Source: Suillus spraguei
Lineage: Eukaryota; Basidiomycota; Agaricomycetes; Boletales; Suillaceae
Direction of reading: 5' to 3'
Length of the DNA stretch: 64,000 nucleotides
Assembly: GCA_016800925.1 (NCBI GenBank)
Contig: JABCPU010000030.1
Coordinates: 248,001 to 312,000, forward strand
Position 1 is the stretch's first letter, and each line of letters starts with the position of its first letter. Position numbers and translations under genes: made by a program. The notes below the pieces were generated by a model. It was not told where the DNA came from. It worked only from the letters and a program-made list of their open reading frames with translations, and did no database searches. Of this stretch, positions 1 through 64,000 are shown piece after piece.

Positions 1-654
1 TCGTTGAATTGGGGATGGTGTTCGTGGAGAGGCAAGGCTGTTTTGCGTCTGCTGTAGATCGGTGATAGTTTCTTCTACTAAGTTTCTGGCTGCTCTTGTT
101 TCAGCGACCGACTGTTGAATGGTTTCGACGACTTGGTTTGTAAGTTGTCCAATCTCTTGGACAGCAGTGTATAAGCCAGTAAAGGCGTCAAGACTAGTAT
201 AAGCGCGTGAAGAAGAGGGTGCTGGGATAGGAAGTGGCGTATCTTCCTGCGGAGAGGGAGGTCGAGCAACACCTGCTCGACGTTCGGCAATGATGTGAAT
301 AGCTTCTTCAACATCATTCTTAAAGGAATCGGGAAGAAGCAACATAGCGTAAGCACGAATGCGTTTTTGAAGATGAAGGAAGCGGTGACGGAGAGTAATT
401 TCCGTTGTTTCTTTGGCAGTGGCTTCAATGAGGGCTGCAATACGAATGATGTTGACGATGAGGAGAGCAGGGAAGGCGCCTCTTTCAGTAAGGATTCTTT
501 CGATTTCGAGGGCATGTCCCTCGCAGAGAATGGCGGCTTCGATGTAAGAGGAGTTATCGATTTCAGCGGTAAGGGTTCCGTATCGTTCAGTTTCAGAGTC
601 GGAGTCATTGGTGGTAGCGACGACGGGTGTAATGTAAGCAGTGGGGAAAGACAT
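1..654 (-). CDS. Extra 3' ORF of the chromovirus (ORF3), partial
   Basis: The start codon is at 654-652 and the frame is open for 218 codons to the window edge. It aligns without net gaps to the complete ORF at 59993-61120 of the second copy. The start MSFPTAYITP is followed by an acidic stretch, then a helical segment (ILCEGHALEIERIL and on) and a Pro/Ser-rich part. No enzyme domain is recognisable. It lies in the position where retroviruses carry env, but no signal peptide or membrane segment is visible, so an envelope role is not supported. Conservation of the frame between two diverged copies suggests it is or was translated. The function is unknown. Confidence 0.8.
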   Translation of the reverse strand, partial: MSFPTAYITPVVATTNDSDSETERYGTLTAEIDNSSYIEAAILCEGHALEIERILTERGAFPALLIVNIIRIAALIEATAKETTEITLRHRFLHLQKRIRAYAMLLLPDSFKNDVEEAIHIIAERRAGVARPPSPQEDTPLPIPAPSSSRAYTSLDAFTGLYTAVQEIGQLTNQVVETIQQSVAETRAARNLVEETITDLQQTQNSLASPRTPSPIQR

Positions 655-712
655 TTCAATGTTTTGTTGGTAGCTGATCAAGTGCTAACGCGGTTGATGG
701 ACTGAAAGATAA

Positions 713-3700
713 TCAGAGGGCGTGTTGCTTCTTATAAGCATTCAAGATTCGAGCGGAGTTCTTCAAGTTCTTTTCTGGGAGCCATTCGTTATCTCCCGAT
801 GGATATCCTTTCCAGGAAACGAGATATCGTCGGCGATTGCCGGTTCCTTTGTGGGAAAGAATTGCTTCGATTTCATATTCTTCTTCTTCTTCAATGATAT
901 CAGGTGGGGGTTCAGGGAAGTTCGGTCCGTGTACATCTGTTTCGCTATAGGATGATAAGACAGAAGCATGGAACGTAGGATGAATCTTCCATTGCGGAGG
1001 AAGCTTGAGTGTGAACGTGATGGGTGATAAGACATCGATGATCGGGAAAGGTCCGTATCGTTTCGGTGCCAGTTTCCTTGATGGGAGTTTAAGTTTAAGA
1101 TTAGCGGCGGATAGCCAGACCTTATCTCCGATCTTCCATGGGATGTACTTATCTCCTCGGGATCGTTCGGCCATTGTCTGCATAGCAATGTTGTGACAGG
1201 CGATTGCTTCTTCTCTTATCTTCTGCAGAGATCGTACTCGATCTTCTGCTGCGGGGACGGATGAATCCGGGATCAGATGAGGGATAGCGCGTGGTTCATA
1301 TCCCATCATCAAATAGAAGGGTGATGCATTTCTTGCATCGTGTTTTCGGTGGTTGTGGACGAATTCGGCGATTGGTAAGTGTTCTACCCAATCCTCAGGG
1401 TTGTTGCGACAATAAATGCGGAGATATGTCTCAAGTTCTTGATTGAGCCTTTCCGTTTGACCATCAGTCTGCGGGTGGTAAGCCGTGGATGGAGCGATGA
1501 CGTAGTCGAGAAGTCGGGCAAGTTCCTTTGAGAAGCGAGATAGGAATTGCGGTCCTCGATCCGAGATAACTTTGTCATGGAGTCCAAATCGTCGGTACAC
1601 ATGTTTTAAAAATAGCTTGGCCACACCTTCTGACGTGATAGTTTTCAAACAAGGGATAATAATTACCCCCTTCGTAAGGCCATGGTCTACCACGACCATG
1701 ATACTGTCAAAGCCTCCAGAGACAGGGAGGTCAGTGATAAGATCAACGGAGACCTGGGAGAATGGGCGAACAGCCGATGAAGGAATAGGCGCAAGCGGAG
1801 GGCGAACAGGATGAGTATCCGCTTTCATCTGCTGACAAAGGGCGCAACCCTCGACGTATTTCCAAATATAGGAGCCCATTGCAGGCCACCAAGCTTCCCG
1901 TTTGACGAGTTCTTCAGTTTTGAATCTACCAGGGTGTCCCGCGGTAGGATGATCATGATACCTTTTCAGGATATCGGAGCGATGCGCTGGTGGAATATAA
2001 GCGCGATTCTTAAAATAGAGGACGTTCTCCTCAATCTTCCAATCGGAAAGTGCCGATTTCATGGGGGGAAGGCACACGCCATCAAGGGCGTCAGACGCTG
2101 TTTTGAAGACAGGGTCGTCGAGGGGGTCAGAGGATGACAGCACATCCTTCAAGTCAGTGTCAATAAGACGAACGAATAGAGCGTCAGGGAGGAGGGTCTG
2201 GTCCTCGTTATCGTCTTTTCCAGAGTCATAATCAGGCCGGCGGGATAGTGCATCAGGTACTGCTAATTTAGTACCTGCAACGTGATGCAGTTCGATGTCG
2301 TAAATAGACAAAATCAATTGCCAACGTGCTTGGCGACGGGTGAGCTTCTGTGCACTTCTAAAGTACAGAAGGTTCTTATGGTCGGTGAATACCAGGACGG
2401 GGTGTGGGTTTCCTTCGAGGTAATGACGCCATTCGTTCAGTGCCCGGATCACGGCGAGGAGTTCCCGATCAAAGATCTGGTAATTGCGTTCTGCAGGGTT
2501 CAAAGACTGTGAGAGGTATGCACATGGGTGATAGACACCATTCTCATCAGTCTGTAGGAGAACTCCTCCGGTTGCTACGAGCGAAGCGTCGGTAGCAATA
2601 GCAAATTGTCGGGAAGGATCAGGATTACGGAGTACCGGTTGGGATGTAAAGCGTTGTTTCAGTTCTTCAAAGGTGTCCATACATTCGGTTGACCATTCAA
2701 AGGCCTTATCTTTCTTTGTCAAATCGATAAGGGGTCTGGCGATGTCAGAATAGTGGGAAATGAACGTGCGGTAGAAGTTGCAAAAACCGAGGAATGACCG
2801 AACATCTTTTACAGATTTCGGGATTGGCCATTCGGAGATTCCCTTGGTTTTGGCGGTGTCCATAGCAACTTGTCCAGGGCGAATTATCATTCCGAGGTAT
2901 TCCACTTCTTCTGCATCGAAGGTGCATTTCTCCGGTTTCAAGAACAGGTGTTCTTTTCGTATTTTCATCAAAACTCGTCTGGTCCGTTCACGGTGTTCTG
3001 CCATTGTCGTAGAGAAAATCAGGATATCGTCCATATAGATAACCATCCATCCTTCATTGATTTCTTGTTGAAAGGTGCGATTCATGTATGCTTGAAAAGT
3101 TGCTGGGGAATTGCAAAGGCCAAAGAACATGACGTTCGGTTCAAAGAGGCCGAATTCCGTGGTAAAAGCAGCTTTCCACCTATCATCAGGATGGATGCGA
3201 ATGTTGTTATAACCGGACCGGATATCCATTTTCGTAAAGAACTGTGCATCATGAAGGCGTGCGACAAGGGAAATCGGGAGTGGGAGTGGATAAGCGTTCT
3301 TGACTGTCCAATCATTGATGTAGCGATAATCTTGACAGGGACGCAATTCTCCACTCTTCTTTCCTACAAAGAAGAAGCCACTAGCTTGAGGTGACTTCGA
3401 TTCTGAGATAAAGCCTTTCGCAACGTTTTCATCAATAAACGTTTTGACAGCAGCGCGTTCTTTTTCCGATAGCGGGTAGACCTTAGACGTACGAGGAATA
3501 AAACCGGGTTTGGTGTCGATCCGATGATCAATACCAGGGCGTTCGGGGGGTAGTTTGTTTAATCCATCTTTAGCAAAGACGTCTGCGAAGTCGTGCAAAT
3601 AATCCGGGACCAATTCTTCGAAGGATTTCTTTTTCTTTTCCTTCTCGTCCGTAGCGAATTCCTGAGCTTTGTTACTATATTTCAGAGTGGAGAGGGGAAT

Positions 3701-4810
3701 GGTGGAGTAGTTGGAGGTTTGTTCGAGTTGGGAAGTTCCATCATGTGTCAATGGTGTATCCATGGATACTTCCTCTATGATCCTCATGCTAACTCCATCA
3801 GTGTCGTATTCCACGAGAAATTCTCCATCCCCTAGTTCATATGAGGAAATTTCGCGTACTTCTGGTGCATGCCAGACGTCATTCATAGTGTTGAATTGGT
3901 CATCATCCTCAGTTGGGATCAACGAGGGCACGGGTTCTTCTGTGTCAGGGATTTCTTCTATTGAAGCTGAAGGAGTTTTCGGGGGAACGAAGAACTTGGA
4001 TAATTTCGGTACATTGGTGTCTCGTCCTGGGAGTTCTTCTTCCGGTTTTCTCTTTCCCTGTTTCTGTTCTTCTATTGGCCGTTGCTCAATAGGTTCTTGT
4101 CCGACCCGATGCTCGGGTTCGGATTCATTCTTGCGCTTCTCTGCGCGAGGGATCGGTGACACTGCTCGCGGCAATTGTACACGTGGAGTGAGTTCAATAG
4201 TACGTGGCATTCGTACTTCTGGTTCATGTTCGGGCACTTCAATAGAAGGCATGATAACTGGTTTCGGAAGACGGGAATGTTGCCACCTATTATGATTGAA
4301 GAGTCGAGGCAACCCGTTCTTCTTTCGATCTTCGTCCAGATCGATTTTGATCTCGTCTGATTTCTCTGTCCTTGGGAGGACAAGCGTTTCAGCAGCCCAA
4401 TCTATAATTGGGTTCATTGCTCGTAACCAAGGAATTCCAAGGAGGATTTGATCTCTCCTTCCGAGTTTGGTGATATTGAATTTTCCATACATGGTTCGAT
4501 CGTCAATCTTGACCACTAGGAGGCAGTAATGCGTGATTGGTCCTCCTTTTATGAGGGTTCCATCTGCCGTTGTAACTCGGAATGGTTCCTTGAGTTTTCG
4601 TCGTGTGATTTGATGGAGTTTCACAAACTCTTCTGAGATGAATGTTCCTGCTGCTCCTGAATCGATAACAGCGGTGGTGTCGACGGATTTCAAGCGAGTA
4701 CGCGAGTGGAGGGTGATAGGGACACGTAGTTCTTTTCTTTCACCTACAGCGCGTACAAGTCTTAGTATTACATTGGGAGAAACATACGTCGAGTCTTTGT
4801 TTCTCCACAT
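713..4810 (-). CDS. Ty3/gypsy pol polyprotein with chromodomain
   Basis: 1365 residues. Domains in order: aspartic protease (DSG at about residues 50-52), a long Pro/Glu-rich linker, reverse transcriptase (YMDD near residue 593), RNase H (start ATDASL), integrase with an HHCC zinc finger (H near 953, CxxC near 990) and the DDE core, and a C-terminal chromodomain in the last 60 residues (YLVSWKGYPSGDNEWLP). The chromodomain assigns it to the chromoviruses. The ATG at 4810 shares its first base with the gag stop (TGATG on the minus strand), so pol may be made by reinitiation or, being in the -1 frame, by frameshifting. An in-frame TTG one codon upstream is a less likely start. The frame is uninterrupted over 4.1 kb, so the copy is young or selected. 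Confidence 0.95.
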   Translation of the reverse strand: MWRNKDSTYVSPNVILRLVRAVGERKELRVPITLHSRTRLKSVDTTAVIDSGAAGTFISEEFVKLHQITRRKLKEPFRVTTADGTLIKGGPITHYCLLVVKIDDRTMYGKFNITKLGRRDQILLGIPWLRAMNPIIDWAAETLVLPRTEKSDEIKIDLDEDRKKNGLPRLFNHNRWQHSRLPKPVIMPSIEVPEHEPEVRMPRTIELTPRVQLPRAVSPIPRAEKRKNESEPEHRVGQEPIEQRPIEEQKQGKRKPEEELPGRDTNVPKLSKFFVPPKTPSASIEEIPDTEEPVPSLIPTEDDDQFNTMNDVWHAPEVREISSYELGDGEFLVEYDTDGVSMRIIEEVSMDTPLTHDGTSQLEQTSNYSTIPLSTLKYSNKAQEFATDEKEKKKKSFEELVPDYLHDFADVFAKDGLNKLPPERPGIDHRIDTKPGFIPRTSKVYPLSEKERAAVKTFIDENVAKGFISESKSPQASGFFFVGKKSGELRPCQDYRYINDWTVKNAYPLPLPISLVARLHDAQFFTKMDIRSGYNNIRIHPDDRWKAAFTTEFGLFEPNVMFFGLCNSPATFQAYMNRTFQQEINEGWMVIYMDDILIFSTTMAEHRERTRRVLMKIRKEHLFLKPEKCTFDAEEVEYLGMIIRPGQVAMDTAKTKGISEWPIPKSVKDVRSFLGFCNFYRTFISHYSDIARPLIDLTKKDKAFEWSTECMDTFEELKQRFTSQPVLRNPDPSRQFAIATDASLVATGGVLLQTDENGVYHPCAYLSQSLNPAERNYQIFDRELLAVIRALNEWRHYLEGNPHPVLVFTDHKNLLYFRSAQKLTRRQARWQLILSIYDIELHHVAGTKLAVPDALSRRPDYDSGKDDNEDQTLLPDALFVRLIDTDLKDVLSSSDPLDDPVFKTASDALDGVCLPPMKSALSDWKIEENVLYFKNRAYIPPAHRSDILKRYHDHPTAGHPGRFKTEELVKREAWWPAMGSYIWKYVEGCALCQQMKADTHPVRPPLAPIPSSAVRPFSQVSVDLITDLPVSGGFDSIMVVVDHGLTKGVIIIPCLKTITSEGVAKLFLKHVYRRFGLHDKVISDRGPQFLSRFSKELARLLDYVIAPSTAYHPQTDGQTERLNQELETYLRIYCRNNPEDWVEHLPIAEFVHNHRKHDARNASPFYLMMGYEPRAIPHLIPDSSVPAAEDRVRSLQKIREEAIACHNIAMQTMAERSRGDKYIPWKIGDKVWLSAANLKLKLPSRKLAPKRYGPFPIIDVLSPITFTLKLPPQWKIHPTFHASVLSSYSETDVHGPNFPEPPPDIIEEEEEYEIEAILSHKGTGNRRRYLVSWKGYPSGDNEWLPEKNLKNSARILNAYKKQHAL

Positions 4811-5646
4811 CAAAAATCCTGCACAACCCGTCGTACAGTTTCTTCATCTTCTTCTTCCCCTTTGACTTCGGTTTGTCGAAGTGGGGTCTTCTTCTTTCTA
4901 TCAGGACAATTATGGATGCGGTGTCCTGTCTTTCTGCATCCGAAGCACTGCCCTTTCTTCATGCATTCGGATCTTTCCATGTCGGCGATTCGATCTACGA
5001 CCATTGCATTGGAATCGCGGTTCGGAATATACCGCGCATTTCCATAGTTCTTCTTCTTCTGTTGTGGAACATGACGCGTCCTCATGGCGTTAAGCCGATG
5101 ATGGGCATTGTCAATAGCAACGCATTGCAACACAACATCTCTGAATATCTCGGAGACATCTCCTGTATTGAAAAGCTTTGTGAGGATACCCCAATTAAGA
5201 CCGTCTTGGAAGAACTGGATCTTCGTCGCGTTATCGGTGATATGAGCCTTGGCTGCAAGTGCCTCAAAGTCGGCGATGTAGGTGTGGAGATCTCCAGTTC
5301 CTTGTTTGAGATCTCTGAGGCGTGTGAGCGCGGTCATTCTGGTATCCACCGGTTCGAATGCTTCTTTGAAGCTCTTCATAAAATCCACCATCGTCCCATA
5401 ACCAACTTTTTGTCCCGAAGTGTCGGTAGATTGGGCGTGTTCAAGGAATTGTTCCTTCCAAGACTTGGCATTCTTCTCGGTCATGAAGGATGTTATGTAG
5501 ATGATCTTCTGTTTGTCGGTGGTGTAAAGCTTTTCATTGATGTCAAAGTGCAAGTTGCACGACTGGATAAACTCGCGAGAGTTATCACGATCTCCATCAA
5601 AACCAATCGGTTGACCGATCTTGTATTCGAATTCTTTGGTCGACAT
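4810..5646 (-). CDS. gag-like capsid/nucleocapsid protein
   Basis: 278 residues. The N-terminal two thirds resemble a Ty3 Gag capsid region (segments FIQSCNLHFD and AKSWKEQFLE, typical of retrotransposon Gag). A single CCHC zinc knuckle, CFGCRKTGHRIHNC (C-x2-C-x4-H-x4-C), lies near residues 235-250 and is followed by a Lys- and Glu-rich end. It would form the virus-like particle and bind the element RNA. Its TGA stop overlaps the pol start by one base. The start was taken at the first ATG, 5646-5644, about 200 nt inside the 5' LTR. Confidence 0.93.
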   Translation of the reverse strand: MSTKEFEYKIGQPIGFDGDRDNSREFIQSCNLHFDINEKLYTTDKQKIIYITSFMTEKNAKSWKEQFLEHAQSTDTSGQKVGYGTMVDFMKSFKEAFEPVDTRMTALTRLRDLKQGTGDLHTYIADFEALAAKAHITDNATKIQFFQDGLNWGILTKLFNTGDVSEIFRDVVLQCVAIDNAHHRLNAMRTRHVPQQKKKNYGNARYIPNRDSNAMVVDRIADMERSECMKKGQCFGCRKTGHRIHNCPDRKKKTPLRQTEVKGEEEDEETVRRVVQDF

Positions 5647-5832
5647 GGTTGATGATTCTTCTGATGAGTTATACTTTCTTGGTGCCTACACGCGCTGTCT
5701 TGCTGTCCGTTAGGGCTTTCTTCTGTCAGAGGGCTTCTCTTGACAATCTGCTCAGCGTACGCGTACGCTAGTCTGCTGATCTAGACGATCAGGGTTCAGG
5801 GTCGAAGACTAGATAGTCGACGATCAAAATGG

Positions 5833-5843
5833 ACTTTAATCTT
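5833..5843 (-). promoter_or_regulatory. Putative self-priming primer-binding site
   Basis: One base after the 5' LTR end the element RNA reads AAGATTAAAGT, the exact complement of ACTTTAATCTT inside the LTR (6106-6116). No TGG-initial sequence matching a tRNA 3' end is seen here. In Tf1-type retrotransposons the first 11 nt of the RNA fold back on the primer-binding site, and this layout matches. Confidence 0.55.
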
Positions 5844-5844
5844 T

Positions 5845-6317
5845 TGTTACGAACTGGGGTGGCATCACCAGCGACAGTGAAAAGACACAGACGGTCTGCT
5901 GGGAGTTCTTACAATGTTCAAAAGAGAACAAGGTGAAAGTACAAGGAACGCGTTCCGAGTACGATCAAGGGTTCAGCCTCAAGGATAAGTCCGAAAGGTA
6001 TCCGCGAGAATAGAGACTAAGGCTAAGGAGTGCTTAGACTTAGAGACGATTCAAGACGACTTAGGTTGGAGACCTAAGCGAAGGAGATTCCAGGTAAAAC
6101 CCAGTAAGATTAAAGTAGTGAATCTACTACAAGTACACTGTGCTTAAATAGACCAATATGTGCGCACAGACCAAGAGAGGCGTGAGAATGTAAGTGCGTA
6201 TCCAAAGAAGGAAGGCAACTATAGTACAGATGCGTTGAGCATATGAGTCAGAGTCATGTTACGTAATATACAAGGTAAATGAAGAGAAAATGAATAGGGG
6301 CACGTACGATTGTAACA
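5845..6317 (-). repeat. 5' LTR of left chromovirus (LTR family A)
   Basis: 473 bp bounded by TG..CA: the plus strand begins TGTTACGAACTGG and ends GATTGTAACA. The same family occurs at 59148-59619 (3' LTR of the second element) and as solo LTRs at 9783-10257 and 51854-53098. Being on the minus strand, it directs transcription toward lower coordinates. A TATA box and a likely start region are listed separately. Confidence 0.95.
6106..6150 (-). promoter_or_regulatory. LTR promoter: TATA box and predicted RNA 5' end
   Basis: On the minus strand TATTTAAG occupies 6150-6143. About 27 nt further downstream, at 6116-6106, lies ACTTTAATCTT. That spacing fits transcription starting at or near 6116. 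The same TATA box and ACTTTAATCTT are conserved in the solo LTR at 9783-10257. The 11-mer is exactly complementary to the sequence just after the LTR (5833-5843), which suggests it is the 5' end of the RNA used as primer. Confidence 0.6.
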
Positions 6318-7098
6318 CGGAGTGCGCTAGTTGCATTGGTCGGAGGTGGGCGCTATGCGCTGTCTCATGACCTACGTCACAGAGACGAGGTTCTTGACGT
6401 CAATCAAAGACGTAGAATCGATGAGCTTCTATGAAGTTCGAATAGAGACGATAAGCTTATGAAAAGCTTATGAAAAGGAAGTTTAGGGTCGAAGATCAAG
6501 TAGATTCAAGTTAAAGAAGTACAAATGCTATCTGCGTGTATTTATACATAAGATTGGAGCGGAGCGCGAATATGTAAGTATCGCTGAATTAGGTATGAAG
6601 TCAGATAGCCAGTAAGAGGATGCATGCTCATAAACGGGTCAGAGGCATATCAACCAATGAGAATGTGCATGTGCGTGGAGGAGTCATAAGTGCAGAGCCG
6701 AAGGTATAAAGGGTACGAGCCAATGAGGCAACGCACGAGTCAAGAAAGGTAAACAATAAAAGGATAAAGCATAACACGATACCAAGACATCCTTGAAGGT
6801 AGACAGGGGGTTCCCTGTGAACCAAGTGGGTGTGCGTGTTGAAGCGCAAGGTAATGCGACGAGCCAAAGGAGGTGCTTGAAGCGAGAGAGGCGTGTATAG
6901 GCGCGGAGGAGGTAGAAGGTGTGGAAGAGGGCGTGCTCAGCAATGATGGAGAAGATGAGCATAGGCGAGGTAAGGAGTGACGATGGCAAGCCAGGGAGGT
7001 AGCAGAGGACCAGGATGGAGGCCTCATCGGGTGAGAGTAGACAGCAACGCATAGGAGGAAAAATGATAGTAGGGGCACAAGAAGGTGTTCTTGTAACA
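6318..7098. other. Unassigned non-coding stretch, possible old LTR fragment
   Basis: No coding region is supported. The open frames here on the minus strand (up to 165 codons) have low-complexity, unconserved-looking sequence. The stretch ends with TGTAACA at 7092-7098, exactly where helicase homology begins at 7100, so it may be the end of an unrecognised LTR or other insert that truncated the Helitron gene. Confidence 0.3.
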
Positions 7099-8186
7099 TG
7101 CTGCAAAACGGCAACAGCACTCCTGCAATGCATCTGCCCTTTTAGCAAAAACTGTTGCATATCACCGGCGAGATGAAGCACACAATAGTGATATCCGAAC
7201 TCTCAACAAACAATTACTACAACAGTGTGCTAATGCTCTTAGCCATGAGCAGGAGTTCAGTGCACTGGAGGTAGTGTCATATTTAGTGGGATGGGGAGAT
7301 CATCATATTTCTCACCCTTTCCAGACTATACATTGGAGTTCAGTTGCAGCGCTGTTGAAGCAAAGCTTTCTGTTTTTGACAGATCATCAGTGAGTGATTT
7401 AAGAGCAATTAGATTATTGTTCACAGACTTTCATGTAGGGTGAAGACTCGTATGTCTACCCAGGATTCACATGTAAATGCTTATAAAGGTAGTTCAGAGG
7501 TGAGTCTTTTCATTGTTTATGGTAGACCTCTTCCTTATTTATAGGCTGAGTATGTTTCTGTCAAAATTCATGAAGGAAATCTATGTATATGCGATCAGGT
7601 TTGGGAATACATTGATCGTGGATGGAATTCGAGCAACTTAGCTATTTGGAATACTTTCTCAACACATATGATATGAGGTCTGACGCGGACGTGCCTTTAG
7701 TGCACAAGAAAGCTGGCACCAATATCCATGTTCCATACCTTGCGAGAACCTCTCATTCTGGCCACATTCATGTCTTATGAGCCAAAGGACATGAAACAAT
7801 GCCCCATATTCCAGGTCCCTGGTTTCCACCTGCAAACAACACCGATTCACATCCATTTTATTGCACATCCATGCTTGCACTGTTAAAGCCTTGGCGTGAT
7901 ATCCAGATGTTGAAGAAAATTATGGATACCTTTGAAATTGCATTCTCTTCTTTTATGGCCAGTGCCCCAGAGGATGTACAAACTATTGTGAACAACATTC
8001 AGTATTTTCACGATTGTGCTGATCAAGCAAAGCATGAGGAAGAAATGATGTGACTCACCCGTAACATCAATTATGCTCTCATTCCATCTGGGGAACACCT
8101 AGATGACAGATACGATGAAAGTGAAGGTCTTTTGGGTCAATCTATGGAAGTAAGTGATTCTGTAGAGGACATTATTAATGATGAAG

Positions 8187-8938
8187 TGTCATATACCATA
8201 CTTCTGATCCCAGATCCAACCATATCTGATCAGATCTGATCAATTCTATTTCCGTCCAGTCCACAGATCCTGTCCGGATTGCTCATCTGAATGTGCTCAC
8301 TTCTCACACTCTATCTCCCTTGTGTATATCTGTGTCTATCTCCTTTCGTCACTCATCCTGTTTCCGGTACTCCAGCTTTGTATAATTCCGTCCTGTGTCA
8401 CTGATCCGTTACCTGTGCTTACTGATCCGCTGCGCATTAACTAATAGACTTCCATTACACTTCGTACATAGCCCTCGGTCCCGGACTTGTTGATTATCCG
8501 TCTTAGATACTTACAGTATATAAACCACTTGTAGATCTCCATAGAACCTTAGTTCAAATATCATCTTAGATTCTGCTCATTCTGCTTCCTCCGGACTTGA
8601 GTCACTTTCCACTCTAAGTCATCTTCTGAGACTTGGGATTGATTCCTATAGTCTATATCTCCAACTCTATCTTCGGATAGTCTATCTCTGTTAGTTTCTA
8701 GTTAGGAACTCGTTCCAAAGCTAGTCTTAATCCTCGTTCTATTCCTACATTCTGGATAACCTTTGGACGTATCATATCTGATACCTTTGGACGTCCAGAT
8801 CCATCACACAACTCCTTCCGGATCTTCAGATGCATACCTTCTCCCTGAAATAAGGGGCATTACTCGGGAAAGGAGCACAGTGCATAAACTGAGGCCAAAG
8901 CCCTTCAGATCTCCCTCCCTTTGAGTACAGTCTTAACA
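8187..8938 (+). repeat. Solo LTR (family B) in the Helitron helicase relic
   Basis: 752 bp from TGTCATATACC to TACAGTCTTAACA, flanked by the perfect 5-bp duplication TGAAG (8182-8186 and 8939-8943). A TATA motif (TATATAAA, near 8516-8523) sets the orientation. Related copies are at 52243-53013 (same orientation) and 53703-54434 (opposite). Excision restores the helicase frame. Confidence 0.93.
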
Positions 8939-9782
8939 TGAAGACATCTTGCATGCCTGTGAAGGATCACTCACTACTTGAGAGACAGTGTACACAGAAG
9001 TTGCAATGAATATTACCAAGGAATACAATTTTTTTGGGGTCATACAGGAATCCCCTCCACCTCTACCTATTGTGACTGTCATTACAGAGGATGATTTGCA
9101 GCACTGTTTAGAGTGGCAATGCCACATTGCAGAAGCTGATTTGCCCGTTGAAGAACCTTATAGTATCAAAATTAGTGCAGGAGGCGTGATGATTGCACCT
9201 TTGTCCTTATCCATTTGTCCATCCACACATTTGGAGATTTCTGCTGGGGAAATATCTAAGGATGAGTCAAAATTACATCCTTTTGACCCTCCCAGTTATT
9301 TAAACAAAGAACAATCCATGGCATTCATAATCATTGCAGAACATATCTATCAACTTCTTGCTGGTGAAGATCCTCTGCAACTTCTTATGGTCATCCATGG
9401 TCCAGGTGGTATGGGGAAAACCCAGTTGTTGAAGGCAATAACAAAAATGTTTTCTGACCTTGGTATCACAGATCGTTTTGCTAAAATGGCATTAACCAGT
9501 GTCGCTGCCTGTCAGATCAGAGGCGAAACTCTACACTCCTGGGGTACTCTTCCTGCCAGCAAAGGAACACCATGCAGTGATACATGGATCTATCGCCCAA
9601 GTGCACAAACTGCTCACCGATGTCATGCAAACATGCATGATACATGTCTTCTCGCAGCCAATGAAATGAGCCTCTTGACAACAGACACACTCTATTTGTT
9701 ATCACAGGTCATGACCGCATTTCGTTTGGCCAATACTGTTCCAAGAACTGTGGTTGATGCTCCTTTCGCTGGGCTTAGTGTC

Positions 9783-10257
9783 TGTTACAGTTGTACATAC
9801 CCCTATTCATTCTCTCTTTGCTTCCTTACTTGTATATCATGTCACATGACTCTGACTCATATGCTCAACGCATCTGTACTATAGTTGCCTTCCTTATTTG
9901 GATACGCACTTACTTTCTCACGTCTCTCTTGGTCCGTGCGCACATATTGGTCTATTTAAGCACGTTGTACTTGTAGTAGATTCTTTACTTTAATCTTACT
10001 GGGTTTTACCTGGAACTTCCTTCGCTTAGGTCTCCAACCTAAGTCATCCTTGAATCGTCTCTAAGTCTAAGCACTCCTTAGCCTTAGTCTCTATTCTCGT
10101 AGAACCTCTCAGACTTGTCTTTGAGGCCGAACCCTTGATCATACTCGGAACACGTTCCTTGTACTTTCACCTTGTCCTCTTCTGGACATTGTAGAACTTC
10201 CCAGCAGACCGACTGTGTCTTTTCACTGTCGCTGGTGATGCCACCCCAGTCGTAACA
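9783..10257 (+). repeat. Solo LTR (family A, plus orientation) in the helicase relic
   Basis: 475 bp, TGTTACAGTTG to CCCCAGTCGTAACA, flanked by the perfect 5-bp duplication GTGTC (9778-9782 and 10258-10262). It is the chromovirus LTR of the window ends in reverse orientation. Excision joins helicase codons without a frame change. Confidence 0.94.
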
Positions 10258-11348
10258 GTGTCATCTTGTTAGGCAATTTTCATTAATTTCCTCCAGTTGC
10301 TGGGCATAATCATGCATTGTACTCCCAACGTCCAACTACCAGCAAATGTGAGTTGGGCAGGAATATTTACACACAATTCAATACCATCATCAATCTCTGT
10401 CAGCAAGTTTGAATCATGGACCGTGTATGGCTTGACATTCTAGGATGTGCCAGAGTAGGTGCATGTACTAGTGACGACCTCACAGAAATACAATGATTGG
10501 TGTTAATGACAGAGGATTGTAAAGTACCAAATTTTGCTGAGGCTCCCTGGATGCACGCAGTACTTATTATGCCCCACAATAGTGTGCAGATAAGGTGGAA
10601 CAATCAAGTGACAGAGAAACATGCTGCGTTATCAGGAGAGATGTCATTTATTTGTCCTGCAGAGAATTCTGCACACAGGCAACCTCTGGATTCACGACAA
10701 TGATTAATTGTCACAGGCATGCCTCTCAAAGAAACAGAACATCTGCCTATGATGCTTAGATTAGTGAGGGGTATGCAGGTTATGGTGATGTGTAATCTTG
10801 CTACTACCGCTAATCTTTCTAATGGCTCTCGAGGCAAAGTGGTGGAAATAAAGTTGGATGTTAGAGAAGATTGAATCACGGATGAAGCTGTCGCTGCACG
10901 CAAAGTATTTCTTCATTATCCTCCAGCATTGGTCATACTGGAGCTCGACTTCTGTGAACTACCTCCCTTACAAGGTCTGGCCAAACGTCAAGTACCATTG
11001 ACACCAGAGAAGTTTAAATTTAGGATAGGCTCTAGTCCATCCACTACCATAACTCGATGACAACTCGCTTTAACTCCTGCATATGCATTCACCGACTTCA
11101 AGTCGCAGGGACAGACTATTGAGCATGTATTGGTTGATATTGGACAAACCACATGCTTCAATTTGTCCTCTTTCAATGTGTATGTGACTTTATCCAGAAG
11201 CCATGGTCGTGAAACAATCAGACTATTGAGGGATTTCAATAACGACTTATTTCTGCAACATCCATCTGAGGATCTCCGAGTTGAAGAATCACATATTCAT
11301 GCACTTGTAGAGGAAACAACTAGAGTTTTTGATAGCACACATGCATGA

Positions 11349-12534
11349 GTGTTTATACCAGTCGTTTATGAGTCTCTGATAAGCCTTGTCAGATCTGCTA
11401 TCATGTCTTCATCTCATGAATAGTAGATGGTGGTTTCTGTTGTGTGCAATATGGCACATAGGATATCTAGTTTCATCGTTATTAGACCTGTGATGTATAC
11501 TTTTAACATTCACCTATAAAGTTGTTGATGCCTTGATGGTGTCCCATTTCGGTGTCGATTAGAATGATTTGTTGCTCACTTTCGGTCCATAGTTCCCCTG
11601 TAAGAAGCAATATAGTCCTTGCTTGAATGGCTGATACAGAATGATATGCATGCTGGGCAGGTTGAACTAGAAAGCAATGTGTATTTTGGATGAAGCATAT
11701 GTGTGGAGTTACACACTCAGTAAGAAGGTTCCATTTCCATTGTTGTTTCTGGCTACCTCTTGCAGAGAGGTTAACATTGCCGTAGGTTTCACGTTTCTGC
11801 ATGCTTTGTCATAAAAGTATTGTCTAGTCATTATGATGTCATGTGGAACTGTGTTGAAACTTCCACCAAACCCCAATGGAATGTGTGTTATTACCTGGAA
11901 CTTTTTGATAGGTCCATGCTGAAATGGGTCACATTGTCCACTGTTAACACATATCAGCTTTCCCCAGGGATGAGGCACATTACATATCTTGCATTTTCCA
12001 AATTGCAATCATCATATGGCTGAGTTAGGATCAGCTATCAACATTTCAAATACAGTCAATGCACTTCACGGTCAACATTTACAAGGTATGCATGGTATTG
12101 AGATGTATATAGGTCAATGAATAGCTTCAAATAGCTTTTATTGAATATCTAGTACAACAATGTGGAGTGTGTATGATGTTTGTGGAGGATGAAGGCTCTG
12201 CGGACAAAATCTCAGCTCTGTTTGCAACGTGATTGGTGACTCGCGATGTCTAGTATTTATGCGAGAATGACTGACCTTTTTGATATGTGTAGGAACCAGG
12301 TGGAAGCATCGAGGAGTTAAAGGGAAGAAAATAATGGACCACGTATCAGCTTGTCAGACCGTAATATGTCACAACATCCGTGAGAATGGAACATTCCGGA
12401 TTTTATTATGACGCCATTTTTCTGAGTGTGTTGGATTGCCCTCGATACTGATCAGATTTGTTTGGTGTTGTTTTGAATCTGCACGTCACGCTACATTGTA
12501 GGTGACCGTGCTCCGCACGGTAAAATAAAATTAG
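11349..12534 (+). other. Helitron 3' non-coding region with terminal hairpin
   Basis: No coding region is seen after the helicase stop. Near the end, a perfect hairpin (ACCGTGC, 3-nt loop, GCACGGT; 12505-12521) is followed after 9 nt by TTAG (12531-12534) and then T. Helitrons end with a short hairpin a few bases before a CTRR terminus and insert before T, so 12534 is a plausible element end, with T instead of C at the first terminal position. The chitinase minisatellite starts 34 nt further on. Confidence 0.45.
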
Positions 12535-12567
12535 TAATATTCTTTTTTATACTATAAAATAATTATA

Positions 12568-14760
12568 GTGACGTCTGGAGTGTTTGGAACAGAGTTTGGA
12601 GTGTTAGGCACAGAGTTTAGAATGTTAAGAACGGAGTTTGGAGCAGTGTTTGGAGCGTTTGGACCGGTGTTTGGATCGTTCGAAACGAGGTTGGGAGCGT
12701 CGGGGTTTGGAGAGTTTGGAACAGAGTTGGGAGCGCCGGGGTTTGGAGAGTCGGGAGCTTTGGATACAGAGTTTGGATCGTTCAAAACGGGGTTGGGAAC
12801 GTTTAAATCAGAGTTTGGATCGTTTGAAGCGGGGTCGGAAACGTTTGGATCAGAGTTTAGATCGTTCGAAGCAGGGTTGGGAGCGTCTGAATCAGAGTTT
12901 GGATCGTTCGAAGCGGGGTTGGGAACGTTTGGATCAGATTTTGTATCGTTCGAAGCGGGGTTGGAAACGTTTGAAACAGAGTTTGGATCGCTCGAAACGA
13001 GGTTGGGAGCGCCGGAGTTTGGAGAGTTTGGAACAGAGTTGGGAGCGTTTGGAACAGAGTTTGGATCGCTCGAAACGAGGTTGGAAGCGCCGGAGTTTGG
13101 AGAGTTTGAAACAGAGTTGGGAGCGTTTGGAACAGTGTTTGGAACGTTCGAAACGGGGTTGGGAACGTTTGAATCAGAGTTTGGATCGTCCGAAGTGGGG
13201 TTGGGAACGTCTGGATCAGAGTTTAGATCGTTTGAAGCGGAGTTGGGAACGTCTGGATCAGAGTTTGGATCGTTCGAAGCGGGGTTGGGAACGTTTGGAT
13301 CCAGAGTTTGTATCGTTCAAAATGGGGTTGGAAACGTTTGAAACAGAGTTTGGATCGCTCGAAACGAGGTTTGGAGCGTCGGGGTTTGGAGAGTTTGGAA
13401 CAGAGTTGGGAGCGTTTGGAACAGAGTTGGGAGCGTTTGGAACAGAGTTTGGATCGCTCGAAACGAGGTTGGAAGCGCCGGGGTTTGGAGAGTTTGGAAC
13501 AGAGTTGGGAGCGTTTGGAACAGAGTTTGGATCGTTCGAAACGGGGTTGGGAACGTCTGGATCAGAGTTTAGATCGTTCGAAGCGGGGTTGGGAACGTTT
13601 GGATCAGAGTTTGTATCGTTCGAAATGGGGTTGGAAACGTTTGAAACAGAGTTTGGATCGCTCGAAACGAGGTTGGGAGCGTCGGGGTTTGGAGCGTTTG
13701 GAACAGAGTTTGGATCGCTCGAAACGAGGTTGGAAGCGCCGGGGTTTGGAGAGTTTGGAACAGAGTTGGGAGCGTTTGGAACAGAGTTTGGATCGTTCGA
13801 AACGGGGTTGGGAACGTCTGGATCAGAGTTTGGATCGTTCGAAGCGGGGTTGGGAACGTTTGGACCAGAGTTTGTATCGTTCAAAATGGGGTTGGAAACG
13901 TTTGAAACAGAGTTTGGATCGCTCGAAACGAGGTTGGGAGCGTCGGGGTTTGGAGAGTTTGGAACAGAGTTGGGAGCGTTTGGAACAGAGTTTGGATCGC
14001 TCGAAACGAGGTTGGAAGCGCCGGGGTTTGGAGAGTTTGAAACAGAGTTGGGAGCGTTTGGAACGGAGTTTGGAACGTTCGAAACGGGGTTGGGAACGTC
14101 TGGATCAGAGTTTAGATCGTTCGAAGCGGGGTTGGGAACGTTTGGATCAGAGTTTGTATCGTTCGAAATGGGGTTGGAAACGTTTGAAACAGAATTTGGA
14201 TCGCTCGAAACGAGGTTGGAAGCGCCGGAGTTTGGAGAGTTTGGAACAGAGTTGGGAGCGTTGGGAACAGAGTTTGGAACGCTCAAAACGAGGTTGGGAG
14301 CGTCGGGGTTTGGAGAGTTTGGAATAGAGTTGGGAGCGTTTGGAACAGAGTTTGGATCGTTCGAACCGGGGTTGGGAACGTTTGAATCAGAGTTTGGATC
14401 GTTCGAACCGGGGTTGAAAACGTTAGTTAGGGTTGAGTTTGAATCGTTCCGAACGGGGTTGGGAACGTTTGGAACAGAGTTTAAATCGTCCCGAGCGGGG
14501 TTGGGAACGCTTGGAACAGTGTTTGTATCGTTCGAAATGGGGTTGGAAACGTTTGAAACAGAGTTTGGATCGCTCGAAACGAGGTTGGGAGCGTCGGGGT
14601 TTGGAGAGTTTGGAACAGAGTTGGGAGCGTTTGGAACAGAGTTTGAATCGCTCGAAACGAGGTTTGAAGCGTCTGAATCGAGGTTTGGATGAAAGTCTGG
14701 ATTGAGGGTTGGCAAGTCTGGAACGTTTGGATTCGAGTTTGAGATGTTTGGAACATGGAT
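12568..14760. repeat. Coding minisatellite, 21/42-nt units
   Basis: About 2.2 kb of imperfect tandem repeats. The basic unit is 21 nt, mostly paired into 42-nt units such as GATCGTTCGAAGCGGGG plus TTGGGAACGTTTGGATCAGAGTTTG. A higher-order block carrying TTTGTATCGTT recurs near 12939, 13310, 13610, 13869, 14153 and 14522 (spacing about 260-370 nt). On the minus strand each unit encodes seven residues of the type PNSVPNA. The unit has no stop codon in several frames, which produces long spurious open frames on the plus strand. It forms the tail of the chitinase gene and continues 0.7 kb past its stop codon. Confidence 0.95.
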
Positions 14761-16516
14761 TAGATTGTGGGGCGTCGTAACAGTGGTTGGAGCGGGGACT
14801 GGAATGAATAGCATGCCGGGTGTATTAACACCCATAGCCTTTCTGATAGAGTCTAGGAGAATATCGTTGTGATCACCAGCAACCTCCCACATTGTGAAAC
14901 CGCGCAGCCCAATATCCTTAATATACTTGCCCTTGGCAGCGAAAGACCGAGCATTGTCGAAGGAGATCATAACTTGCGAGGTTTCATTGTATGCATACGG
15001 CTGTAAAGCAGTGAAATCAGCACTGCTGCTACAATACGTGATCAAAGATGGAAACCTTACAGTTTGGCTGCATTCATCATATCTGACGTCAATGCCATCG
15101 GCGGGCGCGCCATCTTTGTTAAGGAAGCCGGCGTCCACAAGGCCCCAAAATCTGAATGTGCCACCTGGGCCATGTCTCACGCCACAAACATCGACGCTAC
15201 TAGTATCATCCCACGCGTCACCCAAGGGCTGCTTCGAGGCGTCGAAAGCGGGGTATGCAGCTAGCATCCTCGTGCCAGGCTCACCTGGCGTGCTCGTGCC
15301 AGCCACATCTGGCGTCTTCGAACTAGGCAAATCTGGTGTATTCTTGCTGGGCTCAACTGGCGTCCTCTTTCCAGGCTTATCTGGCGTGTTCGTGCCATCT
15401 TGCGTCTTCAAGGCAGGCAATTGTGGCGTATCTGTGCCAGGTACATCTGACGCCTTCGAGCCAGGCAAATCTGGTGTCTTCAAGCCAGAGTCGAAAGCGT
15501 CAGAGGGAGATACCCAAAACGAATGGCCGTACGAAGCGACTCCAAGCACGATCTTATTAATCGGCATGCCCGCAGCAGTCCAAGCCTTGATTGCAGAAAC
15601 GGCCGATCCCTGTCGGTGCTCGGGCGGAGCGCAGGTATCGTTCAACGGTGCGTTTGGCCCCACATTCGTAGCCCAAGGGCCCCAAACGTCGTAGTTCATC
15701 AAGGTAATGTAATCGAAGACTTGCGCAAAACCGGAGACGTCAGCAGATGGTTTTCCGCTAGAGTCTGTGAAGGGTTCAAGGGATACCGCGGCTGAGACTG
15801 TCAGATTTGTCCCCGCTGTGTTTTTGCGAAACTCTTGGAGGAATTGAAGATAATTGGACGTATCATCGACGCTAATTTTATTGCAACCGACACCCTGCTT
15901 GCCAGGATATTCCCAGCTGTTAGAAATCAAGGCCAGCTGGGGTTAGCTCATGGACTTGATCTAACAAGTATCCACGTACCTGAACTGGATGCCATCAAGC
16001 TTGTATTTATCAACAAAATCTGTCAAGGTCTTGACAAATGTCGTCCGGTTTTTAGATGTGGCAATGTTGGAAGAGAACCAAACACTCCCAAGCCAGCCTC
16101 CGACCGCAACATGGGCTTCAACACCCTGCACGTGCCTTAGATATCAATTGTAAAAGCGATAAACTCTCCTTCACTCACATGTGACTGGGCCTCGGAAACA
16201 AACTGAGGAAGTAGTTCGCCATGAGAGTCGTCTAGGCTTAGACTGTCGACGCTTGAAGTGGTGTTTCTAAGAGGCATTATCGCGTCAATCGCCCACCGAA
16301 GTGATATGCAATTAAGCCATCACAGGAGACTTACGCAAATGAGTAATACATGGTATTGTACTTCTCCCAGGTGATTTTAGACACTGGGTGATCTTTGGTA
16401 GCATGCCAGTTGGCATACCAACCTCCTATGACGGGGGGAGGTGTAGATTTGTCGGTGAGTTTGCTTGCGCTCACAGAGCACAGAGCAAGAAGAGGTACAG
16501 TGAAGATAGGTAGCAT
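13258..16516 (-). CDS. GH18 chitinase-like secreted protein with Asn/Pro/Ser repeat tail
   Basis: Four exons (16516-16335, 16266-16179, 16125-15980, 15916-13258) with introns of 68, 53 and 63 nt give 1024 residues. Residues 1-18 form a signal peptide. The GH18 fold is shown by AHVAVGGW (about residues 94-101), the catalytic region, ITLMNYDVWG, and GLRGFTMWE near the end of the barrel. The catalytic motif reads DGIQFSWEY (134-142) where GH18 enzymes have DxxDxDxE: the final Glu is kept but the two inner Asp are Gln and Ser, so chitin hydrolysis is doubtful. Nine 8-residue TPDLPGSK-like units (15268-15477) interrupt the barrel. The last 480 or so residues are heptad repeats (PNSVPNA type), probably a wall-associated or glycosylated stalk. 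The reading stops at 13258 after a one-base frame change at about 13301. A broken paralogue lies at 45204-46764. Confidence 0.82.
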
Positions 16517-18590
16517 GGCTGGCGAACTCGAGAGGCTGATAGATGTTGCGGTTGTAGCGACGACTTCTTATAGCCCCCTGATGTTGGTCTATGTGAAATA
16601 AAAATTGATGTGGGATTGAATCCTTTGCAGCGCAAATTTGAATGCTTGCAATAGCCTTCCATACAATGCACCGGTCATCGCAGTTTGATTTCCCTGTAGT
16701 TACTGGAGGGTATGCGAAGGTATATGGTGAGATAAATGGCACCTTGAGGGATCTGTCACACGTGGAAATTACAGTAAGAAAGTGTGTCAACTTTTGAACG
16801 GCCCATCATTCCAGTCCAATTGAAACGCTGCAGACTGTGAACCGTGGCAGATGGTAGTCGATAGTGAGGGTAATTCATGTGCGCGAAACCTGACCCAACC
16901 TAGTCAGCCGGCATGACGCGCGAAAATCTGCGAATTTGTAGCTGTGCTAAGAAAGGAAATACTCCGTTCAGCAATTCGGAGATGGGCTTGTTACCTTGTA
17001 AGTTGTAAGTAGATGAGTCACTGGCCGTGGCTTCCATAAAGTCTAGGTGAGAGCTAGGCTTATTTTTAACAGAACAGTTATATGATTCATGGGCTAGCGA
17101 GTAGGCCTGGCATTTGCGATATTAGTATGTTAAACACAACAAGTACTTGCCGCATCATTGGTGTCGGCTACGGGAGATAGTCGACACTAGTGGCGCAAAA
17201 AGTATTAGCATTGTGTAGTTGAAAGTTTAAATCATTGCCAGTGGTCGAAATCCACGTGTAGCCTCGGACTTACGAAGTAGGCGCCAGAGAACATAGCACA
17301 CATGTCCAAGTATTATCTGCAGTGTGTGACCAGAGGTTTGGAAATTAGAGCTCAACAAGTGGTCGTGCACATGGTATCATGCCTACCCATAGAGCCCCGT
17401 CACTACGACTCTGGACGGTAAGTGGTGTATATCGAAAATGCAAGAGAAACAAATTACCTACAAAGGAATATAATGGGAAGCGGGAAGCATCCAATATGGT
17501 ATTTGTTTGGTCAACCCCCCGATCACTGCTTGATAGAGATTTGTTCCGACCCTCTCACGCACCTTGAAGGCACGCTCCAAATTCAATGGAGGCGCTCAGG
17601 TAACCTGCGCCTACCGCAGGACCCCTGATAATTCTTATGGAATTCAGTCAATGGTCCGGGCAGAAATTAAGAAGTCCTTAAGTATTTAATGCTAAACTAA
17701 ATTGATTGAAATGACCATTTGTACCGGGTTACAATCTGGACATCCAAGGTTCAGTTTTAGGATCAACCTGAGCACGTTCAGTCTGTAGCCTATGAACTTT
17801 GTCGCAGAGAAGAAGGGAGTAAAATAAATTTCTTGTCAAGGCTACAAGAAAGAGGAACTGGTGAAGATTGTTGGGTTCATCCTTGAGGCTCAAGCATCAC
17901 ATCCATAACAACGAAGTAGAATCCTTGTTTCCGACGCTCGCCCCCATACTAGTCACATGTAATATCCTCAGCACTCCAACTTCAACTGCTGAGCGCTGCA
18001 TCTAATTTCAACAGCCATTTTTCAGATCTCATCCTGTCGCGTTCTGTTTGGTACCACATAGTAGACTTAGGCTTGCACTCGTCAAATGATCGCTGTTCAT
18101 TCTCACTTTCATTGATGAGAAATCGAGAACTGGCTCGTTATACCTTAAAAGTTAATGCTGAAGCGGACAGGCATACCGACTGACACTATCAGTACTCGTC
18201 GAGACAGCACACCGACACCACCTAGGGAAGTTATGTCATGTACATGCAAGTCTGGAAGACCGCGGTAGACTTAGTCACAAATCAGACAAATCATCCAAGC
18301 AATCATAGCATTGCATTATTGTCTCGTAGTTCAACATAATTTTACTGGATTGACGAAGGAGAAAGATATCAAACAGCAAACCAAGATGACAGAATACGAC
18401 GCAGATATATCAAATTATTGCCAGCACCGTGAGGCATAGGTAGTATGGTGTGGGCATGACAAGTTAATAATTAAATGCCTGAATAAATTGAAGTCAGATG
18501 AGAAAAGCAGTTAATAGAAGCTGGCTAGACATGTCAAGTACTATTTGTGAAAGTTCTCATGACACATCAAGTCTACTACGTCTGCCTAAG
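14838..18590. repeat. Segmental duplication, copy 1 (chitinase plus upstream flank)
   Basis: The chitinase gene body and about 2 kb upstream match 45213-48267 in the same orientation. Matches include the exon and intron layout, the stretch around 16840-16880 (CTGTGAACCGTGGCAGATGG), 17400-17640, and 18421-18590 (GGTGTGGGCATGACAAGTTA, CTCATGACACATCAAGTCT). Copy 1 has about 0.7 kb (roughly 17690-18410) that is missing from copy 2. No other gene is seen in the upstream flank. Confidence 0.8.
15268..15477 (-). repeat. 24-nt tandem repeat inside the chitinase barrel
   Basis: Nine units (eight of 24 nt and one of 18 nt) encode TPDLPGSK, ASDVPGTD, TPQLPALK, TQDGTN, TPDKPGKR, TPVEPSKN, TPDLPSSK, TPDVAGTS and TPGEPGTR. 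They sit between GHSFWVSPSDAFDSG and LAAYPAFDASKQPL, where GH18 relatives usually have only a few residues. The paralogue at 45660-45725 has only two or three such units. Confidence 0.85.
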
Positions 18591-18803
18591 GTGAAGACCA
18601 TCGGATGACGGTATCGCAACGGAAAACCACTGTGCAAATGAATCTTCATATAAAGCACGAGTTACCGCCGGCCTCGGGCATCCACCACGTCATGCGGCTC
18701 TTCCCGTGCACAGCCGCATTGCTCTAGCAGCTTCACAAACTAGGACGCCATTGACTTACTCTTCCATTCATCGCCCTTTTTCCTCTCAATATCTACGTTG
18801 ACG

Positions 18804-19468
18804 AATTCAATGACAGAATTTTAGACAAATTACCATGCGATTTTCGTAAGTTTCATAAACAGACATTGTAGCACACACGCCACTCACAATTCGAAGGAAG
18901 CCGAACACGCACCATTGAACGCGCCAGAACACACACCTGACTACCTTACAATGCTAACTCATCCCGGAGTGCCTCCCCACCGCCTGGATTTGAAACAACT
19001 GCGTGTATACCATTCAATGAAACCTCTGTACCGTTGTGCGATTGCATGCACAGCATTCATCGACCGCATTGGAGAAGACTGCTCGATAACATCTTGAACT
19101 CATAGCAGCCACTACAAACTTTGAGGACACCATTAACTTTCTCTTCCCACAAGACATCGTTAAGACGCTGATACCTGTCTTCATCGCTCATTCCTTTCCC
19201 CTCCAAATTCAATGACGCAATTCTAGACAAATTATCAGGCGATTATCGTAAGTTTCGCAAACAGACATCATGAAGCACACACGCCATTCATAACATAAAA
19301 CAGATTATTACTTTAGTTCAGACAACCTGAAAGAATGAGTCCGAACACGCTCCATTGAACGCCCCAGAACACACCCAACTACCTTGCAATGCTAACCCAT
19401 CCAGGAGTGCCTCCTCATTGCCTGGATTTGAAACAAAACTGCGTGTGCGCCATTCAACGAAACCTCTC
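18804..19468. repeat. Diverged direct repeat pair
   Basis: Unit 1 (18804-19027) and unit 2 (19206-19468) share AATTCAATGAC, CGTAAGTTTC, CACACACGCCA, CCATTGAACGC and CTGGATTTGAAACAA in the same order, with small indels. They are non-coding as far as can be seen. The repeat could be a local duplication or the ends of an unrecognised element. Confidence 0.7.
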
Positions 19469-20620
19469 CGTAAAAAAATGATTGGTTAGAAATGCGCGGA
19501 TGCACATAGTGGCTACATCATCGTTACATTGAAATCCAACATCCAAGAGCCACTGCATTCGCCGCGCTAACGTTGCGTTCCATCCAAATCGTTCTTCGTG
19601 GATGGTAAATCGAAGACAGTTTCCCTTGTTTTTATTATACTGATGGGAATGGTAGCATTTGGTTTGCATGGCAGGTATGATTACTAGTGTTAGATAATGA
19701 AGAACGTACTCACGCTTTGACAACAGAACAGCGATTGCTCCAGTATGTGAATACTAACTCACAAGCTGTAGTAGTGCAATGATGAATTGATTACATAATG
19801 GATAGAATTCAACTGTCCCACACGGAACAATGCTTCGTCCTTCATCAGAAACTAGAATCCACGTCTCTTCCCTTCTTGCTCACAGACCCAACGGCCATGG
19901 AACAGTCTTTCAGATACGCAAACAGTTAAGGCCGACTGAAGCCCACATTGGGTGATGCGAATCTTTGTCCCCAACCTGACCGATAATGACAACACCTACA
20001 TAGAATGAAATGCGGAAACGACACCTCCTAACAAAACCACTCATGTACCTCACGATACACACACGCCCCCTCACGATCTCATCAACGCCCCTACCCCCAC
20101 ATGAAGACACTGGCCACAAGAAAGGAAGGCTACGGGAGGATCAGACGGGAGACGAGAATAGGACCAGCACCAATCAATTTGCGTCACTAACGCACCTCTC
20201 TTCTAGCTTCATGTACAGACTGTCTGACATAGGGTACAATGCGCCAATGGACAGAATTTGGAACAAAAAAGGTAGAGAGAATAGTTATCGCCGACGGCCC
20301 ATCTAACAATCAGAGGATGATGAGCAGGGTCACTGTAACTTGAATGTGTGACTCCGCCAGCGTCAGAGCAACTCATAGTACAAGCGGCGTTCAATGTGGC
20401 AACAGCGTAGACTCATCCGAATTATGCCAGTCGCGTCTGACCAAGGGCTCGGAGTCCGACGCCGTGCACATCGAGCAGCTACAGGAATGACGAGCGAATA
20501 ATCCTACTCCCAAGTCTCCAAGCCATTGTGTCTGGGTTATATGATGTGATTGTGATTACAGGACTGTATGATGCCAGCATCAAATAAGGTTCGACGGTCG
20601 TGAGCCGAGGCTTCTTCATT
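19469..20620. other. No gene recognised
   Basis: About 1.1 kb with only short open frames of unremarkable composition. I see no splice-consistent gene, repeat or RNA gene. Confidence 0.5.
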
Positions 20621-20684
20621 CAAAGGTGACAGCTGCAACTGTACCAAATGTCAACAGCAGGCATGTAACTGCGCAATGATGTAG
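20621..20684 (+). pseudogene. Stray last exon of a metallothionein gene
   Basis: Reads GDSCNCTKCQQQACNCAMM then a stop, closely matching exon 6 of the metallothionein gene (27443-27517). Similarity continues into the 3' flank (20685-20825 versus about 27518-27650: ATCATGTGAC, GTGCCGCA(C/T)GATGTTGTACT, CCTCTTCG(C/T)GACA). No upstream Cys-rich exons are found before it, so it looks like the surviving 3' end of a duplicated gene. It keeps one Cys (CTKCQQQ) that the complete gene has lost. Confidence 0.7.
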
Positions 20685-21126
20685 TCTTCTGATAGATTCA
20701 TCAGGAGATGTCGAGTATTCAGCTCCTTTTATCATGTGACCAGACAATTTTGTATCGGCGCCGCATGATGTTGTACTTCTACAGTGAACCAATAGCTCCT
20801 TAGGTCCGCCTCTTCGCGACATTGTCTATCATTGTCCCCCAGTGCAATACAAGGAAATACAAGGAACCTCAACGCACGTGACTATTACGCGTGCGCATCG
20901 AGCGCGTACTTGCTATTTTCGGATGAAGGTAACATCTTCTCTCAGTGAGCGTTTTTGTATAAGAGGCGCCTGGCTGAGTTGTGATTTTACTATTCCCCCT
21001 CGGTCCCGGCTTATTGACTAGGCCTCCGTCTCATCCACTCATTAAGCATCATTTCTCGCCACTCTTCAAGCACAACTGGTACCGACCCCATCGCATATAC
21101 CTCAATCTACCTTATACCCATCCAAC

Positions 21127-21501
21127 ATGTCCTCAATGACGCTTCGCATTTTGTCTCTCTGGGTTATGCTCTTTTCAATATGTGCAATAGGTAAGCATAT
21201 GTACCCCCGCTCGATATCTTATAGAGTCTGACTTTGCCGATAGTTGCAGCGTCACCCGCACCAATAGATCCCGGGCTTGCATCGGTCATCACGAGCAATA
21301 TGAATCTGAATTGCGGTCGGAGCTGTCAGACCGATAAGGACACCCAACAATTGGTAATGTTTATTCTTCAACATGATGCATGCGTCTTCTGATTTGTGTA
21401 TCTGGCAGAATTCAAATTCTGCCCTGACGTCGGCATCGAGCCCAAATTCACTTGTGCTTGGAGCTATACTGCTCGCTGGTGGCGTTTTGATAGGATCATG
21501 A
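21127..21501 (+). CDS. Small secreted, probably GPI-anchored protein
   Basis: Three exons (21127-21190, 21244-21353, 21409-21501) with GT-AG introns of 53 and 55 nt encode 88 residues. Residues 1-24 are a signal peptide ending near AIVAASPAP. The middle holds a single CGRSC pair. The C-terminus has small residues (SASSPNS) followed by a hydrophobic end, LVLGAILLAGGVLIGS, the layout of a GPI-attachment signal or membrane anchor. A TATA-like GTATAA lies at 20957. No family is recognised. The call rests on the coherence of the splice sites with signal peptide and anchor. Confidence 0.55.
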
Positions 21502-24441
21502 GGCTTAGAGTATATCGTCACGAAGCAACTCCCAGGTCGGACCTTGACGCTTTTATGTATTATACCTGGTATAGTTGATGTCGCAGTAAACATTAGTACT
21601 GTTCCTAATGCCAGTTTGTGATGAAAAGGACAAGAGGCATTGATAGGGCTCCACCGGTACTACCCATCATGATCGGCACAAGGACCCATGCGGGAACATT
21701 GGAATTCAAAACTAATTCGGTAGACCGAATCAGTACTACGGCGAGACCATACACAGGTAAAATCGTGTTCAGTCTACAATTGAACAACAGATCTTACAGA
21801 TAATACAAGAGAAGTGGACTGCATGACAGAAAGCTAGCAAGTATAAGAGTGTCCAGTATCAGTCTTCAGCCGCGAGGGAGGAATCAAAGGATGTCGTCGA
21901 CAGGAATAACGGAAAGAAAGTGTATGAATGACTGTACTAAAGTTCAGTTGGCGGCATTTGTGTTCCTGGAAAGCTATTGAGACATATCCGCTCCTGCATC
22001 AGAGTTGTCCATGAGCCTGGCGTGATATTGTCGAACACTGAGGATGAGGCATGATCCCAGCACAAACACTTGCATGACCGAGAGAATTTGACGAACACCA
22101 TCATAAATCTGAATTCCTACACCAAGTGAGTTCTTTAGAAAGCGATAAATAAGTTGTGATCACATACAGATATTAATGATACATGAGCGTACCATCAAGG
22201 GCTGTGAAAACAAAAACTGGGATCAAAGCTAGCACGTAGGGACCTTTAGCGGAGGAAGTTGAACCAATTTATTCAGGAATTCGCCTTGTAAGTCCGTATC
22301 ACGATGTAAAACAATACCTCGGTTGCAGTTTACGAAGTGATTTATAGTCATCCAGGTCGCAAGACACAATACAAGGACTTTCCATACAGTGGAGAGCACC
22401 CACCATCAGTAAACCATAAGAAAGGTGAAAAGAACATGTATGACAATATATAATTTTGTACTTTTGGTGATGACAGTTGAATATGTCTGATTTCTTCAAA
22501 TTCACACGAGTGACACTCACCGACCAAAACTTCATGTAGTACAACCGTCTCCACTGGCAGTCCCTCCTCTGGCTCGAAGCATGCCGAAAGTATCGTTATC
22601 ACAGAAAACCATTTTTGTGTTTAGCAGCGACGGCATATTCCACGTCGGTGGCGCACTCGTACCTCCGAGGTCGTGTTCACGGGAAAATGTTTCTTGGGAA
22701 AGGAGCTCTTCAACTATGGCGAGGCGCACAAGAGATGCCATTGACGCTATTGTTGCGGGTACAGCGGATGTCTCATCTACAACTTTGTATGAACTAATTT
22801 AGCGGCCGACCGAGCAAACATTCGAAAGACTGTGCTCAAGACCCTCTAGGAGTCTGAGGAGCATGATAGCACCGCCGCGGCATGTTCAGGTGTGCTGTAA
22901 AGAAACCCGAGAAAGATAAAGTCCCAGAAGCAGTCGCAAAAGCGACGGTCATTGTACAGCACAACGGTGCAGGGTTCGTCGCCGCCACCGAGGGCCCGAG
23001 TTGGATGCTGCTGTGAGACCTGATCTGCAGAGCAGAGGCAGCCCTTTTTCGGAGACCTATCGACTCTATTCCACAACCACTCTTTCCCAGCTAGTGTTTT
23101 CTTCTCCAGATGCAATCCTACCCCCGTGACGACACCGGCCTTGCGACCATGTTCGACAACAATGCTGTTAATGTCATTGTTTATGCTGCCTCGCTCGACT
23201 ATGAATACCCCGCACCTCTAAAGTCTGCCCAGATGGCCGTTACGGGACTCATATCGTGTCCCCTGCCTTGTGTTGTTCCAGCCATGTCTGAATTTGCCGC
23301 GTCCGAGCCGGTGCTCAACCAACTCAAATCACGAGTTGATACTATTGGTTCCTTTCCTCCAACAATGCTGCTACCTCCGAAACAATGAAGAACGTTCCTG
23401 GGGTTATCAGATGTGGCCTTACTGTCGAATGGCTCGTATTGAGAAGAACAAGGAGGACAAGAAGAGTTCAGAGATAAAATTCGATGGATATGCAACTATG
23501 TTCTGGAGCTCGGGCTTGAGACACAAGGTTTAATAAACTCCCGATGGAAGAGCTTTAGGAGAGTGCAGTGTTCATTAATGTCATTGTAACGTGAGCTTGC
23601 AATTGAATCTATTGTTATGGTTTATAACAAGGACTCACTTGGTATTCCCTAGTGGGCTATATTGAAGGAAGACGGTCATTTCTCTCGATTGGATTCAAGT
23701 GACTGATAACTAAGCGAGTGAAATTTGCCAGTTGTATTGATAGCACGCGTCTTGCATCTTCTCTTCGTCGCTGTTGACTGATCCGCGACAGTTAAAGCTA
23801 TCTCACATGGCCAATGCGCCGTATCATGGTCCACTGGGTGTCGTAGGCAAAATAACTGCTGTGACTGACTTCAACAGGGGCATTCTAACAATCAACGGTT
23901 GACAAGGACAGTCAGCAGGCGCGCTGGCTGACGTAGTCGGTGAGAATCAAACGCATATAGTCGGTTTGAACAGCATCTCGCAAATATGTTCAGCACAAAA
24001 TGAACGCAACGCAAACTCACTTTTGAATAATTTTTGGAAGGTGGGGGATCGCTCGAGTTTGATGATGATTCCCTCGTACCCAACACGCTATGGTGGGGAG
24101 ACGATTGGGTATGAAAATAACGACATTACAAGGTGTGCGGTCTTACTGATATATCTGTACAGTTCATATTTCAAAGTAATTCCATGATCGGGACGAAGGC
24201 GCAGCGCCCAAGTCACAATCTGTGACTGCCTGTATGCGCATCATCCGTTCTATCGGTTTATTTCGCCCGGAAAAGGTAGGTTTTCTGGAAAGATCTAGTG
24301 GGAGCAGTGTCCACGAGCACCTCTCCATTGTAAATCTTTCCACCCTTCCTTGAACTCGTCATCGATAGATAGTGAGTGAGTGGCTCTCTTTCTTGCTCCC
24401 CTCCTCTGCTGATATGGTCTTCGCAAGTGGTCTCCACTGGA
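21502..24441. other. No gene recognised
   Basis: About 2.9 kb. Open frames of up to 98 codons (for example 22581-22802 and 23110-23388 on the plus strand) show no domain, signal peptide or consistent splice pattern. Old decayed coding sequence cannot be excluded. Confidence 0.45.
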
Positions 24442-25371
24442 ATGAAACCCGCTCCTCTTGGAAGTGCATACAGGATGCAACCTCACGGTAACGAATCAGC
24501 ATCAACTGCCGATGGCGGCCACCACACCATATCGCGACCAACCCCAGCCGAATTTCGTAAGCTAGTCTCCGGCCCCCAAGAGAACATCATCCGCGCAATG
24601 GATATAAGTCCGCCAGCATTCGAGGAATTTAAGGTGAGGTATATGATTACGCATTATCGTGCATCGCTGATCTTCGATAACAGAAAATTCTTCGTGAACA
24701 AGCTGTCATGGTATTGGATTGCGACAGATTTTTACACGAACAAGCTCCTCATACCTGGGCTATCTACATGGACTGGGTGAGCCGTCGATTTGACCAGCAG
24801 GTTATGTGTCGTCTAAAACATACACCCAGGCTCGCGAGGAATTGGTCTCTTTTCTTTCAACGTACACCGACGCGTGGCCTGTAGAGCTCTATATAGAGCA
24901 TTATCTATCCAAAAAAACATATTCCAAGCGTCACGCCTTCAAAGCCAAGATGACGAGGTTAAGGCCTGCACTCAAAACCGTTCGCGTCAAGAGTTCTGCC
25001 TCAGAGGTAAATTACTTGTGCTTGTGCCGCATAGCACCGCTCACTCTTTTGCGCGATAGCGTGGTGTAAGCTTGCTGCCCACTCCTGGTGGTCCACCCCC
25101 GCCTTATGAAGAGCACGATTTCGTGCAACCTGAAGCGGCGGCGGGTAGCGATGAGCTCACCGTCGAGAGCTTTTTAAAGACGGTCAACCCTGACCTTAGC
25201 CACCTCCTCCCCGCATTTGAGGAAGTAGGGATATGTAGCGAGGCGGATCTCGTCGTTGTGAGGTCATGGGCTCCTGCAGTCCGAAAGGACTTTTTCGAGA
25301 GGGAATTAGCGGGGAGGATGAGCGCTTTCCAGATCCAGGCCCTGAATGTCAAGCTTGGGGAGATGAATTAG
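24442..25371 (+). CDS. Four-exon gene of unknown function
   Basis: Exons 24442-24633, 24684-24776, 24830-25006 and 25060-25371, all joined in phase 0 by introns of 50-53 nt, give 257 residues. The first half is helical (IIRAMDISPPAFEEFKKIL and ELYIEHYLSKKTYSKRHAF), followed by a Pro-rich linker (LLPTPGGPPPPYEEHDF) and a C-terminal SAM-like helical segment starting TVESFLKTVNPDLSHLLPAF. I recall similar proteins only from basidiomycetes and know no function; an adaptor role is a guess from the SAM-like end. No membrane segment or signal peptide. The start is the first in-frame ATG. The gene appears intact. Confidence 0.75.
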
Positions 25372-26765
25372 GTCGCATCAACAGCCGTCCAAAGTCGTGA
25401 TATTTTAGTTTCAAGTTTTTTACATGTACGATATTCTTTCATTCAAATCGAGTTCTATTTGGATTTTGTAGGTTGGCACGGACATATTGGTCCAGAGTGC
25501 CAAGTCCCGGTCGACGACCAATTGCTGAAGAATGAGTCCCAATCGGAAGCTTTCTTTCTCTCTCGATATTGGGAATCGAAAGATTCTTTTAGTCTCAGAA
25601 AAGTGCATTGGTCCTGGCGAGAGATTGAGGTATTACTGCTCACACAAGCTGTCAACCGCCAGGTACCACTTCACATTATACCAGATTTCCGTTCCAAACA
25701 TTCAAAGACTGAGTTGAGCGGTGATAAATAGCGCGATGCAGCAAATTTTGATACAGGACAGGATATGTTTATATAAAGTACTTGTCAAACATGGAAACAC
25801 GTGACAGACTCGTCTATTTTAAACCGATCTTCTTATAATCCTTTCAAATATCCCTCAAGATGCTTCACCTCAATGCAAACACCCCATATGTAGTTCTATT
25901 ATTGCATTCGAGACGGGCTCAACTTACCGGTACTTGACTAACTTGATAATAGGCAAAGATAGACCGACCAAGAGAAAAAAAGGGAAAATGTAATGAGAAA
26001 TAATGTAAAGTAGATCAAACACCGGACAGTATGCTCTTGCAGTAGCCGTGGAAGTTCTTGAGACTTCGCTAGATGGTTTTGCAACCACTGCAGGACACCC
26101 TCCATTCGGTGCCATTACCAGCGACTGAGTTGGGAAATATGAATGCAATGCATTGCCATATAGCAGTGCTTTGCTACACGCGAGACAGCCTGGAAATGCA
26201 GTTAGCTTTGTTATATCATACTTGCAAGAGTCTCGCGTGCTGCCACTGCTGCGAGAGTTCGTGAGAGTCCAATGTCAAAGCCTAGCGCTGTGGAAATACA
26301 GGAGAATCATTGTCGGTGATAAATACAATATTACACCTACTAAAGTGAGTTTCTGAGTCCAGCTTGAAGTATAACGGCAGTAGAGTTGCTGGGTTGAACC
26401 CAGCCGGTCAAAATTCGCACATAGTATGTGTGGGCGTCATAGCACCACCATACCAGCGCTCAGGCCTGCGGCCCAATCTTTTTCTGTTACTGGGATGATC
26501 CTTGATTCATATGTGAAATAGCAATTCGAGTGTCTGGATTCAAGGCACCGCACCAGCAACGCGTCAGGCGCGACGTCATACTATGACATGCATGTAGAAT
26601 GTCCACATAGGCTAGCAAGAAAAAACAAGATTCAGAAAAAAAAAAAAACTATGACATGCGACGTATAAGGAGAGTGCGGCTTCATTTTTTATCATTCACA
26701 GAACTTCGTTCCAACCACCAGCAAAACTAAAACGCACATATTTGACCAACGCGCTCTGCAACAAG
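25372..26765. other. Intergenic region, no gene recognised
   Basis: Contains only short frames. A poly-A run lies near 26635-26648. The last 100 bp form the proximal promoter of the metallothionein gene. Confidence 0.5.
26663..26668 (+). promoter_or_regulatory. TATA-like element of the metallothionein gene
   Basis: GTATAA lies 98 bp before the ATG at 26766. TGCG-containing words nearby (GACATGCGACG, AGTGCGGCTT) could be metal-response sites but are too short to claim. Confidence 0.4.
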
Positions 26766-27517
26766 ATGGTTAAAGACAGCACTATCAGTAACTGCGGGTG
26801 AGTACTCACTCGCCAAACCTTCTATTATAGTTTTAAACACATCCATAGCGCATGTTGCTCCTCGCTGGGCACTGACTGTGCTTGCCCCAAGGATAATTGC
26901 GACTGCGTCGACTGCGACAGCTGTGTCAACAAGCAAAACTCTCCCCAAGTACGTAGTTAAACACATTTTTGATTCGCCATGGCGCTCATCACCATCAGTG
27001 CGACTGTGACTCTTCGGGCACTGCCTGTGCTTGCCCCGAAAACAATTGCCGCTGTGTCAACTGCGTCAATTGCGACAATAAGCAACATTCTTCGCAAGTA
27101 CGTAGTTGATCGCACCTCTGACTCGCTATGGTCCTCATCAAGTCAGTGTAATTGTGACTCCTCGGGCACTGGCTGTGCATGCCCCAAGGGTAATTGCGAC
27201 TGCGTCAACTGCGACAGCTGTGTCAATAAGCAACACTCTCCACAAGTACGTAGTTAATCACATTTCTGATTCGCCATAATCCTCATCACATCAGCGCGAC
27301 TGTGACTCATCGGGCACGGGCTGTGCTTGCCCCGAAAACAATTGTCACTGCGTCAACTGTGTCAATTGCGACAACAAGCAACTCTCTTCGCAAGTACGTG
27401 GTTAATCGTACTCCTGATTCGCCATGATCCTCATCACATCAGTGCGACTGCAAAGGTACAGGTGACAGCTGTAACTGTACCAATCAGCAGCAGGCATGCA
27501 ACTGCGCAACAAAATAG
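26766..27517 (+). CDS. Multi-module metallothionein (six exons, tandemly duplicated)
   Basis: Exons 26766-26797, 26849-26948, 26999-27097, 27147-27245, 27295-27393 and 27443-27517, with introns of 49-51 nt, encode 167 residues. There are 38 Cys (23%), mostly in C-x-C pairs, and no aromatic residue, as in metallothioneins, which chelate Cu(I) or Zn/Cd in the cytosol. Exons 3-5 each encode exactly 33 residues, and exon 2 a related module, of the form C-x-C-x6-C-x-C-x4-C-x-C-x2-C-x2-C. Exons 2 and 4 resemble each other (PKxNCDCVxCDSCVNKQ), as do 3 and 5 (PENNCxCVNCVNCDNKQ), so a two-exon unit was duplicated. Exon 5 has Arg for its first Cys. Exon 6 ends in a shorter 6-Cys module. All splice sites are GT-AG. 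Long repeated metallothioneins are known from Cryptococcus (CMT1, CMT2); this architecture is similar in principle. Confidence 0.9.
26849..27442 (+). repeat. Tandem exon-intron duplication in the metallothionein gene
   Basis: Four units of about 148 nt (exon plus following intron). Introns 2-5 are nearly alike: each starts GTACGT(A/G)GTT and ends with a form of CCTCATCA..TCAG. Both exon and intron were copied, so the gene grew by DNA duplication rather than by retroposition. Confidence 0.9.
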
Positions 27518-28166
27518 TCGTCTTGAATAATAGATTCGTCAAAGGATGTATTCAGCCCGTTTGATCATGTGACGACCTCTGTATTAGTGCCGCACGATGT
27601 TGTACTACTATAGTTCTTTATGTCAGCCTCTTCGTGACAATATTGCAATACTGTACCTGTGCATGAAGGCAACTGTGAATTGCGCATGACGCACCGCTGC
27701 AGGTGAGCAACTTCGTCTGATTGGGCTGAATAAGATAGCAATCAACGGCGTACAACGGTGCATTGTATAACCCGCGTTATATGCGCTGTGACGCGTTAGT
27801 TGTTCACCGGTGATTAACTAGGACACGTGCAAGAGATTCTGACGACCAGTCTGTGGAGCTGAGTAGTGGCCACTGTTATGTAACTATTTCTCAGGACGAT
27901 CTTTGGCGACTGACAAGGAATATGGCACCTGCATTTTATAATAATGATCAAATTTGGCACAACATCTTTTGACCGACGCAGACATGGACAGCGGATAGAG
28001 ATCGAGTGTAAAGTCAATCAGAATGTGATCCATCTGACAAGTAGTATGATCCATGTCCAGGAGCAAATGAATTTGTGACGTCGCCAGAGTCATTTTCTTG
28101 CCAATTTGCCTCAGAGTCATGATCATCGCCAGAAAACATCCTGATGTTGTCTTCGGACAACTTACA
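27518..28166. other. Intergenic, 3' flank of the metallothionein gene
   Basis: The first 130 bp match the flank of the stray exon at 20685-20825. No gene is seen in the rest. Confidence 0.5.
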
Positions 28167-29895
28167 CTATTTGCTCTCCATGTCAACTTCTGCATCACGA
28201 AGCATGTCTTCGATAGCGCCGATCTGCACATCAACTGCATCCATCTTTTTCTTGATCTGCTCGATTTCATCGTCGACGAGTGATTTCATCAATTCAAGTT
28301 CGTGGCTACGAAGACGTTGGTTCGGATGCTCGCAGCAAAGGCCCAGCGACTCATACGCGAAAGTTCGAGCATGCGCTTATTCATATAATTTTAAGTATCA
28401 GGAGGAGTGGTGTATGTCCACTTTAAAAAAATAAGATTGGTTTCAAGTAAACGTTCAAATAATGTTGCGAACGTACTGTTGTGGCCAATATCTTCACTCT
28501 CTTTGACGGCGGTTCGAGGTCTTCGTCACGATCATCACCTTGAGGTAAGATATCCTCGAGGCGTACGCGCTTACGGGGATTCGAGTGGTGAGGACCAGGA
28601 CTTTTGATGATCCCTTCGGAGATACACTCGTCATCAACGGTAGCATCATCAACAGTGGCCTTTTGATTCGATCTATTCTTCAATATAGTACTGGATATAA
28701 CAGACCTGGGAGGTAATGATTGAGCTTGTCTGGAGTGCAAAATGTAAGTGGAGAATCTGGAGATGGCCTCCTGTTGAGCGAGAGGCGGATGAACCAGGTA
28801 TTCCATAGCAGCTTCTTCCGACGTTGCTTTCAAGAGCAGATAATCACATGTATTGAACGAGCGCAAGTCCAACACGAAACAAGATGGTAACGCCTAGCGG
28901 AGTATAGACATGGGGAATGATGGAAAAGTATGCCACCGCTACCTTCATATAGGAAAACGTCCCAAATACGGTGAAGATAATCAACAGGCAACGTTCTGAC
29001 AAATAGCGTAGAGAACCTGTGCGAAATCATAAAACATGAAATCCCAGAGGTGCGAATTGATACGAACCAAGACTTTGCTATCGCGCTAGGGGGGATGCTA
29101 AACGTGACATAGAGCTTTTTGCACACAGGATCATTAGCTTCGATGGCTTTGCTGAGCAATGCAGCATCGACTTCTAACTGAATGGTATTGGCTGAGAAGT
29201 ACGGACGAAGATGAGCGTCCATCATCGATGCGAATATCCAAAAAGCATCTTCTTCGGGTGATAGCAACAACAGATGACCAGCTATAGAAGTCAGTCCTGA
29301 CAACCCCACATCAATCAGTAACGATGCGATGCTCGGACACAACGGAGATGCACCTGAGCTATATTGGATATCTGGAACCATAACGCCTGTAAGAGTGATA
29401 CTAAAGGGCCATCGAAGTGATGCAGTTGCGTCTGATCAGGGAAACACGTTTTTGCATCCTTCTCGATATCTGAAAATGCAGGAACTCTTTGCCTCTTGCC
29501 CAGCTGCGTATATACGCCGGGAATCGCACGTGCTTTGCTGTCACTGAGATGACACCACACCAAGTATCGTACCGACGAAGGCACTCCGTCCAACAATAGA
29601 CGCTTGACCTTCTTGTTTTGCATGCTTGAGATGGCGGTACCATAGGCAGGAGGGCCATCCACTTGACCTCACGCTGGCGGTGAGCATCTATTGACACGGG
29701 TGATTCCGCTGGCGGAGTACCCGGCGAGATCGCATCGGGGAGCATGGGAGACCGTGGGGCGCTCGAATGCATCGATGCAGCATCGCCTTGCATGATACCA
29801 GGGGAATCGAGGTACACTGCATCAGTGTCACGTCCAAGATACGAGGATTCTTGACTGGAGCGACCCAATGGTACTTGCGGTAAAGTGGGTTTCAC
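28167..29895 (-). pseudogene. TBC-domain (Rab GTPase-activating) gene, frame-damaged
   Basis: Clear TBC blocks on the minus strand: KVKRLLLDGVPSSVRYLVW (about 29600-29545), the IPGVY segment, HLLLLSPEEDAFWIFASMMD with the YF region near 29210, and TLPVDYLHRIWDVFLYEG near 28970, then a long C-terminal region ending in a coiled coil (MKSLVDDEIEQIKKKMD; stop at 28169). TBC proteins switch off Rab GTPases in membrane traffic. The frame is broken at about 29618 (one base missing in an A run), about 29383 (where the usual residues before VPDIQ are shortened) and about 28853, none explained by an intron of normal size. Real introns are visible near 29299-29345, 29013-29070 and 28897-28947. The N-terminus is not resolved. 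It is a decayed copy, or an intact gene with sequence errors. Confidence 0.6.
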
Positions 29896-30392
29896 AGCTC
29901 AAGTCCATGTTGTATGCACAGTTTCGCTCTCCTGATTATCCAATGAAGACATCACGCTTGCAGCATCGTAAAACCTCGATCTGATGCTCATCTTACCATG
30001 AAGCCGGGGAGACTGAGCTTTCCACGTAACGTTGTTGGTAGTCTCTGCATAAAGATCGCCCCTCGATTCCGATCCGATGGGGCTCAGACTTATGTCGCAG
30101 CTGAGTCAAGTACGTTGTTGACTGGACCAGCAGCTAACGGTGTCTAGCTCAAATTTCTGCGGGCTTTATCATTCGCTCGCGAGAGAGAAAAGGTATGGAA
30201 CGGCAAACGAGTGGTGGCTGACCAGAAGTGTGTGTCAGAGCTGACGTAAATATTTAAACTCAGGAAACGCAACCTTGAATGTTTTGAACAGTTCGCCTAA
30301 GTCAGATTTCATCATGTCCTCCGAGATTGGTAGCAATCTTCGTGGCATAGGGTGAGTAGCAGACTGCCTTCATAATTTCCCTGCCTTGATTG
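29896..30392. other. No gene recognised
   Basis: Upstream of the TBC gene; may hold its unrecognised first exon or promoter. Nothing else is seen. Confidence 0.4.
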
Positions 30393-30653
30393 TCATACTG
30401 CATTTAACATCTGAATATTGGAGGATCCCCTCACCATTCGCCCTGCGGCGTCTGGCCCGCAAACGGAGCGCAGGTTCTCTGTATTCCCCGTCAATTGTTT
30501 TATTATCTTTCCCGTGTTGATGTTCCGCATTCTTACTGCGTCATCCAAATTCCCGCTTGCTATCGTCTTGCCATCCAGCGATAATGCCATGGTCCCATTT
30601 CTCCCCGATGCGATATCCTCTCCAACTCCCAGGCTCAAAATGAGCCATCCCAT
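30393..30653 (-). pseudogene. WD40-repeat gene fragment
   Basis: A frame of 86 codons contains one recognisable WD40 blade (TMALSLDGKTIASGNLDD, then the inner VRMRN and TGKIIKQLTG), typical of the NACHT/WD40 families abundant in Agaricomycetes. No neighbouring blades remain in a continuous frame, and the conserved Trp of the WD pair is Met. Taken as a relic. Confidence 0.5.
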
Positions 30654-32495
30654 GCATAGTTGGTCATCCGCTGTTCAACGGGCAAGGGCGGCAATATACG
30701 TCTGATGGTATCTACTTCATACTTCACATGGGCTGGATGCCACATGATTTTGTTTCAGGATCCACTTGATGAATTCTAGTTCTTACTACCAACCACTGTA
30801 CGAATTTATCACTTACTCAGAATCCAGATGTGATACTTGACCAGAATGAAAGCTGGGAGGAAATCGAGCCAGGCGGAGGCTTCTGTTCCAGTCCAGTCCA
30901 AGGTGCATCTGTCACGCTGCATCGTCTCACAGCTTCAGCACGGCAATGCAGATCGGGTTGCTATCCTCTCCGATCCTTGTCCCAAATGTCCCATGTATAC
31001 TTTTAGCCGTCACTGTGCTAGCCAAGTGGCAATCCTCCTCACACGTTCCTAGCCTTTCCCCTCATTTTGGATGTCTATCGCTTCATCTGCTGGGGATGAC
31101 ATAATCGTGCGTCGGATGTATCCTGGTCCTGTAACTGTCAGTTGACTCTCTTAAATTCTATTACTGTCAATTAATAGAATCTTCAACGAATCATGATACT
31201 GCTGGGGCTGTTACTTAAGTCCTTGCACAGACATTATGGTGCAAACTATGTACTGTGGCTTGTTTGGTACATCGGAGTCGCGCCTGAAGCCTGACAGGGC
31301 AAGCCCATACTTGCACATGCTAGCATACTCACAATGCTTACAAATACAAGTGTAAGGTCGCCTTCATCGGACGCACATAATGTCCTACGTCACATGGTAA
31401 GTTATTGTTGTACAAGATAACAAACTGATAATTACCTGCAGATAATCTACTACAACATTGGTGACAATGCCGACCAGAAGTTTGCGCATACATAGTCACG
31501 TCCTAGTATTCAGGATTATTGTCACGGCACCTTTCACCTCCACCTACCTTCGCTCTGCATCTTCGAATTTTACCTCAAATCTGAAGATGAAGAGCGAGGA
31601 TGATGAAACCTGACGGGACCGGGCCTGCCTGTGCTGATGTGGGCAGACAAGTCTTCCATAAGTGCAGACTTCAGCACAAGCCAAGGTCGGCCTTCATAGA
31701 ACTTATGTCCCGCGACATACGGTTAGTCAGTTGTGATACTTTGACAATGTAATATATAACATTTACCTTCGAGGACCCTAGAGCAACTCTCATCACTCCA
31801 GGATGCAAAGGTTGTAACCAGCGCGAAGTCGATCAAGTTTGAGACACCCGAAGGGCGTTTAAAACTTGACCGCTCCCGCGCTGGCATACTACTTGGGTGA
31901 TGCCCACCAGAAGCAGCTGGATGTTAAGGGTCCCAATGATAATGAGGAGACTTGATAGGACCGTTCTTGAGGGGGCTTGGGACACCGCCATATCACAAGC
32001 TCTCCCACGGCCAATCGTTCCCGAGTCCTCACTATGAGTCAAGTGGTATGTCGAATAGAGCAAGAACGGCGTTGAGAAGTTGGAGGTGAGTGGGCTTACT
32101 TGTGCTGTTGACGGCCTTATATATGTATCGTAGGCGTGTGCATCGACCACCCATGACCTAGATCAGTGTGGGTATATTGCTTTATATTCATTGTTGGCTG
32201 CAAGGTTTCACCACACCTTGGAGTGTGACATTTGCGCAGCTATGTTGTGTCTACAGCACAATGGCCTACTGGCAGCCTGTAATTTGACAGAGGTTCCACT
32301 TTGACAATAGAGCGTATTTCTCGCATGATTTAATGATAAGGTCCATAAGTGGCGATGTCTCAAGGCCGGTCGAAAATCCCGCAAGACCTGAACGTTAACT
32401 CCTGTGTCTTTGGCAAAGTGTGTTGAGGGAAACTTAGACACGCTCGTAATCATCACTATGGACCAGGTGTTATAAACTACCAACAATGTTGTTTC
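30654..32495. other. No gene; degenerate local repeat
   Basis: About 1.8 kb with no supported gene. Stretches 31286-31402 and 31610-31728 share a start (CCTGACRGG) and an end (AAGGTCG(G)CCTTCAT then CTTATGTCC/ATAATGTCC and ACATGGT/ACGGTTAGT), an old direct repeat of about 120 bp. Confidence 0.4.
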
Positions 32496-33739
32496 TTAAT
32501 TCTTCCAGAATCTCCATGATTGCGGCTCGTTCAAACAGGGTTGAGGTTCCCGCGAGTGCTTGTGTGATGAACTTCTCCTTCCCCTAGATGTCATTCGGAA
32601 GAAATTTTGTAGCTGGTCGTCAGTGGACAGGCCAGCCTCGGTGATTACTGCATAAAAGCGGTGCAAACCTGGCATTGAAGCCAGGAGGATCGACAACAGA
32701 GACAGACATGATACGGTGTCCGAGGGACCACCGTCCTGAACCGTGTCCACCTGAGTACCCTGATGATCAGGGCAAACACGGTCATACTATAACATGTGTG
32801 TTAGGGATTCTCTGGGCAATATCAATGAAATATAGAAGAACCTGTGGATCCTCGGACTGCCAGCGAGTAGCCTGATTGTCAGAGCAAGTGGTGAATGTCA
32901 TTTGACACAGACGGTCATGCTATATCATGTATGTTAGGCGCAATTGGAGTATGATTATCAGTGGAATAGGAAGCTGTACATCTTCAAGCGGAGTAGCCAG
33001 GTTAATAGAGTGAATATTTGATTGTCCCTGACATGGACGGATATGCTGAAAGATGTGTTAGATTGACTCAAAGCATAATTTAGAGAAGTTAGAACCTGTG
33101 TGATTTGAAGCTCCGAGAACAGTGTCTAGTCGTAAATTAGAACAATCTTGTGGTTGACCCTTGAATCATGTAGTTTTGAATTACCTGAAAATTTCTCATA
33201 CTTTTGGGGCGTTGGTATGCTATGCGAAGGAACACTTCAACTGCCCAACCATCTTGATAAGCCATCAAGTGCGACAGCTCTACATCGAGTAGGACCTGCA
33301 AGATGTGTTTCAGCCTCAAACACACTAAGCAGTTGCACCCCGCCAAAATATCTATTACCTCTCTCTTGAAAAACTCTATTTGTGATGGAGACTGCTGCAG
33401 ATACGGTATCGAAAAATCGATATGACGAAGAGCTAAGTCTCTGATTATTCTCTTTGAGGGGCAATCAGGTTGTAATGCATAGTTTAGATTTTGATGGGTG
33501 CTTACCTGCGTCTTGTAGCACGTCTTGGGGTTCATTCTCAACCCTGCATGGAGATAGCGTGCAGGAAGTCGAGGGCTGCACAGGCCATCCATGGAGGCCT
33601 GCGAAGGCCGCCTGAATACGGGTCGTTGAAGTTGGGGGAGGGATGCTAATACGTAGATAGTGACAATTAATTGTAGTCCGCTAAATGGAAGTAGATACAA
33701 CCCACGCTCTCTGGAGTTGCGAGTGGTGTGACGGGCCAT
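32496..33739 (-). CDS. Five-exon gene of unknown function with repeated phase-0 exons
   Basis: Exons 33739-33185, 33125-33096, 33045-32980, 32919-32842 and 32786-32496, all in phase 0, encode 339 residues. The first exon has a hydrophobic start (LYLLPFSGLQLIVTIYVLAS) that could be a signal anchor. Exons 3, 4 and 5 each begin with a similar motif (HIRPC, HDRLC, YDRVC) and contain a later Gln-Ala/Gly-Thr step (CSDNQAT, PDHQGT), so they appear to derive from one duplicated exon. The C-terminus is Ser/Arg-rich. No family is recognised. The first exon could itself contain an intron (GTAAGC near 33507). Confidence 0.45.
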
Positions 33740-34680
33740 GATAAGAACTTGGGTAGTAGGGCGATCTGCAGTAGGCGCTATTTTCCCAGCAATTTATATG
33801 CATCTGTATCCTCTTTATCTGCATTGATCAGTTACAGAATTCATCATTTAAGGAGACCCAAACAAATAAATACCAGGTTTTTCTCCCCGAGGAGTCGTCG
33901 TAGTCGTTGTCATCAACTGATTATCAGACACATCGTCAAGGCTCGTGGCCAACATGCTTTACAACGATTCATGCGCGTGTCCAGAACCCGACGCATCTTT
34001 ACTTCTGACTCACCATGAAAAACAGACCTTGAACACTGATCTCCGCGGTCGTCATCTCGAGTGTCCTAGGTAGTGAGTACTGCTTGAGGAAGCGAGGAAC
34101 AACACCCCCATGTACTAGAACTTTCGAAACCTTCCGACGCGTTGTGCATATGTATCACAGGTTTTGTCTTCGTCTCTGAGAAAAACGTGGCAGGAGCGTG
34201 TTAAACCATGGCATCGAAGTCGAAGTGCAAACGACTCATTTGTTGCTTCTCGGAAGGTCAGTGCTAGCGTCAGCATAGTAAGTAGTACCGCTCACCGATT
34301 CCTCACCCTAAGTTTCATCAGACATTCTGGTAATTTGGCAGCTTCGATCAGTCATGGATACAGTTTACTAAGAGAGTCAGAACAAACAATATGAACCGAA
34401 ATATTCTACAGAAAGTTGATATTGTACACGAGATATTGATGAAGCATGTCAGAACAACAATAAGGAATGGTATAGCACACGACACCAATGAAACTTGTGC
34501 TGAGGGTAGATCTTTACGGCTTGTGAGCTGTAGATTCAACATTAAGTGCCTAAAATGTGGCTGGTGTAACGGTATAGCTGTAGGGGGTTAATGCCGACAG
34601 CAAACATCAGAAGCGCGGGATACAGGTTGCATCGGATCAATGCAGCATCTCTAACATCCTCTCGTACCAAACTGCTCTCC
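33740..34680. other. Intergenic, no gene recognised
   Basis: Only short frames; presumed promoter of the upstream gene and 3' flank of the membrane protein gene. Confidence 0.45.
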
Positions 34681-36614
34681 TCACCTGTAAGCCGTCGAGT
34701 CCCGTAAACGCCACCGTCGAAGAGGTCCCCACCACCAGAATGATGTCCATCCAAATACAAGGTCCGCCTCTGGCGCTGGTGGAGCATGTTGCGAGGGTCG
34801 AAGTTCAGGTTGGTAGCCGCGCCGCCGAAAGGACTGGTCCTGCGGCAGGAATTCTGGTTCTACAATTTTGTCTGGATTACTATTTCTGTCGTCGTCCACT
34901 TCAATCCTGATCTGTAGCCCCTGTCCTTCCCTTCGATCCCGCTCTACGCCTCGTAGTCCATAGCTACCCAATCCCCACCCGACGACCTGGGAACCAGGTT
35001 CCCGCATCGAATTTCGGGTCTCTTCAACGCCGAACACTTGGTGTATGCGTTCGACGCGCTCAACAGCTTGTATTCTCGCTGCGGTAAGATGTGCATGGCG
35101 CAAGCGTGCATACCATTTTTTTACAAATTGTAGAGGGAGCATGCTCCCCGACGACCCATTTGTCATCGAGCCTGCAGTCGACAGGGCATTGCCAGAAGCG
35201 AGAGCATTTGGCGATTCAGAAATGTCCGGTGCTTCGCGCCCCTCGCTGGAATCCCGACTATCAATGTGGTCGCGCTTTGTCGTGAATGTACCGGTGACGC
35301 CTTTCCACATGGTCTTGACCTTCTCCCGTTGCTCCTCTCTCTTCTGCGCTTTTAGTTTCCTCCTTCTTTCACGTTTCTCCTCCTTCATCAGCAGCTCTCC
35401 TACCTCGCCGACGCCCATCCCGGAACCAACCCACCACCACCATCCAAGAAAACTTTGCCACATGACCACACTCCACATTAGTTTCGGCATCCAACCATAC
35501 TGGTCTTGACTCGGTATGTAGATGAAATTAAGCGTGGTCGACATGAGAGCGAGAGCGATTGCGCCAGCACCGAAGGCTGCTGTCCCGCCATCGGTGCGCC
35601 ATGCCGCCTCCCGGTTAACAAAAAAGCCCCAGATTATTAGTGCAGAAGTAAACAGCAACGACAAAGCTGCATTGCACACGTTCCGGGTGTCCTCTGCGAG
35701 TGGCATCAAATTTATCCAGAAGATCGGTAGCAGTTGCATTGCAGCGGAGATAATGGCCAATGGACCTGATTACAAGCAGAAAGTAAACACAATGTTGAAA
35801 TCAGTATTGTAAGGATCATGCAGAACACAGATGATAAAGCGCCAATGACCCGTGCCCACATAGGAAGAATGTCGCAAAGTTCCGACACCGAGAAATGGTA
35901 TAATATCTGAGATCACGGAACATGATATCTTTATTCAAGACAAGGGGATACATTTGGAACAGACATGCAGGGGCTTCAGACGCGCACTCACCAAGCAGGC
36001 CAAAAATGAGTCTTGCCTCAAGGTTTGAGGGAAACAGCAAAGTCAGAAAATGAATATGAGTAATCTAGATAAGAGCATCGGTACGATCAGAGTGAACTGC
36101 AATCACTTGCACTGACCTGTATGACCATAGATGTAGTCGCATTCATTACGGTCCACGTAGCACTCTCAGCAATTGACCATCGGTGTGCATATACGACAGT
36201 AGGATCAGTGGTATTCGTCATATTGCTGCCAAAATTTGGCATGTCTACAGCCAGATAGCTTAACATGTATGGCCAATGCTGGCTCTCTTGTATGTTGGAG
36301 GAGAACACGACATAGAGAGTAGCGGTGGCAGAAGCGAGTAACGTCACTACCCCGGTGAGTTGCAGTATATAATTGACACGAGCTAGGGGCCAGTGATACT
36401 GAGCGGTAAAAAGCAGGTGAAGAAGCAAAACGACGACAAGCGTAATGACCACGCCTAACAGAAGGATCTGAACCGGTAACGACTCGACGAAGGCGGGTCT
36501 GAACTGCAGAATGGGGTCGCTGTCGTAACCACTGCTGTCGTTCTGGGCCATAGTAGAAGAGAGCTGAAAGATAACGGCGAAGAAGAAGATGGCAAGCGGA
36601 GCGGGTGGCATCAT
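34681..36614 (-). CDS. Basidiomycete multi-pass membrane protein of unknown function
   Basis: Exons 36614-36117, 36064-35992 and 35765-34681 (introns 52 and 226 nt) give 551 residues. There is an N-terminal signal-like segment, about seven hydrophobic spans (for example PVQILLLGVVITLVVVLLL, ALSLLFTSALIIWGFFV, FGAGAIALALMSTTLNFIYI, and a Trp-rich span near SFLGWWWWVG), a basic coiled segment (KEEKRERRRKLKAQKREEQ), and a long hydrophilic cytoplasmic tail with Ser/Glu-rich parts. I recall close relatives in many Agaricomycetes, where it is annotated as hypothetical. The start is the first of two adjacent ATG codons; a TTG four codons upstream is less likely. The second intron is long for this window and might hide a small exon. 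Confidence 0.75.
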
Positions 36615-37224
36615 GAACAGTTCCAAGAGACAATGTGACCAGTGTTACGCATGTCACACACTTGGCTTGCTTGGCTTCCGACGGTTCGTGTGAACAACGA
36701 TAAGACCCCAGGTGGAAAATGTTACTTGGCCGCCGTGTATCGGAGAATGCTAATCGGCAATTTCGTATACAGCAAAAAATTGAAACGCCTTGGCAGTGGA
36801 CCTATTACCCGTGGCCGCGCAAAATGCCTGGGACGAGAAAGAACAAGATTCAATACTCACGGGGGATTCCCTCATTAATGACACGACGCTAGAACTCGAT
36901 CTTCAAGGTTTGACAACCTAGCATAGATGATTAGAAACTATATGCACTGCTCCTACTAGGCGGACCAGGGCTGGTGAGAAAGTTATATACATAATGGGTG
37001 ACTATCCGAAGGCTCAAATAATGCGGAATAAACGAGAATAGAATTTTAAGGAAGTCGTGCCGCGATGCCGCTGTTTATTTGGGAAGAATTTGCAAAACAT
37101 TATTTCCTTGACCCTCTTATAAACTCTAAATCTGTAAGGGGGGTGGCCCCTTACAGATTAATCCGGCCATTTTGGGCCACTAACTCCGCTGACTAATCCA
37201 CAACCTTCATAACGTCTTCGAATA
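36615..37224. other. Intergenic, no gene recognised
   Basis: Upstream of the membrane protein gene, up to the TA target site (37223-37224) of the pogo-like element. Confidence 0.5.
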
Positions 37225-40200
37225 CTATGCCTCACGGTGGAATCGTCACCCCCGAAAGTCGTCAGTCACACTTTTGTCACAGCAGTTCACTGCTGCCGCT
37301 TCAAATTCCGCTCGGCAACGCCTAAAAAAATTGTTACAGGTCAAAAATTATGATTGGTTGGTGTGACGTGGAGTATTGTAGGGGATGTGGTTGTAATTAT
37401 AATGGCTGTATGGTGCAGGAAATGCTTCATGAGAATGAGAACTATGTGGTCCATGATGAGGCAAATGAACTTGATGCTGGTGTGAAGTAAAATGTCCGGA
37501 AAATTGCTGAGATGCTGGTATGTTGCTGCGAGTTGGATGTACAGGAGGATTGTAAGGTATTTCATGGCGTGGATCAGGACTATTTATGTTAGAATCATTA
37601 GGATGTTCGCGAGAAGAATAATGAGAGCTATTGGCAGGTAGTGCTGGAATGGGTGGAATTTCAATGGTGCAGCGCTGATGGTAGTTGAATTGTCAGTTGC
37701 TGATGTGGCGTTTCTCGCGCGCGTTCTGCCATTGCCAAACAGAGCTGAAAATCGTGGGTTGTTGGCCAGATGAGCATTAGGTGGGTCGGCAATGTACTCC
37801 TTGATTCTCGAAGTGAGAGTTGCAACGGTCCCTCGCGAGAAAGCCCAGAGCGCCAGCAATGGCGATAAAATCATCCTTGAGTCGATAAGAAGATAAGGCA
37901 TCAAAGGTTTTCGTTGTGATGTCGTGCTCGATTCGAGTAAGTCGAGCGCTGTCATCAGCCTTTTTCTTGGCTTGCTTCTCGGCTTCGGCTTTCTCCTTCT
38001 CGCGTTGTTCTGCTTCATGTTTATTAAAATCTTCCTCGAGTTCGGGCAGTGTGACGAAGCGCGATCGTAATTTGACGGATTTCCTCGTCCGTTTCTTCTT
38101 CTGATTGGCCAGCTGTGTGTTTGACTCGGATAATGCTCGCTGCCCAAGCGTACAATGTGCGTTCGCAGATTGGAGCTGCGCGGTAAGCATTCGGATGATT
38201 TCAAGGAGTTTTTTATTGTCGTGATACATCCGCTGAAGTTGGTTCCACAGTGCATCCTTGGATAAAGACATGGCATGGCTGTAAGGGGGCAGGAAAGGGA
38301 CTGGGAGAGGTTCTGATAATGGTGAGGAAGACCGGGTGACATGAGTAGCAGATTCGTTGCTGTGCGTTGTTGAGGAGGATGCCAGTGGCTGGGGAGAAGA
38401 TTGTATTGAGACGGGTGCAGCTGCTAGCTCCGGATCATCAGTTGTGGTCACGTCAGCGGTATTTTCTTCATCGGTCTCCTGTTCGTCTATGTCTATGCTC
38501 TCACCATCAGATTCCAGCTCAATGTCACTGCCGTTTCCATCTTCCGAGTCCTCCGAGTCATTGCCGGGGATATAATCTTCATCAACATCCATTTCCGTGT
38601 CACTTGTGAAGGAAAACGGTGAGGATGGAACTTCGGTAGGATAAGATGGTGGCATGTGGGCTTTGGATGATGACGCCATGCTTGGTGCAAAATCTCGCTC
38701 CGTGAAAACTGAAGGGTCAAGGGGGTACAATCCAGTCTTTTTGAACGCGTTTTTGATGAGCTCGGGAGTGATGGCATTCTGGGTGGACATATATTCATGA
38801 ATGAAATTGTAACGATCGATTTCGATGCCCTCAGCGAGACGTTTATCACAGTGCTTGGACCAGGCACGTTGCACAGATGAAAATACGTTCACATCAAGTG
38901 GCTGCATTTTATGGGTCACCTTCGAAGGGAATGCATGACAGATGACACCATGCTTATATGCGGCCCTCTTCATCTTGTCCGTTTCATGTGAGTCATGCCC
39001 ATCATAGGTAAGAACAATGGGTTTTTCTGGATCGACACGGTGTTTCTCTGCGAAAGGAACAAAGAGTTCTGAGAACCACTTTTCGGCAATCTCACGATCT
39101 GTCCATCCTGATGGTGATGTCGAGAAGCTGTTTCATTAAGTTCACTAGATAAGACCACAGTAATCAGATGATCATGTTCACTCACCCTCCAACTTGATCT
39201 TTGAGATCTCGTAGGTCCGGAGGTGGCCCATCAGTAAGAACAAACCAGGGTGGCATTCTAACTCCTGCAGCAGAAATGCACTCGATAATTGTTACAAGCT
39301 CTAGGTTATCACTGTGCGTCCGGTACCGATTCACATCCTCTCTAGCAAAGATGAACTTGCTTCCATCATTCTTCCTTCCACCCCCCATCTGATTACCCTT
39401 TTCATCCATATTCCAATGATGCTCTGGCGGAATGCCCTTATATTTGACCTCGAGCTGCTTCCACATGTCAAAGAACTCCCCAATCGTAGCCTTGTTGAAG
39501 TTCTGGCTGCGCTTGGGATCTAGCCCACGTGGTTTTGACATACAAAGAGCAGGGTGCCGGCGTAGAAAGCCATAGTGCCAGTTGTGTCCTGGATAATGAC
39601 CAGTGAGATCAAAAACCTGAGCACGTAACTGCTTTGGGTGAAGAGGCTTGGCCATTGATGAATTAAGGTTGCACCAGTCGAGAATGGTCTGCTCTTGTGC
39701 AGGCGTGAGGATCTGCTGACCTACATGTGCCTCGCGACGTGGTTTATGTTCCCCTGAGTACCGTTCACCCAAAGTTGTGCGAGGTATCTAGTTTGATAAA
39801 ATCATGAGAGTTATTAAAACAGTGACTCGGAGAGGGCAAAATACTAGCTTACATTATTGGCCAATGCGGCTTCTTTGATGGTCTTGTAGACCTTGGTTGT
39901 AATCCCCTGGATGGCAGTCTGGATCCGCTGCTCATAAGTGGGATCACGCGACTCTCGTGATTTGCCTTTTGGGCGAACCATGCCTGAATGTGTCAGCTCA
40001 CTGAAAAGTCGTCACAGCCAGTCAACAGCCAGTGGTAGTATTTTTTAGAACTCCGCCACGGCAGCGCTCGGCTGGCTGTCACCAGCGTGACTTTGACGGC
40101 TTTCAATGAACTTCACCGTTTCTTAATAAAAATTGATCGTTCAACCTCGCAATGAAAGGTGCATGATAGAAACATCGACTCAAGTTCTGAATTGTGTGTA

Positions 40201-40271
40201 GAGGTAAGAATTGAGTGAGATATTTAGGTCGTGACGACTTTCGGGGGTGACGATTCCACCGTGAGGCATAG
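37225..40271 (-). mobile_element. pogo-like (Tc1/mariner superfamily) DNA transposon, minus copy
   Basis: 3047 bp with perfect 40-bp terminal inverted repeats (37225-37264 and 40232-40271, starting CTATGCCTCACGGTGGAATC) and TA duplications (37223-37224, 40272-40273). It matches the plus copy at 48270-51320 almost base for base, in reverse orientation. The only differences I could find are four one-base homopolymer contractions, three of them in the transposase gene. Confidence 0.95.
37777..39981 (-). pseudogene. DDE transposase of minus copy, C-terminus shifted
   Basis: Same gene as 48560-51196: exons 39981-39853, 39787-39186 and 39127-37777. The catalytic region and most of the C-terminal part are intact. 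A run of three instead of four bases at 37844-37846 shifts the frame, so translation ends 24 codons later and loses the SAP-like segment and the rest (693 instead of 837 residues). Two further one-base contractions follow. May still supply active transposase. Confidence 0.75.
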
Positions 40272-40469
40272 TATCCCTAGGTTTTACTTTAGCGAAAAAA
40301 AGACAATCTGAAGGAGGAGATTCGATTCTGGTGCGATCTAGTCATGTGATCAAGACTGCACCCTATCTTAGACTGTGACACACGAAATGAAGCGCATCTT
40401 TTTCGAGTGAACTGGTTGCGATTCATGTATGATCTAGATAAATTCCTGAGTACATATAAAGATTTTGGT

Positions 40470-43297
40470 CTAAGGAGGGGGTAATGTAGATTCCAACGAT
40501 GCAGATGGCACAGAATCCAGTTTCATGGATGGTGCGATTAGTAAAGGTTCATCTCCAGCAGCTGTATTCAGTTGCGCAGCCATCAGCGTCCGGAACCTCG
40601 AATCCTTCGAGTTCACAAGCTGCTTATATGTCCCTGACTCTGTAATCCGACCATCTGAGTACAAAACAACCCTGTCAGTTTAATCCTGGATAAAAAAAGA
40701 GGCAGGAGGCATCACCTTCAAGTACGACGATTCGCTCCGCGCGTGCAATAGTTGACAAGCGATGTGCAACAATCAGACACGTCGTGTGTCGTGCTCGCAG
40801 GATCTTGTCAATGGCGTCATTGACCTGCGCAGGTCCTGTTAGAACAAGGCCACTGAAGCAGGGCGTAAAGTATCTTACCCTGTGTTCCGACGCAGCATCA
40901 AGCGAGCTGGTCGCTTCATCGAGTGCCAAAATCTTGGGCTTTTTCAGTAGCGCACGGGCAATCGCTAGGCGCTGCCTTTGTCCACCACTCAAGCTCAGAC
41001 GACCAACTAAATAAAATAATCGTCAAACAGTCCACACCAAGCAGAAAGGAAGTGGTACAAACTTTCAGTGTCGAACCCCTTCGGCATCCCAAAGATGAAC
41101 TCGCAGTTTGCCTCACGTGCAGCAGTTTCGATCTCCTCGCGCGTAGCATCCTTGTTTCCGAAGGCAATGTTCGATGCAATGGTCCCTGTGAAGAGGACGG
41201 GATCCTGGGCGGCTGTTGACACAAAAGCGGATGTAAATGCAGAGGTGAGCACTTGCCTGGGGAACAATGCCAATCATACTGCGCCATGACGAAGGATTGA
41301 ATTCACGGATATCTATCATGCCATGTTAACGCTCCATAAAGAGGTGAGATGGGCACTACCCACCTTGACCATCAAAGGTCACTTTCCCGCGCACAGGATC
41401 GTAGTACCGCAGAAGCAAAGAATGTACAGACGACTTTCCACCACCACTCTTTCCCCTGTATACTCCAGGGTTAACGGTACCAACAACAGCTGCTAGCCCA
41501 TGCGACTTACACGATTGCTACGCTCTCTCCGACGCCGATCTCGAGATTGAAATCATCGAGGATTTGCACACCTTTCCGACTGGGATACTCGAACCCGACG
41601 TTCTGGAATTTCACCGTGCCATAGCGCGAAGCATCGACCTCAATACCTCCATGGGACGGAATCGCTGGTGTGCGGTCAAGTAGCTCAAATATGCGTGTAC
41701 CCGCACCAATCCCACGCATAATGGACGACTAATACCGCTTAGTTTAGTGGAGACTGTCAGAGTATCGAAAACCTACGAAAAATGAACTGTGCAGGGCGGC
41801 GTTGCAGTGAACATATCATAAGTGGAAGAGGACTCACGTCAACATTTGAAGACCTGAGCCAACATATACAGTATATAGCAGGAGACTTGTCAGGTCTCCG
41901 ACAGTGATCGCACCCTGCGAAACTAGTGTTCCTCCTACACGAACGTATTTAGAAAATTTCACCAACATACAAAGAAGCCGTGAACAAGCTACACACCGTA
42001 TCCAAGCAGCCCAAGGATAGTCACATTTCCGCTCCAACTAGTGCTCCCGAAGAAGATTCCTGATGCGACCGCCTCCTTCCGAGCTAGCGCCAGGACGTGT
42101 GTCACCCGGTCGTGGAACTTTCCCTCCTCTTGGTCGCGTGCATTGAATGCTTGAATTGTCCGTAGAGCCGAGAGCGACTCTTGTGCAACCTGGAGTATAA
42201 TAGAAGAATGTAACAAGGGAAAGAGAAGCTAAAACTGACCTTGGTCATTTCACCCATAGCTTCTTGCGTCTGGTTGGAAAGCTTTTTCAGGTACCGACCA
42301 TAGAATACCTACAAGCGCTCAGATTCCGTTGCAATAAAATGAGGTTCTGCTCACAGCACCGAGAGAGACTGGTGGAACAATTCCCAACATCATCACGGTT
42401 AGCGTGGGGGACAAGTAGAACATAGCACCAACTGAAAAGGATATACCCATTCATGACTGATAGCAGCACATCTGTATATACGACACTTACGGCCAACAGA
42501 TGACATCACGATAGCTCGCAGTCCATCTGAAAGATTCTGTGTAACACTGCGTGTAACGGTTTCAATAGATCTTTCTTGGATACGGCACTGTGAGATCCTA
42601 CCTCTCTCCAACAATGCTCGAATCGGCAGTCAGTCTGCTCAAAACATCACCCTCCCCCCTCTCCACAAATTCGACTTCTTGTCTCAGAGCCGCCGCATAC
42701 GCCCGCTCTCTCAACCGCGCAACAATTCGCTGGCCCGACATTCGCATGAGGAACGACCTTGCTGCATTGCATGTTGCTCCCGTCGTAAACAAAACAAGAA
42801 GAGCCGCTGAGGCTTGTCCAATTGACAAACCAAATGGTATTTCCTGCACAGGCGAGTCAACCACGTCACCGCCTAACTGTCAATTCACTCACAGGGTTTG
42901 CAGAAGAGAAAAAATCTATCAATTTTCCGATCGTGAACGGGACGCTCATCGCAACTGAAGACGACACCAGCAATAAGCCCACTGCAAGTAACAAAGGCCT
43001 CTTCTCCTGCTTAGCCAGTGCAACGATTTTCCGGAACGAGGAACTACTGCCAGGTGCAGGCTGGAAAGCAGATGGCAGGAACCTCGTAAACCCAGAGATC
43101 TTCTTGGTAGGTGTCTCAGTTGCATAGAAACGCGAGGTCTGAATAGAAAAGGGATATGTCCGTCTCTTGGAGAGAATGCGTTGGGTCTGTGACGAAAGCG
43201 CTAAGGGCCGGACATTATTATGGCAAGACGCCAGCACCCCGCCAGTGATACTTGGGACTCGAACTCGGCAATTGGACACGTAGATGCCCAGCAGCAT
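40470..43297 (-). CDS. MDL1: Mitochondrial ABC half-transporter, MDL1/ABCB10 type
   Basis: About 15 exons with introns near 50 nt; every junction I followed is in frame. The N-terminus is basic and Ser/Arg-rich, a mitochondrial targeting sequence, followed by membrane spans ([16 protein letters not shown] and others). The nucleotide-binding domain has Walker [10 protein letters not shown], the Q-loop VPQDP, signature [17 protein letters not shown], Walker [13 protein letters not shown] and the H-loop IVAHRLST. Mdl1 exports peptides from the mitochondrial matrix; [12 protein letters not shown] and GRITESGTY fit that group. Exon 8 is only 10 nt (41777-41786), and one intron (41205-41256) has a GC-AG boundary. 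It faces the GEP4-like gene across a shared 445-bp upstream region. ATM1-type proteins are the alternative but fit less well. Confidence 0.88.
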
Positions 43298-43742
43298 ATT
43301 CTATCACAAGTTAAGCATCAAAGCCGCGTGTTCAACGCTCTACCGTTTTCTATCCAGCCGAAGAATACAATTTATGTAAATCCAAGTCATACTTGCCCAG
43401 TGTGACTTCTGCCACACTATTTGTGCCTTGTTTGGTTCAATGTTTCCTCATTGCAACTTTCAGTCAAACTTTATTGATAGACCAAATAATTATTTAATTT
43501 CTAAATTTTCGACGCCGTTTTCAATTATGTTTTCGACTGTCTGATTTGTTGGTTTCGTTCGGCATCGACGGCACGGACTGAGTGTTATGCGATCGCCGAA
43601 CGGCGAGTGGCTGCCGATAACCACGATGAGGGAGTTGCTGGAGACAAGCCTTGCTGCTGCCCAGAATTCAGCGATGGCAAAGACGAACACAAGCCGAAAT
43701 CGCACTAAGTCCACACCTAGAGAACTTACTAAGTTATGATCG
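43298..43742. promoter_or_regulatory. Shared upstream region of divergent MDL1 and GEP4-type genes
   Basis: 445 bp separate the two start codons of oppositely transcribed genes, both for mitochondrial proteins. No clear TATA box was identified; the stretch near 43480-43510 is AT-rich. Short minus-strand frames here are not supported as genes. Confidence 0.4.
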
Positions 43743-44689
43743 ATGTCCTTGAACATCCCAGGCATCCTTGCTCCGTTTCACTTACTCAAGAATCCTCGAC
43801 TTGTCATTCCCCATGTGACAGTAAAAGGTCGCCCTAGTTCTCTGCATTCATAGCCATAACTAACGCTAGACTACAGACAGATATTCGCCAAATTGATTTT
43901 TTGGCGCTTCGAAATGCAGGCTACAGAGGAGCAGTCTTCGATAAAGACAATTGCTTGGTAAGTCACCAGATTTTTGGCGTCTCTATTCTCCTGAACACAC
44001 AGCAGACGATTCCGTATGAAGACATCCTTGTGCCACAGCTCAACGTGAGTTTAAAGGGCCATGAATTGAAGTCAGATGTTACAAAATTATTTCGCAGGAC
44101 GCCTGGAGAGAATGTCGTGAGGCATTTGGGGAAGGAACGTGATCATCGTCGGTAATTCCGCTGGCACCAAGTACGACGCCGGAGGAATCCAGGTATGGCC
44201 AGCATTCGTCCAACATAGTCAGAAGCTGAACATACACAGGCAGAATCGGTGTCATATCACCTCTCTGTTCCTGTTCTCCGACATGACACTCTTAAGCCTG
44301 GTTATTCCTGCATCGCTTCAATACGCTCCTACTTTTCGTCTCTTTCCGTTCCAATCCCCGATGATGAACTGGTTATAGTCGGAGACCGCATATTTACGGA
44401 TGTGATCATGGCAAACAGAATGCGCTCTGGTTTCGCCTCGTCTTCGAATGACGCACCTGCTCGTGCGAGGATTGGCGGACCCCTTGCTATCTGGACGGAC
44501 GGTGTCTGGCAAAAAGAGAGCATGACGATGCGATGGGCGGAAAGGCGCTTGTTGGACTTGGTTCGAAAGTGGGCAGGACATGGAGAAACGTCTTCCGTGG
44601 GTACTGACATATTCGTGAGGGAACTCCCTTCCCCGGAACCTCGCAAAACTGGAAGCGCACTTACTAAATTTTTGGGCATGACGAGATAG
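43743..44689 (+). CDS. GEP4: Mitochondrial phosphatidylglycerophosphate phosphatase, GEP4 type (one-base frame break)
   Basis: Five exons (43743-43820, 43877-43957, 44006-44044, 44098-44192, 44240-44689). The HAD-type nucleophile motif DKDNCL follows GYRGAVF, as in Gep4, and VIIVGNSAG and VIVGDRIFTDV are the further HAD motifs. Gep4 removes the terminal phosphate of phosphatidylglycerophosphate in the mitochondrial matrix for cardiolipin synthesis. Exon 4 is 95 nt instead of the 96 needed: near 44136 the run GGAACGTG needs one more A to join EAFGEG to NVIIVG. Everything before and after is in frame and well conserved, so I suspect a sequence error or a very recent mutation. Expected length is 247 residues. 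Confidence 0.82.
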
Positions 44690-45203
44690 TGTGGTCGGCA
44701 ACTTTTCTGCATATAACGCCAACTACTGGATTCGAACCTATTACAGCTCAAGATCGGGAGGATTTGTCGGTTAGCGGTTGATTACAGCAGACACTGTACT
44801 TCTTTCTGTTGGAACTACTAGTTCACGAGTCATACCTATGTGTCATCTGTGACTCGTTATATGATACCTTAGGTCTATTCCACCAGTCCTGAGATGTTTG
44901 GTCGATTCTGCCAATATTAGGGTGGATGATCTGCTTCAAGTGGCACCGTACGTGATACCAAAGCCAAGTAGTGATTTTTAACGTCACGAACAGCATGTTG
45001 AACTTACATAATATCCAAGGGTGACGTTCGTAGATTCCTTCAGGATGCCAACAATTAAACAGGATTCTTCATACAGCATTGGACAGAACGAAAAATACTA
45101 TTCGTACTATGCACTGCATGCCAAAGTATTTACAGTTAGAGAGTAACGAAAGACAACAAACGAGTGACGTGCGGTTCACGCAGTCCATTTTAGTATATAG
45201 GCC
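44690..45203. other. Intergenic, no gene recognised
   Basis: Convergent 3' ends of the GEP4-type gene and the second chitinase copy; no repeat tail or minisatellite is present here. Confidence 0.5.
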
Positions 45204-46764
45204 CTATAACAGTTCCTTTCTGATAGAGTCTAGGAGTATATCGTCGTGATCACCAGCAGCTTCCCACATTGCGAAACCACGCAGCCCAGTCGTTTTAATA
45301 AAATTGCCCTTGAAAGCGAAAGAATTGGCATTGTCGAAGGAGACCATAACGTTCGAGGTTGGATTGTATGCATACGGCTGTAAAGCACTGAAATCAACAA
45401 TGCTGCTACAATACGTGATCAAAGATGGAAATCTTACATTGTGACTGCAAAAATCATATCTGTGGTGGATGCCATCAGCATACTTGCCATTATTGTTAAG
45501 GAAGCCGGCTTCCACGAGGCCCCGAAATGTGAATGTGCCATCTGGGCCACGTCTCGCGCCACAAACATCGACACTACTAGCGTCATCCCACCCGTCACCC
45601 GAGGGCTGCTTCGAGGCGTCGAAAGGAGGGTATGCAGCTAGCGTCGGCTCGCTAGGCACATCTGTCCTCTTGCTAGGCTCATCTGGCGTCTTCTTGCCAG
45701 ACTCATCTAGTGTCTCCTTTCAAGCGCATTTGACACAGACTTGGAGGCGTCGGACGAAGATACACTGTACGAACGGCCAAATGAAGCAACTCCAAGCACG
45801 ATTTTGTTACTCGGCATGCCTGCGGCAGTCCAAGCCTTGATGCAGAAACTGCCGAGCCCTGTTGGTTCTCGGGAGAGGCGCAGGTATCGTCCATCGGTGC
45901 GTTTGGCCCCACAGACTTAGACCAAGGGCCCCAAACGTCGTAGTTCATCAAGGTGATGTGATCGAAGACTTGCGCAAAACCGGGGATGTCAGCAGAAGGC
46001 TTTCCGCTAGCATCTATGAAGGGTGCAAGGGATACCGCGGCTGAGAGTGTCAGTTTTTCCCCCACTGGGTCTTTGCGAAGCTCCTGGAGGAATTCAAGAT
46101 AATTGGACGTATCACCGGCGCTAATGGGATTGCAACCGACATCCTTTGTGCCGGGATACTCCCAGCTGTTCGAAATCAAGGACAGCTGGGGTTAGCGCAT
46201 GAATTTGATATCACGAGTATCCACGTACTCAAACTGGATGCCATCAAGCTTGTATTTATGAACGAAATCTGTCAAGGTCTTGACAAATGTCGTCCGGCTT
46301 TCAGATGTGGCAATGTTGGAAGAGAACCAAACACTCCCAAGCCAGCTCCAACCGCAACATGGGCTTGAACACCCTGCACGTGCCTTAGACATCAATTGTA
46401 AAAGCAATAAACTATCGTTCGCTCACATGTGACTGGGCATTGGAAACGAACTGAGAAAGTAGATTGGCGTGAGAGTCGTCTAGGCTTATACCGTCGGCGC
46501 TTGAAGTGGCGCTTCTAAGAGGCATTATCGCGTCAATCACCCACCAAAGTGATATGCAATTAAGCCAGCACAGGAAACTTACACAAATGAGTAGTACATG
46601 GTATTGTACTTCCCCCAGCTGACTGAAGACAGCGGGAATTTGGTAGCATGCGAGCTCGCGTACCAAGCTGCCATGACCGGAGGAGAGGGTGGAGATTGTA
46701 CGGCGGATTCGCTCGCGCTCACAGAACAAAGAGCAAGAAGAGGTACAGTGAGGATAGACAGCAT
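45204..46764 (-). pseudogene. GH18 chitinase paralogue, frame-broken, no repeat tail
   Basis: Same four-exon layout as 13258-16516: exon 1 46764-46583 (182 nt) and exon 2 46514-46427 (88 nt) have identical lengths, exon 3 46373-46229 is one base shorter (145 against 146) because GGAGGCTGG became GGAGCTGG, and exon 4 starts at 46165. A second base is lost near 45841 and the frame changes again near 45715. The signal peptide and barrel are otherwise recognisable, ending at GLRGFAMWEAAGDHDDILLD and a stop at 45204. The catalytic motif reads DGIQFDWEY: the catalytic Glu and the adjacent Asp are kept, and only the earlier Asp is Gln. It therefore resembles an active enzyme more than copy 1 does, but the frameshifts disable it. 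Confidence 0.8.
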
Positions 46765-48267
46765 GGCTAGCGAAATCGAGAGGCTGATAGAGATTGCGGT
46801 TGTAGCGACCACTTCTTATAGCCCCCTGATGTTGGTCTGTGCGAAATAAAAATTGATGTGGGATTAAACCCTTTGCAGCGCAAATTTGAAGGCTTGCAAT
46901 GACATTCCATGCAATGCACCGGTCATCGCAGTTTGGGTTCCTTGTGGAGCCCTGTGGTTGCTGGAGGGTATGCGAAGGTATACGATGAGAAAAAAGGCAA
47001 TTTGGGCGATCTATCACATTCGGAAATTACAGCAAGAAAGTGTTAACTTTTGAATGACCCATTGTTGCATCGTCAACGTCCAGTCCGAGTGAAGCCCTGC
47101 AGGCTGTGAACCGTGGCAGATGGCAGTCGATAGTGAGGGTATTGGTGTGCACAAAACCTAGCCAGCTGGCATGACATGCGAAAACCTGCGAATTTGTAGT
47201 CATGCTGAGAAAGGGAATACTACGTTCAGCAGTTCGCAGGTGGACTCGTCACCTTGTAAGTTGTAAGTAGATGAGTCACCAGCCGTAGCTTGACCCATTG
47301 AAAGCCATCAAGTTGTGTGAGAGCTGAGAGCGAGTAGGGCTGGGATTTGCGATATTAGTATGTCAAATACACCAAGTACTTGTCGCATCATTGGTGTCGG
47401 CTACGCGAGATAGTTGAAGCCAGTGGCGCGAAAAGTATTAGTATTATCATCAGAGGACTGATGAGAAAGATTAGTATTATGTAGTTGAATGTCCAAATCA
47501 TTACCAGTGGTCGAAATCCACGTGTAGCCTCAGACTTCGGAAGTAGGCGCCAGAGAGCATAGCACACATGTCCAAGTGCTATCTGCAGGATGTGCCTGGA
47601 GGTCTGGAAATTAGGGCTCAACATGCATGAAGGTTGCCCAGGTGCCCACCGATGCAAGTTTCCATGATCACTGACGATGATGCCACACCAATGTAGATAT
47701 CCGAGCTCCTGAGCGCGAGGTGCCGAAGCGGTCGTGTACATGGTATCACGCCTACCATATTGTAGCCCGTCACTACGACTCTGGACGATAAGTGGTGTAT
47801 ATCGAAGATGCAAGATGCAGAACAGATTGCCTACAAAGAAATATGATGGGAAGCAGGAGTGGCCAAGCATCCGATATGGTATTTGTTTGGTCAACCCCCG
47901 ACCACTGCTTGATAGAGATTTGATCCGACCTTCTCACACACCCTTTGCAGCAACTCTCTGGATCTTCGAAGGGACGCTCAAAGTTAGAGGCGCTCAGGTC
48001 ACCTGCGCCTACCGCAGGACCCCTGATAATTCCTATGTAACTCAGTCAATGATCCGGGCAGAAACCAAGAAGTGGAGACTAATACTCAAGGACTTGTAGC
48101 ATGCGAAATCATTCGCAGCACCGTGAAGCATAGGTATGGTGTGGGCATGACAAGTTAATAATTAAATGTCTGCATAAATCGAAGTTGGGATAGAACGTGA
48201 CTAGAGATGTCAAGTAGTTGTGAAATTCAAGTTTCTCATGACACATCAAGTCTGCTTTGCTTACCTA
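45213..48267. repeat. Segmental duplication, copy 2 (interrupted by the pogo-like element)
   Basis: Matches 14838-18590. The upstream flank (46765-48267) carries no supported gene; frames at 47388-47894 and 47734-48099 are unconserved. Homology ends exactly at the TA (48268-48269) where the pogo-like transposon inserted, so the transposon arrived after the duplication. Confidence 0.8.
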
Positions 48268-48269
48268 TA

Positions 48270-51200
48270 CTATGCCTCACGGTGGAATCGTCACCCCCGA
48301 AAGTCGTCACGACCTAAATATCTCACTCAATTCTTACCTCTACACACAATTCAGAACTTGAGTCGATGTTTCTATCATGCACCTTTCATTGCGAGGTTGA
48401 ACGATCAATTTTTATTAAGAAACGGTGAAGTTCATTGAAAGCCGTCAAAGTCACGCTGGTGACAGCCAGCCGAGCGCTGCCGTGGCGGAGTTCTAAAAAA
48501 TACTACCACTGGCTGTTGACTGGCTGTGACGACTTTTCAGTGAGCTGACACATTCAGGCATGGTTCGCCCAAAAGGCAAATCACGAGAGTCGCGTGATCC
48601 CACTTATGAGCAGCGGATCCAGACTGCCATCCAGGGGATTACAACCAAGGTCTACAAGACCATCAAAGAAGCCGCATTGGCCAATAATGTAAGCTAGTAT
48701 TTTGCCCTCTCCGAGTCACTGTTTTAATAACTCTCATGATTTTATCAAACTAGATACCTCGCACAACTTTGGGTGAACGGTACTCAGGGGAACATAAACC
48801 ACGTCGCGAGGCACATGTAGGTCAGCAGATCCTCACGCCTGCACAAGAGCAGACCATTCTCGACTGGTGCAACCTTAATTCATCAATGGCCAAGCCTCTT
48901 CACCCAAAGCAGTTACGTGCTCAGGTTTTTGATCTCACTGGTCATTATCCAGGACACAACTGGCACTATGGCTTTCTACGCCGGCACCCTGCTCTTTGTA
49001 TGTCAAAACCACGTGGGCTAGATCCCAAGCGCAGCCAGAACTTCAACAAGGCTACGATTGGGGAGTTCTTTGACATGTGGAAGCAGCTCGAGGTCAAATA
49101 TAAGGGCATTCCGCCAGAGCATCATTGGAATATGGATGAAAAGGGTAATCAGATGGGGGGTGGAAGGAAGAATGATGGAAGCAAGTTCATCTTTGCTAGA
49201 GAGGATGTGAATCGGTACCGGACGCACAGTGATAACCTAGAGCTTGTAACAATTATCGAGTGCATTTCTGCTGCAGGAGTTAGAATGCCACCCTGGTTTG
49301 TTCTTACTGATGGGCCACCTCCGGACCTACGAGATCTCAAAGATCAAGTTGGAGGGTGAGTGAACATGATCATCTGATTACTGTGGTCTTATCTAGTGAA
49401 CTTAATGAAACAGCTTCTCGACATCACCATCAGGATGGACAGATCGTGAGATTGCCGAAAAGTGGTTCTCAGAACTCTTTGTTCCTTTCGCAGAGAAACA
49501 CCGTGTCGATCCAGAAAAACCCATTGTTCTTACCTATGATGGGCATGACTCACATGAAACGGACAAGATGAAGAGGGCCGCATATAAGCATGGTGTCATC
49601 TGTCATGCATTCCCTTCGAAGGTGACCCATAAAATGCAGCCACTTGATGTGAACGTATTTTCATCTGTGCAACGTGCCTGGTCCAAGCACTGTGATAAAC
49701 GTCTCGCTGAGGGCATCGAAATCGATCGTTACAATTTCATTCATGAATATATGTCCACCCAGAATGCCATCACTCCCGAGCTCATCAAAAACGCGTTCAA
49801 AAAGACTGGATTGTACCCCCTTGACCCTTCAGTTTTCACGGAGCGAGATTTTGCACCAAGCATGGCGTCATCATCCAAAGCCCACATGCCACCATCTTAT
49901 CCTACCGAAGTTCCATCCTCACCGTTTTCCTTCACAAGTGACACGGAAATGGATGTTGATGAAGATTATATCCCCGGCAATGACTCGGAGGACTCGGAAG
50001 ATGGAAACGGCAGTGACATTGAGCTGGAATCTGATGGTGAGAGCATAGACATAGACGAACAGGAGACCGATGAAGAAAATACCGCTGACGTGACCACAAC
50101 TGATGATCCGGAGCTAGCAGCTGCACCCGTCTCAATACAATCTTCTCCCCAGCCACTGGCATCCTCCTCAACAACGCACAGCAACGAATCTGCTACTCAT
50201 GTCACCCGGTCTTCCTCACCATTATCAGAACCTCTCCCAGTCCCTTTCCTGCCCCCTTACAGCCATGCCATGTCTTTATCCAAGGATGCACTGTGGAACC
50301 AACTTCAGCGGATGTATCACGACAATAAAAAACTCCTTGAAATCATCCGAATGCTTACCGCGCAGCTCCAATCTGCGAACGCACATTGTACGCTTGGGCA
50401 GCGAGCATTATCCGAGTCAAACACACAGCTGGCCAATCAGAAGAAGAAACGGACGAGGAAATCCGTCAAATTACGATCGCGCTTCGTCACACTGCCCGAA
50501 CTCGAGGAAGATTTTAATAAACATGAAGCAGAACAACGCGAGAAGGAGAAAGCCGAAGCCGAGAAGCAAGCCAAGAAAAAGGCTGATGACAGCGCTCGAC
50601 TTACTCGAATCGAGCACGACATCACAACGAAAACCTTTGATGCCTTATCTTCTTATCGACTCAAGGATGATTTTATCGCCATTGCTGGCGCTCTGGGGCT
50701 TTCTCGCGAGGGGACCGTTGCAACTCTCACTTCGAGAATCAAGGAGTACATTGCCGACCCACCTAATGCTCATCTGGCCAACAACCCACGATTTTCAGCT
50801 CTGTTTGGCAATGGCAGAACGCGCGCGAGAAACGCCACATCAGCAACTGACAATTCAACTACCATCAGCGCTGCACCCATTGAAATTCCACCCATTCCAG
50901 CACTACCTGCCAATAGCTCTCATTATTCTTCTCGCGAACATCCTAATGATTCTAACATAAATAGTCCTGATCCACGCCATGAAATACCTTACAATCCTCC
51001 TGTACATCCAACTCGCAGCAACATACCAGCATCTCAGCAATTTTCCGGACATTTTACTTCACACCAGCATCAAGTTCATTTGCCTCATCATGGACCACAT
51101 AGTTCTCATTCTCATGAAGCATTTCCTGCACCATACAGCCATTATAATTACAACCACATCCCCTACAATACTCCACGTCACACCAACCAATCATAATTTT

Positions 51201-51320
51201 TGACCTGTAACAATTTTTTTAGGCGTTGCCGAGCGGAATTTGAAAGCGGCAGCAGTGAACTGCTGTGACAAAAGTGTGACTGACGACTTTCGGGGGTGAC
51301 GATTCCACCGTGAGGCATAG
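48270..51320 (+). mobile_element. pogo-like (Tc1/mariner superfamily) DNA transposon, plus copy
   Basis: 3051 bp, perfect 40-bp terminal inverted repeats (48270-48309 and 51281-51320) and TA target duplication (48268-48269, 51321-51322). It encodes one complete transposase. Its near-identity to the inverted copy 8 kb away points to very recent activity. Confidence 0.96.
48560..51196 (+). CDS. pogo/CENP-B-type DDE transposase with SAP-like C-terminus
   Basis: Exons 48560-48688, 48754-49355 and 49414-51196 (introns 65 and 58 nt) give 837 residues. The N-terminus is a psq-type helix-turn-helix (KVYKTIKEAALANN), then a Tc5/CENP-B-type HTH (ILTPAQEQTILDWC) and the DDE_1 domain: first Asp in HHWNMDEKG, second in LTYDGHDSHE, third in MQPLDVNVFSS. 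Next come an acidic Ser-rich linker, a Lys/Glu-rich coiled coil (HEAEQREKEKAEAEKQ), a SAP-like segment (LGLSREGTVATLTSRIKEYI) and a His/Pro-rich end. It would cut and paste the element at TA sites in the nucleus. The start at 48560 is chosen because it lies just upstream of the HTH and joins exon 2 in frame. Confidence 0.88.
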
Positions 51321-51322
51321 TA

Positions 51323-51853
51323 CTTCCCACAATACTGACTTAGTAAAGCGGCCCTATGTGACATGTAGCGCCGCTTAATTAAGCATCGCATTTGCTTGTA
51401 TGGAGCACCGCCGGTTGACACCAGCGGTTCTAGGTAACCCACTACACCTACGGCTATATTTGACATGTTTGCCACACACCCGTTTTAGGTAGCTCGTCAC
51501 TTCCCACGGTGCGGTTTGAGCTGAGCTACACTACCAACTGCCGCTTTGGGCGTAACCGAGAAAGTGAGAAAACTATGCCGTGTTCATGGGAACCAGCAGT
51601 GTCGTGTGTCTTATAGAGCTTTATGTGACAAATTAAAAATTTATCGAATAAAGGGTACAAATCTGGGATGTGTCAGGGAATTTGTCCCGATCTCCTACAG
51701 AGATAGTAAGAGGCTTTGTATACATAAATAATATCCTGTACAAATGTTGCGTGGCGGATGTATGAGGGGGATCAGCATGAGTTATGTGGGTCAGGTCCGA
51801 GCATGAAATATTGCTGAGACACCTGCCAGATATCCTACAGATATCTGAATGCC
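51323..51853. other. No gene recognised
   Basis: 531 bp between the transposon and the nested LTRs, with only short frames. Confidence 0.5.
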
Positions 51854-53098
51854 TGTTACAAACTGGGGTGGCGTCACCAGTGACAGTGAAAAGACACTGA
51901 CGGTCTGCTGGGAAGTTCTACAATGTCCAGAAGAGGACAAGGTGAAAGTACAAGGAACGTGTTCCGAGTACGATCAAGGGTTCGGCCTCAAAGACAAGTC
52001 TAAGAGGTTCTACGAGAATAGAGACTAAGACTAAGGAGTGCTTAGACTTAGAGATGATTCAAGACGACTTAGGTTGGAGACCTAAGCGAAGGATATTCCA
52101 GGTAAAACCCAGTAAGATTAAAGTAAAGAATCTACAAGTACAATCGTGCTTAAATAGACCAATATGTGCGCACGGACCAAGAAGACGTAAGAGTGTAAGT
52201 GCGTATCCAAACAAGGAAGGCAACTATAGTACAGATGCGTTGTGTCATATACCATACTTCTAATCTCAGATCCGATCATATCCGTCCAGATCTGATCGTT
52301 TCCATATCCGTCCGGTCCACAGATCCTGTCCGGACCACCCCATCCGAATGTACTCACTTCTCGCACCTTAACTCCCTGGTGAACATTGGCGTCTATCTCC
52401 TTTCGTCATTTCTCCTACTACCGGTACTCCGGCTGTTTATATTTCCGTCCTGTGTTACTGATCCGTTTCCTGTGTTCATTTCCGATTCATGCTTACTGAT
52501 CCGCTGTGCAATAACTAATAGACTTCCGTTACACTTCGTACATAGCCCTCGGTCCCGGACTTGCTGATTATCCGTCTTAGATACTTACTGTATATAAACC
52601 ACTTGTAGATCTCCGTAGAACCTTAGTTCGAATATCATCTTAGATTCTACTCATTCTGCCTTCTCCGGACTCAAGCCACTCTCCGCTTTAAAGTCACCTT
52701 CCGAGACTTAGGATTGATTCCTATAGTCTATACCTCCGACTCTATCTTCGGATAGTCCATCTCCGTTAGTTTCTAGTTAGGATCTCGTTCCGAAACTAGC
52801 CTTAATCTCCGTCCTCCCCTTACGTTCCGTATAACCTCCGGACGTATCATATCCGACACCTTCGGACACCCGGATCCATCACGCAACTCCTCCCGGGTCT
52901 TCAGAAGAATAACTCCTCCCTGAAATAAGGGGCATTACTCGAGAAAGGGGCACAGTGTACGAACTGAGGCCAAAGCCCTTCAGATCTCTCTACCCTTGAG
53001 TACAGTCTTAACACGTTGAGCATATAAGTCGGAGTCATGTGACATGATATACAAGCTGAAGATCGAGTAAATGAATAGGGGCACGTACGATTGTAACA
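51854..53098 (-). repeat. Solo LTR, family A, carrying a nested family B LTR
   Basis: Starts TGTTACAAACTGG, ends GATTGTAACA and is flanked by the perfect 5-bp duplication ATGCC (51849-51853 and 53099-53103). Without the nested 771-bp insert and its 5-bp duplication it measures 469 bp, as the other family A LTRs. Confidence 0.95.
52243..53013 (+). repeat. Solo LTR, family B, nested in a family A LTR
   Basis: 771 bp from TGTCATATACC to TACAGTCTTAACA, flanked by the perfect 5-bp duplication CGTTG (52238-52242 and 53014-53018). Similar throughout to 8187-8938. Confidence 0.95.
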
Positions 53099-53103
53099 AT
53101 GCC

Positions 53104-53628
53104 ACCTACCAATTGAGCTTTGTCCACACACAATAATACTCAAAGCCTGTCACAAATTCCAAATACAAACCATTATTCTTTCCTCAATTTCCCTAAAGCA
53201 TCTAAACCCAGCACTAAGACGAACCCTAACCCTATCGAAATCCCTATAAACGCTTCTATAACCAAACTACCTGATGAAGATGAAGAGATCTTCTATGATG
53301 CTATCAGATAAGATAAGATAAGATAAGATAGTGTCATGTGATCTTAGAACTTTCTAGAATATGATGTCATAACAATGTCACAACTATCACATCGTACAAT
53401 TCTCACTTCTATTTTATGATTGGTTAGTAGTTTCAGACTCAGTTTATATCTCAGTTTCAAATATGTGTATATAGTTAGCTAGTTTCGTTGTGGTAGTTCT
53501 GTAGTTCAAACCTCTTGTATCTACATCTGTAGCAATCCAAGGCATCCTTGCTCCTATCTCTTCTTGTGATAACCTTAGTTTGAGTCCTAGTCTCTGCCCT
53601 TGCATTAATTCATTTGTGGGTTGTGACA
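53104..53628 (+). mobile_element. Possible retroelement 3' end: short frame, GATAA tract and a 297-bp LTR
   Basis: A short frame (to 53311, ending LPDEDEEIFYDAIR) is followed by (AGATA)5 at 53306-53330 and a 297-bp segment, 53332-53628, that begins TGTCATG and ends TTGTGACA, the TG..CA and TGTCA/TGACA pattern of an LTR. The purine-rich GATAA tract just before it could serve as a polypurine tract. No target duplication is seen, and the element family is not recognised. Confidence 0.4.
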
Positions 53629-53702
53629 AGCCCCTGCAACAGCATCACAATGTCTTCAACCGCAACGGTATTTCTGTTCAAGTCCTCGACATCATGGTAG
53701 CC

Positions 53703-54434
53703 TGTTAAGATCGTACTCAATAAGGGGTTAATCCAGAAGGGCTTGGCCTCAGCTCGTGCGCTGTGCCCCTTTGCCGAGTATAGTGCCCTTAATTTCTATA
53801 GGGTCACGCACGCCCGGAGGAAGTCTGGATATGGGAATGCAAAGTCCAGCGGACTTCCGGATGTAAGAGTGGAGGAGACTAAAGGCTACTCCGGACAAAG
53901 TCCGGAGTAGAAGCAAACAGTATAAAGACTACCCAAAGGTAGAGCTGGAGGTATGACCGAGGACGGAGGTCCAAGGTCCAGAGATGGACAAGAGAACTAG
54001 CTCAAGTCCAGATGAGGTTCAGAGGCGGACTAAGTCCAGAAGAATGAGTAGAAACTAAGTTGATATTCAAACTGAAGTACTACAGAGATTTACAGGTAGT
54101 TTATATACTATAGGTAGTTATGGAAAGATCAGTCAGCGCAGTACGAGGCTATGTACAAACCATATGCAAAGTCTAACAGAACATAAGTAAATGAAACTCA
54201 GAGATGAAGTGAAGTAACAGATCAGTAAGCAGACAGAATACAGAGACAGCTGGAGAGCTGGACTTATGAATGTACAAACGGAGTTATTATAAATGGGGAT
54301 AGATTGGGAGATAGAGAGGAGCATAGGTCCAGACATCCGGATATTGAAGGGAGGAAGCGCAGGATATGCAGGTCCAGACATCTGGACTTCTGAGAAGTTG
54401 AATTGGAGATCATGTTTGGATATGGTATGTGACA
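53703..54434 (-). repeat. Solo LTR, family B, minus orientation
   Basis: 732 bp from TGTTAAGATCG to TATGGTATGTGACA, the reverse of family B, flanked by the perfect 5-bp duplication TAGCC (53698-53702 and 54435-54439). More diverged from the other two family B copies than they are from each other. Confidence 0.93.
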
Positions 54435-54571
54435 TAGCCATTTGATGAAAGAAATGAGAATTGGCATTGAGCACCATAGTGATGGAGCACAATTGTGAAG
54501 TGAGGTATGTACTACATGCGCATAAATATCCTGCCTGAAACTACATTGATCACTACTACATCATGATGAAA

Positions 54572-55330
54572 TCAGTCATCAGCAATGAGGGAATAAGGAT
54601 AGAAGAGGGCCACATCCCTGCAAAGCGCATCCCAGATCTCACTGAAGTCCTCAGCATCTCTCTCATCACCTCCCCTTATTGAAAAGATGTCATCATCATC
54701 GACATTGATATTATTATTTGAGGTCTCCAGCCACTGCTCGATGAATGCGCCTTCCAACAGAATGCGGGGATCCCACATATGCCAGGTACCTCTTGGGAAG
54801 GAGGGGAATGCAGCTATGAATGTCAACCAAAATATATCGCATCCCCATGTCCACTGCGGCAATTCCATATCGACTTCGATTAGCCATTTTTCAATCTGTT
54901 TGAATAGCAATTCCCAATCAGTCCGCTTGTTATAGTTGAAGTGTGATGGAAGAGGGAGGAATGGAATGGGAATGTCATTGGCGGGAGAGACAGAGTCATC
55001 AGATAATAGTTCAAAGTCCTTGACAGAATGTAAGTTGTATACAGCGAGGAGATCAAACACACTCACATCATTTACAGGACTTTCAGGAAGGGAGCACCAG
55101 TGGTCTAAGGACATAGTTTGTACAATGGGCATGGCGAAGCATCCAAACTCTTCGGTGATTGAAACTGATATTTCAATAGGCTGCAGCCCAACAATGTAAG
55201 TGAATCCTGTCAGTTGCCAGTGGAAATCGCACTGACTATGGCCTGCTCTATGAGATGCCTTGGAAGTTTGCCAGAGAATCGAATCACAAGAAGCATTGGT
55301 CGGAGTGTAGCATCATCCGCATGCTTGGAT
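54572..55330 (-). pseudogene. Hypothetical gene fragment
   Basis: On the minus strand a frame of 186 codons (55132-54572) continues upstream in frame to about 55172 (FTYIVGLQPIEISVSITEEF) and in another frame to about 55330 (HADDATLRPMLLVIRFSGKL). The join needs a one-base change near 55212. The content is acidic and Trp-containing (QWTWGCDIFWLTFIAAFPSF) with no recognised domain. It lies among transposon relics and may be a captured or repeated gene. Confidence 0.4.
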
Positions 55331-55589
55331 TTGACACCAGGATAGACTGTGGAGTGGTGCGTGAGTACGCTAGACATATTGAATTTGTTTGAAGCTCAAG
55401 GAACTGTTATTGAGGATGTGAGATTTTGGACTTTGCAAAAATTCACTATCATGCGCCACGTGACTTTACACTCCATCGGTCATCACAAAGACTCACTTCC
55501 ATCCATGGTGCACCACAATGATCTTTTTGACAGTACAAGTAAGTTGGACATTCTATTACTTGTTATTATCTACTGAACTTTTTAATAAC

Positions 55590-58500
55590 TGATACAGTTC
55601 TACAATTCTGTGATGACACCCATAAACACATTATCTGCACATCATGCCCCAGGACATTATCTGGCGCCTATTGTACCATGGAGCTCCGCTTCGCCAAGAA
55701 ACATATAGAGACAGTAAGGCATGAGTGTCATGTTGAAAAGGCCAGGAATGGCCAGATGGCATCTTTGAATCCTGTTTTCAAGGCCCAGCCGGTCAATAAG
55801 AGTCTCAAAAAACCCAATCATTCTATCATAGAGTTTGGATTGTCTAGGCATAGTTTTATGGATGCCGACGACTTTTCTATGGAGATGGGCATCCATGACA
55901 CCCCCAATACAATGGACTTAGAGATCCCGTTGTCCAAGTTATTGGATGATATCGCCAGAAGTCGGACAGTTGAGTTTAGCGAAGGTGTTACCAACGTCTT
56001 TGCTGAACTTCAAGAAACTCTTGCCTCTGGGCAAGTTCCTTTCTCAACACCACTTGCTCCCATCACCAAGGACGACGAGTTAGTTGATTATGGCGCACCT
56101 GATTTTGGGATAGAAATTCCGGGTACACATATCATTTTCTCCAAACTGTTTTCATGTCTAAAGGCATTTACATTCACAGATATCGACTTTCCAGAAACAA
56201 GGGCTATTCTCGATACCGACAGTCCAACATATCCTTGGCCATCACAAGCAGTGAGCACTTGTCCCTCAGTTCACATGATGAATGCTTACACCTTCTTGAG
56301 GATTTTGTGACTGCCCTTCTGTTCAGCTCCCCGCGTCTTCCCTTTTCTGATGCCCAGAAGAAGGCAACACTCAACTGGGCCAAGGAACTTGGTGCATGAA
56401 ATGTGCCCTCGCTCTATGCCATCAAGAAGTGTCAGGTATTTGTTGAAGATCTCCTCGGTCAACCAACAGAAAAGGTTACTGCTCAGTCCAGGAACACCTT
56501 CTATATCAATAACATTGCAAAAGCAATCTCACATGTATGTTCAATTTTGTTTCGAGTTTGAGTCGCACTCATATCATATCTTAGGACTATGGAAACCCAC
56601 TCACTCGCTTTGTGATGCAAGATCACCCTGAAGATGGCGGAAAGGAATGTCTCAGGTCTTTAATGGTGGGTGGAAGGGAATGTTTTTTTGTCAATGAGCT
56701 ATTGCAAGATACTTCGGGGGACTACTTCATCCCGAAGCATTTTTTCCTCGGTTCTTCGTCTGCTGACGATGATCTTGAACATTGCGAGAAACCCGATGCC
56801 AAAATTCTATATGCCCTTGGTCGGGCTGTTCAACGAACTGATGTACATGACCATCGGTTTTTGTATGTGCTTACTTTGACCACTCAATAGGCAGGATTCA
56901 TCGTCAACAATGAACAGGAAATTATCATTATCCCAACATCAATGTTTGTACGGTCATACGAAGACATCACGTCAATGGGCAAGCTCGATTGCAGTCTCAC
57001 AGGTACGCTAAAATATTGCTATATTGATTGTAACACTAATCCTTTCAACAGCCTCTTCTGTCCAGTACGCATCACTTGCACCTAACCCACTGCATGAAAA
57101 GGCACAAGGCCAAATGGTGTATGCAGTCCCATTAATAATTTTCATGGATGATGTCTCAGGCAACATCTCAAAACAATGGAATAAGCACCATGTGGTCTAC
57201 ATGTCAAATGCAAACCTACCGTGTGAGATGCTTGAGAAAGAGTTTTTTGTGCGCTTTGTCACATTCTCTCCCCATGCTGCACCAATGGAACTGATGTGAG
57301 CAATGAAAGACTTGCTATGGTATGTAGTCTTCTGGATGTCATGTATCCATTCTGACTGTTCATAGTGATGCAGTGGACTCTGGTATCATCACTTTGGATT
57401 GCAAGGATCAAGAGGAGGTGATGCTGATACCATACGGGTTATTCATTGCTGGAGATAATCCAATGCAGGCCGAAGAATGCAGTCATGCTGGCCTCAATTG
57501 CAATTACTTCTGTCAGACATGCAATGTCGGTGGTACAAAGGAATACAAGACGTCTAATGAAGGTTATAATAGCATCTTTACTGTGCGTGCGCATCATACT
57601 ATCTTCAAACCAAACTGATCTTATATTTGCAGTCAGGAAACTTACGAACACCTGAAAAGACAGCTGAATGTATATGACACCAGTTCAATGCTGCCATGAA
57701 ACTGGGTGCCATGACCAAAGTACAGAACACTATGTCTTCCACTGGCATTTGTGACAGTGCTTCAGTGTCCATTCTGGAATCATTGGTTGAACTAGACAAG
57801 AAACTTTGTAAGTGCGAGCCAGGCTCCCAAGCAACGTCCAAAAGTGAGGTTATAGCAGCACTTGAAAAAGAGTTTGAGGAACAGTTGCAAGGTGCCACAT
57901 TATATGATGCCATAAATCTGTTGCTTGGCATGAACGGTTTGTTTGATCTGTATTGTTGATATCGTGCTCATAGTATTGTATGGTAGGAATCAGTATGCAC
58001 TTGGACATGCTAACTGAGATCCTTCATACAATTTTGTTGGGTGTTGTCAGATACTTTTGGGGTCAGACCATGTTTCTCCTTGAGAAAGCAAAGGTCCTGC
58101 ATATGTTTCAGAGCTGACTCGAGTCTGTCGACAGTGATGGAATGAATGCACCCTCCCTGAATGCCAACTATATATGCCACTACAAAGGAAGTCTTATTGG
58201 GAAACACTTCAAGAGCTTGGCGCAAGTAATGCCCTTCCTAGTCCACGATCTTGTTCCTTGGACAGTTCTCAATGGATGGACCATAATCGGAGAACTTGTT
58301 GCACTCATATAGCACACGACAATACCAGACACTGAAACATATCTTGTTAGTTCATACCAAAGTCATTCAAGGCGCTATTGACTGATTTCTCTGAATAGGC
58401 AAAATTATCTCGAACAATTGAGGATTTTCTCAATGTGATGGCACAATGTGCTCCGAGTATTCTCATCAGCAAGCTGAAGTTCCATTTTTTGGTTCATCTT

Positions 58501-58830
58501 CCAGCGTATATTCATTGTTTCGGACCTGCAATCATATTCTCTACTGAAAGATATGAATCTTTCAACCATGTTTTTTGGTTATCATGCATACACAGCAATA
58601 GACGCATGCCGAGCAGAGATTTGTGTTGACAATTCACTTACCAGGACATTGTCAAACACATAGCAACTGGAGGCTACTGGTACAATCCAAACGTCAAGAG
58701 ATGGATTCGTGGAGGGGAGCAGGTCATATCTTATCTTGGCAAGCACCCAGAACAAGCCCACCTTCGAGCTCCTTCAGTGACAAACTCCGTACTATATGGG
58801 TCACCCGACCCACATAATATCCTGTAAAAG
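55590..58830 (+). pseudogene. Relic of a multi-copy transposon-associated gene family
   Basis: Successive plus-strand fragments form one long protein: a Cys-rich start (FCDDTHKHIICTSCPRTLSG), then GNPLTRFVMQDHPEDGGKEC, FMDDVSGNISKQWNKHHVVY, MSNANLPCEMLEKEFFVRF, AGDNPMQAEECSHAGLNCNY, and toward the end KFHFLVHLPAYIHCFGPA and IFSTERYESFNHVF. I recall this set as a family present in many copies in mushroom genomes, probably of transposon origin, with no proven function. Normal introns are visible (for example 56534-56584). Stops and frame changes occur at 56398 (TGA), 57297 (TGA), around 57630 and beyond, so it is inactive. Confidence 0.65.
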
Positions 58831-58870
58831 ATGGGCCAGTGGACCATAGGCCGAGGTTATGTACAGTGGC

Positions 58871-59075
58871 TCAAAAAAAGTGTCTGAATGTTTGTGGAAA
58901 TTTGTGTAATTGCTTCACTGTGAGTCAGGGTATGGGAATATGACTAAGCTATAGTGAAATGTCAGGAAGCCCTGCTTCGCAGCTTTATTAATGTTTCCTA
59001 TGGCGTGGGAATCCACTCAAACCGTGCGAATATATGGTCATTTTAATTTGATGACTCATTCAGACACTTTTTTGA
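58871..59075. repeat. Short inverted-repeat element (MITE-like)
   Basis: TCAAAAAAAGTGTCTGAATG (58871-58890) recurs inverted at 59057-59075 with one A fewer. The left side continues outward as TACAGTGGC, a form common at Tc1/mariner ends; the right outer end does not match. Probably a remnant of a small non-autonomous element. Confidence 0.5.
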
Positions 59076-59147
59076 CTTTCAGTTTGACCAACACAATCTC
59101 TATAATTCTGATACTTTGTGTGACCTCCTTTTGCTCTAATCACTTAT

Positions 59148-59619
59148 TGTTACGAACTGGGTGGCGTCACCAGCGACAATGAAAAGACACAGACGGTCTG
59201 CTGGGAGTTCTTACAATGCTCAAAAGAGAGCAAGGTGAAAGTACAAGGAACACGTTCCGAGTACGATCAAGGGTTCAGCCTCTAGGATAAGTCCAAGAGG
59301 TATCCGCGAGAATAGAGACTAAGGCTAAGGAGTGCTTAGACTTAGAGACGATTCAAGACGACTTAGGTTGGAGACCTAAGCGAAGGAGATTCCAGGTAAA
59401 ACCCAGTAAGATTAAAGTAGGGAATCTACTACAAGTACACTGTGCTTAAATAGGCCAATATGTGCGCACAGACCAAGGGAAGTGTGGGAACGTAAGTGCG
59501 TATCCAAAGAAGGAAGGCAGCTGTAGTACAGATGCGTTGAGCATATGAGTCAGAGTCACGTCATGTAATATATATATGGTAAAGTAAGAAAATGAATAGG
59601 GGCACGTACGATTGTAACA
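59148..59619 (-). repeat. 3' LTR of right chromovirus (family A)
   Basis: 472 bp, plus strand TGTTACGAACTGG to GATTGTAACA. The TATA box region and ACTTTAATCTT are conserved. The bases outside (CTTAT, 59143-59147) would be the target duplication, but the other side is beyond the window. Confidence 0.95.
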
Positions 59620-59632
59620 TTACCCCCTTTTT
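59620..59632 (-). promoter_or_regulatory. Polypurine tract
   Basis: On the minus strand AAAAAGGGGGTAA lies directly before the 3' LTR, the position of the plus-strand primer in LTR retrotransposons. Confidence 0.75.
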
Positions 59633-59651
59633 ACACGTAAAGTCACCGACT

Positions 59652-59996
59652 TTACATATCTTGATTCGCATAGTAGACGGGGTCATCACTAAACTCGTAG
59701 TCTTCATCAGCAAATGATCCACCCATCATATACTTCGCTTCTTCTAGACCAGCGCGACGCTTAGAGTCTCCCCTTTTCTCTGCACGAGTGCGTTCCTTGT
59801 CAAGCTGCTTTTCCCAAGCACGAAGTGCGTCGTAAAATCCTTCATCCTTCCAAGTTAACTCGAAGGGTGGAGGCCCAACTCGGTCAGGACAATAGAGGGA
59901 TAAATGGGTGGGCGACCAGTATCTGCAAACCTTGCACTGATACTCCGCGCAGTTCTTTTGGCGATGTCCTAGTAATCCACAGATCCGGCACTTCAT
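59652..59996 (-). CDS. Small zinc-knuckle protein in the chromovirus 3' region (ORF4)
   Basis: 114 residues. Residues 3-16 form a CCHC knuckle (CRICGLLGHRQKNC, C-x2-C-x4-H-x4-C), and residues 21-36 a variant one (CKVCRYWSPTHLSLYC, C-x2-C-x6-H-x4-C). A charged helical part follows (LDKERTRAEKRGDSKRR) and an acidic end. It overlaps the stop of ORF3 by four bases (ATGA), suggesting coupled translation. Gag already has a knuckle, so this is a second potential nucleic-acid-binding protein of the element. Function unknown. Confidence 0.8.
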   Translation of the reverse strand: MKCRICGLLGHRQKNCAEYQCKVCRYWSPTHLSLYCPDRVGPPPFELTWKDEGFYDALRAWEKQLDKERTRAEKRGDSKRRAGLEEAKYMMGGSFADEDYEFSDDPVYYANQDM

Positions 59997-61120
59997 GTTC
60001 TCGTCAGGGTTGGAAGAAACTTTGCGTAAGGGGACGGGGAAATGATGGGCGTGGGACTGGTGGATCTAGCGCGTTTCTTTCCCTTCTTCTTCGTCATACG
60101 TTTTAAGGCAAGGGTGTTCTGCCGCTTAAGCTGCGCTTGTTGAGCGGTGGATAACGTGTATGCCGATGTGGGGAGATCCGGGGTAACTGTTCGTTCAGCA
60201 GCCGCAAGGAGTTCGGTGGATGAAGAGGGGGAAGTGATGCCGAAGTCTTTTACTAAGACCGGTGAAACGGGATCCATAGGACCGAATGATGGTGGAATAG
60301 TCATAGGAGGATGAATATGAAGGTCGCGAAGTCTAGGGCCAAGGGTCACCAACTCAGTGGCAGAAATCCCTAACGATTTAGCGGCCGCATACTGCTCCTC
60401 CGTGCATGGTTCATATAGCCATGCTGGGTGTTCATGGGTAGTTGTAATAGGGGGCGGTGAAGTTGGTCGTTGAATTGGGGAAGGGGTTCGCGGAGAAGCA
60501 AGATCACTTTGCGTCTGCTGTAGATCAGTAATGGCTTCTTCCACTAAGTTTCGGGCTGCTCTTGTTTCAGTGACGGACTGTTGGATGGTTTCGACGACTT
60601 GGTTTGTAAGTTGTCCGATCTCTTGGACAGCAGTGTATAAGCCAGTAAAGGCATCAAGACTAGTATAAGCGCGTGAAGAAGAGGGTGCTGGGACAGGAAG
60701 TGGCGCATCTTCCTGCGGAGAGGGAGGTCGAGCAATACCTGCTCGATGCTCGGCAATGATATGAATAGCTTCTTCAACATCATTCTTAAAGGAATCGGGA
60801 AGAAGCAACATAGCGTAAGCACGAATGCGTTTTTGAAGATGAAGGAAGCGGTGACGGAGAGTAACTTCTGTTGTTTCTTTGGCGGTGGCTTCAATAAGGG
60901 CTGCGATGCGAATGATGTTGACGATGAGGAGTGCAGGGAAGGCACCTCTTTCAGTAAGGATTCTTTCGATCTCGAGGGCATGTCCCTCGCAGAGAATGGC
61001 GGCTTCGATGTAGGAGGAGTTGTCGATCTCAGCGGTAAGGGTTTCGTATCGTTCGGTTTCAGAGTCGGAGTCATTGGTGGTAGCGACGACAGGTGTAATG
61101 TAGGCAGTGGGGAAAGACAT
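59993..61120 (-). CDS. Extra 3' ORF of the chromovirus (ORF3), complete
   Basis: 375 residues, starting 55 nt after the pol stop. Order: an acidic N-terminus, a helical region of about 130 residues, a Pro/Ser-rich linker (PPSPQEDAPLPVPAPSSS), a predicted coiled coil (IGQLTNQVVETIQQSVTETR), further Pro/Ser-rich segments, and a basic stretch near the end (KRMTKKKGKKRARS) that could be a nuclear localisation signal or RNA-binding patch. No signal peptide or membrane span, so not env-like. The frame is intact although pol of the same copy is broken. Confidence 0.82.
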   Translation of the reverse strand: MSFPTAYITPVVATTNDSDSETERYETLTAEIDNSSYIEAAILCEGHALEIERILTERGAFPALLIVNIIRIAALIEATAKETTEVTLRHRFLHLQKRIRAYAMLLLPDSFKNDVEEAIHIIAEHRAGIARPPSPQEDAPLPVPAPSSSRAYTSLDAFTGLYTAVQEIGQLTNQVVETIQQSVTETRAARNLVEEAITDLQQTQSDLASPRTPSPIQRPTSPPPITTTHEHPAWLYEPCTEEQYAAAKSLGISATELVTLGPRLRDLHIHPPMTIPPSFGPMDPVSPVLVKDFGITSPSSSTELLAAAERTVTPDLPTSAYTLSTAQQAQLKRQNTLALKRMTKKKGKKRARSTSPTPIISPSPYAKFLPTLTRT

Positions 61121-61175
61121 TTCGATGCTGGTAATTGATCAAGTGCTAGTGCGGTTGATTGACTGGGGAAAGAGT

Positions 61176-64000
61176 TTAGAGGGCGTGTTGCTTCTTATAA
61201 GCATTCAAGATTCGAGCGGAGTTCTTCAAGTTCTTTTCTGGGAGCCATTCATTATCTCCCGATGAGTATCCTTTCCAAGAAACAAGATATCGTCGGCGAT
61301 TTCCGGTTCCTTTGTGAGAAAGAATCGCTTCAATTTCATATTCTTCTTCTTCTTCGATGATGTCAGGGGGTGGTTCAGGGAAGTTCGGGCCATGTACGTC
61401 CGTTTCGCTATAGGATGATAAGACAGAAGCATGGAATGTGGGGTGAATCTTCCACTGTGGTGGGAGCTGGAGCGTGAACGTGATAGGAGATAAGACATCG
61501 ACGATCGGGAAAGGTCCATATCGTTTCGGTGCCAATTTTCTCGATGGGAGCTTGAGTCTAAGATTAGCGGCGGATAGCCAAACCTTATCTCCGATCTTCC
61601 ATGGGGTGTACTTATCTCCTCGGGATCGTTCGGCCATTGTCTGCATGGCAATGTTGTGACAGGCGATTGCTTCTTCTCTTATCTTTTGCAGAGATCGTAC
61701 TCGATCTTCTGCTGCGGGGACGGATGAATCAGGGATCAGGTGAGGGATTGCGCGTGGTTCATATCCCATCATCAAATAGAAGGGTGATGCATTTCTTGCA
61801 TCGTGTTTTCGGTGGTTGTGGACGAACTCGGCGATTGGTAGGTGTTCTACCCAATTTTCTGGGTTGTTACGGCAGTAAATACGGAGGTATGTTTCAAGTT
61901 CTTGGTTTAGTCTTTCAGTTTGACCATCAGTCTGCGGGTGATAGGCCGTGGATGGAGCGATGACATAGTCAAGAAGTCGGGCAAGTTCCTTAGAGAAGCG
62001 AGATAGGAACTGCGGGCCTCGATCCGATATAACTTTGTCATGGAGTCCAAATCGACGGTAGACGTGTTTCAAAAATAGTTTAGCAACGCCTTCAGAAGTG
62101 ATGGTTTTCAAACAAGGGATAATAATTACCCCCTTCGTAAGGCCATGGTCTACCACGACCATGATACTGTCAAAGCCTCCAGAGACGGGGAGGTCGGTGA
62201 TAAGATCAACGGAGACCTGGGAGAACGGGCGAACAGCCGATGAAGGAATAGGCGTGAGCGGAGGTCGAACGGATGAGTATCCGCTTTCATTTGCTGACAA
62301 AGGGCGCACCCTCGACGTATTTTCGAATATAAGAGCCCATTGCAGGCCACCAAGCTTCCCGTTTGACGAGTTCTTCAGTTTTGAATCTACCGGGGTGGCC
62401 CGCGGTAGGATGATCATGATACCTTTTCAGGATATCGGAGCGATGCGCCGGTGGAATATAAGCGCGATTCTTGAAATAGAGGACGTTCTCCTCAATCTTC
62501 CAATCAGAGAGTGCCGATTTCATAGGAGGCAGGCACACGCCGTCAAGGGCATCAGATGCCGTTTTAAAGACGGGTCGTCGAGGGGGTCAGAGGATGACAG
62601 CACATCCTTCAGATCGGTGTCAATAAGACGAACGAATAGAGCGTCAGGGAGGAGGGTCTGGTCCTCGTTATCGTCTTTGCCAGAGTCATAATCAGGCCGG
62701 CGGGATAGTGCATCAGGTACTGCTAATTTAGTACCTGCAACGTGATGCAGTTCGATGTCGTAAATAGACAAAATCAATTGCCAACGTGCTTGGCGACGGG
62801 TGAGCTTCTGTGCACTTCTAAAGTACAGAAGGTTCTTATGGTCGGTGAATACCAGGACGGGGTGTGGGTTTCCTTCGAGATAATGATGCCATTCGTTCAA
62901 TGCCCGGATCACGGCAAGGAGTTCCCGATCAAAGATCTGGTAATTGCGTTCTGCGGGGTTCAAGGACTGTGAGAGGTATGCACAAGGGTGATAAACACCA
63001 TTCTCATCAGTCTGCAGGAGAACTCCGCCGGTTGCTACAAGCGAAGCGTCGGTAGCAATGGCAAATTGTCGGGAAGGATCAGGGTTACGGAGTACCGGTT
63101 GGGAAGTGAAGCGTCGTTTCAGTTCTTCGAAAGTGTCCATACATTCGGTTGACCATTCAAAGGCCTTATCTTTCTTTGTCAAGTCGATGAGGGGTCTGGC
63201 GATGTCCGAATAGTGGGAAATGAATGTGCGGTAGAAGTTGCAAAAACCGAGGAATGACCGAACATCTTTTACAGATTTCGGGGTTGGCCATTCGGAGATT
63301 CCCTTGGTCTTGGCGGTGTCCATAGCAACTTGTCCGGGGCGAATTATCATTCCGAGGTATTCCACTTCTTCTGCATCAAAGGTGCATTTCTCCGGTTTCA
63401 AAAACAGGTGTTCTTTTCGTATTTTCATTAAAACTCGTCTGGTCCGTTCACGGTGTTCTGCCATTGTTGTAGAGAAAATCAGGATATCATCCATATAGAT
63501 GACCATCCATCCTTCATTGATTTCTTGTTGAAAGGTGCGATTCATGTATGCTTGAAAAGTTGCCGGGGAATTGCAGAGGCCAAAGAACATGACGTTTGGT
63601 TCAAAGAGGCCAAATTCCGTGGTAAACGCAGCTTTCCACCTATCATCAGGATGAATGCGAATGTTGTTATAACCGGACCGGATATCCATTTTCGTAAAGA
63701 ACCGTGCGTTATGAAGGCGTGCGACAAGGGAAATAGGGAGTGGAAGCGGGTATGCGTTCTTAACGGTCCAATCATTGATGTAGCGATAATCTTGACAAGG
63801 ACGCAGTTCTCCACTCTTCTTTCCTACAAAGAAGAAACCACTAGCTTGAGGTGATTTCGATTCTGAGATAAAGCCTTTCGCAACGTTTTCATCGATAAAC
63901 GTTTTGACAGCAGTGCGTTCTTTTTCCGATAGCGGGTAGACCTTAGACGTCGAGGGATGAAACCGGGTTTGGTGTCGATCCGATGATCGATACCAGGGCG
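61176..64000 (-). pseudogene. Chromovirus pol, right copy, four one-base deletions, partial
   Basis: Aligned to the left copy, it lacks a single A (plus strand) near 62572, 62271, 62307 and 63950. These shift the frame in the RNase H-integrase linker, twice around the integrase zinc finger, and before the reverse transcriptase. The reverse transcriptase (YMDD), RNase H, integrase core and chromodomain are otherwise conserved. Either decay or sequence error; all four losses are of the same base. Confidence 0.85.

Follow-up and report, generated by a model that had tools for sequence, protein, structure and literature searches.

The six predicted exons at positions 26766–27517, on the forward strand of the window (the whole 64,000-nucleotide stretch of Suillus spraguei DNA analyzed here), very probably form a single-copy and probably functional metallothionein gene in which exon 2 of a three-exon ancestor has been amplified in tandem together with its downstream intron. 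In this account splicing is predicted and metal binding is inferred. Joined in frame, the exons give a protein of 167 amino acids, with the coordinates and the composition that the first-pass annotation had claimed. The predicted protein has the general hallmarks of a metallothionein, being rich in Cys (38 of 167 residues) arranged in CxC and CxxC clusters, with three His and no Phe, Trp, or Tyr.

Exon 1 (26766–26797, 32 nt) carries the start codon and the short N-terminus MVKDSTISNCG, similar to MAKDCTCISNCG, the start of the Suillus americanus protein P0004, and ends at the phase 2 donor GTGAGT. Exon 2 (26849–26948) has 100 nt, one nucleotide plus 99, and encodes module 1, of type A. The next three exons are 99 nt each and encode module 2 (exon 3, 26999–27097, type B), module 3 (exon 4, 27147–27245, type A), and module 4 (exon 5, 27295–27393, type B). 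The Cys-rich C-terminal cap, CDCKGTGDSCNCTNQQQACNCATK, and the stop codon are found in exon 6 (27443–27517, 75 nt). All five predicted introns run from GT to AG and occupy 26798–26848 (51 nt), 26949–26998 (50 nt), 27098–27146 (49 nt), 27246–27294 (49 nt), and 27394–27442 (49 nt); the pattern of 99-nt exons 3–5 with introns of 49 or 50 nt had been described correctly. The phases computed from the exon lengths are 2 for intron 1 and 0 for introns 2–5. Since introns 2–5 are in phase 0 and exons 3–5 have 99 nt, units can be added without breaking the frame.

The last seven Cys of each module, at positions 3, 10, 12, 17, 19, 22, and 25, are common to all four modules. The first module Cys is located at position 1 in exons 3 and 4 and at position 2 in exon 2. 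In exon 5 it is absent, replaced by Arg, which leaves module 4 with seven Cys. The predicted protein contains the core CxCx4CxCx2C four times; 2000 shuffles of its residues averaged 0.07 occurrences and never gave more than 2. The dN/dS ratio (Nei-Gojobori) is 0.09–0.35 in every one of the six module pairs, calculated from ~19 synonymous sites per pair and with some dS values above 1, and the modules appear to be under sequence constraint. No matching family was found for the predicted protein in Pfam and NCBIfam, or for its relatives in a Pfam scan of five and an NCBIfam scan of four. The solved structures gave no meaningful match to the predicted protein; metallothioneins fold around metal. 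Rfam gave no match in the window.

No gene model is needed to see the repeated structure. Tandem Repeats Finder gives a period of 148 with 3.9 copies, and the array of four exon-plus-intron units extends over 26844–27444 on the forward strand with spacings of 149, 148, and 148. Each unit consists of the last 99 nt of exon 2, or of exon 3, 4, or 5, together with one of introns 2–5 (49–50 nt), giving the period of 148–149 nt. As the repeated unit comprises both exon and intron, the duplication took place at the DNA level. In the proposed mechanism, exon 2 and the downstream intron of a three-exon ancestor would have been amplified in tandem, by unequal exchange or replication slippage, and the last amplification step would have copied a two-exon block to give the module order A-B-A-B.

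The alternation of exons 2 and 4 with exons 3 and 5, and the two-exon duplication drawn from it in the first-pass annotation, are supported by the exons. Exon 5 is identical to exon 3 at 88 of 99 nt and exon 4 to exon 2 at 81, followed by the pairs 3/4 (77), 4/5 (75), 2/3 (68), and 2/5 (68). Among 13 informative exon sites, 12 fit the grouping (2,4)(3,5), one fits (2,5)(3,4), and none fits (2,3)(4,5). The introns are repeated as well, with only three informative sites, too few to decide: two for (2,4)(3,5), none for (2,5)(3,4), and one for (2,3)(4,5). The alternative that the four modules were added singly, in one-exon steps, and acquired their A-B-A-B appearance through later gene conversion would accommodate that one intron site and the observation that introns 4 and 5 (43/49) are as similar as introns 2 and 4 (43/50), with introns 3 and 5 at 39/49. 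The unusual likeness of introns 4 and 5 makes gene conversion or a more complex history possible. We nevertheless consider single-exon steps rather unlikely, given that 12 of the 13 informative exon sites fit (2,4)(3,5). In a six-row DNA tree, exons 3 and 5 join (85/88) and exon 2 joins a degraded copy from elsewhere in the genome, L005 (91/92), rather than exon 4, whose placement is left open; none of the three inner branches is fully supported. Our reading is that exon 2 may be the original middle exon and that the block duplication came later, for which the tree by itself is insufficient.

The spliced predicted protein was used as the query in a search of ~5.8 billion proteins, which returned two matches at E values up to 0.01, one from Suillus plorans (156 aa, E 1.9e-26) and one from Suillus paluster (96 aa, E 8.4e-13). 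Because of the S. plorans match and the four cores against 0.07 in the shuffles, the protein is not a product of chance. A three-row profile search added Suillus fuscotomentosus and S. americanus, plus two weaker matches, and a seven-row profile search gave 35 proteins at E values up to 1. Ten of these come from metagenomes and 25 have a species name; judging by genus, we take the latter all to be mushroom-forming basidiomycetes. The UniRef name Metallothionein is shown for seven of the 35. The metallothionein identity assigned earlier is thus upheld by a homologous family with such names, by the low dN/dS of the modules, and by an intact three-exon relative with equal intron phases, described below.

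The profile and single-sequence searches and the alignments show homology to single-module basidiomycete metallothioneins across the module and the C-terminal cap. The core is found once in 34 of the 35 relatives and twice in the S. plorans protein, P0001; these counts are lower bounds, as many of the protein models are partial or misannotated. The window protein, with its four cores, departs from the rule of one module per protein. The complete S. americanus P0004 has 66 residues, made up of N-terminus, one module, and cap, and in common with Boletus edulis P0008 and Cubamyces P0005 it shares the N-terminus, the core CxCPxxxCxCxxC, and the cap with the window protein. On the other hand, these proteins have one module instead of four, and the window gene is set apart by an extra CxxC in each module and by the loss of the N-terminal CTC of its relatives, which is replaced by S-T; one module Cys has also been lost. 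SlMTa and SlMTb of Nguyen et al. 2017 are candidate members of this single-module group. The wider family is a widespread, short basidiomycete metallothionein with one module, and the nearest relatives are Suillus proteins. In a protein tree, the window modules fall within a Suillus group (86/91).

The S. plorans protein P0001 (HD556DRAFT_722003) resembles the window protein in having two annotated modules with the extra CxxC and the cap. By comparison with the window array, its modules are of one type, with no A-B alternation seen. When exons 1 and 2 and intron 2 of the window gene are translated in a frame shifted by one base, they match the first 60-odd residues of the record at 38 of 58 aligned positions, and a third module is probably hidden in this stretch. 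In S. fuscotomentosus, the record opens, ahead of its module, with a stretch similar to translated intron and seems to start in an intron. Automatic annotation loses such genes, as had been anticipated for gene finders: two Suillus records of this family are misread.

The assembly searched for further copies comprises 86.2 Mb in 1256 contigs. An intact single-module gene (L008) was identified on contig C372 at 68120–68160, 68208–68295, and 68356–68430, encoding 67 residues with 16 Cys. Its exons have 41, 88, and 75 nt, the last being equal in length to exon 6 of the window gene, and its introns of 47 and 60 nt are in phases 2 and 0, the phases of the window gene. The exon order is also the same, the module being on exon 2 of a three-exon layout whose middle exon has four counterparts in the window gene; this correspondence is between two genes of one genome. 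In the protein tree the C372 gene is placed with Rhizopogon (94/90). A perfect TGACGTCA is located at −78 from its start codon.

Degraded copies are also present. L005, on contig C481 near 222 kb, retains one module, in which two core Cys codons are missing and which is otherwise open; of the 57 nt examined around its exon 1, the one open frame has no ATG. A long minisatellite of the GTTTGGAACG type (L005 2100–3166) lies directly downstream of this copy and also adjoins L002. The copies at C422:73892–77100 (L002) and C67:5322–8531 (L003) are 97.5–98.7% alike and have lost most of the module; they are perhaps two haplotypes, and their likeness points to an assembly in which both haplotypes are represented in places. 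Within the window, a remnant of a second metallothionein copy at 20624–20684 on the forward strand, lying 6 kb 5' of the intact gene, preserves part of the last exon (GDSCNCTKCQQQACNCAMM and the stop codon). The similarity of its 3' flank extends to ~20821 (148 of 203 aligned positions, 28 gaps), and the rest of the copy was not found next to it. Contigs C868 and C1069 also gave matches (29%, E 0.52). Based on the C372 gene, the degraded copies at three places, and the window array, the history of the family in this genome comprises duplication, decay, and one expansion.

A DNA search of the assembly revealed no second full copy of the window gene. An allelic copy was considered on contig C376, which carries a 96% copy of the 1.26 kb at 28778–30034, downstream of the gene. 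It was rejected since the match is confined to this segment over the 9.9 kb compared and stops short of the gene. Partial copies of the segment are found on C769 and C327, and it looks like a dispersed repeat rather than an allele. The upstream flank of the window gene is rich in repeats.

Soft metal ions such as Cu(I), Cd(II), Zn(II), and Ag(I) would be wrapped in thiolate clusters by the predicted protein, with about one cluster per module of 7–8 Cys, and the metal capacity would rise about in step with the number of modules. Judging from the 7-Cys units in the Tremella and Cryptococcus proteins, 7–8 thiolates per module would be enough for a small metal cluster. The four-module protein would therefore act as a high-capacity thiolate metal buffer. 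A few copper and metal promoter elements were sought in the 1 kb upstream of the gene, and none exceeded estimated chance. The motif ACGTCAT, picked post hoc, is present at −193 of the window gene and −76 of the C372 gene; it occurs seven times in the whole window and is given no weight.

Two other explanations of the locus have been weighed. The gene could be a copy in decay or already dead, inactivated so recently that its frame has stayed open. The degraded copies on C481, on C422 with its near-twin C67, and at 20.6 kb of the window show that such decay has occurred in this family, and the window gene itself has lost the N-terminal CTC and one module Cys. A dead copy is nonetheless very unlikely: the six exons remain in frame with GT..AG junctions, 38 Cys are kept, and the dN/dS values are low in every module pair. 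L005, by comparison, is missing two core Cys codons and an ATG in the frame examined. It is more improbable still, to the point of being hard to credit, that the locus encodes another kind of Cys-rich protein, for example a secreted effector or a structural protein, that merely resembles a metallothionein. Such a protein would be compatible with the lack of a Pfam match and with metal binding being a prediction, but it would not be expected to combine the absence of aromatic residues with CxC and CxxC clusters and 20-odd % Cys. It is also opposed by the UniRef name Metallothionein of relatives and by the N-terminus of the predicted protein, in which no hydrophobic stretch is seen by eye.

A functional metallothionein array may also be viewed as an evolvable dose control, in which unequal exchange under metal stress makes strains or nuclei differ in their number of modules and splicing gives a ladder of isoforms. 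We regard this extension as speculative and unlikely. The differences in module number observed here are between species and between paralogues. In the gene model, a transcript lacking exon 3, 4, or 5 would remain in frame and encode 30–31 Cys. With intron 1 retained, the frame closes immediately, at 11 aa; with intron 2, 3, 4, or 5 retained, a stop follows within a few codons of the end of module 1, 2, 3, or 4, leaving 9, 17, 25, or 32 Cys. Suillus is widely used as a reference genus for tolerance of heavy metals in tree-root fungi. An increase from a single module to three or four among close relatives, along with the preserved single-module gene, would provide a natural series that would test metallothionein length against metal capacity.

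Modular fungal metallothioneins are already known from Tremella and Cryptococcus. TmMT of Tremella mesenterica is a protein of 257 aa with 57 Cys, longer than the window protein and encoded by 10 small exons of 63–105 bp (PMC4755600). TmMT and Cryptococcus CnMT1 and CnMT2 are long proteins with repeated Cys modules and the core CxCx4CxCx2C, as in the window protein, and these 7-Cys-unit proteins carry a high Cu(I) load, with Cu40–Cu42 for 57 Cys (PMC4755600). Between its first and second CxC pairs the window protein has a spacing of 6, compared with 3 in the published unit, CXCX3CSCPPGXCXCAXCP (PMC4755600). The Tremellales 7-Cys unit CxCx3CxCx4CxCx2C has no match in the predicted protein. The first-pass annotation had suggested a comparison with fungal metallothioneins such as Cryptococcus CMT1 and CMT2; because the published Tremella unit is unmatched, the Tremellales proteins are analogues or distant kin and not the nearest family. 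The Neurospora unit likewise has no match in the predicted protein.

An internal duplication spanning exon and intron has been published for AcMT1 of the mushroom Agaricus crocodilinus; together with introns of ~50 bp, this is the feature that AcMT1-type metallothioneins share with the window gene (PMC12508003). The short heptaCys metallothioneins, including AcMT1 and ShMT1/2 of Suillus himalayensis, have products of 32–59 aa (PMC12508003). The heptaCys pattern C-x4-C-x-C-x2,3-C-x-C-x4-C-x-C of the AcMT/PiMT type has no match in the predicted protein, the C372 protein, or the 35 relatives. No report of a Suillus metallothionein with more than one module came up in a literature search covering few subscription journals, and within the literature searched the four-module A-B-A-B member of an otherwise single-module family is new.

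The window as a whole is rich in mobile elements. Tf2-type retrotransposon frames with reverse transcriptase, integrase, and chromodomain are located at 713–4843 and 61176–62426, both on the reverse strand, and DDE_1 frames at 49409–51196 (forward) and 37777–39132 (reverse). A long frame at 13258–15942 on the reverse strand contains a glycosyl hydrolase 18 (chitinase-type) domain.
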